This document shows positions 1 through 64,000 of a stretch of DNA of 64,000 nt, piece after piece. The translations under genes were made by a program, and so were the position numbers. Source of the DNA: Rhodospirillaceae bacterium (lineage in GTDB: Bacteria; Pseudomonadota; Alphaproteobacteria; MPNO01; UBA2964); contig PBIN01000015.1 in NCBI GenBank assembly GCA_002720855.1, positions 62,001 through 126,000 on the forward strand. Reading direction: 5' to 3'. How positions within the stretch are numbered: position 1 is the stretch's first letter; each line of letters opens with the position of its first letter. The notes below the pieces were generated by a model. The model searched no databases. It worked only from the letters and a program-made list of their open reading frames with translations, and had not been told where the DNA came from.

Positions 1-1
1 T

Positions 2-691
2 CTGGTTCGCGTTCTCGCAAGACCTGACCGCAAAGGGCCAGCCAAGCTACACCGTATTTCGACAGCACAAAATTCGCAGAAAAAATCTGCAGAGCGGGCA
101 ATCGGCATCATTCTGAAATCAGAGCTTCGGCTCTACGACAAAGTCTATACACGCCACGCCCGGCTTAATTTGGAAACCGTGATCCGGAAACCGCGACGAA
201 ACGCGATTATCAGTCGATTGCGAATTCAACCAATGTCCTGGCGTATCCCTGAAGACTGTAATCTCGCCTGCGCCTCTGACACAGCGCGGACCCGCATTGA
301 AAACAGTGCAAAACGTCTCGCGCGCGCAATCTCGAAAAAACTTGATCGGCTTGCATTGCGGTTAAATCGGAAAGCGGCTGCCAAGAAAAGCGCGAACCCA
401 TTCAAGTCTGGAAATCGGCAAAAGATGCTTCTCAGTATCGTCGGTATCAATAGCGCTCTGGTTCGCGACATCGAAGATTATTTGATCGTCATCCCCGGAA
501 ACCGGTCTGTGCTCCGAGACGGAAACACCTTCGCAATTACGCGGAGCACCAAGGCGCCACCAATCCAGCCATTGCTTCGGAAAATGCTCAATCAGCTCGG
601 CATTTCTGCCGACATTCGGCGGCGGAAATCTCAGATCATCCTAAAAGCCCAAAGCTCGGGCACACCTGAAACCTCATCGATCAATTGGTGA
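2..691 (+). CDS. hypothetical protein, 5' end outside window
   Basis: The reading frame is open from base 2 to the TGA at 689-691, so the gene begins upstream of the window; a TTG at 170 is only an internal codon. The visible 229 residues are very basic, with an Arg/Lys-rich, probably helical stretch in the middle (about bases 290-400) and a C-terminal part with alternating hydrophobic residues (VGINSALVRDIEDYLIVIPG) that looks like a folded domain. I recognise no family. It precedes the envelope gene run by 35 bases in the same direction and may be its first visible member. That it is coding is inferred from frame openness and context. Confidence 0.5.
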   Translation: MVRVLARPDRKGPAKLHRISTAQNSQKKSAERAIGIILKSELRLYDKVYTRHARLNLETVIRKPRRNAIISRLRIQPMSWRIPEDCNLACASDTARTRIENSAKRLARAISKKLDRLALRLNRKAAAKKSANPFKSGNRQKMLLSIVGINSALVRDIEDYLIVIPGNRSVLRDGNTFAITRSTKAPPIQPLLRKMLNQLGISADIRRRKSQIILKAQSSGTPETSSINW

Positions 692-725
692 GAAATTGCA
701 GAACCCTGAAACGGGGGAGGAAACC

Positions 726-1595
726 ATGAAAAAGACGAAATTCTTGAAAGCTATACCATTCGTAACTTCGCTGCTTTGCGCCTTTGCCTTGTTGCTGACC
801 GCAGGCATCCGGACGGCCGACGCGCAGACGAGCGACCACAGACAACAGGAACCCTTCGAGGTTTTTGCGGAGGAAATTCTGAACGGCATAAAGGCCACTG
901 ATGCCGCCGATATCCCAGCTGTTGGGGGCTATGGGAAACCCCGTATTGCCGTGGTGCCGTTTCGATATGGGAAATCAACCTCCAAGAATAAAGGTCGAAT
1001 CAGCCCCGAAATGGCGCGTGAATTCAATGACCGATTACTCGCAGCCCTCACAAAACAGGGTGCTGGCACTTTTCGGTTTGTTGCCCGCGAAACGCTCAAA
1101 TCGGTGATCCGGGAAATTGACGCGATTGGAGAGCTGGAGCCGGATCGCGACGCCCGCGTTGCGGACCTACTTCGCAATGCCAAGGTTGATATTCTTGTCG
1201 TCGGAACGCTGCGCAAAGACGGCCAGAACGCCAGTCTTTCGTATAAAGCTCTAAGCACTGAGAGTGGTCTTGTCTTCGCCGCAACAACGCCTACGCGCAT
1301 TCAATTGGCAAGCCAGCCGCCTGCTACAATACGCTATCAACAGCCGAAAATTACGCCTGTTATTCTACGAGATCGCCCGCCTTTTACGATGAACCGGCAG
1401 GGACGACGCTCTGTATTTCATGTTCAGCGTATGTTGCACCGCCTTGGTTATAAGCCCGGTCGAATCGACGGCGTTATGAAGGCCCATACGCGCCGCGCGA
1501 TTCGCGCCTATCAACGCCATCACAGCCTCCCTGTAACCGGCCGATTAACTAGACCACTTGTCCGGCACATGCGGCGAGAACTTCGTCATGGGTAA
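726..1595 (+). CDS. secreted FlgO/CsgG-like protein with C-terminal peptidoglycan-binding domain
   Basis: The protein has 289 residues. The ATG at 726 is preceded by a strong ribosome site (GGGGGAGGAAACC). An N-terminal signal peptide probably ends at TADA-Q. Residues about 70-200 resemble the FlgO/CsgG nucleotide-binding-like fold: a beta strand KPRIAVVPF, then VARETLKSVIREID, then VDILVVGTLRKDG. Residues about 230-285 form a PG_binding_1 domain (VQRMLHRLGYKPGRIDG, then TRRAIRAYQRHHSLPVTG). It should sit in the periplasm or at the inner face of the outer membrane and hold peptidoglycan. It opens a run of envelope genes. Domain calls are by eye. Confidence 0.8.
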   Translation: MKKTKFLKAIPFVTSLLCAFALLLTAGIRTADAQTSDHRQQEPFEVFAEEILNGIKATDAADIPAVGGYGKPRIAVVPFRYGKSTSKNKGRISPEMAREFNDRLLAALTKQGAGTFRFVARETLKSVIREIDAIGELEPDRDARVADLLRNAKVDILVVGTLRKDGQNASLSYKALSTESGLVFAATTPTRIQLASQPPATIRYQQPKITPVILRDRPPFTMNRQGRRSVFHVQRMLHRLGYKPGRIDGVMKAHTRRAIRAYQRHHSLPVTGRLTRPLVRHMRRELRHG

Positions 1596-1645
1596 AAACC
1601 GGCCTGACCCTCTCATATTCATTATGCGAACGCGCGGAGGACACG

Positions 1646-2083
1646 ATGAGTAGCAGCAGCCAGGAAAATGCGATGACGGAAATCGCGCTTGCTATGGCCA
1701 TGGGATTTTTCAGCGTCATGGTTCTGACGGCGATTTCCATGGGCGCCCCCGTCGCGAAATCGTCATCTAAGCAATCAAATGCCATTCCGATTGCGATCCT
1801 GGCGCAAAACAGCACGTCCGCCAGCAAAGGAACGGCAACCAAAATCACCAAAAAGGATTTGCTCGTCGTTTATGACGGAAAGACTTATCGCGACCGGCAA
1901 TTGGCAACCCTCGATCCAAGACAAATTCGATCAGCTGGACGCGTGATCCTCGCCGTAACTCCGGACCTCTCAATGTCGGCCGCGATGAATGCGCAGAAAA
2001 ACCTCGCCGCCAAGAACATTGTTATCACCACGCTTGATGCCAGATGGGATCAGGCTTTGCGGAGCAAAAACAATGCCCAGTGA
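1646..2083 (+). CDS. small inner-membrane protein, possible ExbD/TolR-like
   Basis: The protein has 145 residues. The ATG at 1646 follows GGAGGACACG; a second ATG at 1673 would shorten it by nine residues. One membrane helix lies near residues 12-28 and the rest would be periplasmic. The periplasmic part, with LLVVYDGKTYRDRQLATLD, then VILAVTPDLSMSAAM, then AAKNIVITTLDARW, has the beta-alpha-beta rhythm of the ExbD/TolR family, which pairs with ExbB/TolQ channels; an ExbB/MotA-like gene lies at 8107. The usual ExbD membrane Asp is not evident. It overlaps the next gene by 11 bases. The ExbD reading is an inference. Confidence 0.6.
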   Translation: MSSSSQENAMTEIALAMAMGFFSVMVLTAISMGAPVAKSSSKQSNAIPIAILAQNSTSASKGTATKITKKDLLVVYDGKTYRDRQLATLDPRQIRSAGRVILAVTPDLSMSAAMNAQKNLAAKNIVITTLDARWDQALRSKNNAQ

Positions 2084-2609
2084 CGACACCTCTAAGACTG
2101 CCCGTCGAACCTTTTTGGTTCTGCTTGCCGCGGTGTTCGCCACCGGTTGCAGCACAAACGCGGTAACAGCACATCTCGCACCGAAAAGCCGCGCTGATGT
2201 GAAAAAGCTTGTTGCCCAAGAAGCCGTGCGAATGAATATGCCGGTGTCACTGGCGCTCGCCGTCGCTCATGCAGAATCAAATTTCGATCCCCGCGCCCAA
2301 AGCCATAAAGGTGCACGTGGTGTCATGCAGATCATGCCGGCAACCGCGCGCGGCGAATACGGAATTCAACCCAATGAGTTATGGAATCCTAGAATAAATG
2401 TCCGGTTGGGTCTCCATTTTCTACGCCGCCTAATCGACCGGTATGACGGCCGGGTTGACCTGGCATTGTCCTACTACAATGGCGGTTCTGCTGTAGATCG
2501 TTACGGACGTAACCGCCCAAGGGTAATCCCATACACAAGACGCTACGTCGCAAAAGTGCAGAGATTAAGACGCTATTACCGTCGTCAACTCTTGAGCGGG
2601 AGTGTTTGA
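2073..2609 (+). CDS. lytic transglycosylase lipoprotein (SLT domain)
   Basis: The protein has 178 residues. The ATG at 2073 lies inside the end of the previous gene, so translation is probably coupled. A lipoprotein signal ends at FATGC with Cys26 as the lipidation site. An SLT/lysozyme-like domain fills residues 45-170: catalytic Glu68 in AHAESNFDP, then GARGVMQIMPATA, then LALSYYNGG. It would cut peptidoglycan glycan strands with 1,6-anhydro product formation, anchored to a membrane through its lipid. In this cluster it probably opens the wall for a trans-envelope assembly, as dedicated transglycosylases do for secretion and flagellar systems. Confidence 0.9.
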   Translation: MPSDDTSKTARRTFLVLLAAVFATGCSTNAVTAHLAPKSRADVKKLVAQEAVRMNMPVSLALAVAHAESNFDPRAQSHKGARGVMQIMPATARGEYGIQPNELWNPRINVRLGLHFLRRLIDRYDGRVDLALSYYNGGSAVDRYGRNRPRVIPYTRRYVAKVQRLRRYYRRQLLSGSV

Positions 2610-2610
2610 G

Positions 2611-4281
2611 ATGGACGGCATCTATTCAATTGATGGTCTCGCAGGGGGAACGGTCAGCAATGAGTTGCAGGCAACGCTATCGGCCATCGCTGAAACGACG
2701 GATGGCGAAAAACCAAAATTCTCATCGGCCGTTACCCGTCGGCTAACGCGCTGGATTGTCTGTCGAAGTTACTCGGGACCAATTCACGAGCTTTGCCACC
2801 TGATCGTAGTGGCGAGTCGGGTCACCGATGCGCGGGGTTTTGAAACCTTCTTCTGGTGCAATGGCGGTACCTCGGCATCCGCATTCAGGCAACGTATCGA
2901 TGAGGGTCTCTCGCAGGGCCATGCATCGACAAAGATTTTACAAAGCCAGGCAGCATCAACAGTCCTTTATCCCGATGGCGAATTCTCCATCGCGCATACA
3001 CGAATGTCCTTCTTGTCGGCGCTTCTTGAATTTATGGTCTCAACACTGGGTTACAGTTCGGTATTCGAAACAATTGAGGACATCCTGAGCGATGATGCAT
3101 CTCTGGGTACCGTCTCTGATACCGCCAACCTCTTGTCGCGACGTCTTTATGCTTATCTCGGTACACACCTCCCCGCCGCGACAGCGCAACGGAAATTCCG
3201 CGCCGCGACTGAATTTCTAGCGGCGCGTCACGACAATTCTGTTCTCTACGAGAATATTGATGACGAAGCAGTTCTCGACTTCTGGGTTACTAAATCTGCG
3301 GATGACGAAAGCGAAGGGGATTTCAAAACATATAAAAATGTCGTCCGGCTTTTCATCCAGGTCCGGCAAGCCCTTTTGCAGGCCCGTCACCAAAGCGCAT
3401 TGCAACAAAGCTTGAGCATTGGGTATGACAGAGAAAATGGTGAAATCGACCCAAGCGCTATCGACGTTGCCTTGGAGGAGATTCACGAAAGGCGTGCACC
3501 TCTGGATCAATTGAACGAGGCACCGGCAAGCGAAATCAAATTCCTCAACAAGTCAGAAAAAGGCGCTCTCGAACTTTTGCTCGAAAGCGGGGAGTCCGCA
3601 CAGGCCCTTCCCCTCTCTATTCTTCGCGCCACTTTATTTGGTGCCATCCAAGCGCAGCTAACGCAGGCGCTGCGTCGAGGTACAGATATAGCAACCATAA
3701 TTGAGACCAGTGAAGCTCCTTTGAATAACCGGGGATACGACGACTGTCTGGAAGATCTTGAGCGTTTAGACACTCATATTGAACGCGTTCTCCTCGCCAG
3801 TTTTTATCATATTGCGATGGCCGGCGATGACACCGCTATTTCAATTCTTATGGAAATGCGGCCAGAAATGGATCTGTCCCCCCTCGCCGCGCTGCTCCCA
3901 TCAGATAAGCCAACGCCCGACAATGTCATCTATCTCTATGATCAAAAACCGGCCAGTGACACAACGCTAACCATTGGCGAAATTTGCGGCGACAGCGCCG
4001 CCTGCCCGGAACTCTCCGCCTTTGTTTCGGAAAGCCGCAAAGCCGCGAAGCGGATTTCCCGACAAGGGTTCTCAACACCAGATGCAACCGTAACCCCAAA
4101 CATGATCGTTGGCTTTGTAAACGGAGCGGAAGCGCTGCTGGACATACGAAAATCCCTTACCAGCTTTATCACCAAAATTTCGCGTATCGCAGATGCTCTC
4201 GGTCAATGGGAAGAACGCGACAGTCAGGATTGTGAAATCTTTTTCGATCAATACCGCAGAATTTATGGAGTTAGTTCATGA
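2611..4281 (+). CDS. hypothetical cytoplasmic protein, 556 aa
   Basis: I chose ATG 2611 because GGGAG lies eight bases upstream; GTG 2602 in the same frame is an alternative. The gene begins one base after the transglycosylase stop. There is no signal peptide or membrane helix. The sequence is mostly helical with many acidic residues, a DUF-like N-terminal block with conserved-looking Trp/Cys (TRWIVCRSYSGPIHELCHL) and a central charged part. I recognise no family. The stop overlaps the next start by four bases (ATGA), so it is coupled to two further unknown genes; the three probably form a cytoplasmic complex of the envelope system. Confidence 0.75.
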   Translation: MDGIYSIDGLAGGTVSNELQATLSAIAETTDGEKPKFSSAVTRRLTRWIVCRSYSGPIHELCHLIVVASRVTDARGFETFFWCNGGTSASAFRQRIDEGLSQGHASTKILQSQAASTVLYPDGEFSIAHTRMSFLSALLEFMVSTLGYSSVFETIEDILSDDASLGTVSDTANLLSRRLYAYLGTHLPAATAQRKFRAATEFLAARHDNSVLYENIDDEAVLDFWVTKSADDESEGDFKTYKNVVRLFIQVRQALLQARHQSALQQSLSIGYDRENGEIDPSAIDVALEEIHERRAPLDQLNEAPASEIKFLNKSEKGALELLLESGESAQALPLSILRATLFGAIQAQLTQALRRGTDIATIIETSEAPLNNRGYDDCLEDLERLDTHIERVLLASFYHIAMAGDDTAISILMEMRPEMDLSPLAALLPSDKPTPDNVIYLYDQKPASDTTLTIGEICGDSAACPELSAFVSESRKAAKRISRQGFSTPDATVTPNMIVGFVNGAEALLDIRKSLTSFITKISRIADALGQWEERDSQDCEIFFDQYRRIYGVSS

Positions 4282-4826
4282 CGGAACAAAAGAATTATTG
4301 GGATGAAGCAGAATCATCTGCCGAAGCAATCTTTATCGCCTGTGATGCCCTTGCCTCGCTCCACGCACCATTACCCGAATCCGAGGTGAAGCCCCACTTC
4401 TGTTTTAACGATCTCTACGCCTATGCAACTGACCCGGACCTTCCGCCAAAGCAGGGCCTCGTACAAACGATCTCTACCAACCCCAAACTTAGAAATGACA
4501 TGAGACTACTTTTAGAAAGGGTCGCTCCGATGCGGCCAATATCCCGTGCGGCAGCCTCCAGCGGTTCAACCACGACCCGATTTGGAACCGGATTTCAAAT
4601 GACGCTTCGGGAAAGCCATGCAGACCGCGACCAGCTTTACGTCATCATCACGCTCCATGATCAGGCATGTGTGCCAAACACGCTATTCGTCATCAATGAC
4701 ACCGAAGGCTGCAATCGGGTCCCGCTGCCGGAGCCCTCCGATGGCACGGTGCAGTTGCTCCTAGGTGCAACATCAACACTGGCGGTCGCGCTTCGCGACC
4801 CCAAAACCGACGTGTTTATGAGATGA
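4278..4826 (+). CDS. hypothetical protein, 182 aa
   Basis: The start ATG overlaps the preceding stop (ATGA at 4278-4281) and the end overlaps the next start in the same way, so three genes are translationally coupled. It has no signal peptide or clear membrane helix. The C-terminal half has alternating hydrophobic strands (DQLYVIITLHDQACVPNTLF, then GTVQLLLGATSTLAVALRD) that suggest a small beta domain. No family is recognised. Its partners are likely the 556-residue protein before it and the Lon-like membrane protein after it. Confidence 0.7.
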   Translation: MTEQKNYWDEAESSAEAIFIACDALASLHAPLPESEVKPHFCFNDLYAYATDPDLPPKQGLVQTISTNPKLRNDMRLLLERVAPMRPISRAAASSGSTTTRFGTGFQMTLRESHADRDQLYVIITLHDQACVPNTLFVINDTEGCNRVPLPEPSDGTVQLLLGATSTLAVALRDPKTDVFMR

Positions 4827-6088
4827 GCAAAACAGCCGTCTTTATCGCGACCACAGAAGGTCCAACCCGTTTGCAACGTATTACCGCGGAAGCACCGGAC
4901 GTACGTTCCGTGATTTGCCTGGGTGGCAGGGCGATGGTTATGCCGATAAGCCCTGATTATGATACATTTGTCAGACGCCCAACCGGCATTATCGAGGCAT
5001 GCTATGGTCACAGTGCGTATCGCATGGATATATCCGATCCTATCGGCTCGGGTCTTAGCTGGCAGCTTGGTGCTTTCTTAGGCCATGCCCTTGCAAACGA
5101 ACGACGGCTTGCCGCCAACAACGATGGCTACAACCGCATTGTTTGGGCATCGGGCGAGGTCAATTGCGATCTCACCTTGCACAGCGTCAACGATATTCGA
5201 CAAAAACTCCAACGTTCACGCGATTTGTTTGATGATTTAATCGCAGACGGCACCGAAATTGTAATCGCTGTTCCTGGGGCAAACCGTGCGGATGCCGAGG
5301 CAGTAATTAGTGAACTTACTCTCTCTTCACCAGGCAAACTGAAATTCATTGCCGCCGAAAGCGCCCTGGAAGCGCTCGCCGCGTTGCGCCTAAAGAAACC
5401 GCGCAAACGCGCCAATCTTCCTATCAAGCTGCCGAATAAAAAGACCACGCGCCGCATTAAAAAACTATCCGCGGTTGCGAGCGTTACTGTCCTCGCGACC
5501 GCAGCCCTGTTGGGCGCAAGCTCAACGATAAAGGATTCTGTTGTCGCCGCAGCGAAAACAACCGGCCTACTAAAGATGCCGATCTCTGCTGTCGTTCTGG
5601 AGACGCTTGCGCCAGCCGGTGGAAACTGCGCCGAAGTCCATTTCGATATCGTTGCGCCACAAATTTCAGAAAAAAATATATCTGGTCCGCGCCCTGCCAA
5701 AACCATCAACTTGCATAGGCTTTGCGACATTCGGTACCGGATAACGAATGGCGCAAACGGAGGCCAAAAGTTCTGGATTCTGGCGACGCGAGATAATTTG
5801 TCAGGGACAGCGTTTCGCACGCGTGCCGTTGCTGCGGGCCAGGGCGTTGCTGCGAAACAGACCTACACGATTGATGCTCGCCCGCCACGGCGGCTCACCT
5901 CTGCATTGCAACAAAGCCATCTGGTGTTTGCGATCGCGTCAGAAGACGCCGCTCTTGCAAAACACACGGCGGCGCTGTTCGCAAAAGCGAGATCGATACA
6001 GAAAAAATCGCAGCTCAACCAGCTCGTACGGCGGGCGAAAGCTGAGGGAGTCAAAGTGTTGAAAATTGCGCGTCACTTTTATCCGTAA
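4823..6088 (+). CDS. membrane protein with N-terminal Lon-protease-like region
   Basis: The protein has 421 residues. Residues about 55-165 resemble the proteolytic fold of Lon/S16: GSGLSWQLGAFLGHAL near 76-90 sits where Lon has its Gly-Pro-Ser-Ala-Gly serine motif, and RIVWASGEVNCDLTLHSV followed by NDIRQKL sits where Lon has its TGE strand and catalytic lysine region. Ser79 and Lys128 could be a dyad, or the fold may be inactive. A basic stretch (190-213) leads into one membrane helix near 215-232, so the Lon-like part would be cytoplasmic and the C-terminal 190 residues periplasmic. No AAA domain is present. The Lon resemblance is a weak by-eye match. Confidence 0.7.
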   Translation: MSKTAVFIATTEGPTRLQRITAEAPDVRSVICLGGRAMVMPISPDYDTFVRRPTGIIEACYGHSAYRMDISDPIGSGLSWQLGAFLGHALANERRLAANNDGYNRIVWASGEVNCDLTLHSVNDIRQKLQRSRDLFDDLIADGTEIVIAVPGANRADAEAVISELTLSSPGKLKFIAAESALEALAALRLKKPRKRANLPIKLPNKKTTRRIKKLSAVASVTVLATAALLGASSTIKDSVVAAAKTTGLLKMPISAVVLETLAPAGGNCAEVHFDIVAPQISEKNISGPRPAKTINLHRLCDIRYRITNGANGGQKFWILATRDNLSGTAFRTRAVAAGQGVAAKQTYTIDARPPRRLTSALQQSHLVFAIASEDAALAKHTAALFAKARSIQKKSQLNQLVRRAKAEGVKVLKIARHFYP

Positions 6089-6165
6089 AAATTCACCAGC
6101 AACGACAGAAAATCATTCTGACCCATTCATAAAGAGAATTGAGATTAAGCCGAGAGGAATTACAA

Positions 6166-6744
6166 ATGTCTGCAAACCGATCAACATCACCCAAAATTGG
6201 CAATATTGCCCGCGTCACCTGCGTAGCCCTTGCAGCTATTGCGACTACAGCCTGTATGAGCACGGTACCAAACGATCCTCTCGAAGGAATTGGATATCGG
6301 GAAGCACGCTTCAACGAAATTGCTCAAATGCGTGAATACCGCAAATGCCGGGACGAAGGACTCGCGTTGGATCGCAAGGCCCGGGCGACGGGATCGCCAG
6401 GAACTTATCTTGCCAGTGCAAAAGTGCTGGAAAGATGTGAAACGGAAGTAGGCCCCGGTAGTAGCGGTATCGCCAGAGAAGAGCGTATGCGCGCCTACGC
6501 AATTTCAATTCAGAACTTTTTTAAGGGCGGCGATGTCGAACATTCGCGTGCCAATTTCGACAAATTTCAAAAGCGGTTCCCGAAGCATGACTTTTACTAC
6601 GCGGATGGTTCTTCTTTCGTCGTGACGATGGAAGCCCTTCTGGGACGCAATGAAAAACAGTCTTTCGGCGAATTCTCCGCCTTAAATGTCAGCGACAATC
6701 TCAAGAGTGAAATGCGTCGCATCATGTACTGGAAAAACAAATAG
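6166..6744 (+). CDS. probable lipoprotein, 192 aa
   Basis: The ATG at 6166 has GAGAGGAA seven bases upstream, better than any earlier start. A hydrophobic segment ends at ATTAC with Cys30 as possible lipidation site; the lipobox is weak because Thr stands at -3. The mature part is hydrophilic with scattered cysteines (CRDEG, ERCETE) and helical segments that may be TPR-like. No family is recognised. It lies 78 bases after the Lon-like gene, so it may begin a second translational block of the same operon. Confidence 0.65.
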   Translation: MSANRSTSPKIGNIARVTCVALAAIATTACMSTVPNDPLEGIGYREARFNEIAQMREYRKCRDEGLALDRKARATGSPGTYLASAKVLERCETEVGPGSSGIAREERMRAYAISIQNFFKGGDVEHSRANFDKFQKRFPKHDFYYADGSSFVVTMEALLGRNEKQSFGEFSALNVSDNLKSEMRRIMYWKNK

Positions 6745-6793
6745 CTGAGAAAAATTATTCGGCCACACCATCCAGACCAGCAGGAATATTCAA

Positions 6794-7693
6794 ATGACCA
6801 AAAGTTCAAAATCCATTCGAACTGCGACCAAACTGATAATGGCGACCACGATTTGTTCAACGCTGTTAGCCGCTCCTGCTATTGCGGCAACGACGCCGGA
6901 CAAAGGTGCTAGCTGGTCGCCGAAATCAAGCGAACGGCTGGTGAAGCTGCCTTCTACCTATCTCAAAAAGGCGATCGACCAGGATTTCTCCAAGTCCTCC
7001 CTCGCAGCCGCTTTGACGGAGACGAGTGAAGAGATCCGCCTCAAAGTCAAAACTCTTGAGGATATGCGGGGCGCAATTGAACGCGCTGATGGAGAGTTGC
7101 GTACGGAACTCCGGCATCAGTATTTGGCTGAGAAGCGCGCGTATCTCACGTTGGTTGCATCTCATCAAAAGATGCGTGAACGACGCGCAAAAACCAAAAT
7201 TCGCGTGTACCAGCGCCTGTTGAGAAAGATGCGCCGCAACAAAGGTGCGCATACTCCTCAGCGTGTCGCCCTGATCGAGAAACAAAGTCAGGCGCGCAGC
7301 AGGTTTGAAGCCTCCGCAGCCAAGGTTGATGCGAAATTGTTCAAATCTGCTCTTCTAAGTGAGAGCAAGTATGCACGCGAATATGCACGCAATGTCAGCG
7401 CCATTGAAAAGCTGGTTGAGGCTATCAACAGCCATCCGATGAATGAGCAGGCCGCTGTAAACGGCATCGCCGTCAGCAAGGAAGACTTTGTCCGGCAGCT
7501 GGTCGGCGAAAGCGAAGCCGACTTAGCGGTTCTCGATCAAGAACGCACAGTTCTGGGCTATATGGCCAAGCTCGTCGCGCTTGATGCAATGGCCCTTACA
7601 GAGACCCTACAGGCAGACAATGCCGAATATACCGAGGGCGAACCGGACAAAAAGCACGTCTCGGAAGCCGTGGGATTTTTTCTAGATCGATAG
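6794..7693 (+). CDS. secreted coiled-coil protein, 299 aa
   Basis: A signal peptide runs from residue 1 to about 31 (LLAAPAIA-A). The rest is almost wholly helical and charged: residues 70-240 have heptad-like spacing with many Arg/Lys/Glu, as in periplasmic coiled-coil adaptors. No family is recognised. The ATG at 6794 lies 50 bases after the previous stop. Placed between lipoproteins and an ExbB/MotA-like gene, it could be a periplasmic structural part of the machine, comparable in role, not in sequence, to the coiled-coil partners of TonB or Tol systems. Confidence 0.65.
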   Translation: MTKSSKSIRTATKLIMATTICSTLLAAPAIAATTPDKGASWSPKSSERLVKLPSTYLKKAIDQDFSKSSLAAALTETSEEIRLKVKTLEDMRGAIERADGELRTELRHQYLAEKRAYLTLVASHQKMRERRAKTKIRVYQRLLRKMRRNKGAHTPQRVALIEKQSQARSRFEASAAKVDAKLFKSALLSESKYAREYARNVSAIEKLVEAINSHPMNEQAAVNGIAVSKEDFVRQLVGESEADLAVLDQERTVLGYMAKLVALDAMALTETLQADNAEYTEGEPDKKHVSEAVGFFLDR

Positions 7694-7706
7694 CGGAGAG
7701 TATAAA

Positions 7707-8105
7707 ATGAAGACCACCCCCCTTATGAAGACCCTTATCACTACCGCGGTTGCAGGCGCGATGTCGCTGCTGGCGACCGCACAGGCAGGTACGCTCGAAA
7801 ATATGGAGCGCGAACGGGCGATACTTTTGGATGCCCTTCTTTCCTCTGAGTTAGAACCGGCGAAACGCCAGCAAAAGATCGAAGTATCCCGAAATCGTCT
7901 AATCGACCTTGAGAGAATGGTGCTGCGCGACAAGTCGCTCGCAGGCAAGAATACACCTGCTGTTCGTGCTGCATTTGAAAATTACGACCTAACTTTCCTG
8001 GTCCACGCTTCTGTCGAACATAATCGCAGCCTGATGGAACATTGGCTGCTTCAGGTTGGCTTTTCGAGTGAGAGCTTGATGAACGCCAAACTCGGAAGAC
8101 GTTAA
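7707..8105 (+). CDS. small secreted helical protein, 132 aa
   Basis: The signal peptide is clear (MKTTPLMKTLITTAVAGAMS then LLATAQA-G). The mature part is about 105 residues, helical and charged (ENMERERAILLDALLSSELE, then RNRLIDLERMVLRDKS), like a short relative of the coiled-coil protein just upstream. GGAGAG precedes the ATG at 7707. No family is recognised. The next gene starts two bases after its stop. Confidence 0.65.
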   Translation: MKTTPLMKTLITTAVAGAMSLLATAQAGTLENMERERAILLDALLSSELEPAKRQQKIEVSRNRLIDLERMVLRDKSLAGKNTPAVRAAFENYDLTFLVHASVEHNRSLMEHWLLQVGFSSESLMNAKLGRR

Positions 8106-8106
8106 A

Positions 8107-8637
8107 ATGCGTGTTCTCAGATTGCGTCCAATGAGTTCCCTCTTTGACACGACATCGCGCGCCTTAAGTTATTTTCTGGGTGCCGGTGCCGTGACACTTG
8201 CAGCAGCGGTCATCCTTACCGCGCAACCCGTGGCTCAGATCGCTGAATGGGCGCAAAACGTGTTGGGTTGGGCATTTGTTGTTTTGTTGAGCAGCCTGAT
8301 TTTGATCACTTTGTTTAGTTGGGTCCGGATGCTTTCGGACGACGCCAGCGACGACACAGTTTGGTTTGAAACCGGTGTCCAAGCAGCCAACGGCGTCACG
8401 ACGCTCGCACTGACCTTTACCCTTCTCGGAATCAGTTTGGGAATTGGAACCCTCTCCGGCCAGGAATTAACGCCGGAAACCATACAGCCGGTCATCCGAA
8501 AAATGACAGCCAACTTTAGCCTCGGCTTTATGACAACCGTCATAGGGCTTCCGGTTTCAGCGTTACTCCGTGGCCTCATCGTGATTACCCATGCCCGTAA
8601 CACTGCCGCCGCCTCGGCACATCAAAAAGGAGCCTGA
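8107..8637 (+). CDS. ExbB/TolQ/MotA-like inner-membrane channel protein
   Basis: The protein has 176 residues and four predicted membrane helices near 20-43, 47-70, 88-110 and 128-155. The last two carry the pattern of the MotA/TolQ/ExbB family: GVTTLALTFTLLGISLGIG and then FSLGFMTTVIGLPVSALLRG. Such proteins form a pentameric proton channel around an ExbD/TolR-type dimer and drive work across the envelope. It lacks the long cytoplasmic loop of MotA. ATG 8107 starts two bases after the previous stop; ATG 8131 is an alternative. The family call rests on helix layout and motif resemblance. Confidence 0.7.
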   Translation: MRVLRLRPMSSLFDTTSRALSYFLGAGAVTLAAAVILTAQPVAQIAEWAQNVLGWAFVVLLSSLILITLFSWVRMLSDDASDDTVWFETGVQAANGVTTLALTFTLLGISLGIGTLSGQELTPETIQPVIRKMTANFSLGFMTTVIGLPVSALLRGLIVITHARNTAAASAHQKGA

Positions 8638-8638
8638 T

Positions 8639-9178
8639 ATGAAATTTTTAGCATTCAATCTAGCCGTCGGCGCGGCACTCTTCTTTTTATTCACAGCCGA
8701 TAAAAGTGATATTCAAAGTGCCGTAAACCAAGCGCATGGCCTTGCAGAACAGGTCAAAGAGATTGCCAGGAAATCTATTGACCAAGAGACAAAGAAGGAA
8801 ATGGTTTCGGAATCTTTGTCTCCTGTACCGGACCCTCCAGTGAGCGAAAAATTGGCAAAGACCGAGCCTCCGGCAGAAGCTGTTCCGATCGCGCCTGTTC
8901 TACCCGAGAAGCAAGTTGCCCCTCCCCCTCCCGCTCCATCGGCAGTTGCTCCCACTACTGCCCAGCCTTCCCCCAAAGTAGCGGGAGGGGTACCAACCGA
9001 CCTTGATCCGGCAGTTGCCAAACGGCGTGCGGAAGTTCTCGGCGATTCAGCACCCCCCGCTTCAGAGCCGGTTTTGAAGAAGGGCGAAAAACTTATGTCC
9101 AGTTCGGACCGCCGCAGAGAGTTGCTGTCTCTGGCAGAAGAGATGGAATTGCTCTATGCGAAATCGATCAGCCGTTAG
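8639..9178 (+). CDS. membrane-anchored proline-rich protein, TonB/TolA-like layout
   Basis: The protein has 179 residues. The ATG at 8639 touches the previous stop and follows AAAAAGGAG. One membrane helix occupies residues 3-19; an amphipathic charged helix follows, then a Pro/Ala/Glu-rich extended segment (residues about 60-120, including APPPPAPSAVAPTT), then a charged helical tail. This order of anchor, stiff linker and small terminal domain is that of TonB and TolA, which span the periplasm and are moved by ExbBD or TolQR. There is no sequence match to the TonB C-terminal domain that I can see. Confidence 0.65.
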   Translation: MKFLAFNLAVGAALFFLFTADKSDIQSAVNQAHGLAEQVKEIARKSIDQETKKEMVSESLSPVPDPPVSEKLAKTEPPAEAVPIAPVLPEKQVAPPPPAPSAVAPTTAQPSPKVAGGVPTDLDPAVAKRRAEVLGDSAPPASEPVLKKGEKLMSSSDRRRELLSLAEEMELLYAKSISR

Positions 9179-9187
9179 GAATGGGCG

Positions 9188-10186
9188 GTGACCAAAGCGA
9201 CGGACAAGGTATCCATTGCAATATCCGGCATTATTACAGGTGCTGTAATTTTGCTGGGTGTTGCATTGTTTCAAACCGTCGAGAACGAAAAACCGCGTAA
9301 ACAAAAGCTCCCGAAGCCCACGACAACAGTTGAAAAACCGTCGCAGAAGCGGATTGCGGTAATTCAGTTGCCACCACCCCCTAAACAACGACGCAAGGCG
9401 GCCAAAGTTTCTGCAAAACCCAAACCCTCACAATCCACACGGCCTATTTCAGCATTACGACCGACCGCAGATCATGCTGAACGGCAAGCCCCAATCACAA
9501 AGCGTGTATTTAAACCGCTCAAACCAGCCGCTAAAAAACGTCTTTCCAAATCACAGAAACCTGCGGGTCCGCCGAAACAAGCCAAGAAAACGGATGTCAA
9601 AAAGAATAAGACAACACCGGTGAAAGTGTTCAAGCGCAAGGTAGTGGCGACGTCAAAGCACAAACGTGCGGGTCGAATTCTGTTGCGTATGTTGGAGCAC
9701 GGTAGGGGGCCATCAGTTGAAATTGCCTGGCCACAATCCGCCAGTCGGCGTCTTCAACTCTACACGACCCTCAGACATTGCTATGGAATGCAGGCCGCCG
9801 TGTTGCATCGCAGCAAAGCATTATTCTCTGCAACTGACCCGCCTGGCGTTTCCTGGAAACTCAATATCGATCGATTTAGCGGATTCTTGAGATCACCTCA
9901 GGGGGCTGAAATAATTGAGGAAAGTGCGCTTTTTAGAAACATTGCCCGTCGCCACAATTTAGAAGACTGGTCACCCGTGCGCGTCTTTCCTCGATCTGTC
10001 GATGCCATATTGCTGGGTGGGCTCGAACAACTTGTCGGGGGCCGATATAGCGGCGCAAAAAGAATACAGGCACGCTACAACCTCTCCTCTAGAGGTCTCT
10101 CGTTACAGGACATCCGAGTTGATGGCTCAACGATGGCAGGCTCTGTCGGGCTACCAATTTCTCGCGGCCCAAACTGCCGTGTTTGA
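9188..10186 (+). CDS. membrane-anchored Lys/Pro-rich periplasm-spanning protein, TolA/TonB-like
   Basis: The protein has 332 residues, GTG start at 9188 after TAGGA. A short cytoplasmic N-terminus leads to a membrane helix near 9-28, then a very basic Pro/Lys-rich linker of about 130 residues (QKLPKPTTTVEKPSQKR, LKPAAKKRLSKSQKPAG), then a folded C-terminal domain from about 155 with LRHCYGMQAAVLHRS and a late ARYNLSSRGLSLQDIRVDG. This is the plan of TolA: anchor, long linker, outer-membrane-facing domain. The stop overlaps the start of the next lipoprotein gene. Function as force transmitter is inferred from layout and from the ExbB-like neighbour. Confidence 0.65.
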   Translation: MTKATDKVSIAISGIITGAVILLGVALFQTVENEKPRKQKLPKPTTTVEKPSQKRIAVIQLPPPPKQRRKAAKVSAKPKPSQSTRPISALRPTADHAERQAPITKRVFKPLKPAAKKRLSKSQKPAGPPKQAKKTDVKKNKTTPVKVFKRKVVATSKHKRAGRILLRMLEHGRGPSVEIAWPQSASRRLQLYTTLRHCYGMQAAVLHRSKALFSATDPPGVSWKLNIDRFSGFLRSPQGAEIIEESALFRNIARRHNLEDWSPVRVFPRSVDAILLGGLEQLVGGRYSGAKRIQARYNLSSRGLSLQDIRVDGSTMAGSVGLPISRGPNCRV

Positions 10187-10868
10187 GTTAATTAACTTAC
10201 GAAAAATTCGCACCGCCATTCATTTGCCGGTGATACTTCTAATGTGCGGCTGCGCAGAAACAACCTACACGAATATGAACCAGAAAGAGTCTGCGGCACC
10301 GATCCTTGAACGACGGGTGGCGTATAAGATGGAACCGGCCTTTTTTCACGATCCGCCAACCTGCACGACCATTGTTGCCAAACGTAACAATGTACCTGGT
10401 ATCATTCGCCGCGCTGTCGAAGAGTCTCTGGAAAGGCATCTTGCAACGAAGTTTCAGAAGGCCATTGGCGGAGCGCCTGCTCGTCGTATTGCCAAACGAT
10501 TGGCTGTCGATCTGCACCATGCCGGCGATCGAAAGGTGTTTGCCCGACAAACCAAATGCACTGGTTTCATGGAGGTGATTTTCGACGCGGTGGAAGACGA
10601 TTATATGGTTTTATGGACAAATCGTGCCGTCGGTATTTCGCTCCGTCTTGTTCGCGCTACAGATGGCAAGATTTTATGGCAATCCAAACATAAGGCAGCT
10701 AGAGGCGATGGCGGTTTACCGTTTTCGCCAATCTCATTGCCCGTTTCTATTGCCCGCGCCGCCAGAATAAAGGGCGATCCTGAAGTTTTTCATTCAATCG
10801 CTGACGACGCGGTGCGGCGCATGATGCGAACCTTGCCCGATACTCGGCGCGACCCTGCATTCCATTGA
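10179..10868 (+). CDS. outer-membrane lipoprotein, CsgG/LpoB-like
   Basis: The proposed GTG start at 10179 overlaps the previous gene by eight bases and gives a lipoprotein signal with VILLMCGC as lipobox. The mature protein of about 205 residues has two Cys and a C-terminal part with VGISLRLVRATDGKILWQSK and HSIADDAVRRMMRTLP, which resembles the last strand and helix of CsgG/LpoB/GNA1162-type lipoproteins. It would sit under the outer membrane. It closes the envelope run; a 54-base gap follows. The start is uncertain because earlier in-frame codons exist. Confidence 0.6.
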   Translation: MFELINLRKIRTAIHLPVILLMCGCAETTYTNMNQKESAAPILERRVAYKMEPAFFHDPPTCTTIVAKRNNVPGIIRRAVEESLERHLATKFQKAIGGAPARRIAKRLAVDLHHAGDRKVFARQTKCTGFMEVIFDAVEDDYMVLWTNRAVGISLRLVRATDGKILWQSKHKAARGDGGLPFSPISLPVSIARAARIKGDPEVFHSIADDAVRRMMRTLPDTRRDPAFH

Positions 10869-10922
10869 CGCCCTTTGCTAGCGAGGCTAGGACTGAACCT
10901 CAAAGGTGCGAGGGATGGTTCA

Positions 10923-11792
10923 ATGAAAATTTGCCGGTATGACGACAACCGATTTGGCATTGTCCGAGATGATGTAGTCTATGACGTGACGAGCGTTATC
11001 GAGTCGGAATTGCCGCCGTTCCACTACCCGCTACCGATTGGCGACCAGCTGATCGCAAATCTGGAAACACTCCGGCGCAATCTCGAGCAGGCTGCTGATA
11101 GCGCTGACGGGAAACCCATCGGCGAGGTAAAATTTCTGAGCCCCGTTGCCAACCCAACCAAAATAATCGGGGTGCCGCAAAATTATGAGGATCATGCTCA
11201 AGAGGCCACGGCGGATGCGGGGATTTCTCAAGGCTTGCCTCGACGGAAAATGGAGGATCAAGGTCTTTTTCTCAAAGCAAATAGCGCGCTTATCGGGCCT
11301 TCAGAAGGTGTCGCTGTTCGCTTTAGCGAACGTCGAACCGATCACGAGGCGGAACTCGGCGTAATCATTGGCCGCAAGGGAAGCGACATCCCATATGAGG
11401 AAGCACTTTCCTATGTCGGCGGTTATGCCATTGCCATGGACATGGTCGTCCGCGGCAAAGAAGACCGCAGTTTCCGCAAATCCGTTGATACATATGCCGT
11501 TCTGGGGCCCTGGTTGGTCACCGCAGACGAAATAGACGACCCCGGACAGCTCGATTTCACCCTTACCATCGATAATGAAATCCGCCAGCAAAATAACACC
11601 CGCAATCTAATCCTCGACCTTCAAGGGCAAATTGCCTGGGCTTCCAAATTCTATACGCTGCATCCGGGAGATATCATCATGTCAGGAACCTGCGCAGGGG
11701 TGGGACCGGTAAAACCCGGAGATATCATGCATCTCGAATTTGAAGGGATCGGTGCGATGGATGTACCGGTTCGAGCACACACCGTATTTTAG
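10923..11792 (+). CDS. fumarylacetoacetate hydrolase (FAH) family protein
   Basis: The protein has 289 residues from ATG 10923. FAH-family enzymes cleave C-C bonds or decarboxylate beta-keto acids from aromatic ring breakdown, using Mg or Mn. Visible family marks are KIIGVPQNYEDHA, the metal motif HEAELGVIIG, YAIAMDMVVRGKEDRSFRKS, and the terminal IIMSGTCAGVGPVKPGD. The N-terminal 60 residues match the usual small domain. The next gene, a quinone reductase, starts ten bases after its stop, so both are probably co-transcribed. The exact substrate cannot be read from the sequence. Confidence 0.9.
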   Translation: MKICRYDDNRFGIVRDDVVYDVTSVIESELPPFHYPLPIGDQLIANLETLRRNLEQAADSADGKPIGEVKFLSPVANPTKIIGVPQNYEDHAQEATADAGISQGLPRRKMEDQGLFLKANSALIGPSEGVAVRFSERRTDHEAELGVIIGRKGSDIPYEEALSYVGGYAIAMDMVVRGKEDRSFRKSVDTYAVLGPWLVTADEIDDPGQLDFTLTIDNEIRQQNNTRNLILDLQGQIAWASKFYTLHPGDIIMSGTCAGVGPVKPGDIMHLEFEGIGAMDVPVRAHTVF

Positions 11793-11801
11793 GGTCAGCA
11801 A

Positions 11802-12791
11802 ATGCCTAAAGCCATCAGAGTCCATGAATATGGGGGACCCGAAGTCCTGCGCTACGAAGATGTTGATGTAGGAGAGCCTGGCCCCGGCGAAGTCAGGCTA
11901 CGGCATACAGCTATTGGCCTGAACTATGCCGACATTCACACCCGCAGCGGACGTTATCCGCTGCCTCATTTTCCGCATGTTATCGGCGGCGAAGGATGTG
12001 GCGTCGTCGAGGAACTCGGCCCGTCAGTGACCAATGTCGCGGTTGGCGACCGCGTCGCTTATTCCAGCGGCGGTCATGCCCTACCGAGAGGATCTTATTG
12101 TGAACAAAGAGTGATGAACGCTGAGCGGCTGGTCAGACTTCCTGATGACATAGAAGACGAAATCGCGGCCGCGATGATTACAAAGGGTTTGACGGCGCAA
12201 TATCTCATCCACGACTGCCACCCCGTCACAGAAACAGATACGATTCTCGTGCATTCTGCCGCTGGCGGCGTCGGTATGATCATCGCGCAGTGGGCCCGAA
12301 CGTTGGGCGCCCATGTTATCGGCGTCGTCAGTTCGGATGAAAAAGCTTTGTTCGCAGCGGAGCATGGTTGCCATGACGTTATCGTCAGTACAGAAGGAAA
12401 TATAGCTGAACAGGCGCGTGCCCTGACCGAAGGAGAAGGGGTCACCGCGGTTTTTGACGCTGTTGGCGCAGATACCTTTGAGGCATCCCTGGCTGCGCTT
12501 CGCCCCTGCGGCAATCTCGTTGCCTATGGCTCTTCGTCGGGCCCCGTACCACCTTTCGACATTTTCAGACTAAATGAAATGGGGTCACTGCGAATAACGG
12601 CCGGTGCGTTCTACTGGCATTTACGAACCGCTAAAGACGTTAGAACCCGCGCGCGGAGCCTTTTCGATATTGTGGGAAGCGACGCAGTATCAATCAGGAT
12701 TAATCAGAAGTATGAACTTGAAAATGCCAGTGATGCACACCGGGCGATGGAGTCGCGTGCGACTTTGGGCATGACGGTTTTGATACCCTGA
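11802..12791 (+). CDS. NADPH:quinone oxidoreductase (zinc-free MDR family)
   Basis: The protein has 329 residues. Medium-chain dehydrogenase/reductase fold: GroES-like domain with GLNYADIHTRSGRYP and GGEGCGVVEELGPSV, then a Rossmann nucleotide site HSAAGGVGMIIAQWARTLGA. The catalytic and structural zinc cysteines of alcohol dehydrogenases are absent, which fits quinone oxidoreductases of the QorA type. It would reduce quinones or enones with NADPH in the cytoplasm. It follows the FAH-family gene by ten bases and likely acts in the same pathway. Confidence 0.9.
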   Translation: MPKAIRVHEYGGPEVLRYEDVDVGEPGPGEVRLRHTAIGLNYADIHTRSGRYPLPHFPHVIGGEGCGVVEELGPSVTNVAVGDRVAYSSGGHALPRGSYCEQRVMNAERLVRLPDDIEDEIAAAMITKGLTAQYLIHDCHPVTETDTILVHSAAGGVGMIIAQWARTLGAHVIGVVSSDEKALFAAEHGCHDVIVSTEGNIAEQARALTEGEGVTAVFDAVGADTFEASLAALRPCGNLVAYGSSSGPVPPFDIFRLNEMGSLRITAGAFYWHLRTAKDVRTRARSLFDIVGSDAVSIRINQKYELENASDAHRAMESRATLGMTVLIP

Positions 12792-12859
12792 CCGGCAACA
12801 GAAAATGAGTTTTTCTAGTTGGCGCGGAACAGTTGGGCTGATCAAACCCACAATGACCG

Positions 12860-14095
12860 TCAGGCAGGCGAATCTGTGCGACGGCCAGAGCTATCGATAA
12901 AGACTTTGGCACTTTCTAAAGGCACCTCATTCAGACGGGCTTCCAACCAATCAACTAAATAGTCTTTGGGGTCCTCTCCCAAAGATACCGATGAGGCATC
13001 CGCTACAGAGTGGTTGGCGCCTTCGTACACCACTATTTCCTTGGGTGCGCCAATATGATTGAAAACATCATAACTATGTTCGATCGGGCTAAGCTGATCT
13101 TGTTCACCCGCAACGATCAGAACAGGACAGGTTATTTCGGGAACAAACGGGCGCAGGTCTATCGTCTTGGCGAACTCATCGAACGCCGCCTCATCGTCAT
13201 AATCAGCCATCCACATATAACGCAGCTTAAAGGAGGGTGATGCCATATTGAAAATGGTGTGACACCCCGGTTCATGGCAGACGCCGGCAACTGCCACACC
13301 CTTGACCCGATCACCAAGGGCCGCCGCCCATTGCAATCCCCAATATGTTCCGAAGCTCGTACCCCGGATCAGCAGTTTCGATGAGTCGATAGCGGGCTGA
13401 GCCTCAAGCCAATCTGCGACAACTTTGGCGGCATCCATATGATTTGAGTTGGTCACGTGGATACCAAGAGCAACACTCTCGGCCTGCCCCGGCCCATCAA
13501 TGCTCAACACCGCCATGTTTCTTTCCAGATAGGAATCACCGTACATGTTGACGCCGGTTTCTTTGCTGGAATCCATTCCCGGAAGGTTGACCACGCAAGG
13601 AAATGTCTCTCCTTCAACTGGTTCTCTCGGCAAATGCAGATACGCGGGCAGTTCTTTTCCGTCAAAAGGAATACGTACCTTTTTGATCGGATGCGGTGCA
13701 TATTCGATGAACTTCTCGTAACAGTGATTCATCCGTTCTTCGAGATATTCGAGCTCCTCGTTGACCTCAAAGATGGGCCAGCGGCCAGCGGCCCACAGCA
13801 GGGACGCCGTCAAATAACTTTCACGTGCCGAAATCAGGCGTCCGGCCTCTTCAAAGGTCACTGCCTTTGCTTCGCGCCGCTTTGCAGCATTCGAAAATTC
13901 ACGAACAAAGTCACCGACGCGTTTGATCTTGGAGCCTACTGCGCGAAACTCGCCGACGGCTTGCGATCCACCGGGCGCTGCTCCGTAACGAAGTCGCCCC
14001 TGGTCCCATTCGACCCCAACGGTGCGAATTACCGCATCCAGTATCCAGCGCTGTTCCTGCCAGCGTTTCATACGTCCATCCGCCTTAGCTGACAT
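12860..14095 (-). CDS. alpha/beta hydrolase, FrsA/pseudooxynicotine-hydrolase-like
   Basis: The protein has 411 residues: an N-terminal helical lid of about 170 residues and a C-terminal alpha/beta hydrolase domain. The nucleophile motif is IRGTSFGTYWGLQ (G-T-S-F-G), the acid is in VAGEQDQLSP and the His in EGANHSVAD. CVVNLPGMDSSKE and SIDGPGQAES are typical of the FrsA/DUF1100 and 2,6-dihydroxypseudooxynicotine hydrolase group, which cut C-C or ester bonds of diketones. No signal peptide. It is convergent with the quinone reductase, 68 bases away, with no clear terminator between. Substrate unknown. Confidence 0.85.
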   Translation of the reverse strand: MSAKADGRMKRWQEQRWILDAVIRTVGVEWDQGRLRYGAAPGGSQAVGEFRAVGSKIKRVGDFVREFSNAAKRREAKAVTFEEAGRLISARESYLTASLLWAAGRWPIFEVNEELEYLEERMNHCYEKFIEYAPHPIKKVRIPFDGKELPAYLHLPREPVEGETFPCVVNLPGMDSSKETGVNMYGDSYLERNMAVLSIDGPGQAESVALGIHVTNSNHMDAAKVVADWLEAQPAIDSSKLLIRGTSFGTYWGLQWAAALGDRVKGVAVAGVCHEPGCHTIFNMASPSFKLRYMWMADYDDEAAFDEFAKTIDLRPFVPEITCPVLIVAGEQDQLSPIEHSYDVFNHIGAPKEIVVYEGANHSVADASSVSLGEDPKDYLVDWLEARLNEVPLESAKVFIDSSGRRTDSPA

Positions 14096-14200
14096 ATCCT
14101 TCTCCTCCGGGAACGCCGTAACGAGAGTTCTAAAAAAGCAACGCTACGCACAGAATTTGAGGCGAACAAGAGGCAAAGGCGTTCCTTAGTAGTGCCGGAA

Positions 14201-15157
14201 TTACCTCATAAGGGGAACCAAGCCGCGAATTTGACGCCAAATAGCTTGCCTCAAAATCAATCGGCCATATCGGCGCGATGCAGGTACTACTATTTCATCA
14301 GGCGTATAGGAAAATTCCTTCATGAGCGTATCGGCAACTTGGGGAGATTCGAAAATCATGAGTGCGTGGTCGAAATATCCAGTAGCAAGTGCGATCAAGC
14401 CAAGCCTGACCTTTGCATTGATGTCATCGCCAAGACTCTCAGGTGAACGGAAAAATAGATAATCCCCTTGCACCATTTGACCATGTGAATATGGCACATT
14501 CTCCGAAGACATGTAGGGATGAATGACGTATCCAGCACGCCGCCAATGCGCCGGTTCTATGAAATCCATAAGCTCAAATCCGCGTTCAGCGAAAAAAGCG
14601 GCAATATCGTGGGCAAGCGGCTGTTCTTTGCGATGCGGTATAAACGAGACTTCCGTTTTTACGGCGAGTAATTTCGCCATTGTTTCCGGAGATCCCGCAA
14701 ACACATCCATCTCTGCTCCTTCTATATCGATTTTAAGAAAATCGCGGGTCGCGGGGTCGATTTCTGCAAGCGCGTCATCCAGTGTTCTGGTATCAACTTC
14801 AATTTGGCTTTGGACATCATAAAATTGTGGCTTGTCAAAGCGTCGGCCAATTGCGGGATCTGGCGTCAGCAGTGTCGATGAAACTTTATCCGCCGCGACG
14901 GATAAAGTTTGCCGCCCCGTAACGCCACCAATCGCATAGGGTAACATTCGGGCGCTGCGCCAAGAGCCACTATCGGCCTGTTTAATTTGATCGAATGCCT
15001 CTTTTTCCGGTTCGAAGCCAATGGCGTCAACGGCAAACGCTAACGGTGCCAAATCGTCCTGAAAGCCGCCGCGCGTTCCAATATCGATAAAGGTGACCGG
15101 ATTGGCAGTCGTCGGTTTTTGTACAGCCAAATCTTCAAAAATATTGCTGTTGCCCAC
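14201..15157 (-). CDS. FkbM family methyltransferase
   Basis: The protein has 318 residues. The SAM-binding motif TFIDIGTRGGFQDDL near residue 23 and the family signature DFLKIDIEGAEMDVFAGS near 140-157 identify the FkbM group, which methylates hydroxyls of glycans, polyketides or other surface molecules. An extra C-terminal region of about 100 residues (from HPYMSSENVP) extends past the methyltransferase fold. No signal peptide. It lies 80 bases beyond the end of the VWA-protein gene on the same strand. Substrate cannot be inferred. Confidence 0.85.
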   Translation of the reverse strand: MGNSNIFEDLAVQKPTTANPVTFIDIGTRGGFQDDLAPLAFAVDAIGFEPEKEAFDQIKQADSGSWRSARMLPYAIGGVTGRQTLSVAADKVSSTLLTPDPAIGRRFDKPQFYDVQSQIEVDTRTLDDALAEIDPATRDFLKIDIEGAEMDVFAGSPETMAKLLAVKTEVSFIPHRKEQPLAHDIAAFFAERGFELMDFIEPAHWRRAGYVIHPYMSSENVPYSHGQMVQGDYLFFRSPESLGDDINAKVRLGLIALATGYFDHALMIFESPQVADTLMKEFSYTPDEIVVPASRRYGRLILRQAIWRQIRGLVPLMR

Positions 15158-15237
15158 GCCTCAAATTCCCAGCAATTCGTCTCGCCTGTTCCGAAGAATG
15201 TTCCCAATTGGGAAAGCTCCAGAAATGAGTTCTGACA

Positions 15238-15993
15238 TTAAAGGGGAAGCTGCGCTACCCCATTCAACGGAACGGGTTTTCCAGAAATCTCTAGGATCAG
15301 TTTTCGTCGAATGGCAAAAAAGACATCCTTAAAGCCGTTTGCAGGAATTGAGAACGCTCCACGGCCACCAATCACGTCTGAGACAAAAAATTTATCTAGG
15401 CCAATCCGATCCTCATCAAGAACGGGTAAACCATTAACCGTGATCCCCATCTTTACGGCCTGATCGCGCCCTTCGGCCGCGGGCATCCCATTACGGTCCC
15501 AACCATCACCAGAAAGGTCGACGACCTCTCGTGTTCCATCAAATCGATTTGATTTAATAGAATTGGCGCCGTAGAGAATTGCATTGCCGATGGCTGTACC
15601 ACCCGAATAAAGCTCGCGCGGCAGGGTCTCCAGCTTTTTGGCAAAGGCATCGAGATCAGATTTTTTCTCGATCAAGGTCCATTTGATAATTGGAATTTGC
15701 AGTTCCGGCCCGCTCCATTCGACATAAGAGAGAGCGATGCGCCGGAGGATACCGCTGCTAATCCCATGCCAAATATCAGGATGACGTAGCGCCTTCGCAT
15801 AGCCCTGGCGTTGTATGATGAATTCGTCATCGTCAACACTGCCTGAACCATCAGCCATCAGAATGAGCTCGAGATCGACTGGCACGCGCTTTTGAGCATT
15901 GGCAGATGAGATAAAAATCAGTGCACATAGCGCAACCGCTATGCCGGGCAGCATGCGATGTCCGATGTGACGCGCCTGACAGAACTTCGTCAC
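15238..15993 (-). CDS. DUF1194 family secreted VWA-domain protein
   Basis: The protein has 251 residues, GTG start overlapping the stop of the upstream gene (TAGTG). A signal peptide ends near ISSANA-Q. The von Willebrand A fold follows, with the metal-binding MIDAS motif MADGSGSVDDDEF and later SGGTAIGNAIL and VVDLSGDGWDRNG, which are the marks of DUF1194 proteins common in Alphaproteobacteria. They are periplasmic or extracellular and of unknown role, probably metal-dependent protein binding. Translational coupling to the VOC gene is seen, but a functional link is not evident. Confidence 0.85.
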   Translation of the reverse strand: MTKFCQARHIGHRMLPGIAVALCALIFISSANAQKRVPVDLELILMADGSGSVDDDEFIIQRQGYAKALRHPDIWHGISSGILRRIALSYVEWSGPELQIPIIKWTLIEKKSDLDAFAKKLETLPRELYSGGTAIGNAILYGANSIKSNRFDGTREVVDLSGDGWDRNGMPAAEGRDQAVKMGITVNGLPVLDEDRIGLDKFFVSDVIGGRGAFSIPANGFKDVFFAIRRKLILEISGKPVPLNGVAQLPL

Positions 15994-16943
15994 TAATGCT
16001 TTCCTGCTGCCGACATGGAGGGCCGAATCTTCTTGTCATTCACCTGCTGAATACCATCCGGTAAATGCCATTCTGAAAATCGGTTGATGCGGTAATTGTG
16101 GGGCTTCCATTTTTCCGTCACATAGTCTGAATCGGTAAAATATTCGATGGCGCCACCACAAGGCGATTTGAAATACCAGAAATAGGCGGAGGAAATCGGA
16201 TGGCGACCGGGACCGACTTCGGTTTCCCAACCCTTTTTATCGAACGCTACACCACCACCAAACACCTCATGAATATCGCGGACTTCAAACGCCGTATGGT
16301 GATAGCGTTTGTTGCCGTCTGCGCTCCAGATCATAAATAAATTATGGTGCTGGCTTTTGGCCGCACAGCGTAAAAAGATCGCAGCGCCACCGGCGTAACG
16401 GTCAGACAGCCAAAATCCCAGCCGGTCCTTATAAAATTCTTCAGCCGCTTTCAGGTCCGGCAAAACGAAGCCGATATGTCCCATCCGGATCGGGTGCGCT
16501 TCTTCATAAAAATTGCTGATTTCATCGACCCGTTCCTGACTATCGAACGAATTGATCTTGGTTCTGGTACCGTCGACTTTGGTACGTGGTTTCCACAACC
16601 GAAACCCGACACCGATACCGTTTGGATCAATGCAATGCAGGGTACCGTCTTTATCTTCCGAGACGTCGCGGTCCTTCGATAGTTCTTTATTTATGTCCGC
16701 GAGGTGTTTCTTGGACGAAACACCCCAAATCATTTCGCGAAAGTGCATGTCCGGCGCAGCTGCAGGCGGGATATCTTTGGCCTTCGGCGATTTTAGTTCA
16801 ACGCGGCTGCCAATTTTGGTTTCAAAAACCGAATGCGTCGGCGTTGCCTTGATTTTGCGCAAACCCCAATCGCTGTAGAAACGTTGCGCCTTTTTCATAT
16901 CCGGTGCCGCAAAGAGCGTTGTATGAAGACCGGTGAACGCCAT
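15993..16943 (-). CDS. VOC family extradiol-dioxygenase-like protein
   Basis: The protein has 316 residues with two vicinal-oxygen-chelate modules, the layout of 2,3-dihydroxybiphenyl and catechol 2,3-dioxygenases. Likely iron ligands stand in the second module: His in RMGHIGFVLPDL, His in RYHHTAFEVRD and Glu in GGAIEYFTDSD. Such enzymes open catechol rings next to the diol with Fe(II) and oxygen. A FAH-family gene at 10.9 kb and a dienelactone-hydrolase-like gene at 48.4 kb would suit downstream steps. The exact substrate is unknown. Confidence 0.85.
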   Translation of the reverse strand: MAFTGLHTTLFAAPDMKKAQRFYSDWGLRKIKATPTHSVFETKIGSRVELKSPKAKDIPPAAAPDMHFREMIWGVSSKKHLADINKELSKDRDVSEDKDGTLHCIDPNGIGVGFRLWKPRTKVDGTRTKINSFDSQERVDEISNFYEEAHPIRMGHIGFVLPDLKAAEEFYKDRLGFWLSDRYAGGAAIFLRCAAKSQHHNLFMIWSADGNKRYHHTAFEVRDIHEVFGGGVAFDKKGWETEVGPGRHPISSAYFWYFKSPCGGAIEYFTDSDYVTEKWKPHNYRINRFSEWHLPDGIQQVNDKKIRPSMSAAGKH

Positions 16944-17047
16944 GTTGACTCCTTGGCCGAGCGACTGACCACAATAGGAACAAGATTATTGTTATAGACA
17001 GGCTAAGCGAGCCTGAAACCATCGGCAAGAGATGGTTTGGAAACAGC

Positions 17048-18574
17048 CTATTGCGGCAAATCACCGTCGCCATAATTCGTCCGGGCTATAAAGCGCCGCA
17101 ATCCGATATCGGTATCCCAGACCCGTTGATGCGCTTCACGCAAATAGGGTAAGGCAACTTCTCTTTGTTTCACGACATCTTCATATTCCGGAATGAAGCT
17201 TTTCATCAAATCGGCTACTTCCTGACGGAGGTCGTCCTCATTGATGGTTTGTACGACGCGATCTTTCATAACGATTTTTCCGTCGATGATAACGGTATCG
17301 ATCGATCGCCCCGTTTCGCTGTAGACCAGCTGTCGCGCTGCGCTGTTATAAGGCAGATAAGCCGTATCGTTCATATCCAATAGCATCATATCTGCTTTGT
17401 AGCCCGGCTTGAGCGCCCCGATCTGATCATCCATACAGGCAGTCCGCGCACTTCCGAGAGTGCCGTGCCTCAATACCTCCTGCGCAAGAGGCGTTTCGGG
17501 TTCCGACTCACTAACTGCACCTAACATGCAATAGGCTTTAATGGCCTGGAACATATTCTGCACATCGCTTCCGGAACAGTTATCGCACCCGAGCCCGACG
17601 CGCATGCCAGCGTCACGCATATCGCGCATCGGCGATATTCCGCTTTTGAGTTTCATATTGCTGTTAAAACACAACACGGCACCGGCGTCGGCCCCCGCCA
17701 TCTGATCCATCTCCTCACGGCTAATCCAGACGGAATGTGCGATGTTAAGGCGATGATTGAGCATGCCCGCCTTATCAAGATAGTTGATAAACGAGCCGCC
17801 ATATTCGCCATACATTTCGCGCGCCATCACCACCTGTCCGCGCGTCTCATAGACATGAATATAGGTTCCGAGATCATGCCGGTCGGCAAGGTCCGCGCAC
17901 CCGGCAAGCAAATCAAGTGAACAACGTTGCGGCGCGAACGGACCGACAGCCCAATGCGTCACCCCTTTTGCCGGTCGCCGCTTGATCTGCGCTTCCAGCA
18001 TATCGAGCTGCTCTTTCGGATCGCCCGCCTGATTACCCATCATTTCCTGAATTTCTGGGGGCAGTAGATCTTTGTAACGGAGCATTGCCACTGCCGGGAT
18101 ATCGAAAACCATCGGCGAGAAAACAACGCGTTCGCCTATCTCTTCATAGGCGTCCAAAACAACATCGACATTCTCTTCGGTAAGCGGGATCAGACCGAGC
18201 ATGTCCTGAACCGTGGTGATGCCGCAGCGCATAGATTCCAGAGCGCCAACCAAGGTCCTCAAACGAATCTCTTCCTTGGATCGGAATGTTCCCATGGGAA
18301 GGGTATAAAGGAGCCAGAATTCCAACGGCAAGTCTTCGAACAAACCGCGGCACAGTGTGTCATGCGAGTGATAATGCGCATTAATCAATCCGGGAACGAC
18401 CAGATGATTTGAGGCATCGACAACCTCCGCACCCGCTATTTGTTCTGCTGACAGGGCGTCGCCGATCGCAGAAATCTGGTCGCCCGCCACCAATATGTCC
18501 GCCATGGGCGGGCGATGCACATCGCCGTCATGGTCGTAAACCAGCCCGCCTTTGATCAGCAGCTTCTCTGCCAT
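17048..18574 (-). CDS. amidohydrolase, TrzA/MtaD (cytosine-deaminase-like) family
   Basis: The protein has 508 residues, somewhat longer than usual for the family. Metal-dependent TIM-barrel deaminase/hydrolase marks: VVPGLINAHYHSHDTLCRG (HxH), YIHVYETRGQV, LNIAHSVWISREEM and the terminal Asp in VGLGCDNCSGSD. The family deaminates or dechlorinates N-heterocycles such as 5-methylthioadenosine, guanine-like bases and triazines. An amidase gene starts 98 bases away on the opposite strand, so the two likely share a divergent control region. Substrate is not readable. Confidence 0.9.
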   Translation of the reverse strand: MAEKLLIKGGLVYDHDGDVHRPPMADILVAGDQISAIGDALSAEQIAGAEVVDASNHLVVPGLINAHYHSHDTLCRGLFEDLPLEFWLLYTLPMGTFRSKEEIRLRTLVGALESMRCGITTVQDMLGLIPLTEENVDVVLDAYEEIGERVVFSPMVFDIPAVAMLRYKDLLPPEIQEMMGNQAGDPKEQLDMLEAQIKRRPAKGVTHWAVGPFAPQRCSLDLLAGCADLADRHDLGTYIHVYETRGQVVMAREMYGEYGGSFINYLDKAGMLNHRLNIAHSVWISREEMDQMAGADAGAVLCFNSNMKLKSGISPMRDMRDAGMRVGLGCDNCSGSDVQNMFQAIKAYCMLGAVSESEPETPLAQEVLRHGTLGSARTACMDDQIGALKPGYKADMMLLDMNDTAYLPYNSAARQLVYSETGRSIDTVIIDGKIVMKDRVVQTINEDDLRQEVADLMKSFIPEYEDVVKQREVALPYLREAHQRVWDTDIGLRRFIARTNYGDGDLPQ

Positions 18575-18672
18575 TCTGTCACCTGTATAATTCTCGCCGT
18601 TTCATGTATTCGCCCTAGACGCTATCATGCGCACTGCGCTGCTTCAAACTGACCAGACCAAGAAGAAAATTC

Positions 18673-27665: not shown

Positions 27666-29006
27666 TTAAACGTTTCGGTCTCCAAATAACATCGTGACGT
27701 TGATCCGGTTATTTTCGTACCCGTCGGCAAAATTGGGTGAATCCGAACCATGAAACAACCGGGAATCAAAGAATACCACCCGGTTTTGACCGTACGGGAT
27801 CGAAATTTTTTGATCTTCCTGTCCCTCCAAAAAGGCGCGAATGGCAGGCTTATCTTCATCATAGTCCTTTACTGCCCAGTCCTCAGGCGGCAGCACAGTG
27901 TAAACCTCGAGACCGCCGCGCTCAGGCGAAAGGTTCGCGCTGTCGGGAGTAACCCAGAAATTGACGGTGACGAACGCATCATCTGCATGAACGTCAATGG
28001 GTACGTCTCCGGACAATCCTTTAAACGCCCAAGCCTGCGCTAAAGGATGATCGCCAAAAATCGCCGGGAATTTCGCCCGTATATCCTCTGCGATTTGTAG
28101 CAAAAGAGGACAGGCAAGACCGTCTTCCAGATAGGTAGCAAGAAATCCGCCGATGTGAGAGAAATCAAACCAGATTGTACTGCTCAGCAAGTAACGCTGC
28201 AGCCTTTCGAGAGCTTCGGGAAGCAATAAATCGTCAAACCAGGCCACACCTGGCGTTCCTGTCTGAAAGGCATGAGAAATCTCTTCAACCTTCAAATCCG
28301 GGTTTACTGTTCCTTCCGGCGACACAGCAGCGTCTGCAATAAAATTCGGAAAGTTGTAACTTTCGCCCAAAAGCGAGAGTTGGTCTGCTGACAACTCAAC
28401 AACTTCGTTTGCGTCATCCGGCCAGTCGATCCGCTTCATAGCAAACTCATAAGCACGGGCCAGCGAATTGACGCGTTCGTTATCCCGCTTCTGCGTCGCC
28501 AGATAGCGAAACTGGTCTATGTCGTGCTGCAATTTTGCGCGTGTGGTCGATAACAGAGAGGGGTCCAAGACTATATTGGTTCGGTTATCGCCGCGCCGCA
28601 TATCCATGGTTTGGGTAAAATAATCCAGTGCCTTATCCCGATTTCCCAACCGCAATGCCAGCTTGCCAAGCAATAGACGGCCTTCGTAGTCCCAAGGCTC
28701 GATAGCAATATATCGCTCATAGAATTCCGCGGCCTCTTTATATCGTCCGGCTTGCTGCAGAGCTTTGCCGCCGTTCCAGTACGCCGATACGTAATTTGGG
28801 TCGCTTGCCACAGCATCTTTAAATGATTGAATAGCTTCCGCTAATCGATCGCTACTTGCCAGCAACACACCAAGATTATGCAGAACCGCCGGGTAATCGG
28901 CATGTTCATCTAAAAGCGCGCGATAAGCCGCCTCCGCCTCCGAAAGCTTGCCTTCGCTATGTAAAGCAACCGCCTTTGCGGCACGTTGTTCGATGTCTTC
29001 AGACAC
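27666..29006 (-). CDS. TPR-repeat protein with C-terminal 2-oxoglutarate/Fe(II) oxygenase domain
   Basis: The protein has 446 residues if started at GTG 29006, which follows GAGGGTC and lies just after the XRE stop; longer starts would run into the regulator gene. TPR units fill residues about 1-150 (AEAAYRALLDEHADYPAVLH, EAIQSFKDAVASDPNYVSAY). The C-terminal half is of the TIGR02466 oxygenase type: iron ligands in DVHADDAFVTVNFWV and the late His in FFDSRLFHGSD. The family may hydroxylate proteins or glycan-linked substrates. A similar but frameshifted gene lies at 34.6 kb. Confidence 0.8.
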   Translation of the reverse strand: MSEDIEQRAAKAVALHSEGKLSEAEAAYRALLDEHADYPAVLHNLGVLLASSDRLAEAIQSFKDAVASDPNYVSAYWNGGKALQQAGRYKEAAEFYERYIAIEPWDYEGRLLLGKLALRLGNRDKALDYFTQTMDMRRGDNRTNIVLDPSLLSTTRAKLQHDIDQFRYLATQKRDNERVNSLARAYEFAMKRIDWPDDANEVVELSADQLSLLGESYNFPNFIADAAVSPEGTVNPDLKVEEISHAFQTGTPGVAWFDDLLLPEALERLQRYLLSSTIWFDFSHIGGFLATYLEDGLACPLLLQIAEDIRAKFPAIFGDHPLAQAWAFKGLSGDVPIDVHADDAFVTVNFWVTPDSANLSPERGGLEVYTVLPPEDWAVKDYDEDKPAIRAFLEGQEDQKISIPYGQNRVVFFDSRLFHGSDSPNFADGYENNRINVTMLFGDRNV

Positions 29007-29013
29007 AAGACCC

Positions 29014-29898
29014 TCAGCTTGGCTGACGCGCGATAAGCTGGCGTAAAAATGCAGCAGCTTCGGCACCTCGCAAAGCCCGCCGCCACAAATCCTCAACGGT
29101 GCGCTCGTGCAGTCCAAGAGCTTCCGGGGCTGAAGTGATCATTGCGATGCCGCCATGCACGTTAGGTTGCTCGCCAAGCCGGAAAGGGCTCATGGCAAGT
29201 ACTTTGCGGTCAGCCTGGCGGAATATTTGAAAACTCGTATGGGGCAATGTCCCCGGCACGATTCCGATTTGAACGGCGATAGGCTCCTCTTCCATCATCG
29301 CGATCAAATGTTCGGCCTCAGCGCCTGCGCGAACGCGGCGTTCTTTCAAGACATCTTCGGGCAAATCCAGTCGACCAATGAGACCGTTTTGCAGGAACCT
29401 TTCTATTTCAGCGCCGGAAATTAGGTTTAAGATTCCGGGCTGCCGCGAACGATAGGTTTCCTTGCGCTGTCTGAGGATTGGCAGGAGTTCATGGACCTGT
29501 TCGACGGCCCTGTCGCGATCAACTTCTTCTGCGGGAATACTTTCGCTCAAACATTCCTCAAGTGTTTGATCAAATACATCCGATGCCAGTAGAAATGAAA
29601 CCGGTCCTGCCAGGACAACAATATGTTCGGTGGTCTCCTCGATTTGCCGTAACCGTTCAAAGAAAGCCAGGGCTGAGGGAATATATTCGACCCCAACCCC
29701 CAGAAGTGTGGGTACTGATACATCCAGCAAATCAGCCAGTTTCTCTAATGTGTCTATCTTTGCAACCTCACCCTTTTCGAAGCGATAGAGGGCGGTTCGC
29801 GAAATGCCGATGCGATTGGCAATCTCATCGGCACTCAGCCCGGATGCAAGCCGAAACGCCTTGAGCCGATCGCCAATGTCATCGGAACGGATGGTCAT
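29014..29898 (-). CDS. XRE family transcriptional regulator with C-terminal sensing domain
   Basis: The protein has 294 residues. An N-terminal helix-turn-helix occupies residues 9-62 (LKAFRLASGLSADEIANRIG, ISRTALYRFEKGE). The remaining 230 residues have a helical linker and a C-terminal alpha/beta domain (AVQIGIVPGTLPHTSFQIF) that is likely ligand-binding. The ATG overlaps the stop of the hydroxylase gene upstream by four bases, so regulator and enzyme are co-transcribed. Two similar AT-rich motifs at 27628-27663 and 32309-32344 flank its operon and are candidate binding sites. The effector is unknown, perhaps the hydroxylase substrate. Confidence 0.87.
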   Translation of the reverse strand: MTIRSDDIGDRLKAFRLASGLSADEIANRIGISRTALYRFEKGEVAKIDTLEKLADLLDVSVPTLLGVGVEYIPSALAFFERLRQIEETTEHIVVLAGPVSFLLASDVFDQTLEECLSESIPAEEVDRDRAVEQVHELLPILRQRKETYRSRQPGILNLISGAEIERFLQNGLIGRLDLPEDVLKERRVRAGAEAEHLIAMMEEEPIAVQIGIVPGTLPHTSFQIFRQADRKVLAMSPFRLGEQPNVHGGIAMITSAPEALGLHERTVEDLWRRALRGAEAAAFLRQLIARQPS

Positions 29899-32237
29899 GC
29901 AGCATTCCGGCTTTTGCTTTCAGCAATCGCCCGAACAATTTCAGATGGCATTAGGGGTGCCCGAGTAAAATGCACATCGAATGAACTTAATGCATCTTCC
30001 AGTGCAGAGATTATAGCGGATGGAGCCGGCACGACACCGCACTCCCCCACGCCTTTGACGCCAAGTGGATTGAGCGGCGTAGGTGATTCATGGTGGATGA
30101 TGTCGATATTTGGCATTTCGGTCGACGAAATCAGAAGGTACTCCGCAAAATTCGTGGTTACCGGCTGCGCACCTTCGTCATAACCCATCCATTCGAACAA
30201 GGTATTGCCGATTCCATGAGCGGTTCCGCCCTGAACCTGACCATCGACAATCAACGGATTAATAATCGTGCCGCTATCATGGGCGATTACATAGTTGAGA
30301 ACCTTCACGCCGCCGGTCTCGATATCGACCTCAACTTCAACCACCGCCGTTCCACAGGCGAAGGCAAGGTTGTCGATTACGACATGTTCTGTGGCTTCCA
30401 TGCCGGGTTCAATACCTCCGGGAAGCGCATACCCCGGCGTACCAGCGACAGCATGGGCAACTTGTCCCAAGGTCACTTTCAGATCGGGTACACCGCGCAC
30501 ATGAATCTCACCGTTTTCGATCTCCAGATCTTCTTCCGATGCTTCAAGCATATGCGCCGCAACCTTGAGCGCCTTGTCTTTGACTTTTTCAGCAGCGACG
30601 TGAGCCGAAGACCCCGCGACCACAGCAAGTCTGCTGTTCGACGTCCCAATCCCGAGGGAAATTGTTCCGGTATCGCCAGCAGTGACATTAATATTTTCCA
30701 TGTCACCGCCAAATTTATCGCCGACGATTTGCGCGAGCATGGTGCGCGTCCCCTGGCCAATAGCCGTACCGCCGGTATAGACGTTAATTTTGCCTGAAGG
30801 GCCGATGCGCACGGTAACCGCTTCGAACGGGCCCCGGCCCGTCCCTTTGACATAATTTGCGAGGCCAATTCCAATATAGCGCCCTTCGGCCCTTGCCTTC
30901 TCTTTCCGTTCTTGAAAACCGTCCCAATCAGCCTTGTCGAGTGCGCTTTGCTGACATAAGGGGTAATCCCCTGAGTCCAGCAACACCGGCATACCGCCAC
31001 GTGTCTTTAGCGGTTTTTCATAAGGCATTTTATCGCCAGGAATCAGGTTACGGCGCCTGACCTCATCTCGTTCGATGCCAAGCTCCGCTGAGACGCGATC
31101 CAGCAGCCTTTCCATAACAAACACGCCCTGCGGATGACCGGCACCTCGCACAGGTGTCACCGGCACCTTATTGGTAAGTGCCAGCTGCACATGCGTGCTG
31201 AAAGCAGGAACTTCATACGGTAGAGGAATCGTTTCCGCGGCGTTATAGGGAAGGTTTACGCCGCGTGCCGTGAAGGCACCATGATCATGGATGACGTCGC
31301 TCTTGATACCGAGAATTCTGCCTTCTTCATCGACTGCAATTTCGGCTTCCCAGTACTGATCTCGTTCCTGAGTGGTAGAGACGAAATGTTCACGCCGGTC
31401 TTCCGCCCACTTGATCGGCCGATCAATTATGCGTGTTGCAAGCGCCAGAACGATATCTTCCTGATAAACGACGAGTTTGGGCCCAAAACCACCGCCAACA
31501 TCGGGCGTAATCACCCGAAGACGGTTCTCATCGTGACCGGTCATATCGGTAAATGTCGTTTTCAGTGAGTGCGGCATTTGTGTTGAGCTCCACAAAGTCA
31601 CCTCATCCGAAGCTGATTCAAAGGCCGCTACACAACCGCGACATTCCAGTGAATGGGATCCGCCGCGATGTATCCATAGCGATTCTGAAAATGTGTGCGC
31701 TGCTGAGGAGAACGCTCCTGCCACGTCGCCATATTCCATATTGAATTCGGCAAGCAAATTATGTTCCGCGCCAAGATGGGCGACCGGAGCGTCAGGTTGC
31801 ATTGCATCGCGGCAATCGGCAGATGCCGGTAACGGGTCGTATTCTACATCGACAAAAGTCGCCGCATCCTCGGCGATGTACCGATCGTCAGCAATGACAA
31901 GAGCTATGGGCTCTCCAACATAGGTTGCTTCTTCGAAGGCCAGAGCGGGTCTATCGCGATTTTGCTTGTAGGACGGACTGGGCATTCCGACAACGAGCCG
32001 GTCATTAATAAGGTGTGGACGGAAATCGTCCATTGTCAGGACTGCGTGCACACCTGAATGGTTTAGTGCCGCCTCTGTATTTATGCCCTTGATCGCCGCA
32101 TGTGCGAATGGACTCCTGACAAAGGCAGCCTGCAACATACCTGGAATCTGAATATCGTCGATGAAATTGGCTTTCCCCGTTAGCAGAGACGGATCCTCCA
32201 ATCGCTTCGCGCGTGTACCAAATACCTTCCAGGTCAT
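29895..32237 (-). CDS. molybdopterin-binding large subunit, xanthine dehydrogenase/CoxL family (orphan)
   Basis: The protein has 780 residues, full length for the family. It starts WKVFGTRAKRLEDPSLLTGK, with VTPDVGGGFGPK and VRGAGHPQGVFVMERLLD in the substrate channel and the active-site Glu in GVKGVGECGVVPAPSA. Such proteins carry the Mo-cytosine dinucleotide cofactor and hydroxylate aromatic or heterocyclic compounds or aldehydes with water as oxygen source. The FAD and 2Fe-2S partner subunits are missing next to it, so it must use partners from the sets at 36.0 or 44 kb, or elsewhere. It heads an operon with the XRE regulator. Confidence 0.9.
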   Translation of the reverse strand: MTWKVFGTRAKRLEDPSLLTGKANFIDDIQIPGMLQAAFVRSPFAHAAIKGINTEAALNHSGVHAVLTMDDFRPHLINDRLVVGMPSPSYKQNRDRPALAFEEATYVGEPIALVIADDRYIAEDAATFVDVEYDPLPASADCRDAMQPDAPVAHLGAEHNLLAEFNMEYGDVAGAFSSAAHTFSESLWIHRGGSHSLECRGCVAAFESASDEVTLWSSTQMPHSLKTTFTDMTGHDENRLRVITPDVGGGFGPKLVVYQEDIVLALATRIIDRPIKWAEDRREHFVSTTQERDQYWEAEIAVDEEGRILGIKSDVIHDHGAFTARGVNLPYNAAETIPLPYEVPAFSTHVQLALTNKVPVTPVRGAGHPQGVFVMERLLDRVSAELGIERDEVRRRNLIPGDKMPYEKPLKTRGGMPVLLDSGDYPLCQQSALDKADWDGFQERKEKARAEGRYIGIGLANYVKGTGRGPFEAVTVRIGPSGKINVYTGGTAIGQGTRTMLAQIVGDKFGGDMENINVTAGDTGTISLGIGTSNSRLAVVAGSSAHVAAEKVKDKALKVAAHMLEASEEDLEIENGEIHVRGVPDLKVTLGQVAHAVAGTPGYALPGGIEPGMEATEHVVIDNLAFACGTAVVEVEVDIETGGVKVLNYVIAHDSGTIINPLIVDGQVQGGTAHGIGNTLFEWMGYDEGAQPVTTNFAEYLLISSTEMPNIDIIHHESPTPLNPLGVKGVGECGVVPAPSAIISALEDALSSFDVHFTRAPLMPSEIVRAIAESKSRNAA

Positions 32238-32308
32238 TGACTAGAACTTTCGTGAACTTGCCTAACTATTCTCAATTATCCGCAAGAAGTAGCAGATAGA
32301 GCTTTTTT

Positions 32309-32344
32309 TGTAAAAAAAGGAAGATTTTTTCTTTTTTTGGAACG
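32309..32344. promoter_or_regulatory. 36-bp operator candidate, copy 2, upstream of the hydroxylase-XRE operon
   Basis: This AT-rich site begins TGTAAAAAAAGGAAGA and ends TTTTTTTGGAACG, 71 bases upstream of the hydroxylase start. Position by position it matches the site at 27628-27663 in 27 of 36 bases, including TGTAA, AAGA, a central TTTTTC and TTTTTG. The inverted arms are less perfect here. A-rich and T-rich bias makes chance similarity more likely than usual, so binding needs proof. Confidence 0.45.
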
Positions 32345-32375
32345 ATGGAAGATTCACGCTAGACTCTTTCCAAAT

Positions 32376-32390
32376 TGTTATATTATAACA
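32376..32390. promoter_or_regulatory. Zur box (zinc-uptake regulator operator)
   Basis: TGTTATATTATAACA is a perfect 7-1-7 palindrome and matches the known proteobacterial Zur core (TGTTATAnTATAACA). It lies 50 bases upstream of the znuA ATG, where it would cover the promoter. Zinc-loaded Zur would repress the gene; zinc shortage would release it. It lies about 32 bases from the second XRE-type motif, in the same divergent control region. Confidence 0.85.
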
Positions 32391-32440
32391 TACTGGTCAT
32401 TATCACATTGAATTCCTTCAACTTATTGAAATTAAGTACG

Positions 32441-33535
32441 ATGTTTAAAAGAAGCGCTTCTATCGGATTGGTCATCATCTTCGTCATTGGCTTCATGCTA
32501 CCTGCTCAAGCAATGGATGGCGTTGTCGTTTCAATAAAACCGATCCATTCCCTGGTGGCCTCTGTCACAAAAGGTGTCAGCACACCCTATCTTTTACTGC
32601 GGGGACAATCTTCCCCACATACCTATAGCTTGCGTCCGTCCGACGCGAAAAAGATTCGAAGTGCCCGGCTCGTTTTCTGGATTGGGCCTGGACTCGAAAC
32701 ATTTCTGGCAAAACCAATAAAGAATTTGGGAAAAAGTGCAAAAGTCGTGACTTTGTCAAAAACCAGCGGGCTCGCCCGTTTGAAGGTGCGCAAAGCGAGT
32801 GATTTCAAGAGCACCGAAAATAAGGATCACGGGCACCATGGCCATTCAGATTCCCATAAGTCAAAAAAACATCGCGGACACGGACACGATGATCATGGTC
32901 ATGCAAAGGCTCACAAGCCCAAGAAGCGTGCCAAACACGGACACGCCCATCACGGCCATTCTGAGACACGCAAAACCAAACAGCATAGTGGACACGGGCA
33001 TCACCATCATGGCCATTCTGGAAATGATCAGCATTTTTGGCTCAGTCCGAACAACGCTCAAATATTTGTCCGCAAGATTGTGGAATCATTGAAGTCAGCC
33101 GATCCCGACAACGCTAAAATATATGAAAAAAATGCCAGAAAGTTGAGGTTGGATATCACCGCACAAGACCAATCTTTGTCGGCACGGATGGGTAAAATGA
33201 AAGATCGAAAGTTCTTCGTTTTCCACGACGCCTATCAATATTTCGAGAAGCGATTTGGGCTATCTGCGACAGGAGCAATTATTGTTCATCCTGATGTGCC
33301 ACCCAGTGCCAAACGTGTTTCGAAAATCCGAGCAATGATAAAACGAACCCGCTCCGTCTGCGTATTTTCGGAACCGCAATTTAACCCCAAGATTGCAAAA
33401 TTAGTCACGCAAGGCACGGGGGCGCATGTTGCGGTTCTCGATCCATTGGGTGCAAACCTAAAATCGGGGCCCAACCTATACAAAAATCTTATCGAAAATA
33501 TCGCTCAGAGTTTCGAAAACTGTCTTAAACATTAG
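32441..33535 (+). CDS. znuA: zinc ABC transporter substrate-binding protein, His-rich
   Basis: The protein has 364 residues from ATG 32441; upstream in-frame codons fall within the Zur box. A signal peptide ends at MLPAQA-M. Zinc ligands typical of ZnuA are in SIKPIHSLVAS, SSPHTYSLRPSDA, DQHFWLSPNNA, FVFHDAYQYFEKRF, with acid near the end (AVLDPLGANL). Between residues 129 and 198 stands a very His-rich loop built of three 19-residue repeats. It delivers zinc in the periplasm to ZnuBC, whose genes are not next to it here: the following gene is a TauD oxygenase. Confidence 0.92.
   Translation: MFKRSASIGLVIIFVIGFMLPAQAMDGVVVSIKPIHSLVASVTKGVSTPYLLLRGQSSPHTYSLRPSDAKKIRSARLVFWIGPGLETFLAKPIKNLGKSAKVVTLSKTSGLARLKVRKASDFKSTENKDHGHHGHSDSHKSKKHRGHGHDDHGHAKAHKPKKRAKHGHAHHGHSETRKTKQHSGHGHHHHGHSGNDQHFWLSPNNAQIFVRKIVESLKSADPDNAKIYEKNARKLRLDITAQDQSLSARMGKMKDRKFFVFHDAYQYFEKRFGLSATGAIIVHPDVPPSAKRVSKIRAMIKRTRSVCVFSEPQFNPKIAKLVTQGTGAHVAVLDPLGANLKSGPNLYKNLIENIAQSFENCLKH
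32834..33016 (+). repeat. 57-bp tandem repeats coding the His-rich loop of ZnuA
   Basis: Three consecutive 19-residue units (residues 132-150, 151-169, 170-188) and the start of a fourth have the plan HHGHS....K.KK..GHGH. Lys residues sit in the unit centre and His pairs at the borders. The DNA has diverged between units, so the expansion is not recent. The loop is expected to gather zinc before transfer to the binding site. Confidence 0.8.
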
Positions 33536-33583
33536 AATTCAAACTAATTTTAAGTTGTTTGTCCAAAAATGTTGCTACTTCCG

Positions 33584-33604
33584 CCGCGATGCGGCATTTG
33601 TTAA
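33584..33604 (+). terminator. possible weak terminator after znuA
   Basis: GCCGC-GAT-GCGGC is a perfect five-pair stem followed by ATTTGTT, 48 bases after the znuA stop. The stem is short and the T-tract poor, so termination is uncertain; it could also lie in the leader of the next gene. Confidence 0.3.
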
Positions 33605-33660
33605 AACGATCTTATAAGTATTGGAAGTGATAACACCTTACGGAGATTTTCCGGGGAAAT

Positions 33661-34494
33661 ATGGACGGCACCGGCAGCAATACAGCCTATCGGGCAATTA
33701 CCGTTACCCAAGTCAGCCCCACATTGGGCGCTGAAATTGGTAACATCGATTTGACGCGTCCGCTTACTGACCTCGAGCTGGCAGAAGTCAAACGCGCCTT
33801 CACCGAACATAGCGTTCTATTTTTCCGCGATCAGGAAATTAGCTTTGAGGACCATGCTCGTCTTGCCGAGTATTTTGGCCCCATCGGTCAGCACGTTGGC
33901 GCTACTACCAATAGTCAGCTTTCAGATGATCCACGAGTACGGAAATTTCATTTTGATGAAAACTCCGACACGGTTTCGGGAAATATTTGGCACACGGATC
34001 AGTCATGCGCAGAATTACCGCCGCTTGGCAGCATATTATATAATCAGATTATTCCACCAAATGGCGGCGGCGACACGATGTTCGCCAGTATGTATGCTGC
34101 CTATGATGGTTTGTCTGACCGGATGAAGGATTATCTCGAAGGCCTTACAGCGTGGCATGACGGTGTCCCCACTTTTGGCCCGGGCACGCCCAACGCTACA
34201 CATCCGGTTGTTGTTCGGCATCCAGAGAGTGGACGAAAACTCCTCTACGTAAACCGCGGTTTCACAAAGAGAATCAATGGAATGCCAGCGACAGAAAGCG
34301 AAGGTGTTCTGCGATTCCTTTGGGATCACTGCACGTTACCAGAATTTTGTTACCGATTCCGGTGGGAACCGCATTCAATCGCCTTCTGGGACAATCGCTG
34401 CGCGCAACATCGGGCGACAAACGATTATTTGCCGCATGTCCGGTCAGGGTATCGTATCCAAATCGAAGGCACTGTTGCGCCTGTCGCTGCGTAA
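33661..34494 (+). CDS. TauD/TfdA family Fe(II)/2-oxoglutarate dioxygenase
   Basis: The protein has 277 residues. Iron ligands are His and Asp in IWHTDQSCAELPP and His in RCAQHRATNDY; the arginine in VRSGYRIQIEG would hold 2-oxoglutarate. GAEIGNIDLTRPLTDLELA at the start is the classic TauD N-terminus. It starts 125 bases after the zinc-binding protein gene; co-regulation by Zur is not shown. Some zinc-regulated loci carry oxidoreductases, but the substrate here is unknown. Confidence 0.88.
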   Translation: MDGTGSNTAYRAITVTQVSPTLGAEIGNIDLTRPLTDLELAEVKRAFTEHSVLFFRDQEISFEDHARLAEYFGPIGQHVGATTNSQLSDDPRVRKFHFDENSDTVSGNIWHTDQSCAELPPLGSILYNQIIPPNGGGDTMFASMYAAYDGLSDRMKDYLEGLTAWHDGVPTFGPGTPNATHPVVVRHPESGRKLLYVNRGFTKRINGMPATESEGVLRFLWDHCTLPEFCYRFRWEPHSIAFWDNRCAQHRATNDYLPHVRSGYRIQIEGTVAPVAA

Positions 34495-34611
34495 TCGCTC
34501 CGGAACGCCCCGCAATACCAAACACCATTTGGTCTCAAAGTTACTTTTCCGCGCTTCGCGACAATTGGGGCGGCCCTGTGATACTCTTGATCAAACGATT
34601 TCGAGTAATCG

Positions 34612-35918
34612 ATGAATAGCCGCATCCAATTCGATCAACTTTTTGCGCAAGGAAGAAGAGCCCACGACACGGGCAATATTGCAGAAGCTGAAGCCTGCTA
34701 TCTCAAATCGCTCAAAATTGCTCCGGGTCATCTGACATTTTACACCTTCTAGGCGTTCTCTACGGGCAGACGGGGCATTTGGATGACGCGGAAAAATTAA
34801 TCGCCGGTGCGCTGAAATCTTCGCCAGATGACCCAATCTATCTTTATAATTACGGATACGTTTTATCTCAGATGAAACGCTGGCAAGACGCTGCGGATGC
34901 TTATGGCCGGGCGGCAAAAGGCTCTCCTGACAACCCTGATATCGCTTATAACCTAGCGCTTACGCTCAAAAGACTCGGGGATCTCGGGAAGGCAGAAAAT
35001 GAATACCGACAGGTTATATCCCTAAGCCCCAATCATGCCCACGCAATGGCGGATCTTTCGGGAATTCTTGAGAAAAAGGGCGATCTTGAAGAAGCCATAG
35101 ATCTCCAGGAGCGTGCAAACGAATTGCAACCCAATATTGCCAATTTTCATTTCAATTTGGGTGTATTGAAGCTGAAGCAGCACAAGTGGGATGCCGCGCT
35201 TGAGATTTTTGAAAAAGCCCTGTCTCTGGAAAAATGGCATGTGCCAACGCTGGCAGTCAAATCTGTCGCTCATTATGAAATGGGCGATGACAACGCCGCC
35301 CTTAGAATAGCAGACCCGAGCACCAAGCTTTCGGTTTCGAAATTACCTTTGCCATCAGGCGTCGACGGTACCGTTTTGATCGATGCGATGGTCAACCACC
35401 CGACCTGCCAATGGGAACGCGGTGGCACCTCAACCAAAGACGGTGCTCAAACGGGAAACCTGATTGAGGACACCAATCCGCACATAAAGAGTTTTGTCGC
35501 TAGTCTCACAGAAAAAATCGAAGCCTTCATCGAAGCACAGCAGATCGATCCCAATGACCCGTTTCGTGCACAAATTCCCAAGACCTGGAATTACAGTATC
35601 TGGGCGACAATCCTAAAAAGGGATGGCCATCAAATTCCTCATCTACACCCCTCGGCGTGGCTTTCCGGTGTCTATTATTTAGAGGTGCCACCTGGGGTTA
35701 TGGATGAGGCCAATACCGAACAACAAGGCTGGATCGAATTTGGATCTCCCGGATACGGAATCGAACCGATCCGTCCGCCGATAACGCGTCGAATCAAGCC
35801 CGAACCGGAGAAATTAATCTTCTTCCCGTCCTATTTTTTTCATCAAACCGTGCCGCTCGCAGGTGACTCGCGCCGCATCAGTATTGCGTTCGATGTAATC
35901 CCACAAAGCTGGCGGTAA
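34612..35918 (+). pseudogene. TPR-repeat 2-oxoglutarate/Fe(II) oxygenase gene with a single-base frameshift
   Basis: ATG 34612 opens a TPR start (FDQLFAQGRRAHDTGNIAEA, then KSLKIAPGH) that hits TAG at about 34754. The continuing TPR sequence, LHLLGVLYGQTGHLDDAEKL, is in another frame, so one base seems to be lost near 34,728-34,732, where CATCCTGAC would be expected. After that the frame runs intact to 35918: TPR units to about 35.3 kb, then a TIGR02466-type oxygenase domain with QIPHLHPSAWLSGVYYLEVP and FFPSYFFHQTVPL. It resembles the intact gene at 27.7-29.0 kb in layout. It may be a true pseudogene or a sequencing error. Confidence 0.75.
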
Positions 35919-36014
35919 ATATAGGGAATCACGGAGTTTTACCTCTGCGTTTCTTCCTGTATAAACCACACACTGAAGGAAAATCAGACCGGTGAGAGAC
36001 AAGAAGAAAGATCG

Positions 36015-36872
36015 ATGAAACCTGCTGCATTTGAATATCATGCGCCGACCACCGTCGACGAAGCGGTAGCGCTGTTAGCTGAACACGCGCCTAACGATGG
36101 CCGAATTCTTGCTGGTGGCCAGAGCCTTGTTCCAACAATGGCGTTTCGGCTGGCGCGCCCAACCCACCTGATCGATATCAATAACGTGGGAGAGCTTGGC
36201 AAGATTTCCATCGAAGGCGAAACCCTTCGTATCGGAGCAACGGTACGCCATGCACAGTTTCATACGCCGGTTTGCGATGGCGTTCTTGGACAGCTGTTAA
36301 CCGACGTTGTTGCCCATATCGCGCATTATCCGATCCGCCAGCGTGGCACTTTTTGCGGTAGCGTTGCTCATTCTGACCCGGCATCTGAATGGTGCATGGT
36401 CTCCGCAACTTTGGATGCAACGATGGTCGCGCAGAGCTCGTCAGGAGAGCGGCTGATTCCTGCAGCTGAGTTTTTTGAAACGGTGATGACGACGACGCTC
36501 AACGAAGATGAGTTGCTCCGCGAAGTTCGAATTCCAGTTCTAAGTGATGATACCGTTTATGGTTTTGAAGAATTCAACCGGCGCGCCGGCGATTTTGCGA
36601 TATCCATGACTCTTGTCACCTATCGTCTGGAAGGTGGGAAAATTGCTGATCCGCACATAGGCGTCGGGGGCGCGGAAGACCGGCCCCGTCGAATTTCTGA
36701 AGCTGAGGCTGTTCTCACCGGACAAACGCCCTCTGACGAAATTTTCCGCGCCGCCGCCGATGCTGCGGCAGCCGCAATCGATCCAATGGAAGATCATGCA
36801 ACAAACGCGCAATACCGCCGCGATCTCACGGCGACCCTGGTGCGCCGGGCTCTGGAGAAAGCCGCATCATGA
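36015..36872 (+). CDS. FAD-binding subunit of xanthine/CO dehydrogenase family (CoxM-like)
   Basis: The protein has 285 residues. FAD-binding PCMH fold: ILAGGQSLVPTMAFRLARPT near the N-terminus, HYPIRQRGTFCGSVAHSDPA for the second FAD loop, and a C-terminal FAD_binding_5-type domain. It transfers electrons from the iron-sulfur subunit to the acceptor. The stop overlaps the next start by four bases, and order M-S-L is that of a complete heterotrimer operon that ends with a UbiD gene. Confidence 0.92.
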   Translation: MKPAAFEYHAPTTVDEAVALLAEHAPNDGRILAGGQSLVPTMAFRLARPTHLIDINNVGELGKISIEGETLRIGATVRHAQFHTPVCDGVLGQLLTDVVAHIAHYPIRQRGTFCGSVAHSDPASEWCMVSATLDATMVAQSSSGERLIPAAEFFETVMTTTLNEDELLREVRIPVLSDDTVYGFEEFNRRAGDFAISMTLVTYRLEGGKIADPHIGVGGAEDRPRRISEAEAVLTGQTPSDEIFRAAADAAAAAIDPMEDHATNAQYRRDLTATLVRRALEKAAS

Positions 36873-37351
36873 GTGAAAGAAAAGATATCGCACTCACCAT
36901 CAACGGTGCCGACTATGAGGTTTCTGTTGATCCACGCTGGACTTTGGCCGACGTGATCCGTGACCATTGCGGGCAGACCGGCACCCATCTCGGCTGCGAG
37001 CACGGCATATGCGGTGCCTGTACTGTTTTAGTCGATGATGTCCCAATGCGTTCCTGTTTGATGTTTGGAGTGCAGGCTGACGGTAAAAAAATTCGCACCG
37101 TCGAAGGTCTTGCCGACGGGGAAGAGTATCATCCGTTGCAAAAGGCGTTTATGGAGAATCACGCCCTTCAATGCGGTTATTGCACACCCGGATTTCTGAT
37201 GCTGGCAACTGGAATTCTTGAAGCGGAGCCCGACATTAGCGATGAAGACCTGAACGATGTTCTCTCATCTAATCTCTGCCGTTGCACTGGCTATGCCAAT
37301 ATTGTGAAAGCAGTCCGTGCCGCCCGTGACGAAATGAAGGCGGCAGGCTAA
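36869..37351 (+). CDS. 2Fe-2S subunit of xanthine/CO dehydrogenase family (CoxS-like)
   Basis: The protein has 160 residues. Two 2Fe-2S clusters: the plant-type one in CEHGICGACTVLVDD with the fourth Cys in MRSCLMFG, and the helical one in ALQCGYCTPGFLML and LCRCTGYANIV. It carries electrons from the molybdenum site to FAD. Four-base overlap with the FAD subunit and one-base overlap (TAATG) with the large subunit show translational coupling. Confidence 0.94.
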   Translation: MSERKDIALTINGADYEVSVDPRWTLADVIRDHCGQTGTHLGCEHGICGACTVLVDDVPMRSCLMFGVQADGKKIRTVEGLADGEEYHPLQKAFMENHALQCGYCTPGFLMLATGILEAEPDISDEDLNDVLSSNLCRCTGYANIVKAVRAARDEMKAAG

Positions 37352-39669
37352 TGGCAACGGCAACCAATAAGATGCTGGGCCACCTCGGCGATAGCGTTGA
37401 AAGGCTGGAAGACCCGCCCCTCGTCACCGGGAAAGGCCGATTTGTCGGTGATATCAATTTTCCTCATCAGCTTCATATGCGGATCGTTCGCAGCCCTTAT
37501 GCGCATGGCAAAATCAAATCAGTCGATACGTCTGAGGCCAAAGCACATCCGGGCGTTGTCGCGGTCTGGACAACAGATGACATTGAAGATGTCCCGCCAA
37601 TCGATTTTCGAGAAGGCAGCAACCCCACGCTGGCCCTGTTCCGACAGTACGCACTCGCCCGGGAATTGGTTCGGTATGTCGGTGATCCGGTCGCAGCTGT
37701 GTTTGCCGAAGACCCTTACACAGCTGAAGATGCATCTGAATTGGTTGTGCTCGATGTCGAACCCTTACCAGCCCTAATAAGGGCGGATGACCCGCCACAA
37801 GATTTCAAAGGACAGGCAACAACGGAAGCTGCCGTTGTCGAACAAGGATATGGCGATCTCGAAGAAGCGTTTTCATCCGCATATAAGGTCGTCGAAATTG
37901 AAGCCAAGGTTGGCCGTCATACCGGCGTGCCTATGGAATGCCGCGGAGCCATCGGCCGCTACGATGCTTCCCGGGACGTACTGGAAATGTATGGCGCCGC
38001 CAAAGTGCCCCATCGAAATCGCGACACGTTGTGCCGTATGCTCAACCGTCCTGCTTCTGGCGTACATCTTTTCGAAGGCCATACTGGCGGTGGATTTGGC
38101 ATCCGTGGTGAATTGTACCCTGAAGATGTTCTGGTCTGTGTTGCAGCCATGCGGCTTGGACGCCCCGTAAAATGGATTGAAGATCGCCAGGAACATTTAA
38201 TGGCCGCCAATCACTCGCGTCAGCAAATTCATAAAATTCGCGCAGCGGTGGAAGAAGACGGAAATATTCTGGCGCTTGATGACGAGCTGTATCTTGATCA
38301 AGGTGGCTATATTCGTACGCATGGCACCCGTGTCGCCAATATGACTACCGGTACTTTGCCGGGTCCATACCGAATTCCGGTCTACCGGTCTATCTGTCAT
38401 TTTCGTCTGACCAATAAAACACCGGCAGCGACCTATCGTTCGCCGGGCCGTTGCGAAAGTACGTTCGTTCGGGAACGATTGATGGATGAAATTGCCACGG
38501 AACTGGATCTCGATCCCGTCGCAGTTCGCCGCCGCAATCTAATTGCTCTGGAAGAGATGCCCTGGCATCGGGATCTCGATGTTTTAGGCGACTCCGTAGA
38601 ACACGACCCTGGCGACTATGCAGGCCTGCTCGATCAGGGGCTGGAGCAAATGCATTGGGATGAGTTGCAGAAAGAGCTGGCTCAACGCCGTGATAATGGT
38701 GAGATGGTAGGAGTTGGCCTTTCAATGTTCTTTGAAAAGTCTGGCCTGGGACCATCCGATGGCGCTAAGATATTTGTCGATGGCACCGGTCATATCGAAG
38801 TTGTTACAGGCGGTGCCTCACTGGGTCAGGGGTTTGAGACCGCCATGGCACAGATCTGCGCTGAGGATCTTGGCACAGATTACCGCCGTATCCGCGTTGT
38901 TCACGGCCAGACGAACCGTATCGATTATGGGGTCGGCGCTCACGCCTCGCGCGCGACTGTGCTAACGGGAACAGCGGTTAGCAAAACAGCGCAGGCCGTA
39001 CGGGCAAAGGCGCTGGAAATGGCGGCAGAGTTGTTACAAACGACACCCGACGCTCTCGATATCACAGATGGCGTGATCCATTCCAAAGACAATCCCAGCG
39101 GCCCGTCACTCACGCTAGGCGAGGTCGCAGAAGCGCTTGCCCCAACGTCCCCATCGCGCGGCGACCGGACGCCATACCTAGCCGGTGAAGAATGGTTCAA
39201 CATTGATCACCAGACATATCCCTATGGACACCATATAGCAGTGGTAAAGGTCGATGGCGAAACCGGCGAAGTAGAAATTGAGAAGTATTTCATCGCCTAC
39301 GATATCGGCCGTTCGATCAATCCGATGATGATCGAAGGACAACTGGTCGGTGGTTTGGCGCAAGGAATTGGCGGAGCGCTCTACGAAGAATTTACCTATA
39401 GCGAAGCGGGCGATCCACAATCGGTCACCTTTGCCGATTATTTGATACCTACGCTGCATGAAATTCCAAACCCCGAGATATTGCTGACAGAGGATTTTCC
39501 GAGTATCAGAACACCGTTGGGAATAAAGGGTGCGGGCGAAGCTGGTATTACGGGCGCGTTGGCGGCTGTTGCAGCTGCGATAGACGATGCAATTGGTATT
39601 CCGGGTGCCATTCGAGAAACCCCAATTTCCCCGCAGCGGCTGAAAAAAATTCTAAGCGAGCGCGCCTGA
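37351..39669 (+). CDS. molybdopterin-binding large subunit, CoxL family, of the 36-40 kb operon
   Basis: The protein has 772 residues. Family marks are RLEDPPLVTGKGRFVGDINF, EGHTGGGFGIRGELYPEDVL, TYRSPGRCESTFVRERLMD at the substrate channel and active-site Glu in GIKGAGEAGITGALAAV. The CO dehydrogenase Cys-Ser loop AYRCSFR is replaced by YRSPGRCES, so it is a hydroxylase, not a CO dehydrogenase. The following UbiD decarboxylase gene suggests that the product or substrate is an aromatic carboxylic acid. It is a close paralogue of the gene at 45962-48244. Confidence 0.93.
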   Translation: MATATNKMLGHLGDSVERLEDPPLVTGKGRFVGDINFPHQLHMRIVRSPYAHGKIKSVDTSEAKAHPGVVAVWTTDDIEDVPPIDFREGSNPTLALFRQYALARELVRYVGDPVAAVFAEDPYTAEDASELVVLDVEPLPALIRADDPPQDFKGQATTEAAVVEQGYGDLEEAFSSAYKVVEIEAKVGRHTGVPMECRGAIGRYDASRDVLEMYGAAKVPHRNRDTLCRMLNRPASGVHLFEGHTGGGFGIRGELYPEDVLVCVAAMRLGRPVKWIEDRQEHLMAANHSRQQIHKIRAAVEEDGNILALDDELYLDQGGYIRTHGTRVANMTTGTLPGPYRIPVYRSICHFRLTNKTPAATYRSPGRCESTFVRERLMDEIATELDLDPVAVRRRNLIALEEMPWHRDLDVLGDSVEHDPGDYAGLLDQGLEQMHWDELQKELAQRRDNGEMVGVGLSMFFEKSGLGPSDGAKIFVDGTGHIEVVTGGASLGQGFETAMAQICAEDLGTDYRRIRVVHGQTNRIDYGVGAHASRATVLTGTAVSKTAQAVRAKALEMAAELLQTTPDALDITDGVIHSKDNPSGPSLTLGEVAEALAPTSPSRGDRTPYLAGEEWFNIDHQTYPYGHHIAVVKVDGETGEVEIEKYFIAYDIGRSINPMMIEGQLVGGLAQGIGGALYEEFTYSEAGDPQSVTFADYLIPTLHEIPNPEILLTEDFPSIRTPLGIKGAGEAGITGALAAVAAAIDDAIGIPGAIRETPISPQRLKKILSERA

Positions 39670-39703
39670 TTAGCGTTGGCGCCACAGAGAGAAGGAGAAT
39701 TTC

Positions 39704-41128
39704 GTGGCAAACAAGGACCTAAGAGACTGGATCAACGATCTGGAGGCCAATGGCCAAATACAATTGGTGTCAGGCGCCGATCGTGAAGAAGAAATTGGGG
39801 CTATCGTCGATATCTATATGCGTCAGATGACCAACCCCGCTGTCATGTTCGATGACATTCCGGGATATCCCAAGGGCTATCGCGTCCTTGCCAATATTCT
39901 CACCTCTGTACCGCGCATCAATCTGGCACTAAATGAGCCAGTCGATAAATCAGAAGTCGAGTTGGTCGATTACTGGCGCAAATATATGAAAGATCAGCCA
40001 ACGCATGCACCAATTGAAGTTAACGGTGGGCCGCTGCTTGATAATGTATTTGAAGGCGACGATATCGACCTCACGAAGATCCCTACACCCAAATGGCATG
40101 AGCATGATGGTGGCTACTTCATCGGCACTGCCTGCATGGTTGTGATGAAAGACCCTGATTCCGGATGGATCAACTACGGCGCGTACCGTGTTCAATCGCA
40201 TGATGCGAAAACCGCATCAGTGATGACGTCCAAGGGCAAACATGGCGACATCATTCGCAACAAATATCATGACCGTGGCGAACCCTGCCCTATTGCTGTC
40301 GTTGTCGGTATGCATCCGGCGCTGTTTATGGTCGCTGGCCTCGAGATGCCCTACGGCAAAAACGAATATGATTGCGCCGGCGGCCTCATGGGCGAAGGCG
40401 TTGAGATCATCAATATGCCGCAGACCGGATTGCCTGTGCCTGCAAATGCGGAAATCGCGTTCGAGGGGTACATTCACCCTGATGACCGCATTGACGAAGG
40501 TCCACTTGGAGAGTGGACAGGTTACTACGCGGGTGGCGCAACGACCCAGCCCGCAATCCGGGTCGAAACTTTCATGCATCGTAATGACCCCGTCCTGTTG
40601 GGGGCCATCCCTGCAGTACCGCCCAATGATGATACCTTCTACCGTGGCACCTATCGCTGTGGTGCTGTTTGGAACCAGCTTGAAGCCGCCGGTATTCCTG
40701 AAGTCAAAGGTGTCTGGGCGCACGAGGCTGGTGGCAGCCGGATGTGGCTAACCGTCTCTATTAAACAGATGTATGGCGGCCACTCAAAACAGGCCGGGCT
40801 TGTAGCATCACAATGTCACGCTGGTGCCTACGCCAACCGCTGGGTCATTGTGGTCGATGACGATATTGATCCTGCAAATCTGAATGATGTGATCTGGTCG
40901 ATGTGCACACGATGCGATCCTCGCGAGGGGGTCGACGTCCTGAACGGCTGCTGGAGCACCCATCTCGACCCCATGAGCTATAGCCATGAAGATCCGAGAA
41001 ACTCCCGTGTTGTCGTTGATGCCTGCAAACCTTATCGGCGTAAGGATACTTTCCCGATTGTCGCGCGGAATTCCAAAGATCTCGATGAGCGGATATACAA
41101 GAAGTTCGGTGACGTTCTGCCGAAATAA
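39704..41128 (+). CDS. UbiD family (prenyl-FMN) decarboxylase
   Basis: The protein has 474 residues, GTG start after GAAGGAG. UbiD marks: DIYMRQMTNPAVMFDDIPGY, INYGAYRVQSHDAKTASVM for cofactor binding, and the acid cluster near ECAG-type MPYGKNEYDCAGGLMGEG and DEGPLGEWTGYY. Such enzymes use prenylated FMN to add or remove CO2 on aromatic or unsaturated acids. A UbiX-type prenyltransferase to make the cofactor is not in the window. It closes the coxMSL operon, 34 bases after the large subunit. Confidence 0.9.
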   Translation: MANKDLRDWINDLEANGQIQLVSGADREEEIGAIVDIYMRQMTNPAVMFDDIPGYPKGYRVLANILTSVPRINLALNEPVDKSEVELVDYWRKYMKDQPTHAPIEVNGGPLLDNVFEGDDIDLTKIPTPKWHEHDGGYFIGTACMVVMKDPDSGWINYGAYRVQSHDAKTASVMTSKGKHGDIIRNKYHDRGEPCPIAVVVGMHPALFMVAGLEMPYGKNEYDCAGGLMGEGVEIINMPQTGLPVPANAEIAFEGYIHPDDRIDEGPLGEWTGYYAGGATTQPAIRVETFMHRNDPVLLGAIPAVPPNDDTFYRGTYRCGAVWNQLEAAGIPEVKGVWAHEAGGSRMWLTVSIKQMYGGHSKQAGLVASQCHAGAYANRWVIVVDDDIDPANLNDVIWSMCTRCDPREGVDVLNGCWSTHLDPMSYSHEDPRNSRVVVDACKPYRRKDTFPIVARNSKDLDERIYKKFGDVLPK

Positions 41129-41159
41129 ATTTCGTTAGATCGAATTATGTACGCAAACA

Positions 41160-41191
41160 AAAACGGGGCCGCGAGGCCCCGTTTTCATTTT
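41160..41191. terminator. bidirectional Rho-independent terminator
   Basis: AAAACGGGGCC at 41160-41170, loop GCGA (GNRA-type) at 41171-41174 and GGCCCCGTTTT at 41175-41185 form a perfect 11-pair stem; T-rich sequence follows on + and A-rich sequence precedes it. It lies between the convergent UbiD and CoxL genes, ending both operons. Confidence 0.92.
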
Positions 41192-41205
41192 AGCTATCGT
41201 TAGGT

Positions 41206-43494
41206 TTAGCCTTTGTAAGTACCGTCCGCCTTGGCCTGCTCGATAAGCTCGAGCAGTTTGGGCGGTGACATCGGCAGTGAGGTTGGCCGAATTCCAATAG
41301 CATCATTGATCGAGTTGCCAACGGCGGCCATGGTCGGCACCACCGGCACTTCACCGACACCCCGCAATCCAAATGGATGAGCAGGATTCGGTACTTCAAC
41401 CATGATGGTATCGACCATCGGAACATCAGAAGCAACCGGCATCCGATAATCAAGGAATCCGGCATTCTGCAACCGGCCATCTTCACCGTAGATGTATTCC
41501 TCGTTCAGCGCCCAGCCAACACCTTGGATGGCACCACCCTGAATCTGACCTTCAACCTGTTGAGGATGAATTGCTTTACCAACGTCCTGGATCACGGTGT
41601 AACGGGTGACATCGGCACGACCGGTCTTCTCGTCAACTTTGGTATCGACAATATTGACAGCAAAACCCGGCCCGGCCCCGGTCACGTTCATCTCTGCGTG
41701 ACCGCAAATCGCACCATGGCTCATAGTGGTTTGCTTGCAAATATCATTGATTGAAAGTGGTTCGAAATCACCAACGTTCGAACTGGCAGGACGGCATTTA
41801 CCTTCCTCGAAGACAACACCGTCTTCGGGCACATCCCAGATTTCCGCCGCGCGGCTCCGCAGTTCTGCAATGCATTGGCGAGCAGAATCCACAATAACCA
41901 CACCGACTGAGAACGTCGTCCGGCTACCCGCCGTCACGCGGTTAAAACCAAGGGAATTGGTATCGGCCATCTTGACCCGCACCTGGTCGACAGGAATACC
42001 GAGCTCTTCGGCGGCCATCATGCTGATCGAAATCCGAGACCCAGCAACATCGGCAGTTCCGATGGCAATGGTTACTGTTCCGTCCGGTGCCAAGTTCAAA
42101 GATGCGGCTGTTTCACCACCACGATTGAACCAGAAGCCCGTTGAAATACCACGGCCTTCGCCTTCCTTAACCGGCGTATTGTAGTGCTCGCACTCTTTAG
42201 CCTTCTTAATTGTTTCTATGAATCCGACCGGCCCCCATGTGTCGCCATAGATCGTTGTATGCCCATCTCCGGCAGCATTCTTCAAACGGAAATCAAGCGG
42301 ATCCATTTCGATCTTTTTGGCCATCTCGTCGATGACACCTTCAACACCAAAGACAATCTGCGGCACACATGGTGCCCGGAAAGAATTCACCTTTTGGCGG
42401 TTCGAAACGACCTCATATGCAACAATATCGACGTTCTTAAGATCATAGCGTGTGAACATGGCATTCGGTGCATTGAAGTACATCGATCCCGTGTACGGTC
42501 CGCTTTGAAAGACCATTTCTGCTTGAGCCGCGGTGATCGTGCCATCCTTTTTGCAGCCCATCTTGATCGTATAGCTGGTACCCGAAACCGGACCCGTTCC
42601 GCGGAATACTTCGATGCGGGAAAGCACGATTTTGACCGACCGCGATGCTTTCTTGGACAACAAAATGGCAATTGGCTCACCATAAAAGCCTGTTTTTCCG
42701 CCGAAACCGCCGCCGAGTTCGGATTGCTGAACATTAATCTTGTTGCAGTCGATGTCGAGAATTGCGGATAGGCGATCACGGTAAACAAACGGCGCTTGTG
42801 TACAGCACCAAAGCTCTACCTGGCCGTCTTCCGAGTAATCGGCAATGCATCCCTGCGGTTCGATGTAACCCTGATGCATCGGTTTACTATCAAAGCTTTG
42901 TTCAACGATGACATCTGCTTCTTCAAAACCCTCATCGATATCGCCAAGCTGGGTTACCATGCGTTCGGTGACATTTGTTGGTTTGTCTTCGTCAGTCTCC
43001 GCACCCTTCGTCCGCATATAATCATGCAGGATCGGTGCATCCGGCTGCATCGCTTCCACCGGATCGATCACGTGCGGCAGAACCTCATAATCAACCTCAA
43101 TGAGCTTTAAAGCTTTCTTCGCAGCTTTCTCACTGGTCGCCGCAACGGCCGCCACCGGGTGGCCGTCATACAGAGCTTTTTCGCGGGCCATGGCGTTTCT
43201 GGTCATATCGCCAGGACCTGTGCCTTGCTTCTTCTCAGGGAAGTCATCGCGGGTAATCACCGCTTTAACACCAGGCAACGCTTCGGCTTTCGAGGTATCA
43301 ATCGACTTGATAATTGCGTGCGCATGAGGGCTGCGAAGAATTTTGCCGACCAGCATTCCAGGCAGGAATGCATCAGCCCCAAACTTGGCGCGGCCAGTCA
43401 CTTTATCCAAACCGTCATGCTTGACGGGGTTCGTACCGACGATCTTTAAATCGGCATTAGGATCAAATCCACTTTCTTCAAGAATGGTCGCCAT
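41206..43494 (-). CDS. molybdopterin-binding large subunit, xanthine dehydrogenase family, of the 41-45 kb operon
   Basis: The protein has 762 residues. It begins with a short leader and GTNPVKHDGLDKVTGRAKFG, has SELGGGFGGKTGFYGEPIA, FRAPCVPQIVFGVEGVIDEM and active-site Glu in GLRGVGEVPVVPTMAAV. The GGGFGGK motif and FRAP loop are closer to the 4-hydroxybenzoyl-CoA reductase and isoquinoline-type branches than the other large subunits here. Two bases separate it from the 2Fe-2S gene upstream. Substrate is not known, but an aromatic or N-heterocycle is likely. Confidence 0.92.
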   Translation of the reverse strand: MATILEESGFDPNADLKIVGTNPVKHDGLDKVTGRAKFGADAFLPGMLVGKILRSPHAHAIIKSIDTSKAEALPGVKAVITRDDFPEKKQGTGPGDMTRNAMAREKALYDGHPVAAVAATSEKAAKKALKLIEVDYEVLPHVIDPVEAMQPDAPILHDYMRTKGAETDEDKPTNVTERMVTQLGDIDEGFEEADVIVEQSFDSKPMHQGYIEPQGCIADYSEDGQVELWCCTQAPFVYRDRLSAILDIDCNKINVQQSELGGGFGGKTGFYGEPIAILLSKKASRSVKIVLSRIEVFRGTGPVSGTSYTIKMGCKKDGTITAAQAEMVFQSGPYTGSMYFNAPNAMFTRYDLKNVDIVAYEVVSNRQKVNSFRAPCVPQIVFGVEGVIDEMAKKIEMDPLDFRLKNAAGDGHTTIYGDTWGPVGFIETIKKAKECEHYNTPVKEGEGRGISTGFWFNRGGETAASLNLAPDGTVTIAIGTADVAGSRISISMMAAEELGIPVDQVRVKMADTNSLGFNRVTAGSRTTFSVGVVIVDSARQCIAELRSRAAEIWDVPEDGVVFEEGKCRPASSNVGDFEPLSINDICKQTTMSHGAICGHAEMNVTGAGPGFAVNIVDTKVDEKTGRADVTRYTVIQDVGKAIHPQQVEGQIQGGAIQGVGWALNEEYIYGEDGRLQNAGFLDYRMPVASDVPMVDTIMVEVPNPAHPFGLRGVGEVPVVPTMAAVGNSINDAIGIRPTSLPMSPPKLLELIEQAKADGTYKG

Positions 43495-43496
43495 GA

Positions 43497-43979
43497 TTAG
43501 CCCTTTCTCATTTCTTCGGCCGCAGCCTGTACTGAACGAATAATTTTGTCATAACCGGTGCACCGGCAAAGATTGCCGGCAAGCCAGAAACGGATTTCTG
43601 TTTCGGTCGGGTCAGGGTTTCTCTCAAGCAGCGCCCTTGCTGCAATAAGAATTCCTGGTGTGCAGATACCACATTGCAGACCGTTAATCTCAAGGAAGTT
43701 CCGCTGCAATGGATGAAGTTCATCCGCTGACGGAGCCATTCCTTCGATGGTCTGAATGTCCTTGCCGTCGGCTTCAACACCGAGCACCAGACAGGAACAA
43801 ACCAGATCACCATCGAGCATAATACTGCAAGCGCCGCAGTCGCCCGTAGAGCAGCCTTCTTTGGTACCCGTCAATTCGAGCTCATCGCGCAGGACATTAA
43901 CCAGAGTCTGGTCCGCGTCGCACAGGAACTCGTATTCATCCCCATTTACCGTCGTTGTGACGTGACTTCTCTTAGCCAT
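43497..43979 (-). CDS. 2Fe-2S subunit of xanthine dehydrogenase family (CoxS-like)
   Basis: The protein has 160 residues with both clusters complete: CSTGDCGACSIMLDG with Cys in LVCSCLVLG, and GLQCGICTPGILIAA with NLCRCTGYDKII. It sits between the FAD subunit, whose stop it overlaps by one base, and the large subunit two bases on. Together they form a second full heterotrimer, order M-S-L on the minus strand. Confidence 0.94.
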   Translation of the reverse strand: MAKRSHVTTTVNGDEYEFLCDADQTLVNVLRDELELTGTKEGCSTGDCGACSIMLDGDLVCSCLVLGVEADGKDIQTIEGMAPSADELHPLQRNFLEINGLQCGICTPGILIAARALLERNPDPTETEIRFWLAGNLCRCTGYDKIIRSVQAAAEEMRKG

Positions 43980-44848
43980 CAGTTTTCTCTCGCCCGTTCT
44001 AGTGCAATTTCAGCGGCCCGCTGCGCGATGACAGATGCCGTCTTTATTCGATAATCCTTTGTTCCCCGTTTGTCAGAGATCGGATTGCAAGCCGCACTGC
44101 AAGCATCACCCATCTTGGCAAGTGCAGTCTCATCGACCTTGGAGCCGATCAGAGCGTCCGCCGCATCGGCAACCAGCAATGGAGTCGGTGCAACCGCACC
44201 AAGTGCAACACGGGCTGCGGTGCAGGTACCGTCATCGTCCAGCGTGATATTCACCCCTGAACCAACAACTGCAATGTCCATTTCTGTCCGTGGGGTCAGC
44301 CTCAGATAGGCATCGCCGGAATGTGGCGGCCGAGCCGGTAATGTAAAGGAAAGTATGAACTCGCCGTCGGCAAGCGATGTCTTTCCCGGTCCCGTAACGA
44401 TATCTTCCACCGGTGCTTCGCGCGAACCGCCAGGACCAACGATATTACAAATTGCACCCGCCGCGATCATCGCAGGAACACTATCCGCCGCCGGAGAAGC
44501 ATTGCACAAATTCCCACCGACACTGGCACGGCCTTTGACCTGGATCGAGCCGATCAGGGCGACGCCATCAATTACGCCAGGCCAAGTAGAAGAAAAACCT
44601 TCATGACCCATCAGAACCATTCCAGGTACCGCAGCACCAAAGGTATAGGAGCCGTCTGTCTCTGAAATATCCTGAGTCCCCGGAATGCTCTTAATATCGA
44701 CAATTACGTCGGGTTCGATCAATTCCGCATGTAGTTGCACCAACACATCTGTACCGCCAGCAAGCACCTTCCCGCTCCCGCCTGCTTCAGCGAGCATCGA
44801 GATCGCAGAATCCTGCGAATCTGGAGCTTCATAACGCATGTCATCCAT
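43979..44848 (-). CDS. FAD-binding subunit of xanthine dehydrogenase family (CoxM-like)
   Basis: The protein has 289 residues. FAD loop KVLAGGTDVLVQLHAEL, then SIQVKGRASVGGNLCNASPA for the second FAD contact (GG.L.NASP is typical), and a C-terminal domain ending ISDKRGTKDYRIKTASVIAQ. It begins the second M-S-L set. The substrate-binding-like gene ends 113 bases upstream of it. Confidence 0.92.
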   Translation of the reverse strand: MDDMRYEAPDSQDSAISMLAEAGGSGKVLAGGTDVLVQLHAELIEPDVIVDIKSIPGTQDISETDGSYTFGAAVPGMVLMGHEGFSSTWPGVIDGVALIGSIQVKGRASVGGNLCNASPAADSVPAMIAAGAICNIVGPGGSREAPVEDIVTGPGKTSLADGEFILSFTLPARPPHSGDAYLRLTPRTEMDIAVVGSGVNITLDDDGTCTAARVALGAVAPTPLLVADAADALIGSKVDETALAKMGDACSAACNPISDKRGTKDYRIKTASVIAQRAAEIALERAREN

Positions 44849-44961
44849 TGTTTGGATCTCCGCTTATTTTATTTTCGATATCAGTTTCGATATCGGGGCT
44901 GATCATGACCCAAGATACCTCTGAAAACCAGCCCCAACTGCCCGGAAAAGATGAGCTTTTC

Positions 44962-45951
44962 TCAGACTCTAAACACGTCGCCCCGCTTACGGCCCTGTGA
45001 CATATCGAGAAATAATTCATCAAGCGGGATTTCGCGCCTGATCATGCCCTGTTCATGCGAATAACCAACCAGTTTTTGGAGCTGACTCTCATTGTCCTCA
45101 GTCATGCCATACTGCCATGGATCCGTACCCATGATTTCTTCTTGCTCTTCCCAGGCTTCGCGATACCAGGCGAGCGGAACTATCCGTGGATTGACCATAC
45201 GTTTCATGGCAATTGCCTTCGCCTCGTTAAAAGCATGATAGAGATTGATCGGCACCCAGGGGTATTTTTCGACAATTTCCTTTTTAATTCCAAGGACATG
45301 CATTATCGGGAAAATCCGCGTGCGTTCGAAGAAAGCTATCTCCTCTTCCTTAAAATTGGGAAATAACCGACCAACGCGGGGGTCTTTTTCGACCAATGGT
45401 TTAATTAAATCGGGATGCAAAACGGCATCAAGTTCACCCTCTGCCAACATCATCTCCACCGATTTGTCATTGGGAAGTCGCGTAAGTTTCAAATCATCGG
45501 GCGGGTCGAACTCGATACTTTCGTCGAGCTCTGAAAAAAACTCCATTGACCGATGCGGCACGCCATATTCATGTTCTAGTATGCCGCGCATCCACAGCTG
45601 GGCACTCGACTGAAACTGTTTCACGCCCATTTTGCAGCCAATAAGATCTTTCGGTTCACTGATTCCCTTCGTCGTATTTATGAACATAAATCCATGTCGG
45701 AATCGTCGGTGCAAAAACACCGGAATACCCTCAAATGGCATACCTTGATCGCGAGCCACCAGATAGGAGGAACATGAACATTCAGCGACATCGAAATCCT
45801 GATTGCGTAAGAAACGCCAGTGACGAGTCGTGGAATCCATTTTGGTCAGAACATTCAGCTTTATGCCGTCCGGCTCAACAGTGCCGTCCTTGAGCGCACG
45901 GACGATTTCGTAATCGCCCATAGCCAGGGTCAGTTCGAGTTTTTGTGACAT
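44962..45951 (-). CDS. substrate-binding-like protein, 4,5-dihydroxyphthalate decarboxylase-related
   Basis: The protein has 329 residues in the type 2 periplasmic binding fold: LELTLAMGDYEIVRALKDG, FDVAECSCSSYLVARDQGMP, CKMGVKQFQSSAQLWMRG and ELDAVLHPDL. It belongs to the NMT1-like group that includes Pht5-type 4,5-dihydroxyphthalate decarboxylases. No signal peptide is present and no transporter genes are near, so it is probably a cytoplasmic enzyme or sensor rather than a transport protein. It lies ten bases after a CoxL-type gene and before an M-S-L set, which points to aromatic acid breakdown. Confidence 0.8.
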   Translation of the reverse strand: MSQKLELTLAMGDYEIVRALKDGTVEPDGIKLNVLTKMDSTTRHWRFLRNQDFDVAECSCSSYLVARDQGMPFEGIPVFLHRRFRHGFMFINTTKGISEPKDLIGCKMGVKQFQSSAQLWMRGILEHEYGVPHRSMEFFSELDESIEFDPPDDLKLTRLPNDKSVEMMLAEGELDAVLHPDLIKPLVEKDPRVGRLFPNFKEEEIAFFERTRIFPIMHVLGIKKEIVEKYPWVPINLYHAFNEAKAIAMKRMVNPRIVPLAWYREAWEEQEEIMGTDPWQYGMTEDNESQLQKLVGYSHEQGMIRREIPLDELFLDMSQGRKRGDVFRV

Positions 45952-45961
45952 ACTGAATTCT

Positions 45962-48244
45962 CTACGACTTGTTAAAAATTTCTTTTAAACGCTGTGGCGT
46001 TACCGGCAATTGCGTAATTGCCCCGGGAATCCCAATTGCCTGATCTATAGCTCCTGCGATGGCCGCGCCGACGCCATTGATACCGCCCTCGCCGCCGCCC
46101 TTTAGTCCGAGCAAGTTATGCGGGCTCGGCGCATCTTCCGTAATTAAGCATTCAACCGTCGGTGCGCGATCCAGCGTTGGCATCAAATAATCGGCAAAGG
46201 TAACAGCCATTGGTTCGCCCTCTTCGCTATAGACGAACTCCTCATAGAGAGCGCCGCCAATTCCCTGCACACAGCCACCGACCAATTGTCCTTCGAGCAG
46301 CATTTCATTGACCATGCAACCGACGTCATAGGCCACCATAAAACGCTCGACGTCAATCCGACCTGTTTCGGGATCCACTTTGACGACTGCGAAATGTATC
46401 CCGTATGGAAAGGCTGATTCGCTCGTCTTGTGAAAATCCTCAGCATTGAGGCCGCCTTCGGTACGCCGGGAAATTTCCGCGAGCGAAATCGACGGGCCAG
46501 CGGGATTGTCTGCGACAACTACCGTACCATCGACAATTTCAAGCTTGTCGGCGGGCATTTGCAGCATTTCGGATGCAAGTTCAAGAGCCTTCTTTCGCAA
46601 AGTCAGCGCTGTCACATTCACGGCACTGCCCGTCATTACGGTTGCACGGGCTGCGTGGGCACCAATTCCGTAGGGAATGAGATTGGTCTGGCCGTGAATT
46701 ACCGTGATGCGGTTATAGTCTGCGCCCAATGCATGCGCACAAATTTGTCCCATGGTGGTCTCGAACCCCTGTCCGAGCGATGCTCCACCGGTGAGAACCT
46801 CAACATCACCATTCTCATCGACTGAAATCCGGGCGCCATCAGACGGGCCCTTACCACTTTCCTCTACGAAGATACCGATGCCCGACCCAACCATCTCGCC
46901 GTTTGCCCGGCGTTTCTCGAGATCGCTTTCAAGTTCGTCCCATTTCAGCCACTCGAGCGCCTTTTCGAGCAAAGCCGGATAATCTCCGGTATCGATTTCG
47001 AGATCTTCGACCCCCGCTTCATCAAACTTGATCGAAAACGGCATGTCGTTCGCCGTAATTAAATTGCGGCGTCTAATATCGATGCGATCAATTCCGAGCT
47101 TGACCGATAACGCATCCATCAACCTTTCACGTACGAATGTGCTTTCGAACCGGCCCGGCGCCCTGTAGGTCGCAGCGGGTGTTTTATTGGTCAGGCGCAA
47201 ATGGCATAGCGCACGATACGCCGGCACCTTATAAGCGCCCGTCAACATACACATCGTTCGGTTGGGGACATTCGCACCGTGTGTGCGAATATAACCGCCC
47301 TGATCGTGGAAGAATTCATCTTCCATGCCCAGGATCATTCCGTCACTATCGACAGCGATCTTCACCATATGGCGCTGATTGCGGCCCTGATTGGCGGCCA
47401 TCATGTGTTCCTGGCGGTCCTCTATCCACTTCACGGTCCGGCCTAGGCGCATTGATGCAACGAGTACCAATACATCTTCGGGATAAAGCTCGCCGCGTAT
47501 CCCAAACCCGCCACCGGTATGACCTTCATGAAGCTCTATCTTGTCCTCGTCCCGCTCTAACATGCGGACAAGCGTATCGCGATTTCGATGCGGAACCTTG
47601 GCGGCACCATAAAGTTTCAAAATGTCGTTTTCGGAATCGTAGACACCGATCGCGCCACGCGTTTCCATCGGCACACCGGAATGACGCCCCGTCCTTAGGT
47701 CGAGCTCAATAACCGTGTGCGCTGCTGCAAATGCCGCGTCAACATCCCCATAGGTGTGTGTGAGAAGACCAGCTTCCGAGCTTAACCCATCGTCAAACTC
47801 GCCTGGCACTTCGTCTGCCGATGAAATTACCCGCAACGGTTCGGCATCGATCATTACAAGTTCGGCGGCATCTTCAGCAATATATGCGTCTTCAGCAAAG
47901 ATCGCGACGACGGGATCACCGACATAGCGAACGCGGTCTGTCGCCAATACATTCTGACGAAACGGCTTAAGTTCCTCAGACGATTTATCGGCTCGAAAAT
48001 CGATCGGCGGCAGATCGGATATATCGTCGCTCGTCCAGATCGCTACAACGCCGGGTACCGCAGACGCCTCTGCAGTATCAATTGAATTTATCTTGGCATG
48101 CGCGTACGGACTGCGGACAATCCGCATATGCAGCTGATTGGGAAAATTTATGTCGGCTGCATATCGCCCTCGCCCACTAATCAGAGGTGGATCCTCAAGC
48201 CTTTGAAGCCGTTGACCGAGCAGGGCTTTTTTCTGCGTTGCCAT
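45962..48244 (-). CDS. molybdopterin-binding large subunit, CoxL family (orphan, paralogue of 37351-39669)
   Basis: The protein has 760 residues. Marks are RLEDPPLISGRGRYAADINF, EGHTGGGFGIRGELYPEDVL, TYRAPGRFESTFVRERLMDA and active-site Glu in GLKGGGEGGINGVGAAIAG. It is very like the large subunit at 37351-39669 along its length, including the LHMRIVRSPYAHAKI block. It lacks adjacent FAD and 2Fe-2S genes, so partners must be shared. It opens a minus-strand run with the decarboxylase-like gene and the second M-S-L set; a dienelactone-hydrolase-like gene starts on the other strand 135 bases away. Confidence 0.92.
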   Translation of the reverse strand: MATQKKALLGQRLQRLEDPPLISGRGRYAADINFPNQLHMRIVRSPYAHAKINSIDTAEASAVPGVVAIWTSDDISDLPPIDFRADKSSEELKPFRQNVLATDRVRYVGDPVVAIFAEDAYIAEDAAELVMIDAEPLRVISSADEVPGEFDDGLSSEAGLLTHTYGDVDAAFAAAHTVIELDLRTGRHSGVPMETRGAIGVYDSENDILKLYGAAKVPHRNRDTLVRMLERDEDKIELHEGHTGGGFGIRGELYPEDVLVLVASMRLGRTVKWIEDRQEHMMAANQGRNQRHMVKIAVDSDGMILGMEDEFFHDQGGYIRTHGANVPNRTMCMLTGAYKVPAYRALCHLRLTNKTPAATYRAPGRFESTFVRERLMDALSVKLGIDRIDIRRRNLITANDMPFSIKFDEAGVEDLEIDTGDYPALLEKALEWLKWDELESDLEKRRANGEMVGSGIGIFVEESGKGPSDGARISVDENGDVEVLTGGASLGQGFETTMGQICAHALGADYNRITVIHGQTNLIPYGIGAHAARATVMTGSAVNVTALTLRKKALELASEMLQMPADKLEIVDGTVVVADNPAGPSISLAEISRRTEGGLNAEDFHKTSESAFPYGIHFAVVKVDPETGRIDVERFMVAYDVGCMVNEMLLEGQLVGGCVQGIGGALYEEFVYSEEGEPMAVTFADYLMPTLDRAPTVECLITEDAPSPHNLLGLKGGGEGGINGVGAAIAGAIDQAIGIPGAITQLPVTPQRLKEIFNKS

Positions 48245-48379
48245 AGGTAGTTGATAGCGAATTTCTTCGCTATTGGCAAAGTGGTGAAGCGTATCAAAAC
48301 AGGCAGGCGCCCTTGACTATCGTGGCGCTTGGCCGTTGGCTACGCTTAACAAAGAAAAATGCATCTGGGAGAAACGATT

Positions 48380-49186
48380 ATGGCCGAGATTACGACCAAA
48401 AATATCACCTGCGAGACCGGATTGCCGGCCTTTATTGCGATCCCTGCCGATACGTCGAGACCCCTACCCGCAATCGTGATTATGCATGAGCGCTACGGGC
48501 TCGTGCAGCACACGCTGGACCTCGCCACACGGTTCGCTCAGGAAGGATTCGTTTGCATTGCGCCGGACTGTTTCTTCAGGCACCCCGATCAGGATGCATT
48601 GCATGCGGGCGATGCCCGTTATGACATCACTGACGATGAAGCGGCGGAACATCTTGGCACTGCGATTGATGTGCTCGAAGGAATGGCTGAAGTCGACAAT
48701 GACTGCATTGCCGTTAAGGGCGTATGCCAGACCGGACGCCATCCCTTGATCATCGCAGCCCGCCGCAAAGTTGCGGCAGCTTTGGTCTGGTATGGCGCGG
48801 CACAGGATCGAGAATGGGAAACCAACGATCTCTATCACGAACCTTTAGCGGACGTTATTGCCAAGGTCGATTGCCCCGTCTTGGGTATGTTTGGCGAGGC
48901 GGATCACATGATTTCGCTCACCCATGTCAGGCGCTTCCGCAATTGTCTCGAAGAAAAGGGCAAAAGCCATTCGGTCCATGTTTTTCCGGGCGCACCCCAT
49001 GGCTGGCTCAACGATACCATGCCGGGCCGTTATCGCCGTGATCAGGCGGAAGCCGCCTGGAAAGTGCAAAAAGACTTTTTGCAGGAAGTGCTATCGCCTG
49101 CATATGACCGTACAGCCATCATGTCGCGTTTTGACTGTGTCAGCAGCAAGGACTACGACTTCAGCAAAAATGTCCGTCAGGAATAG
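48380..49186 (+). CDS. dienelactone hydrolase family protein
   Basis: The protein has 268 residues. ATG 48380 follows GGGAGAAACG and is preferred over ATG 48359. Alpha/beta hydrolase fold: IVIMHERYGLVQHTLD carries the typical Glu, VKGVCQTGRHPL the nucleophile Cys, FGEADHMIS the acid and GAPHGWLND the His. Dienelactone hydrolases open lactones formed in chlorocatechol breakdown. The nucleophile elbow is GVCQTG instead of the usual G-x-C-x-G-G, so the substrate may differ. It is divergent from the CoxL gene. Confidence 0.88.
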   Translation: MAEITTKNITCETGLPAFIAIPADTSRPLPAIVIMHERYGLVQHTLDLATRFAQEGFVCIAPDCFFRHPDQDALHAGDARYDITDDEAAEHLGTAIDVLEGMAEVDNDCIAVKGVCQTGRHPLIIAARRKVAAALVWYGAAQDREWETNDLYHEPLADVIAKVDCPVLGMFGEADHMISLTHVRRFRNCLEEKGKSHSVHVFPGAPHGWLNDTMPGRYRRDQAEAAWKVQKDFLQEVLSPAYDRTAIMSRFDCVSSKDYDFSKNVRQE

Positions 49187-49214
49187 GGATAATTTGATTT
49201 AGCTGAACCGACCG

Positions 49215-50399
49215 CTACACCCGGTGGCCACTGGGCGGCAGCCCCATCAATACCTGACCGACCGGCTCATAGTTCGAGACATGCGACTGGCCCTGCGCCA
49301 GGACAGTGTGAATATCGCGGAACCGCCGTTCAAACGGATTAACCTCGAAGATCGCGTTAGTACCGCAGGCCTGGAATACAAAGTTGGCAGCCTCCTGAGC
49401 CTGGTTCATCGCATAGGTAATCGCCAGACGGAGACGCGCCCGCACATCGTAGGATGGCGGCTCGCCGGAACACTGTGCCTCCCAATATTCTTCAATCATC
49501 TCAACGAGGAACGCTCGGCTTGACCGTAATTTTGCCTCGTTGATCGAGACCTGCGACTGAATGACGGCATTTTCCCGCAAGACGGTTGTCATGCCGCCGC
49601 CAACCTTGGTGACAGCCAGTTCCTTGAAATCCTCCATCATAGTGCGGGCAATACCCAATGCCAGACCCGAAAACATGATGCCATAGCCGGTCAGCAACGG
49701 AATATTATAGAGCGGGCCTGGTTCGACACGATCCGGCTGGCTATCACGCCAGGTGGTATATTCTTCCGGCACAAACAGATCTTCGACTTTATAGTTGTCA
49801 CTACCGGTGCCTTTGAGCCCGATCACCTGCCACACATCGATTAACTCAGCACTCGATTTGGGGAACAGCATCGTCCGCATAATGGGTTTGCCATCATCGT
49901 CCTTAAGATGGTTTCCCTCTTCATCACAAACCCGGCTGTGACCGCCAAGCCATGTCGCGTTGCGGCTACCGCTGCCAAAACGCCATTCACCGGTAACCCT
50001 ATAGCCGCCATCAACAGGCACTGCCGTTGCTTTTGCAGGGGGGCCCCAAGCCAAAACCGCATCGCGAGGACCAAAGATATCCTTGCAAACCTCGTGAGAT
50101 ACGTATCCCGAACCCCAGGTGCACCCCGTTCCCTGCCCGACGCACCAAGCCGTGCTCGCATCCGCCTTCGCGACAGCTTCAACAGTTTGCATGAGCGTCA
50201 AAGGATCAGCCTCGCCACCGCCAATCGAGCGCGGCAAAGCCATCCGAAACAACTCAGCATCATGGAGCGCTTCCATAACCTCAGCGGTGACCTTACCCTG
50301 CGCTTCGGTTTCATCCGCCGCGCCGGCAATCATGTCCTGCAAGCCACACGCACGCTCAACCCAATCAATATCGTTCGTATTCGTTACGATCTGATCCAT
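49215..50399 (-). CDS. acyl-CoA dehydrogenase-fold flavoprotein, HsaA-like monooxygenase
   Basis: The protein has 394 residues. It has the acyl-CoA dehydrogenase fold without the catalytic Glu region of true dehydrogenases: ELFRMALPRSIGGGEADPLT, ASTAWCVGQGTG, GGYRVTGEWRFGSGSRNATW, WQVIGLKGTGSDNYKVED and ACGTNAIFEVNPFERRFRDI. This set is typical of the flavin-dependent monooxygenase group (HsaA, HpaH, DszC-like) that hydroxylates aromatics with reduced flavin. A flavin reductase gene is not seen. It lies 95 bases after a CMD-family gene and a selenoprotein redoxin gene on the same strand. Confidence 0.86.
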   Translation of the reverse strand: MDQIVTNTNDIDWVERACGLQDMIAGAADETEAQGKVTAEVMEALHDAELFRMALPRSIGGGEADPLTLMQTVEAVAKADASTAWCVGQGTGCTWGSGYVSHEVCKDIFGPRDAVLAWGPPAKATAVPVDGGYRVTGEWRFGSGSRNATWLGGHSRVCDEEGNHLKDDDGKPIMRTMLFPKSSAELIDVWQVIGLKGTGSDNYKVEDLFVPEEYTTWRDSQPDRVEPGPLYNIPLLTGYGIMFSGLALGIARTMMEDFKELAVTKVGGGMTTVLRENAVIQSQVSINEAKLRSSRAFLVEMIEEYWEAQCSGEPPSYDVRARLRLAITYAMNQAQEAANFVFQACGTNAIFEVNPFERRFRDIHTVLAQGQSHVSNYEPVGQVLMGLPPSGHRV

Positions 50400-50493
50400 G
50401 GAATTCCCTTGTTTGTAACGCGCCTCCCGGCGTGGTTCGTTCCGACGATCTTACAGAGGCGTGCGTCACCCCGCCACCCCGATGATGGAAACG

Positions 50494-51021
50494 CTATTTC
50501 TCGAGATCGATATCGAGGGCCTGAAAGATACGAGTGTGCATATTATAGGTACCGATCAATACCGTAAGACCCACGATGCCGGCCTCATCAAAATAGGCGG
50601 CGACCGCATCGTAAATCTCATCCGGGACTTGTATGTCGCGGGACATGCTGTCGGTATAAGCCAGAATCGCGCGATCTTTTTCGTCAAACAGGTCGCTGTT
50701 TTCCCAATCGCTGAGCGCATCGCATTCGGCAAGGGTTAGACCTTCAGCCTCAGCCAGCTCGGGAACATGCTGATTGATTACGTATTGGACGCGATTGAAA
50801 TAAGCGATGCGAATGATAACCAATTCGCGGATACGGCCATCCAGCCCAAGTTCCCACCGCACCATATTGAGATAATCAAACCAGCCTTTTGCGGCGGGTG
50901 GGTTGTGCAGCAGCATCTTATAAATATTTAAGAGCTTACCACGACGGCCTGCTTTTAGATTTTCGACAAACTCAGCGAGTTCCGGTTTGCCTTCCGCATC
51001 AACAAGAGAAACGCGCGCCAT
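50494..51021 (-). CDS. carboxymuconolactone decarboxylase (CMD) family protein
   Basis: The protein has 175 residues. The core MVRWELGLDGRIRELVIIRI then AYFNRVQYVINQHVPELA is the CMD helix pair. The Cys-x-x-Cys of AhpD-like peroxidases is absent (Tyr and Asn instead), so it should not be a peroxidase; the conserved His remains. It lies 47 bases after the redoxin selenoprotein gene on the same strand and is probably in one transcript with it. Confidence 0.85.
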   Translation of the reverse strand: MARVSLVDAEGKPELAEFVENLKAGRRGKLLNIYKMLLHNPPAAKGWFDYLNMVRWELGLDGRIRELVIIRIAYFNRVQYVINQHVPELAEAEGLTLAECDALSDWENSDLFDEKDRAILAYTDSMSRDIQVPDEIYDAVAAYFDEAGIVGLTVLIGTYNMHTRIFQALDIDLEK

Positions 51022-51068
51022 GTGACCTCCAATTTCGGTTGCGGCCAGTCCGGCGCGCGTATTTCCCT

Positions 51069-51557
51069 TTACTTCTGCGCTGCTTCCGCTTTCCGTCGTT
51101 CGAAAAGCTGCACCAGCTTAATGACATCCGCAGCATCCATTCTGCCAAGAGGCCCGGCGCTATAGCTGGATGCGACGACTTTCCCATCGTCGCCCAGCAG
51201 AATTTCAGTGGGCTGGATAATGCTCCGCTGATCTTCCCACCAGGACCCAAGCTGATCTGCCTGGTCCTTGGTAACGCCTTGGCCAACGGGGAACGAAACA
51301 TCGTCAGCCACCTGTTGTGCCTCATCGCCCGTATCAACGCTGGCAGCAATTACCTTTATGCCTTCAGCTTCGAGCGTGGATTTTTCATTTTCAAAACCGA
51401 CCAACTGCCGGCGGCAGTATGGTCACCAGTGACCTCGATAGAAGAGGATCAACTGGTACTTAGCATCTGCCAGATCTGGCAGTGTTGCCGTGCCGCCGCC
51501 GACCAGATTAAGGGTCATCGCGGGGAAGGCATCACCGAGATTTAACTTTTCTGCCAT
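51069..51557 (-). CDS. redoxin-family selenoprotein with U-x-x-C active site
   Basis: Read from ATG 51557 through an in-frame TGA at 51423-51425 to TAA at 51069, the protein has 162 residues with selenocysteine at position 45. The site reads LFYRGHWUPYCRRQLVGFEN, exactly the peroxiredoxin/AhpC-TSA position where relatives have Cys. Without the Sec reading a gene from GTG or ATG after it would lose the first third of the thioredoxin fold. A perfect hairpin directly after the UGA is a bacterial-type SECIS. It would reduce peroxides or thiols. It faces a deiodinase-like selenoprotein gene and lies near selA, selB and selC. Confidence 0.93.
51401..51422 (-). promoter_or_regulatory. SECIS-like hairpin of the redoxin selenoprotein
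   Basis: Immediately after the UGA, the mRNA has CCA-U-ACUGCC-GCC-GGCAGU-UGG: six perfect pairs, then three more after a single-base bulge. Bacterial SECIS elements lie just downstream of the UGA and bind SelB. The hairpin lies within the coding sequence for the PYCRRQL residues. Confidence 0.8.
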
Positions 51558-51604
51558 GATTTCCTACTCCAGTTACAAACATCTTCATTGTCACCGGGCC
51601 AATC

Positions 51605-51641
51605 ACAATTGCAAGAGCGACAATTGCTGAAAGAGACAATT
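51605..51641. repeat. three ACAATT direct repeats between the two selenoprotein genes
   Basis: ACAATTGC at 51605 and 51620 and ACAATT at 51636 are spaced 15 and 16 bases in the 128-base divergent region between the two selenoprotein genes. Regular spacing may mark a regulator site or a promoter; the word is short and could recur by chance. Confidence 0.35.
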
Positions 51642-51685
51642 CGGCCTATTCTCAAATGAGAGGAAAATTACTGGGAGGAAAATCA

Positions 51686-52360
51686 ATGGATCCCCGTTTT
51701 GAGCAGTTCAAGGACTTGGACTGGAACACAATGAGCTTTCCAGAAAAGCGCGACGTCTGGCTACAGATTTCGGATATGAGCGCTGAAGAGTTCGACGCAA
51801 TGATGGCGGCGCAGAAGGCCCGGCAAGACCAGGTACCCAAGGTCGGCGACATGGCGCCAGATTTTGAATTGGAGCGACTCGACCGGACAAAAAAACGCAC
51901 CGGCGAGTATGTAAAACTCTCGGATTTAAGAGGAAAGTCGGTAGCGCTCTGTTTCGGCTCTTACACATGACCGCCATTTCGTGATCAGTCCGTGCGACTG
52001 AACGAAATTTACGAAGCAAACAAAGACAATATCGAGTTCTTCCTGATCTATGTATGTGAAGCACACCCTTCTGACGGCTGGCAAACGCTGCAAAATCTCG
52101 AAACCGAGATTTTCTTTAAGACACCGACGACTCCGGACGAACGTGCTGAGATTGGCAATGCCTGTCAGATCGGGCTTGATCTCAAATATCCCATGCTCAT
52201 CGACAATATGGATGATGAGGTGGAGAACAAATATGTCGCCGCCCCCATCCGGCTGTTTGTCATCGATCCTGACGGCAAGATTACCTACGCTGGCAAAGAG
52301 GGCCCTCATCTGTTTGATCCCGATGGCTGGGAAGAAGCCATTAAGGAGCAAACCGCCTAA
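51686..52360 (+). CDS. iodothyronine deiodinase-like selenoprotein
   Basis: Read from ATG 51686 (GGGAGGAA five bases upstream) through TGA 51968-51970 to TAA 52360, the protein has 224 residues with selenocysteine at 95. The thioredoxin-fold motif ALCFGSYTUPPFRDQ and, 30 residues later, FLIYVCEAHPSDGWQ match vertebrate deiodinases (FGSCTUPPF and EAHPSDGW). PDFELERLD begins the fold. No signal peptide or membrane anchor is present, unlike the animal enzymes, so it is cytoplasmic. It could reduce organic halides, thiols or peroxides; activity is unknown. A SECIS-like hairpin follows the UGA, and selA starts 34 bases after its stop. Confidence 0.94.
51978..52006 (+). promoter_or_regulatory. SECIS-like hairpin of the deiodinase-like gene
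   Basis: Seven bases after the UGA the mRNA forms UUCGU (51978-51982) with ACGAA (52002-52006), an internal loop, AGUC (51987-51990) with GACU (51996-51999), and a five-base loop CGUGC. The loop lies about 22 bases from the UGA, within the distance seen for bacterial SECIS elements. Confidence 0.65.
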
Positions 52361-52393
52361 AGCTTTCCATAATCTATGCCGGTGGGGTTTGGT

Positions 52394-53818
52394 ATGACCG
52401 ACACCACCGGCATTCTTCTCTCTTCCATACCCTCGGTCGATAAACTTCTCCGCACAGCTGAAGCGGAAACTCTTATTGATGCATTTGGCCGCCAGCCGGT
52501 AACCGACGCTGTGCGCAGTGACCTCGCACACCTTCGGCAATCTATTGCAAAGAATAGCGGCGTTACTGAGAAACAGATTTCGGGTGACAGCATCCTTGCA
52601 CGTGTTACAGCCACGCTGGAATCCAACATTACCCCCTCACTGAGACCCGTATTCAACCTCACGGGCACAGTCCTGCACACCAACCTCGGACGGGCACCAC
52701 TACCAGAAGAGGCCGTTGAAGCGATCGCCGCCGTATCACGCGGTGCCAGCAATCTCGAATATAATCTGGAGACCGGGCGGCGCGGCGACCGTGACGTTCA
52801 CCTGGAGGAAAAATTTGCCCAACTTATCGGTGCGGAGGCGGTCACCATCGTTAACAACAACGCTGCTGCCGTGCTTCTAATCCTCAATGCTTTGGCGCTC
52901 CGCAAAGAGGTCATTGTTTCGCGGGGCGAGCTAATCGAGATTGGCGGTGCCTTTCGCATTCCCGATATCATGTCCCGTGCTGGTGCCAAGCTTCGCGAAG
53001 TCGGTACTACAAACAGAACCCACGCCAGGGATTTTGAAGAAGCGATCAGTTCCAGGACTGCTTTGTTGATGAAAGTCCACACCAGCAACTATGAGGTTCA
53101 AGGATTTACAGCTGCGGTATCGGAAACTGAGTTGGCCGAAATCGCCCACAAAAACGATCTGCCCTTCGTGATCGATCTCGGCAGTGGGACCATGACTGAT
53201 TTAGAGCAGTTCGGATTACCCCACGAACCGACCGCGCAGGAAGCCCTCGCCGCCGGTGCGGATTTGGTAAGCTTTAGCGGCGATAAACTTCTCGGCGGAC
53301 CCCAGGCGGGGATCATAGCCGGACGCGCTGACCTCATCGCGAAAATCAAAAAGAATCCGATGAAGCGCGCTATGCGCTGCGACAAGATGACGATCGCAGC
53401 GCTTGAAACCATCCTTCGGCTTTACGCCGATCCTGACAGGCTTGCCGAGCGCATACCAGCCCTGCGCTTGCTGGCTCGAAAGCGGTACAGCATCAAAGAA
53501 ACAGCGAAGCGAATTGAAACCGTATTGGCAGCCGCTCTGGGCGAAAAATTCGAAGTGCTACAACAAGACTGCCAAAGCCAGATCGGTAGCGGCTCTCTTC
53601 CAACCGAGCGCCTCGACAGTATCGCGCTGGTTGTTCGTCCAACCGCTGCGAAAGGTATCGGAACCGCGTTAAAGCGGCTCGCCACAGCTTTCCGTCGATT
53701 GCCTGTCCCTGTAATCGGACGGATACAGGATGATGCACTTTGGTTGGATTTACGGTGCCTTGAATCCGAAATTGAAGATGCTTTTTCCGGCCAGTTAAAA
53801 AACCTCGCCATAAAATGA
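52394..53818 (+). CDS. selA: L-seryl-tRNA(Sec) selenium transferase SelA
   Basis: The protein has 474 residues from ATG 52394 (GGTGGGG upstream); ATG 52376 would add six residues. SelA turns Ser-tRNA(Sec) into selenocysteyl-tRNA with selenophosphate. Visible: VDKLLRTAEAETLIDAFGRQ at the N-terminus that binds tRNA, NLTGTVLHTNLGRAPLPEEA, SNLEYNLETGRRGDRD and VTIVNNNAAAVLLILNALA, and the PLP lysine in FSGDKLLGGPQAG (Lys298). It overlaps selB by four bases (ATGA). The island also contains two Sec-protein genes and selC. Confidence 0.96.
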   Translation: MTDTTGILLSSIPSVDKLLRTAEAETLIDAFGRQPVTDAVRSDLAHLRQSIAKNSGVTEKQISGDSILARVTATLESNITPSLRPVFNLTGTVLHTNLGRAPLPEEAVEAIAAVSRGASNLEYNLETGRRGDRDVHLEEKFAQLIGAEAVTIVNNNAAAVLLILNALALRKEVIVSRGELIEIGGAFRIPDIMSRAGAKLREVGTTNRTHARDFEEAISSRTALLMKVHTSNYEVQGFTAAVSETELAEIAHKNDLPFVIDLGSGTMTDLEQFGLPHEPTAQEALAAGADLVSFSGDKLLGGPQAGIIAGRADLIAKIKKNPMKRAMRCDKMTIAALETILRLYADPDRLAERIPALRLLARKRYSIKETAKRIETVLAAALGEKFEVLQQDCQSQIGSGSLPTERLDSIALVVRPTAAKGIGTALKRLATAFRRLPVPVIGRIQDDALWLDLRCLESEIEDAFSGQLKNLAIK

Positions 53819-55728
53819 TAATCGCGACCTCAGGCCATATTGATCACGGTAAATCCGTTTTGGTTAAGGCGTTAACCGGCGTCGACACCGATAGGCTGCC
53901 GGAAGAAAAAGCGCGCGGAATCTCTATTGATCTCGGCTATGCCTATCACAGGCTGGATCAGGACAATGTTCTCGGGTTTGTAGACGTTCCGGGTCATGAA
54001 AAGTTTGTCCGCAACATGCTTGCCGGGGTTACGGGCATTGACTACGCACTGTTGGTTATTGCTGCCGATGACGGCCCAATGCCCCAAACCGAAGAACATC
54101 TCGCGATCCTTGATTTGTTAGGAATTTCCGCCGGGGCCGTCGCCATTACCAAAACCGACCGCGTCGATACCGACAGGGTTTTGGAGGTCATTGAACTCAC
54201 AGAATTGCTTCTCGATGGCACAACTCTTGAAGGTGCTTCCATTTTTCCGGTATCCGGCATTACTGGCGATGGCGTCTCTGAACTACAAGCCCATTTGGAC
54301 ACCGCCGCTGCGGCGTTCGACAACACTCAACGCGATGGTAATTTCCGCCTCGCTATCGACCGCCGTTTTACGGTGCCGGGGGCAGGGCTGGTCGTAACGG
54401 GCAGTGTTTTTTCGGGCACGGTTGCCGTTGGTGATCAACTCGTTCTGTCTCCAACTGGCCATCAGGCACGTGTACGGGGTATCCATGCGCAGAATCAGGA
54501 CGCCGAAACCGGCCGCGTCGGTCAACGTTGCGCGCTAAATATTGTTGGCTCCGATCTCGGTAAAGAAGATGTCCATCGAGGCAATTGGGTATTGTCTGAA
54601 GCCGCGCATGCACCAACACGACGCTTTGACGCGCGCATCCGTTTGCTTAGATCCGAACCGCGGTCTTTAAAACACTGGACACCCGTTCACCTCCATATTG
54701 GTGCCGCCGACATTAGCGCGCGGGTTGCTTTGCTTGACGGCAAAACGATAGCTCCAGGCGATTCAGCGATCGTGCAGTTGGTACTCGATGAACCCATTGG
54801 TGCTTTGCATGGCGACCGGCTGATTCTGCGTGACCAATCGGCCCGTCGCACAATGGCAGGAGGCAACGTAATCGATTCGTTCGCTCCGGCACGCGGACGA
54901 TCAAAGCCTGAGCGCCAGGCCGCGGTTGCCGCCATGGACACCGACAACCCCATTGAAGCGCTTTCGAATTTGCTCGAAGTCCAGGTCAATGGTGTCGATC
55001 TCAGGCAGTTTGCAATCAGCCGAAATCTGACAACCGGTCAAGCGGCAGCGCTTTGGCCGCAGCTTGATATGGAAGTGATTTCGAATAGCCATAGTGATAT
55101 CGGGATCTCACGTTCGCGATGGAATTCGCTCACAGACGACATTATAAAGTCGCTCGCGGAATGGCACACGGAGAGACCCGATCAGCCCGGGCCTGCGGAA
55201 AACACATTGCGCCTGTCTTTCGACCCACGACCGACGATCCCCGTTTTTAGTGCTGCTGTCGGGAGTCTGGCAGCAAAGAACAAGGTTATAATCGCCAATA
55301 GGCAACTCCGCCTGCCAAGCCATCAGCCCGGCATGAACCTTCAGGACAAAAAGCTCTGGTCTGATGTTCGTCAAACCATGGAGGAAGCGGAGTTGCGTCC
55401 CCTTTCACTCCACGATGTTGCCGAGGACATGGGAATTAAGGCAACGGCTCTCACGGCGTTTATGCGTCGGGCTGCCTCCACCGGATTTGTCATTCAAGTT
55501 TCCAAAAGCCGTTTCCTTCTGCCTGACGCGGTCCAGGAACTCGCGGCTATCGCCGAGGCCCTAGCGGCTGAAGGTGAAATTACCGCCGCGGAATTCCGCA
55601 ATCGCTCAGGTATTGGACGCAATATGGCAATTGAGATTTTGGAATTTTTTGATAAGGCCGGGCTGACCAAACGTAATGGCAATTCGCGCGAAATCATCAA
55701 ACCGGCGGCGGAAATATTCGGTGGTTAG
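53815..55728 (+). CDS. selB: selenocysteine-specific elongation factor SelB
   Basis: The protein has 637 residues, slightly longer than in E. coli. The GTPase domain shows GHIDHGKSVLVKALTG, VDVPGHEKFVRNMLAGVTG and AITKTDR; EF-Tu-like beta domains follow; the C-terminal part has four winged-helix modules that bind the SECIS hairpin (for example ELAAIAEALAAEGEITAAEF and IEILEFFDKAGLTKRNG). It brings Sec-tRNA(Sec) to UGA at the ribosome. It overlaps selA and is followed 43 bases on by selC. Confidence 0.96.
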   Translation: MIIATSGHIDHGKSVLVKALTGVDTDRLPEEKARGISIDLGYAYHRLDQDNVLGFVDVPGHEKFVRNMLAGVTGIDYALLVIAADDGPMPQTEEHLAILDLLGISAGAVAITKTDRVDTDRVLEVIELTELLLDGTTLEGASIFPVSGITGDGVSELQAHLDTAAAAFDNTQRDGNFRLAIDRRFTVPGAGLVVTGSVFSGTVAVGDQLVLSPTGHQARVRGIHAQNQDAETGRVGQRCALNIVGSDLGKEDVHRGNWVLSEAAHAPTRRFDARIRLLRSEPRSLKHWTPVHLHIGAADISARVALLDGKTIAPGDSAIVQLVLDEPIGALHGDRLILRDQSARRTMAGGNVIDSFAPARGRSKPERQAAVAAMDTDNPIEALSNLLEVQVNGVDLRQFAISRNLTTGQAAALWPQLDMEVISNSHSDIGISRSRWNSLTDDIIKSLAEWHTERPDQPGPAENTLRLSFDPRPTIPVFSAAVGSLAAKNKVIIANRQLRLPSHQPGMNLQDKKLWSDVRQTMEEAELRPLSLHDVAEDMGIKATALTAFMRRAASTGFVIQVSKSRFLLPDAVQELAAIAEALAAEGEITAAEFRNRSGIGRNMAIEILEFFDKAGLTKRNGNSREIIKPAAEIFGG

Positions 55729-55771
55729 GATTTACCGACGGCGCAGATGACATATTATTAGGAGACATCGC

Positions 55772-55867
55772 GGAAGGGATTCGTGAGCCGGTGCTGCGCT
55801 CGGGCTTCAAACCCGGTGAGGGGCGTTAAACGTGCCTGGTGGGTTCAACTCCCACTCTCTTCCGCCA
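55772..55867 (+). tRNA. selC: tRNA-Sec, anticodon TCA
   Basis: The 96-base gene begins GGAAGGGA and ends TCTCTTCCGCCA. The acceptor stem has eight pairs (one G-U), the length typical of bacterial tRNA-Sec, with discriminator G73 and encoded CCA. The anticodon loop CTTCAAA carries TCA at 55807-55809. The extra arm is long (from about 55815 to 55843) and the T-arm reads GGTTCAACTCC. Its ends match the E. coli selC ends (GGAAG and CTTCCGCCA). A run of nine T follows directly. Confidence 0.97.
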
Positions 55868-55989
55868 TTTTTTTTTTGCAAATTCACTCTTGCGATTCTT
55901 ATTTTGCCCGATATGTTCCCGGTAAATTCAGCTCAATTATTTCTTCTAAATTGAGCTGAATTGTGAGGTGAAGCCAAGAGGATGGATAA

Positions 55990-56670
55990 ATGGTCGTAAA
56001 AAATCCCCTTATGCAGCTATTCGCCCAATCGCCTTTCAAACCGCTTCAGGAACATGTTCGTATTGCAATCGAAAGTGCAAACGAAGTGCAGACTTTGTTT
56101 GAAGCCGTAAAAGCAAAGGATGAGGGAGGCGTCGAGGCGAGCCGCGAGCGCATATATGCGCTGGAAAACAAAGCCGATGAGATAAAAAACGAGCTTCGTG
56201 CCCATCTGCCGAAAAGTATTTTTATGCCAGTAGGCCGACGCGATCTTCTTGAAATTCTTGATCTGCAGGATTCGATTGCCGATACCGCGCAAGATATTGC
56301 GGGAATGATGGTTGCCCGGCCAATGTCACTGCCCGATGCGGTTTTTGATCCGCTGCTAGAACTCACCGAGAAATGCGTGGGTGTTTGCAATCATCTTGGG
56401 AAAATTATGGAAGAGTTGGACGAACTCTTGGAAGCCGGCTTCCGCGGCCCGGAATCTGAGAAAGTTATGTACATGATTGATGAGCTTAACGAGGCCGAAA
56501 CCCAAACCGATATTCAAGCGATCAAGGTGATGCGGCTTCTCTTCGAGCATGAGGATGAAATCGGCCCCGTATCAACAATTATGTGGGACCGAGTCATTCA
56601 CTGGGTGGGCGATTTAGCAAATTTGGCCGAGCGATCCGGAAATCGCCATCGCCTGCTCCTCGCCCGTTAG
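55990..56670 (+). CDS. DUF47 family PhoU-like protein
   Basis: The protein has 226 residues, all helical. FAQSPFKPLQEHVRIAIESA and ALENKADEIKNELRAHLP then DLLEILDLQDSIADTAQDIA show the PhoU-type helical repeats with the acidic metal-binding E/D clusters (ExxxD). The DUF47 group normally lies next to Pit transporters and modulates phosphate uptake; the next gene is exactly that, 49 bases on. AGAGGA precedes ATG 55990. Confidence 0.9.
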   Translation: MVVKNPLMQLFAQSPFKPLQEHVRIAIESANEVQTLFEAVKAKDEGGVEASRERIYALENKADEIKNELRAHLPKSIFMPVGRRDLLEILDLQDSIADTAQDIAGMMVARPMSLPDAVFDPLLELTEKCVGVCNHLGKIMEELDELLEAGFRGPESEKVMYMIDELNEAETQTDIQAIKVMRLLFEHEDEIGPVSTIMWDRVIHWVGDLANLAERSGNRHRLLLAR

Positions 56671-56719
56671 TAACGAGAGGCACTTTTCTAATTACAATTT
56701 TCATCGAGTAGTCAATTAA

Positions 56720-57988
56720 ATGGATGTAATCGCTACCTACGGCCCTACTCTTTTAATCCTTGCAATTGTTTTCGGCGTATTTATGACCTGGGGTATCGGG
56801 GCAAACGATGTTGCCAACGCCCTTGGAACATCGGTTGGATCCGGTGCAATTACAGTGCGAACCGCCATCATCGTCGCGGCGATATTCGAATTTGCCGGTG
56901 CCGCACTCGCGGGTGGAAACGTTACCAAAACCATTCGCAAAGGCATTATCGACCCAAGTCAAATAGCGGATCGGCCGGAAATTCTGGTTTTTGGCATGTT
57001 GGCTGCCTTGTTGGCAGCAGGTTGCTGGCTTGCAGTCGCCTCGACAAAAGGCTGGCCGGTATCAACTACCCACTCAATTGTCGGTGCGATCGTTGGATTT
57101 GCTGTTGCAGGAATTGGGGTTGATGCCGTCAACTGGGGAAAAATCAGCCAAATCGTTGCTAGTTGGGTCGTTTCTCCAGCGCTCGGTGGTGGTATCGCAT
57201 TTCTTTTGATGTTGAGTATCCAGCATTTAATTATGAATGCAGACAAACCGTTTAAGGCGGCAATTCGATGGGCACCGCTTTATGTTTTCCTGGTCGGTTT
57301 TGTAATCTCGCTGGTCACACTGTTTAAGGGTTTGAAACACCTCAAAATTGAACTGGGTATCGGTGAAAGCTTCATCCTTGCTTCGATCATTGGCGTTATC
57401 GTTGCCATCATCGGGAAATGGGCGGTCAGCCGTGTCGAATTCGACGAAGAGGTGGATAAAACATCGCACATTGCGAGCGTCGAGCGTGTCTTTGCGCCGA
57501 TGATTATTTTTACCGCCTGCGCCATGGCCTTCGCTCATGGTTCAAACGATGTTGCGAATGGTGTTGGCCCGCTTGCCGCAGTTTATGGCTTGGTCCAGTC
57601 GGGTGGCGAAGTGACGCAAAAATTGGCGATGCCATTTTGGATACTTGCCCTCGGGGGCGCCGGTATTGTCCTTGGCCTTGCCACCTTTGGTTATCGCGTG
57701 ATGCGCACGATAGGCGGCAAGATTACATCACTGACACCCACCAGTGGGTTTTGCGCAACGGTTGCGGCGGCGGTAACGGTCGTGCTCGCTTCACGGACGG
57801 CGATGCCGGTTTCTACAACTCACATCGCTGTCGGCGCCGTAATGGGAGTAGGTTTAGCGCGAGGCATTGCAGCCCTGAACATTAGGGTCATTGGGAATAT
57901 CATAATGTCCTGGGTGGTCACGCTCCCAGCTGGGGGAATTCTCGCAGCACTCTTCTTCTTCATGCTTAAGGGTATGTTCACCCATTAA
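56720..57988 (+). CDS. pit: low-affinity inorganic phosphate transporter, Pit family
   Basis: The protein has 422 residues and about ten membrane helices. The Pit signature GANDVANALGTSVGSGAIT is near the N-terminus and the inverted-repeat copy HGSNDVANGVGPLAAVYG near 275; both halves have the usual GGxxxxxT and STTH (VSTTHSIVGAIVG, VSTTHIAVGAVMG) elements. It carries metal-phosphate with protons across the inner membrane. It forms an operon with the DUF47 gene. The internal hydrophilic loop (EVDKTSHIASVERVF) separates the halves. Confidence 0.94.
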   Translation: MDVIATYGPTLLILAIVFGVFMTWGIGANDVANALGTSVGSGAITVRTAIIVAAIFEFAGAALAGGNVTKTIRKGIIDPSQIADRPEILVFGMLAALLAAGCWLAVASTKGWPVSTTHSIVGAIVGFAVAGIGVDAVNWGKISQIVASWVVSPALGGGIAFLLMLSIQHLIMNADKPFKAAIRWAPLYVFLVGFVISLVTLFKGLKHLKIELGIGESFILASIIGVIVAIIGKWAVSRVEFDEEVDKTSHIASVERVFAPMIIFTACAMAFAHGSNDVANGVGPLAAVYGLVQSGGEVTQKLAMPFWILALGGAGIVLGLATFGYRVMRTIGGKITSLTPTSGFCATVAAAVTVVLASRTAMPVSTTHIAVGAVMGVGLARGIAALNIRVIGNIIMSWVVTLPAGGILAALFFFMLKGMFTH

Positions 57989-58086
57989 AGAAATTCGCGG
58001 GGCACACGGATAAGACAGATTAGAAACTAGGGTCGAATCCCGCCGATCACATCCGTCACTTTCCTTTTGTTTCTTCAGCAAGCCGA

Positions 58087-59013
58087 TTATTTCGAATTGT
58101 GAAAAATAGCCAGCCAAATTCCGGCAACCACTAGGGCTGCGCCGGTTAGGTGATACCAGTGAAGCGATTCACCGAGCAGAAGGATCGCCAACGCGCCTGT
58201 GAACACGGGATAGAGATTTCCGAAATACCCGGCCTGCGCTGGGCCAGTCCGGTAGGTTCCCTCATTCCAGCACGACGTTCCCAGGAACCCGGCAAAAATA
58301 CCGAGATAGAGAAACAGCAAAATGCTTTCCTGCGTAAAGGCGGTCGGCCTGACGGTCGTATATTCCCACCAATACATCGGCATCATTACAATCACTCCAA
58401 CCGCCGCGATGGCCGTCATGAACGGTATAATGTCGATGGCCTGTGGTTTGTAGCGCATCAAAAAGACCTGCAGTGCCCAGAGAAAAACCGCGACGAGCGC
58501 CCAAATATCGCCATCCTGAATACGCAGAGATTGGACGACCTCCCAGTCACCGCGAACGATGATCAATACGGCGCCACCGATCGAGAAAATTACGCCCCAC
58601 CATTGTTGTCCGGTAATTTTGGTTTTGAGCACGACCAATGCCAACAACAAAACAAGCACGGGAAGGATGGATTGAATTAAGGATGCCTGCAGCACCGTCG
58701 TCTTTTGTAATGCGATATAAAAGGTGCAGTTGAAACCGATGATCGTCAGGATTGAATAGATCACAATGAATTTGCGACTTTCCCAAAGCAGGTGCCGCTG
58801 TTCCCATGTAGAGCGGCCAAAGATCGCAAGAAAAAACATCAGTGCGATCGACCAGCGGAAGAAGTTGAGCGTCAAAGGAGGGATATCGGCGCCAGCAGCC
58901 AGCCGTCCGACAATGGCATTGCCTGCCCAAAACAATATGCCCGCGGTCAGCAAAGCGTACCCGGATACAACACGCTTGGTTTCGTGACCCGTCTCGCCAG
59001 GCGGTGAATTCAT
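58087..59013 (-). CDS. EamA family DMT-type transporter
   Basis: The protein has 308 residues with ten membrane helices in two EamA domains: TAGILFWAGNAIVGRLA to ILPVLVLLLALVVLKTKITG, and LVAVFLWALQVFLMRYKP to GALAILLLGESLHWYHLTGA. The family exports amino acids, nucleosides or other small metabolites. It follows a TauD-like oxygenase gene by 46 bases on the same strand, so it may export the product or substrate of that enzyme. Convergent with pit, 98 bases apart, with no clear terminator seen. Confidence 0.9.
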   Translation of the reverse strand: MNSPPGETGHETKRVVSGYALLTAGILFWAGNAIVGRLAAGADIPPLTLNFFRWSIALMFFLAIFGRSTWEQRHLLWESRKFIVIYSILTIIGFNCTFYIALQKTTVLQASLIQSILPVLVLLLALVVLKTKITGQQWWGVIFSIGGAVLIIVRGDWEVVQSLRIQDGDIWALVAVFLWALQVFLMRYKPQAIDIIPFMTAIAAVGVIVMMPMYWWEYTTVRPTAFTQESILLFLYLGIFAGFLGTSCWNEGTYRTGPAQAGYFGNLYPVFTGALAILLLGESLHWYHLTGAALVVAGIWLAIFHNSK

Positions 59014-59059
59014 GAAAAGACTTTCAGACTAAATTACTAGACCTACTCAATTACTAAAG

Positions 59060-60160
59060 TTACTCGGCACCAGCCCCTTCGACCATATCGAGCGGCGCTG
59101 TGTGAATGGTTCCATCGACTTCGATACCGCTAATGTTCTCCCGAAATCCCGGCGGTGTCGGCCGCCCTTCCGGATCCGTCATCCATAACCGCATCAGATG
59201 ACGTTTCTTTTCCGGCTCGTCGAAGTCCACGAACTCCTCTCGTGTATGTAACATGACATGATTGTGCAAAAACTGAATATCACCGACTTCAAATTCCATC
59301 GGCATGAGAAGCTCATTTGCCAGTTCCTGAAACATATCCAGTGCTTCGACATCCGCCTCTGTGAATTGCGGAACGCCGGGCAAGAGCTGCGCCTTGCGAA
59401 CATGAGCACCGCCGGCTCGAACGGACATATAACCCTCGTGAAACGCAAAAATCGGCATGCAGTACCACGGGTCCTCCCCCTCTTTGACCTCGCCATGCTT
59501 GGTAAAATAAAACGGTTTTGAAAGTGCTTCTGCCAAATCAGGGCGGCGCTTATACATCTCATTATAAACAGTAATCGAGCTAGCAATCAGGCTCTCACCG
59601 CCGCTCTTCGCGGGTTGCAAGCACATCAGCCCAACATAATCGCACTGATCGCTATGGAAATTCATTCGCGCCGCTGTCTGATAGCCACGCACCATCGGAT
59701 CGTCATAATCCTTGCCAAGATTTTTGACATGTCCCAGCAAGTGACCCATCGGATTCTGTGAGACAGCACGACCCAGATAGGTTCCCATACCAAAGAAGGC
59801 CGCTCCGGCCTGCCAACGCGTCATTTCTTGAACCGGCAATCCACGCAGCACAACGAATCCACGCCCTTCTGTTAGTTGGTGATAAACATCCTCCAACGCC
59901 GGACCGGTGTTGGGTAGCGGAAATCCTTCGCGGTTGATGTCCTTGATATCAACGCCGTCGCGCTCCAGGTCCGCAACCCGGTCCATTAACTCGCCAATCT
60001 GGCGATCAGAGAATTCATAAATCCATTGATGCGAAAGCTTCGCCATATCCTGCGCATACCACCCTGCGGGATCGGGGCACATCATGCCCGGCATCGCCGG
60101 TTGCCGCCCGGTATTGGGGATCGCGTTTGGAATCGAGTCAGGGCCGGTTAAACCGAACAT
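59060..60160 (-). CDS. TauD/TfdA-like Fe(II)/2-oxoglutarate dioxygenase, long form
   Basis: The protein has 366 residues, longer than TauD by about 80 because of an N-terminal extension (PAGWYAQDMAKLSHQWIYEF). Ligands appear in NFHSDQCDYVGLMCL (HxD) and HNHVMLHTREEFVDF; 2-oxoglutarate Arg would be in KKRHLMRLWM. This form with GRGFVVLRGLPVQEM and RPTPPGF is a separate TauD branch of unknown substrate. It lies 73 bases after the DUF35-thiolase pair. Third TauD-type gene in the window. Confidence 0.88.
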   Translation of the reverse strand: MFGLTGPDSIPNAIPNTGRQPAMPGMMCPDPAGWYAQDMAKLSHQWIYEFSDRQIGELMDRVADLERDGVDIKDINREGFPLPNTGPALEDVYHQLTEGRGFVVLRGLPVQEMTRWQAGAAFFGMGTYLGRAVSQNPMGHLLGHVKNLGKDYDDPMVRGYQTAARMNFHSDQCDYVGLMCLQPAKSGGESLIASSITVYNEMYKRRPDLAEALSKPFYFTKHGEVKEGEDPWYCMPIFAFHEGYMSVRAGGAHVRKAQLLPGVPQFTEADVEALDMFQELANELLMPMEFEVGDIQFLHNHVMLHTREEFVDFDEPEKKRHLMRLWMTDPEGRPTPPGFRENISGIEVDGTIHTAPLDMVEGAGAE

Positions 60161-60232
60161 GTCAAACCTCCCGGTTCACAACCTCTGTAATACCATCAGT
60201 ATGCGCCTGGCCGGGCGCAACGTAAATATCGC

Positions 60233-60652
60233 TCAGCTATCGGGCTCGAACTGATAGACCTTTATCTCGTCCGACCGGTTTTCCCAGCAGACCCTGACAG
60301 CCATACCTGGCGACAACGCTTCTTCTTCGACATTTACCAGCTGTCCGACAATGCGACCGCCTTCTGCAAGATCAACCGAGCCCAGAATATAAGGCGCACG
60401 ATCAGCAAAACCGGCGGCAGGCACATGAACCTTGGTCCAGGCGTAGAGCGTACCTTTGCCAGAAACTTCGCGCCATTCGTAGTCCGACTTTCCGGTCTGA
60501 AGATTGACCGGCCGCGGCCAGAACTGCGCCTTCCCCGAAGCCGGGTCACACTGCAATGCAAGCTTACCCTCTTTGGCAGCATCCCACATCGGTTGGCTCA
60601 CGGGCGTTGGTTCCGGCACGGGCGGTGGCGGGTTTGGTTTTTCATCTGCCAT
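60233..60652 (-). CDS. DUF35 OB-fold partner of the thiolase, zinc ribbon lost
   Basis: The protein has 139 residues. A Pro-rich start leads to PMWDAAKEGKLALQCDPASG, where DUF35 proteins have a rubredoxin-like zinc ribbon; only one of the four Cys remains, so zinc cannot bind normally. The OB-fold part follows (GTLYAWTKVHVPAAGF, GRIVGQLVNVEEEALSPGMA). DUF35 proteins bind acyl-CoA and dock to SCP2-type thiolases; the thiolase gene is directly upstream, one base apart. Confidence 0.86.
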   Translation of the reverse strand: MADEKPNPPPPVPEPTPVSQPMWDAAKEGKLALQCDPASGKAQFWPRPVNLQTGKSDYEWREVSGKGTLYAWTKVHVPAAGFADRAPYILGSVDLAEGGRIVGQLVNVEEEALSPGMAVRVCWENRSDEIKVYQFEPDS

Positions 60653-60653
60653 A

Positions 60654-61844
60654 TTACGAGCCCTCCAAAATCATACAGTTACTGCTGCCCCAATTGCGGA
60701 AATAGGGAATGACGCCGATACCCGTTACCAGCGCATTCTTTGCACCCTCAACCTGGCGCCCTGTCGCTTCGCCCATCAACTGGCGAATTGCCTCAGTAAG
60801 GTTCACACCACCGCCGCCCAGCCCCGGCTGTCCCGCCGAGATTTGTCCGCCGCCAGTATTAAGAGGCAGTGAGCCGGTTGGCGACATATCGGTACCGAGG
60901 ATAAAGTCCCCGCCTTCGCCACGGCCACAGAAGCCAATTTGTTCCATCTGCAGCATCATAGCGATGAGAAAATCGTCGTATGGATGAAACATATCTATGT
61001 CATCTGTCGACATGCCTGCCTTGGCAAAGACATCGGGCCCCACTGTTGCGAATCCGGTTTCAGTAATATCGGGGTTGGGATCAGCGGGTTCGAAATTCGT
61101 GATCTCCGAATAGGCGATCGGGTAGACCAGGTTGTCGAGCCCCATCGCTTTCGCCCGCTCGGTACTTGTCACTATTAGGCCACTACCGCCATCACAACGC
61201 ATGACGCAATCGAGCAGCCGGATCGGCTCTGCGATCACGCGCGACTCCATATAATCCTGAACTGTGATCGGTTTGCGGAACTGCTCGATGGCATTGTCGT
61301 TCACCAAAGCACCGTTGCGCTGCGTCACCGCTAGATGGCCCAGTGCTTCGAGATTGAGCCCGTACTTCTGATCATAGGCATGGCTGATCATTCCGAATGC
61401 AACAGGGGGTCCCTGAAACCCAATGGGCTCCATAAACTCCTGGCGGTATCCGCCAAGCCGCCGGTGGCCAACACCCGTGGTACCCGTGCTGTCAGCAGCA
61501 AGACAAATCGCCATCTCGCACTGGCCAGTGACGATGGCGGCTGCGGCACGCGCGATATTACCCATCGGTGAACAACCGCCGATATCGGTAAGCTGGGTCC
61601 AGCGTGGCTGGAGCCCAAGATTGTCCGCCATGGTGTTGGTGTAGAATGTATTGCCGGCCTCCGCCGTTGGCATATGGGTTGCCATGCCATCGATATCGGA
61701 GTTTTTGAGCCCGGTGCGTTCGAGCATCTGCGCCATCACCTCGGCGGCAAACTCGTAGGGCCGTTTACCCGATCGGCGCTGGTTCTGTACCTCGCCATAG
61801 GCAATGATCGCGACCGGTTTATCACGCAGGAAATTATCCGCCAC
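60654..61844 (-). CDS. SCP2-type thiolase-fold protein with altered catalytic residues
   Basis: The protein has 396 residues. Thiolase fold as in the SCP-x/archaeal HMG-CoA thiolase group: TDIGGCSPMGNIARAAAAI near 90, DCVMRCDGGSGLIVTS near 210, MFHPYDDFLIAMML near 280 and NTGGGQISAGQPGLGGGGVN near 330. The last motif usually reads with His (GHP); here it is GQP, so the catalytic His is replaced by Gln. Claisen or thiolytic activity may therefore be altered. It pairs with the DUF35 gene that starts one base after its stop. Confidence 0.86.
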   Translation of the reverse strand: MADNFLRDKPVAIIAYGEVQNQRRSGKRPYEFAAEVMAQMLERTGLKNSDIDGMATHMPTAEAGNTFYTNTMADNLGLQPRWTQLTDIGGCSPMGNIARAAAAIVTGQCEMAICLAADSTGTTGVGHRRLGGYRQEFMEPIGFQGPPVAFGMISHAYDQKYGLNLEALGHLAVTQRNGALVNDNAIEQFRKPITVQDYMESRVIAEPIRLLDCVMRCDGGSGLIVTSTERAKAMGLDNLVYPIAYSEITNFEPADPNPDITETGFATVGPDVFAKAGMSTDDIDMFHPYDDFLIAMMLQMEQIGFCGRGEGGDFILGTDMSPTGSLPLNTGGGQISAGQPGLGGGGVNLTEAIRQLMGEATGRQVEGAKNALVTGIGVIPYFRNWGSSNCMILEGS

Positions 61845-61943
61845 TCTCGCCTCCCAGCTCTGATTGTGGACTTGTTGTCAAGACATTGTAGCGTGAGATG
61901 GACAGCGGTCTACCGGCGCTGCGCTAAATTCCAATGAGGTGGA

Positions 61944-62255
61944 CTATTTCTTTGGATCGCCTTTATCAGCACCATTTTCAGCACTGACCTTGGCTCCCTC
62001 AAAGCGGTGTTTCCACCAGGCATACAGACATTGCTTTGGTGTCGGTTCGGTCACACCATCAAGCAGGAATGCCGCCTTGATACGTGCGATTACGATCAAC
62101 TCGGGCAGGCCGGACTCTTCCACCATCTCCTGCTGCATCCAGGCGCACGGATCAAAACTCTCATAGCGCATCCAGGTCGCAGCGGTCGCGCCCGCCACCA
62201 GCAATACCAGCACCAGGAGTGTTTTAAAAAGTCGGGAAAATGCGCGTGCTGCCAA
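61944..62255 (-). CDS. small membrane-anchored protein, about 103 aa
   Basis: I start it at TTG 62255, after TTAGAGGTCCCC; a longer reading to TTG 62333 adds no convincing sequence. One membrane helix lies near residues 10-28 (LFKTLLVLVLLVAGATAATW), then a periplasmic part with DPCAWMQQEM and QCLYAWWKHR, two cysteines that may form a disulfide. The C-terminus is charged. No family is recognised. It is 99 bases from the thiolase start on the same strand. Confidence 0.5.
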   Translation of the reverse strand: MAARAFSRLFKTLLVLVLLVAGATAATWMRYESFDPCAWMQQEMVEESGLPELIVIARIKAAFLLDGVTEPTPKQCLYAWWKHRFEGAKVSAENGADKGDPKK

Positions 62256-62400
62256 GGGGACCTCTAACCGCCTAAAACTGATTGAATTTCTGGAAGGCGT
62301 ACCGGTACGAAACGGCAACGCCCCACCCGTCAAATCGGGCCGCCGTTATGTGCCACAGCAAGGGCAGAGAGTAAAGGTAGCGGCGCCACGATGGGGAAGG

Positions 62401-62835
62401 TTATTGGGAAGGAGGCAATAAGAGGGCGTCTCGAATTGCCTCGGCTTCCTTCTTTGTCATCGAATTTAAGATGACAACGCCGCCCAAACCAGCATCGCGA
62501 ACGATCGGATCGATTATTGTCCGGCCATGTAATGTAAGCCTAAAGCGTTTGCCAATATTTTCTTTTGTCATTCTAAAATAGGCATCATCGCCCTTTTTCG
62601 TAAAATCAAAACTCACGTAATAACCCGTTTGAGTAGGGTTATTCGCCGTCCAATTTTTCGAAAATTTTAGTGCCGCGGCCGAGGCAACGGTCGAACTATT
62701 TAGCTCGATTGGCGAACCAACTGTCGGAACAAAACGGATAACGCTCTTTTTGTGATCTGAAGCACCAGCGATGCCGACAAAGAGCAAGAACAGCGTAGTA
62801 ATGGGTATGGCGGTGAGTGACCGGGGATGAAGCAT
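62401..62835 (-). CDS. secreted protein with a free-standing SecD P1-head-like domain
   Basis: The protein has 144 residues. A signal peptide ends at GIAGA-S. The C-terminal part, GYYVSFDFTKKGDDAYFRMT, ENIGKRFRLTLHGRTIIDPI, then GGVVILNSMTKKEAEAIRDA, follows the pattern of the P1 head of SecD/SecDF (strand, F..lT..niGk, Dg..i..P, G....G.ft..eA..l). SecD carries this domain in its periplasmic loop to pull translocating proteins. Here it stands alone without membrane domains. Function unknown. The match is by eye. Confidence 0.65.
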   Translation of the reverse strand: MLHPRSLTAIPITTLFLLFVGIAGASDHKKSVIRFVPTVGSPIELNSSTVASAAALKFSKNWTANNPTQTGYYVSFDFTKKGDDAYFRMTKENIGKRFRLTLHGRTIIDPIVRDAGLGGVVILNSMTKKEAEAIRDALLLPPSQ

Positions 62836-62950
62836 CGGTTCTGGCTCTAAAGTTTATTACTGAATCTGATCACAAGTTATATAGGTATTTAATATGGTGC
62901 AGTGACAGGGTGCCATGGACAATCGAGCGACCAAAACACAGCCAAGCTTA

Positions 62951-63214
62951 CTATACATCCGGTCGAAAATGCCCCGGCCCGTGTTCTTTCTCCTTGAAGA
63001 ACCGTAAGCCGGTGAGTTCCATGTGATTGACGACGTGCTGCGCCCAGGCACTGAAATCGTCTTCCGTGAAATGGTCGCGCCTGTTGGGGCGGTGTTTGAA
63101 GTTCTGCGCCAGCGCATAACGGATGACGAAAAGCAGATGCTCGCGTTCCGCCTCAATCAGCTCTTGTTCTTTTTTTGTGTTCGCCACGTATGTGTCTTCT
63201 GCCTGCCGTTTCAT
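62951..63214 (-). CDS. hypothetical protein, 87 aa
   Basis: ATG 63214 gives a compact, charged, mostly helical protein (KKEQELIEAEREHLLFVIRY, ALAQNFKHRPNRRDHFTED) with several His near the C-terminus. A longer reading to 63250 starts with a hydrophobic stretch. No ribosome site of quality is seen and no family is recognised. Base composition and charge pattern look coding; 132 bases separate it from the next gene on the same strand. Confidence 0.4.
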   Translation of the reverse strand: MKRQAEDTYVANTKKEQELIEAEREHLLFVIRYALAQNFKHRPNRRDHFTEDDFSAWAQHVVNHMELTGLRFFKEKEHGPGHFRPDV

Positions 63215-63346
63215 GACATCGGTGATAGCAGCCGAACAAAACAGGAACAAGTTCCTAAAAGGAAAAATACCGCATATTATCCACAGTTTATGGTATTTTT
63301 ACCACCTATTAAAAACTAAGTTAGCAGCTCTGCTACCGGGGGTGGA

Positions 63347-64000
63347 TTAGAAGTGGACAATAAATGCCCAGCCTTTGACGCGTTCGAAAAATCCCGAAGG
63401 CGGTTTCTGATATTTGCCATTAGGGTAGTAACATAAGTAGTGCAGGTCGAGAAAACCGGTCGGCAAATCAACACAAAGGGTCCAACTATTGCCACCGGAA
63501 CGAATATTCTTCCCGTCTTTGGAACGCCAAAAATCGAACTTGGTCCTTTTGGACAAACCCACTTTAGGAATCCGATCGATATACTTGGGCACCAATTGTT
63601 CCAGAGAGATCGGTGGTTGCTTTTCGTCCCGCGAAAAAGACTTAATTGCCGTTATTAAGGGCTGGCTTCTGACGACGAATTTTTCAAACTCCGCCAGCTG
63701 AACTGACCAACTTATACTTCCCGAAATCCAGAATGACACCGGAAGCAGACAAATAGTTAACAGCATTAATATACAAATCTTTTGTGCTGCAATGGATTTG
63801 AAGGAAAATGGGAATGCAAATACGAAAACGAAGGCACAAAAAATAAAAATGTACACGCAGAAAATCCAAGCAATCATGGAGAGAATATCTCCCCCACCAT
63901 CGCCATCAGGCTGAAGTGAAGACCAGGTTGCGATGGGGGGAACTGCGCACCAGAAAGCTGCATGTGCGAGAGCGAGTAATACGATCGTCCGTTTTTTCAT
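63347..64000 (-). CDS. membrane protein with C-terminal soluble domain, 217 aa
   Basis: The ATG is the last codon of the window (complement of 63998-64000), so the coding sequence is complete but its ribosome site is outside. Three hydrophobic helices lie near residues 5-25, 40-68 and 76-96; a cytoplasmic or periplasmic domain follows with PKYIDRIPKVGLSKRTKFDFW and WTLCVDLPTGFLDLHYLCYY. It resembles type IV pilin-like or GspG-like periplasmic endings only loosely, so I do not name a family. Base composition is more AT-rich than the neighbours. Confidence 0.6.
   Translation of the reverse strand: MKKRTIVLLALAHAAFWCAVPPIATWSSLQPDGDGGGDILSMIAWIFCVYIFIFCAFVFVFAFPFSFKSIAAQKICILMLLTICLLPVSFWISGSISWSVQLAEFEKFVVRSQPLITAIKSFSRDEKQPPISLEQLVPKYIDRIPKVGLSKRTKFDFWRSKDGKNIRSGGNSWTLCVDLPTGFLDLHYLCYYPNGKYQKPPSGFFERVKGWAFIVHF

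Follow-up and report, generated by a model that had tools for sequence, protein, structure and literature searches.

The occurrence of selABC with a neighbouring fdhA is a known pattern in Alphaproteobacteria (PMC1794560). Clusters of selA, selB and selC with fdhA have been described from Alpha-, Beta- and Gammaproteobacteria (PMC1794560), and the arrangement fdoGHI-selABCD is documented in PMC8124441. A comparative study concluded that, in the Sec-decoding Alphaproteobacteria then sequenced, the product of the fdhA gene beside selABC was the only selenoprotein, and that every selenoproteome contained FdhA or a Sec-form SelD, which largely maintained the Sec trait (PMC1794560). The Sargasso Sea survey (PMC1088965) and reviews (PMC13188914, PMC9312934) have described deiodinase-like selenoproteins and Prx-like UxxC selenoproteins. 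The former belong to PF00837 and combine a Sec form and a bacterial SECIS with a thioredoxin fold (PMC1088965), and the latter carry U-x-x-C in a PF00578 domain (PMC1088965, PMC13188914). The bacterial SECIS is defined as a hairpin located a short distance past the UGA, whose small apical loop contains G (PMC1088965).

The locus analysed here occupies positions 51069-55867 (about 4.8 kb) of the window, by which we mean the whole 64,000-nucleotide stretch under study (C15:62001-126000 of the genome), and holds selA, selB, selC and two genes with an in-frame UGA. It shares with the fdhA clusters a selABC operon with a client beside it, but the clients are deiodinase-like and Prx-like UxxC proteins rather than a Sec-containing formate dehydrogenase (Sec-FDH), a selenoprotein gene stands first in the sel operon, selC lies after selB instead of being nested, and selD is remote and encodes a Cys form. 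The Prx-like protein resembles known UxxC members, except that in several families of the order and class its gene adjoins selABC or lies close to it. The deiodinase-like protein differs from reported PF00837 selenoproteins in its motif, which is U-P-P-F with no Cys at +3, whereas reviews list UxxC. All of the protein families are known; what varies is the presence of deiodinase-like and Prx clients in place of formate dehydrogenase and a selenoprotein gene leading the sel operon. A search of mainly freely available literature gave no account of a sel operon with a deiodinase-like gene at its head.

We consider it very probable, judging from the sequence, that the locus is a chromosomal, vertically inherited Sec-decoding operon (deiodinase-like gene, selA, selB, selC) accompanied by a divergent gene for a Prx-like UxxC selenoprotein. 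The genes, their conserved order, the conserved UGAs and the covarying hairpins can be read directly from the DNA. In the mechanism that we propose, an NDH-SelD protein encoded 69 kb away would provide selenophosphate, SelA would convert Ser-tRNA(Sec) to Sec-tRNA(Sec), and SelB would deliver the latter to UGA codons with a downstream SECIS hairpin. Translation would then yield both full-length enzymes, whose thioredoxin or peroxiredoxin fold would carry Sec at its catalytic position.

Organization of the sel locus

The deiodinase-like gene, selA, selB and selC follow one another on the forward strand, and the Prx-like gene is divergent on the reverse strand. The gene for SelA, the L-seryl-tRNA(Sec) selenium transferase (52394..53818, +), scored 603 bits with TIGR00474 against a cut-off of 268. 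Its likely start at 52394, 33 nt past the preceding stop, is kept across the genus; a longer ORF begins at 52376. The Sec-specific elongation factor gene selB (53815..55728, +; TIGR00475, 456 bits, cut-off 242) overlaps selA by 4 nt. After a further 43 nt comes selC (55772..55867, +), a tRNA-Sec gene with anticodon UCA and an encoded CCA that was recovered by both ARAGORN and Rfam RF01852 (67.6 bits, E 1.2e-11) and is followed by a T10 tract. The preliminary description had placed genes for SelA, SelB and tRNA-Sec, beside two selenoprotein genes, within 51069-55867, and these searches bear out both the identities and the position. Close to the sel locus, at 45962-48244 of the window, there is also a gene for a large molybdopterin hydroxylase of the aldehyde oxidase/xanthine dehydrogenase family.

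Two predicted selenoproteins and their SECIS hairpins

The deiodinase-like gene (51686..52360, +) encodes a predicted selenoprotein of 224 aa that scores 81 bits with PF00837 (T4_deiodinase), above the gathering score. Its UGA at 51968-51970 (+), in the context FGSYT-UGA-PPFRDQ, would place Sec95 in GSYT-U-PPF, and the protein also carries an EAHPSDGW motif. It matches the solved structures of Dio3 and Dio2, with which it has in common the catalytic Sec, the preceding Thr and EAHPSDGW. The predicted model (pLDDT 89) lies nearest to mouse Dio2 (TM 0.68 by query), followed by ResA-type thioredoxins and Dio3. Matches were found in 19 of 97 related genomes; every close homologue has the UGA, and distant homologues have Cys at the site (GSLTCPMF and GNYTCPVY). 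In five of nine genus members (L009, L010 and others) UGA also terminates the deiodinase-like gene itself, about 33 nt ahead of selA, and the codon thus means both Sec and stop within one gene.

The divergent gene (51069..51557, -) encodes a Prx-like thiol:disulfide oxidoreductase of 162 aa, a predicted selenoprotein of the AhpC/TSA family (PF00578, 69 bits) that falls below every NCBIfam cut-off. Its UGA at 51425-51423 (-), within FYRGHW-UGA-PYCRRQL, would give Sec45 in RGHW-U-PYC, which is the U-x-x-C arrangement of Prx-like UxxC selenoproteins in an AhpC/TSA domain. The AlphaFold model (pLDDT 89) has a peroxiredoxin fold, with a TM of about 0.8 to peroxiredoxins. The UGA recurs in all 25 homologues above 50% identity and, in a class-wide sample (n=190), in all six other genomes with a close homologue; distant homologues have Cys (YRGKHCPIC). 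At both sites Sec in close homologues gives way to Cys in distant ones, and Sec/Cys exchange is thus seen; we found no homologues of the kind that would have spoken against the preliminary description, with neither residue at the site. One homologue (L075, about 1620-1626, in G015) reads RGH-UGA-UGA-PFC, so that two UGAs stand in tandem in place of the Trp-UGA of all the others; the additional UGA may encode a second Sec or be a sequencing error, or the copy may be broken.

Each UGA had been reported to have a hairpin just downstream, and both hairpins show compensatory changes. The predicted SECIS of the deiodinase-like gene (51986..52000, +) has a 5-bp stem beginning 15 nt past the UGA and a CGUGC loop. 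Among 27 distinct sequences 99.3% of the base-pair cells are standard, with 26 compensatory changes; the outer pair varies among CG, GC and AU, and the fourth among GC, GU, UA and AU. Its covariation score of 0.509 was reached by none of 500 shuffles, and slid registers were only 25-49% paired. The predicted SECIS of the Prx gene (51396..51412, -) has a 6-bp stem beginning 10 nt past the UGA and an AGUUG loop, with 99.1% of base-pair cells standard and four compensatory changes among 19 sequences; its score exceeds all 500 shuffles, and slid registers fail. Both hairpins have the five-base, G-containing apical loop shortly after the UGA that is expected of a bacterial SECIS. The two covariance models that we built mostly capture coding sequence and were hence left out of genome scans. 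Taken with known biochemistry, these features argue for Sec insertion at both UGAs.

Selenophosphate supply and the wider selenoproteome

As had been anticipated, selD is not in the window and lies elsewhere in the genome: the only SelD over the cut-off is encoded at C15:186762-187679, 69 kb from selC. It makes up the C-terminal portion of a protein of about 780 aa, an NDH-SelD fusion with the same form as known fusions of TIGR03169 with TIGR00476, and its active site is in the Cys form (CGGCGAKV). All the components of the bacterial Sec-decoding trait (SelA, SelB, selC and SelD) were therefore found in this genome, alongside in-frame UGA genes conserved across species. A family search of the genome found no tRNA selenouridine synthase, so selenouridine is not the reason for retaining selD. 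At 1.7 kb from the NDH-SelD gene, and like it outside the window, is a gene for the selenosugar synthase SenB (388 bits, cut-off 300; G000:C15 about 184003-184959, or L051 8003-8959); SenA was not found in the 18 kb around it.

Searching the genome for other UGA genes yielded at least two further selenoproteins, as the preliminary description had led us to look for: contig 3 has another deiodinase-like gene with a UGA, and contig 14 encodes a PrxQ/BCP-like protein that reads TPG-UGA-T. The genome thus has at least four selenoproteins, a minimum from a search made family by family, and the sel locus therefore serves a wider selenoproteome. The SelW family was not found in the genome, and the formate dehydrogenase search gave only sub-threshold matches, without in-frame stops. 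Given that no Sec-FDH was found and that SelD is in the Cys form, it is apparently redox enzymes from the deiodinase-like and Prx families that maintain the Sec trait in this marine genome. Such clusters are good targets for determining the function of bacterial deiodinase-like proteins and their relation to the Prx encoded next to them.

The divergent spacer and operon structure

The Prx and deiodinase-like genes are separated by a spacer (51558..51685) that we presume to be the promoter region. It contains the motif CAATTG-N9-CAATTG (51606-51626) and the dyad TCTCA-NN-TGAGA (51650-51661), each found once in the window. Both are largely kept among eight genomes and are missing from the most divergent one. 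They are possible regulator sites; the genome has three CAATTG-N9-CAATTG sites and the control one, a difference that does not prove a regulon. A sigma-70 scan of the spacer gave no clear promoter, the sigma-70 and terminator scans performing no better than on shuffled sequence, so it is spacing and conservation that argue for an operon in which the deiodinase-like gene, selA, selB and selC are probably co-transcribed.

It is conceivable, though unlikely, that the leading selenoprotein gene serves to sense selenium for the very machinery that decodes its UGA. With selenium scarce, the UGA would be read as a stop, the rest of the cistron would go untranslated and transcription of selA-selB-selC would fall; with selenium available, SelB would read through and the machinery would be made, in a positive feedback.

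Weighing the alternatives

A reading in which one UGA or both act as genuine stops, in pseudogenes, split genes or assembly errors, would agree with standard ORF calling, which does split both genes at the UGA, as the preliminary description had expected of annotation pipelines. But the UGA keeps its position across independent assemblies and many species, the frames are intact downstream, the hairpins covary and the full Sec machinery is present, which leaves this reading with a negligible probability. A variant of our main reading would make the deiodinase-like protein a true dehalogenase of iodinated or brominated aromatics, and its place in PF00837, the mouse Dio2 and Dio3 structures among its nearest solved folds and the retained Sec-PPF and EAHPSDGW motifs all speak in its favour. 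Against this, alignment with Dio3 puts Pro and Glu at the positions of His219 and Arg275 (numbers counted off the chain alignment), and all 18 bacterial homologues compared have Pro in that column. The corresponding Dio residues serve as proton relay and substrate clamp, respectively (PMC11592359), and a thyroid-hormone deiodinase would be expected to have them. We therefore regard the dehalogenase variant as rather improbable, and a thiol/peroxide redox role as more likely than hormone deiodination for the deiodinase-like protein; known biochemistry points to such a role for the Prx-like protein as well.

The preliminary description had also taken the locus for a compact selenocysteine island that might be mobile or self-sufficient. 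The compact pairing of two selenoprotein genes with selA, selB and selC stands; mobility and self-sufficiency are not supported. An island carrying machinery and clients together between genomes would be compact, as this one is at about 4.8 kb; the same components also occur together in different orders in L255, L114, L093 and L043, and the Sec-containing Prx is sporadic in the class. However, the order deiodinase-like-selA-selB-selC, whose conservation in relatives had been proposed as a check, is kept in all nine genus genomes, with 32-33 nt from the preceding stop to selA and 42-60 nt from selB to selC. The Prx gene is divergent at 120-128 nt in all eight genus genomes in which the contig reaches far enough. 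The position is the same in every checkable genus member, and the flanking genes (DLH, acyl-CoA dehydrogenase, CMD, PhoU-like, phosphate transporter, EamA and TauD) largely recur where contigs cover them. The GC content is native (53.7% for the locus, 52.1% for the window), almost all genomes of the order yielded selB, selD lies outside the locus, and the other selenoproteins, scattered in the genome, rely on this machinery too. SelA and SelB trees largely agree with rpoB trees built from tblastn-derived sequences, recovering the same families for f2g5, f3 and the window's genus. The one exception is f1g4 (two genomes, L185 and L186), whose SelB groups with family f3 at full support although rpoB places f1g4 in f1; the machinery may have been transferred within the order, or long branches may have affected the tree, and inheritance is accordingly not purely vertical everywhere in the order. 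Variable location and foreign composition were not seen, and the locus does not include all of the machinery. A mobile, self-sufficient island is thus largely refuted at genus level and very improbable overall; mobility finds no support at the level of genus or order, and there may have been an occasional older transfer. Vertical inheritance of a chromosomal Sec-decoding operon remains our preferred reading.

As a separate observation, in L040 and L041 SelA and SelB are 65-66% identical, and the deiodinase-like protein of these genomes 83-84%, so that the machinery diverges faster than its client.

Related loci in other lineages

In a contig scan of 80 deiodinase-like loci, sel machinery was beside the deiodinase-like gene only in the window's genus, which the scan placed among uncultured, mostly marine Alphaproteobacteria, and in L093 and L114. 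The Prx gene adjoins or is near selABC in f1g2, f1g4, f3, f4 and f11. Deiodinase-like gene, Prx gene and sel machinery occur together in G025 (L043), Rhodospirillales Ww571 (L114) and G138 (L255). The order in L114 is selB-selC-Prx-deiodinase-like, and L255 shares with L114 a gene order that permutes the one in the window. In L255 (2508-13387, G138:C7), from an alphaproteobacterium of another family, a complete Sec island including selD lies together with selenoneine biosynthesis genes within about 11 kb, which encodes NDH-SelD, SenB (TIGR04348), SenA (NF041186), a malonyl-CoA synthase-like protein, Sec-containing deiodinase-like and Prx proteins, selC, selB and selA.

Follow-up and report, generated by a model that had tools for sequence, protein, structure and literature searches.

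A study of the Sargasso Sea in 2005 described four selenocysteine (Sec) and six cysteine (Cys) forms of bacterial deiodinase-like sequences, for which a redox role was suggested and whose function the authors expected to differ from that of the animal deiodinases (PMC1088965). The GOS study of 2008 counted 22 Sec and 21 Cys forms and gave no motif for them (PMC2398784), and reviews of 2022 and 2026 list the family with the motif UxxC (PMC9312934, PMC13188914); since there is no motif in the GOS list, UxxC does not define the family. The descriptions of the family in these four papers contain no demonstrated function and do not mention a member linked to selA-selB-selC and to a divergent gene for a Sec AhpC-like protein, and among the further papers listed in literature searches no title or abstract opening announces a test of a bacterial member. 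The mechanism of the animal deiodinases is covered in PMC9141512 and PMC11592359, and the Dio3 numbering and residue roles used here are those of PMC7506546.

In this report we describe a deiodinase-like gene, a new example of the bacterial kind known from 2005, in a 64,000-nucleotide stretch of a Rhodospirillaceae contig (PBIN01000015.1), referred to as the window. The locus consists of the following features.

51686..52360, + strand: predicted gene of a deiodinase-like selenoprotein of 224 aa, Sec encoded by codon 95, ending at TAA
51968..51970, + strand: in-frame UGA (Sec95), codon 95
51976..52008, + strand: SECIS hairpin, apical stem 51986-51990 paired with 51996-52000, loop CGUGC
51558..51685, no strand: divergent intergenic region, 128 bases
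51606-51627, no strand: CAATTGC-N8-CAATTGC, within the divergent intergenic region, conserved in the genus
51069..51557, - strand: second predicted selenoprotein gene, AhpC/TSA-like, 162 aa, GHWUPYC, UGA at 51423-51425
50494..51021, - strand: carboxymuconolactone decarboxylase family (CMD) gene, no CxxC, adjoining the AhpC-like gene
49215-50399, - strand: acyl-CoA dehydrogenase-like gene, after CMD on that strand
52376..53818, + strand: selA, start perhaps at 52394
53815..55728, + strand: selB
55772..55867, + strand: tRNA-Sec (selC)

The open reading frame at 51686-52360 (+) reads through a single TGA, ends at TAA, and has a Shine-Dalgarno-like GGGAGG upstream of its ATG at 51686. An initial annotation of this DNA had proposed a deiodinase-like selenoprotein, soluble and cytoplasmic, with SYTUPPF and EAHPSDGW motifs 30 residues apart. 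Both motifs were found, at residues 92-98 (Sec being residue 95) and 125-132, the spacing from Sec95 to Glu125 is 30 residues as claimed, and PF00837 matches the product. The same annotation took the two motifs to define animal deiodinases, which needs correction, as they belong to a bacterial family known since 2005 (PMC1088965). The membrane-anchor check was made by hydropathy alone; the highest 19-residue Kyte-Doolittle mean is 0.68, which leaves the protein without a strongly hydrophobic segment, and on this measure an N-terminal anchor is absent. A soluble, cytosolic protein, as had been proposed, agrees with the sequence.

Pfam T4_deiodinase (PF00837) matches the protein with an E value of 8.4e-23 and 81.3 bits (cut-off 27); AhpC-TSA (4.5e-13, 49.7 bits) is above its cut-off but second to PF00837, and Redoxin is likewise above its own. 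The NCBIfam model NF038285, 'deiodinase family protein', gives 163.9 bits, below its cut-off of 250, in a match that spans profile positions 173-340 of 347 only; this model is a longer subfamily and not the whole deiodinase-like family. Mouse Dio3 (1.7e-12) and Dio2 (1.8e-11) are the best PDB sequence matches of the single query, and a search with a 37-homologue profile lifts them to 3.3e-29 and 2e-28, the next chain being ResA at 1.3e-9. Ordinary AhpC/TSA, SCO or ResA membership, the first two of which the initial annotation had named as the outcome that would count against it, is ruled out by the Pfam scores (81.3 versus 49.7 bits) and by the 37-homologue profile search, with Dio3 and Dio2 at the top. 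These comparisons support placing the protein in the PF00837 bacterial deiodinase-like family, where the name fits the family and the reaction is putative. The phylogeny that had been suggested does separate mouse Dio2 and Dio3 from the group of bacterial UPPF proteins, but the tree joins long branches there, so that it carries no conclusion on the origin of the animal deiodinases.

Homologues are present in 11 of the 13 genomes of the family that were searched, and all 22 homologous places hold one in-frame TGA. Both flanks of the UGA are under purifying selection, and 3' of it the nonsynonymous/synonymous ratio is 0.017-0.100 in six of seven genus comparisons, the seventh being saturated. 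A pseudogene or a sequencing-error stop is ruled out by the TGA in all 22 places together with the purifying selection after it. The Sec apparatus is complete, with selA, selB and tRNA-Sec (55772-55867, 67.6 bits) in the window and selD elsewhere in the genome, on the same contig (C15:186762-187679, 308 bits). A tRNA-Sec scan of 28 genomes gave strong matches (66-77 bits) in 15/15 genomes with a UGA-bearing homologue; among 10 genomes with Cys-type homologues only, tRNA-Sec is present in four and weak tRNA-like matches (<50 bits) in six, and three genomes without a homologue also have tRNA-Sec.

The window RNA after the UGA folds into a hairpin with GU in its five-base loop (-13.3 kcal/mol, z -2.43). 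Across 29 distinct homologous stretches (each distinct UPPF-form DNA stretch contributing one row), CCGTG at the loop is invariant, and the apical stem of five pairs is intact in 98.6% of cells. This stem has 24 double-sided cells, against a shuffled mean of 9.9, and a covariation of 0.489 against 0.137, values that 0/500 shuffles and no slid version reached; the clearest covariation joins the first position of a Gln, Lys or Glu codon to the third position of a Leu codon (CAG..CTG, AAG..CTT, GAG..CTC). A 13-pair long stem is weaker among the other members (80.1% of cells), and the lower stem is therefore not general. All 29 stretches fold better than the mean of their synonymous-codon shuffles, with a mean z of -1.8 and several near zero. 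By comparison only, a bacterial SECIS is present downstream of the UGA at the catalytic position. Every computational test supports the decoding of UGA 95 as Sec, and comparison thus points to a true selenoprotein gene; the Pfam score, the TGA kept in 22 places, the low ratio, the covarying SECIS and the Sec machinery argue against chance.

The divergent gene at 51069-51557, unannotated-looking, encodes an AhpC/TSA-like protein (AhpC-TSA E 3.6e-19) whose GHWUPYC is a UxxC motif, and the 48 bases counted from its UGA form a stable RNA hairpin (-19.0 kcal/mol, z -4.40). Ten loci of the genus were compared, namely the window, L025-L031, L082 and L088 (L087 repeats L025). The order dio-selA-selB is found in 10/10 and the divergent Sec ahpC in nine, the tenth contig beginning inside the gene. 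In G124, a genome of another family, a homologue with 56% identity is again divergent to a Sec ahpC and adjoins tRNA-Sec, selB and selA, with the sel genes on the opposite side relative to the window locus; the Sec ahpC is retained, UGA included, both across the genus and in G124. Among 20 fetched regions the sel/ahpC linkage is present in four, 14 have a homologue without it, and two (of the UPYC form) gave no homologue at tblastn 1e-8, so the linkage marks one clade and not the whole family. A promoter and terminator scan returned a smaller number of sites than it did in shuffled sequence, with nothing between the dio gene and selA, whose second ATG (52394) is preceded by GGTGGGG. The CAATTGC-N8-CAATTGC repeat in the window is its only exact occurrence in the genome; it is conserved in the genus, apart from L088, where the copy is degenerate. 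Overlapping -35 regions or an operator may account for it. The CMD protein (50494-51021) was considered as an AhpD-type thiol donor and ruled out, its sole Cys being residue 100 and a CxxC being absent.

PF00837 occurs in 19/385 genomes of the class, 11 of these 19 with a UGA frame (G385, with several stops in its frame, was left out of this count), and in 10/398 genomes of a phylum sample. A second Sec homologue of the genome itself, a member of clade B with EAHPTDGS in place of EAHPSDGW, lies at C3:26522 (L001 1390-2106) beside a PhyH dioxygenase gene. Up to four homologues per genome were found, in G007, where one locus (L080 8597-10996, on C15) contains a divergent pair of Sec deiodinase-like genes, a regulator of IclR type lying between them or next to them, and an adjoining TRAP transporter (DctM) gene. 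Eight of nine named relatives are alphaproteobacterial MAGs (labelled Rhodospirillaceae, Rhodospirillales or Alphaproteobacteria) and one is labelled Flavobacteriales; several carry marine sample names. The contig with the Flavobacteriales label (L030) has the alphaproteobacterial locus at 89% identity and was probably wrongly binned. Deiodinase-like C-terminal parts that lack the Sec region, in L075 (12805-13170, G315) and L055, are possibly decayed duplicates, and one of them has an intact Sec copy 3 kb away. Another Sec form of this class, with GSFTUPYC (UxxC), was seen in L049 and L050 (G205, G297), about 16 kb from a tRNA-Sec gene on the same contig. The viral contigs scanned held no relative and PHROGs no family match, and a plasmid scan gave two weak matches only, one of them annotated deiodinase-like in Mycolicibacterium. 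On that Mycolicibacterium plasmid (L092 3339-4726) the deiodinase-like gene overlaps a gene for a CMD protein that bears CEYC, and has a glutaredoxin-domain gene near it.

Residues were compared with Dio3 in an alignment (A3) of 30 Sec rows and 7 Cys rows. L030 (N at the Sec codon), L049/L050 (UPYC Sec form) and L055/L056 (matches without the Sec region) were left out of the Sec rows, and the short forms L044-L047 and L057-L060, and L048, out of the Cys rows; one homologue list mixes matches of both window selenoproteins, as it came from a joint query. The catalytic core, Ser-x-Thr-Sec-Pro-Pro-Phe with Tyr197, Glu200 and His202, is complete in the window protein and is kept in 29-30 of the 30 Sec forms. 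Dio3 Ser167 corresponds to Ser92 (30/30), Thr169 to Thr94 (29/30), Sec170 to Sec95 and Pro171/172 and Phe173 to residues 96-98 (30/30 each); Tyr197, Glu200 and His202 are Tyr122, Glu125 and His127, and Arg225 and Arg260 are Arg153 and Arg189 (again 30/30 each), while Trp207 is Trp132, conserved in 17/30. The proximal Cys168 of Dio3 is Tyr93 here, with either Tyr or Phe throughout and Ala in Dio2, the distal Cys239 is Tyr168, and His219 and Phe258 are Pro147 and Pro187, each Pro in 30/30 Sec forms. Arg275, of the Arg275/Lys thyronine clamp, is Glu205 and variable in the family (Dio2 has Lys), and His219 (His174 of DIO1) is described as important in substrate binding (PMC7506546). In the alignment, the Sec forms thus share the catalytic core of the deiodinases and not the residues linked to thyronine binding or the proximal Cys.

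Besides the Sec column, Cys160 is the one invariant Cys column of the 30 Sec forms, present in 30/30 of them versus 1/7 Cys forms. Two other candidates for a resolving residue, Cys89 (9/30 Sec forms) and Cys124 (6/30), were ruled out. UPPF, with no Cys at +3, is found in 30/30 Sec forms, and the UxxC motif is thus absent from them. The peroxiredoxin motif is PxxxT/SxxC, of which the protein has one half, with Ser92 at -3, whereas Leu88 takes the place of Pro at -7.

The structure prediction that the initial annotation had called for gave an AlphaFold2 model with a mean pLDDT of 93.6, extra helices at residues 1-50, and Cys160 on helix 150-163. Dio2 (9h48, E 4.2e-13) and then Dio3 (4tr3, 2.4e-12) rank first in Foldseek, and the VIA-align Z scores are near-tied: 19.7 for Dio2 (175 residues, 3.3 A), 18.6 for Dio3 (165 residues, 2.4 A), 18.7 for a Bacillus ResA-like protein (137 residues, 2.0 A) and 18.5 for AhpE (142 residues, 1.9 A). 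The deiodinases align over a larger share of the model than the ResA-like protein or AhpE do, and fold alone does not separate deiodinase, peroxiredoxin and ResA-type functions.

Our favoured explanation, placed ahead of a dehalogenase and then of a thiol-disulfide reductase, and to which we give about an even chance, is that the protein is a cytosolic Sec peroxidase or reductase with Cys160 as its resolving residue. UGA 95 would be decoded by SelB and tRNA-Sec through the hairpin just downstream, and the selenolate of Sec95 would be held by Ser92, Thr94 and the Tyr122-Glu125-His127 network. It would attack an electrophilic substrate, most likely a peroxide, to give an oxidised selenium species, which Cys160 on helix 150-163 would attack in turn to form a Sec95-Cys160 selenenylsulfide, to be reduced by a cellular thiol donor. 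The protein would then work like an atypical two-Cys peroxiredoxin or a GPX with a deiodinase active site, and the divergent GHWUPYC Sec protein may be its partner in the same selenium-dependent redox response. Cys160 is proposed as a candidate for resolving Sec95; the resolving Cys92 of PtGPX5 sits on the equivalent of helix alpha-D (PMC7506546). In DIO1 the catalytic cycle is reported not to involve the distal Cys194 (PMC9141512); a distal Cys is thus not necessarily a resolving one. Against the peroxidase reading stand the half-matched peroxiredoxin motif and a fold shared with thiol reductases, and against a single housekeeping peroxidase stand the up to four homologues per genome (G007), which better fit substrate diversification.

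A reductive dehalogenase is possible but unlikely; Sec95 would take the iodine or bromine of a haloaromatic, as animal deiodinases do, and the selenol would be restored by Cys160 or a small thiol. It draws on PF00837 with Dio2 and Dio3 as best matches, on the active-site Ser, Thr, Sec, Tyr, Glu and His whose roles come from Dio3 mutants (PMC7506546), on marine relatives, on several paralogues per genome and on nearby catabolic genes. The initial annotation had pointed to aromatic-degradation genes in the region, and a dienelactone hydrolase and CMD are indeed close by in the window; the neighbours of the paralogues differ, however (PhyH, acyl-CoA dehydrogenases, a TRAP transporter, flagellin and others, with no common function), so gene context gives little support to a single halo-aromatic role, and no haloaromatic pathway is common to them. 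Further against it, the positions of His219 and Phe258 have Pro in 30/30 Sec forms, Arg275 is not kept, and the authors of 2005 foresaw a function unlike that of the animal deiodinases (PMC1088965). The wider proposal that the UPPF proteins are reductive dehalogenases of marine iodo- and bromo-organics, with Cys160 recycling a selenenyl halide and the homologues dividing the substrates among them, we regard as rather improbable.

A Sec thiol-disulfide or sulfoxide-type reductase of ResA/TlpA-like kind, acting on proteins or small disulfides and not on peroxides, would suit the near tie with the ResA-like fold (Z 18.7) and the next sequence matches. We consider it unlikely on balance, given a UPPF in 30/30 Sec forms with neither CxxC nor UxxC, and a protein with no signal or membrane segment.

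The gene might also, alongside an enzyme role, act as a Sec-sensing leader, in which a shortage of charged tRNA-Sec would cause premature termination at UGA 95, uncouple selA-selB translation and so tune the sel operon. The gene precedes selA in 10/10 genus loci and ends 15 bases before it (33 before the second ATG), a gap that holds no terminator-like site, but in G124 the homologue is at the opposite flank of the sel genes and 14/20 fetched regions have a homologue with no sel gene near, which makes this role quite doubtful. That the TGA at 51968-51970 is a genuine stop, with a relic frame downstream and no selenoprotein, has only the existence of a stop codon in its favour and is scarcely credible against a TGA retained in all 22 family places, purifying selection 3' of it, a covarying SECIS hairpin and adjoining Sec machinery.

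The role of the bacterial deiodinase-like proteins has been a question since 2005, and this locus makes it testable, as it brings its own SECIS, Sec machinery and Sec partner gene and its protein looks soluble. Cys160, with the missing His219, Arg275 and proximal Cys, offers a means to separate shared selenium chemistry from thyroid-hormone binding. If the favoured peroxidase is correct, the animal deiodinases are best viewed as a re-used seleno-peroxidase. If the enzyme were a dehalogenase, the origin of deiodination would shift back to bacteria; were this true of the UPPF proteins, deiodination chemistry would be older than thyroid hormones, and the thyronine-binding His219 and Arg275 would be animal additions.

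Compared with known systems, the protein shares with the bacterial deiodinase-like selenoproteins, as they are described, PF00837, an active-site Sec, a bacterial SECIS and an origin in marine bacteria, and differs from the UxxC of the reviews in its UPPF and distant invariant Cys160. With vertebrate Dio1-3 (4tr3, 9h48) it has in common the Trx fold, Sec-Pro-Pro-Phe and Glu-Ala-His-Pro-Ser-Asp-Gly-Trp, whereas it has no strongly hydrophobic segment and has extra helices at 1-50; Ser167, Thr169, Tyr197, Glu200, His202, Arg225 and Arg260 of Dio3 are retained, and His219, Arg275, Phe258, the proximal Cys168 and the distal Cys239 are not. ResA/TlpA proteins act outside the cytoplasm; they share the Trx fold and are the next-best sequence matches, but the protein of the window gene has no CxxC or UxxC and no export signal was seen in it. 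The peroxiredoxins and AhpE are near-tied in fold (AhpE Z 18.5), with AhpC-TSA and Redoxin above their cut-offs, but score below PF00837 and have a Pro at -7 where Leu88 stands here. The atypical two-Cys peroxidases resemble it in that the resolving Cys of PtGPX5 is described on the helix corresponding to that of Cys160 (PMC7506546).
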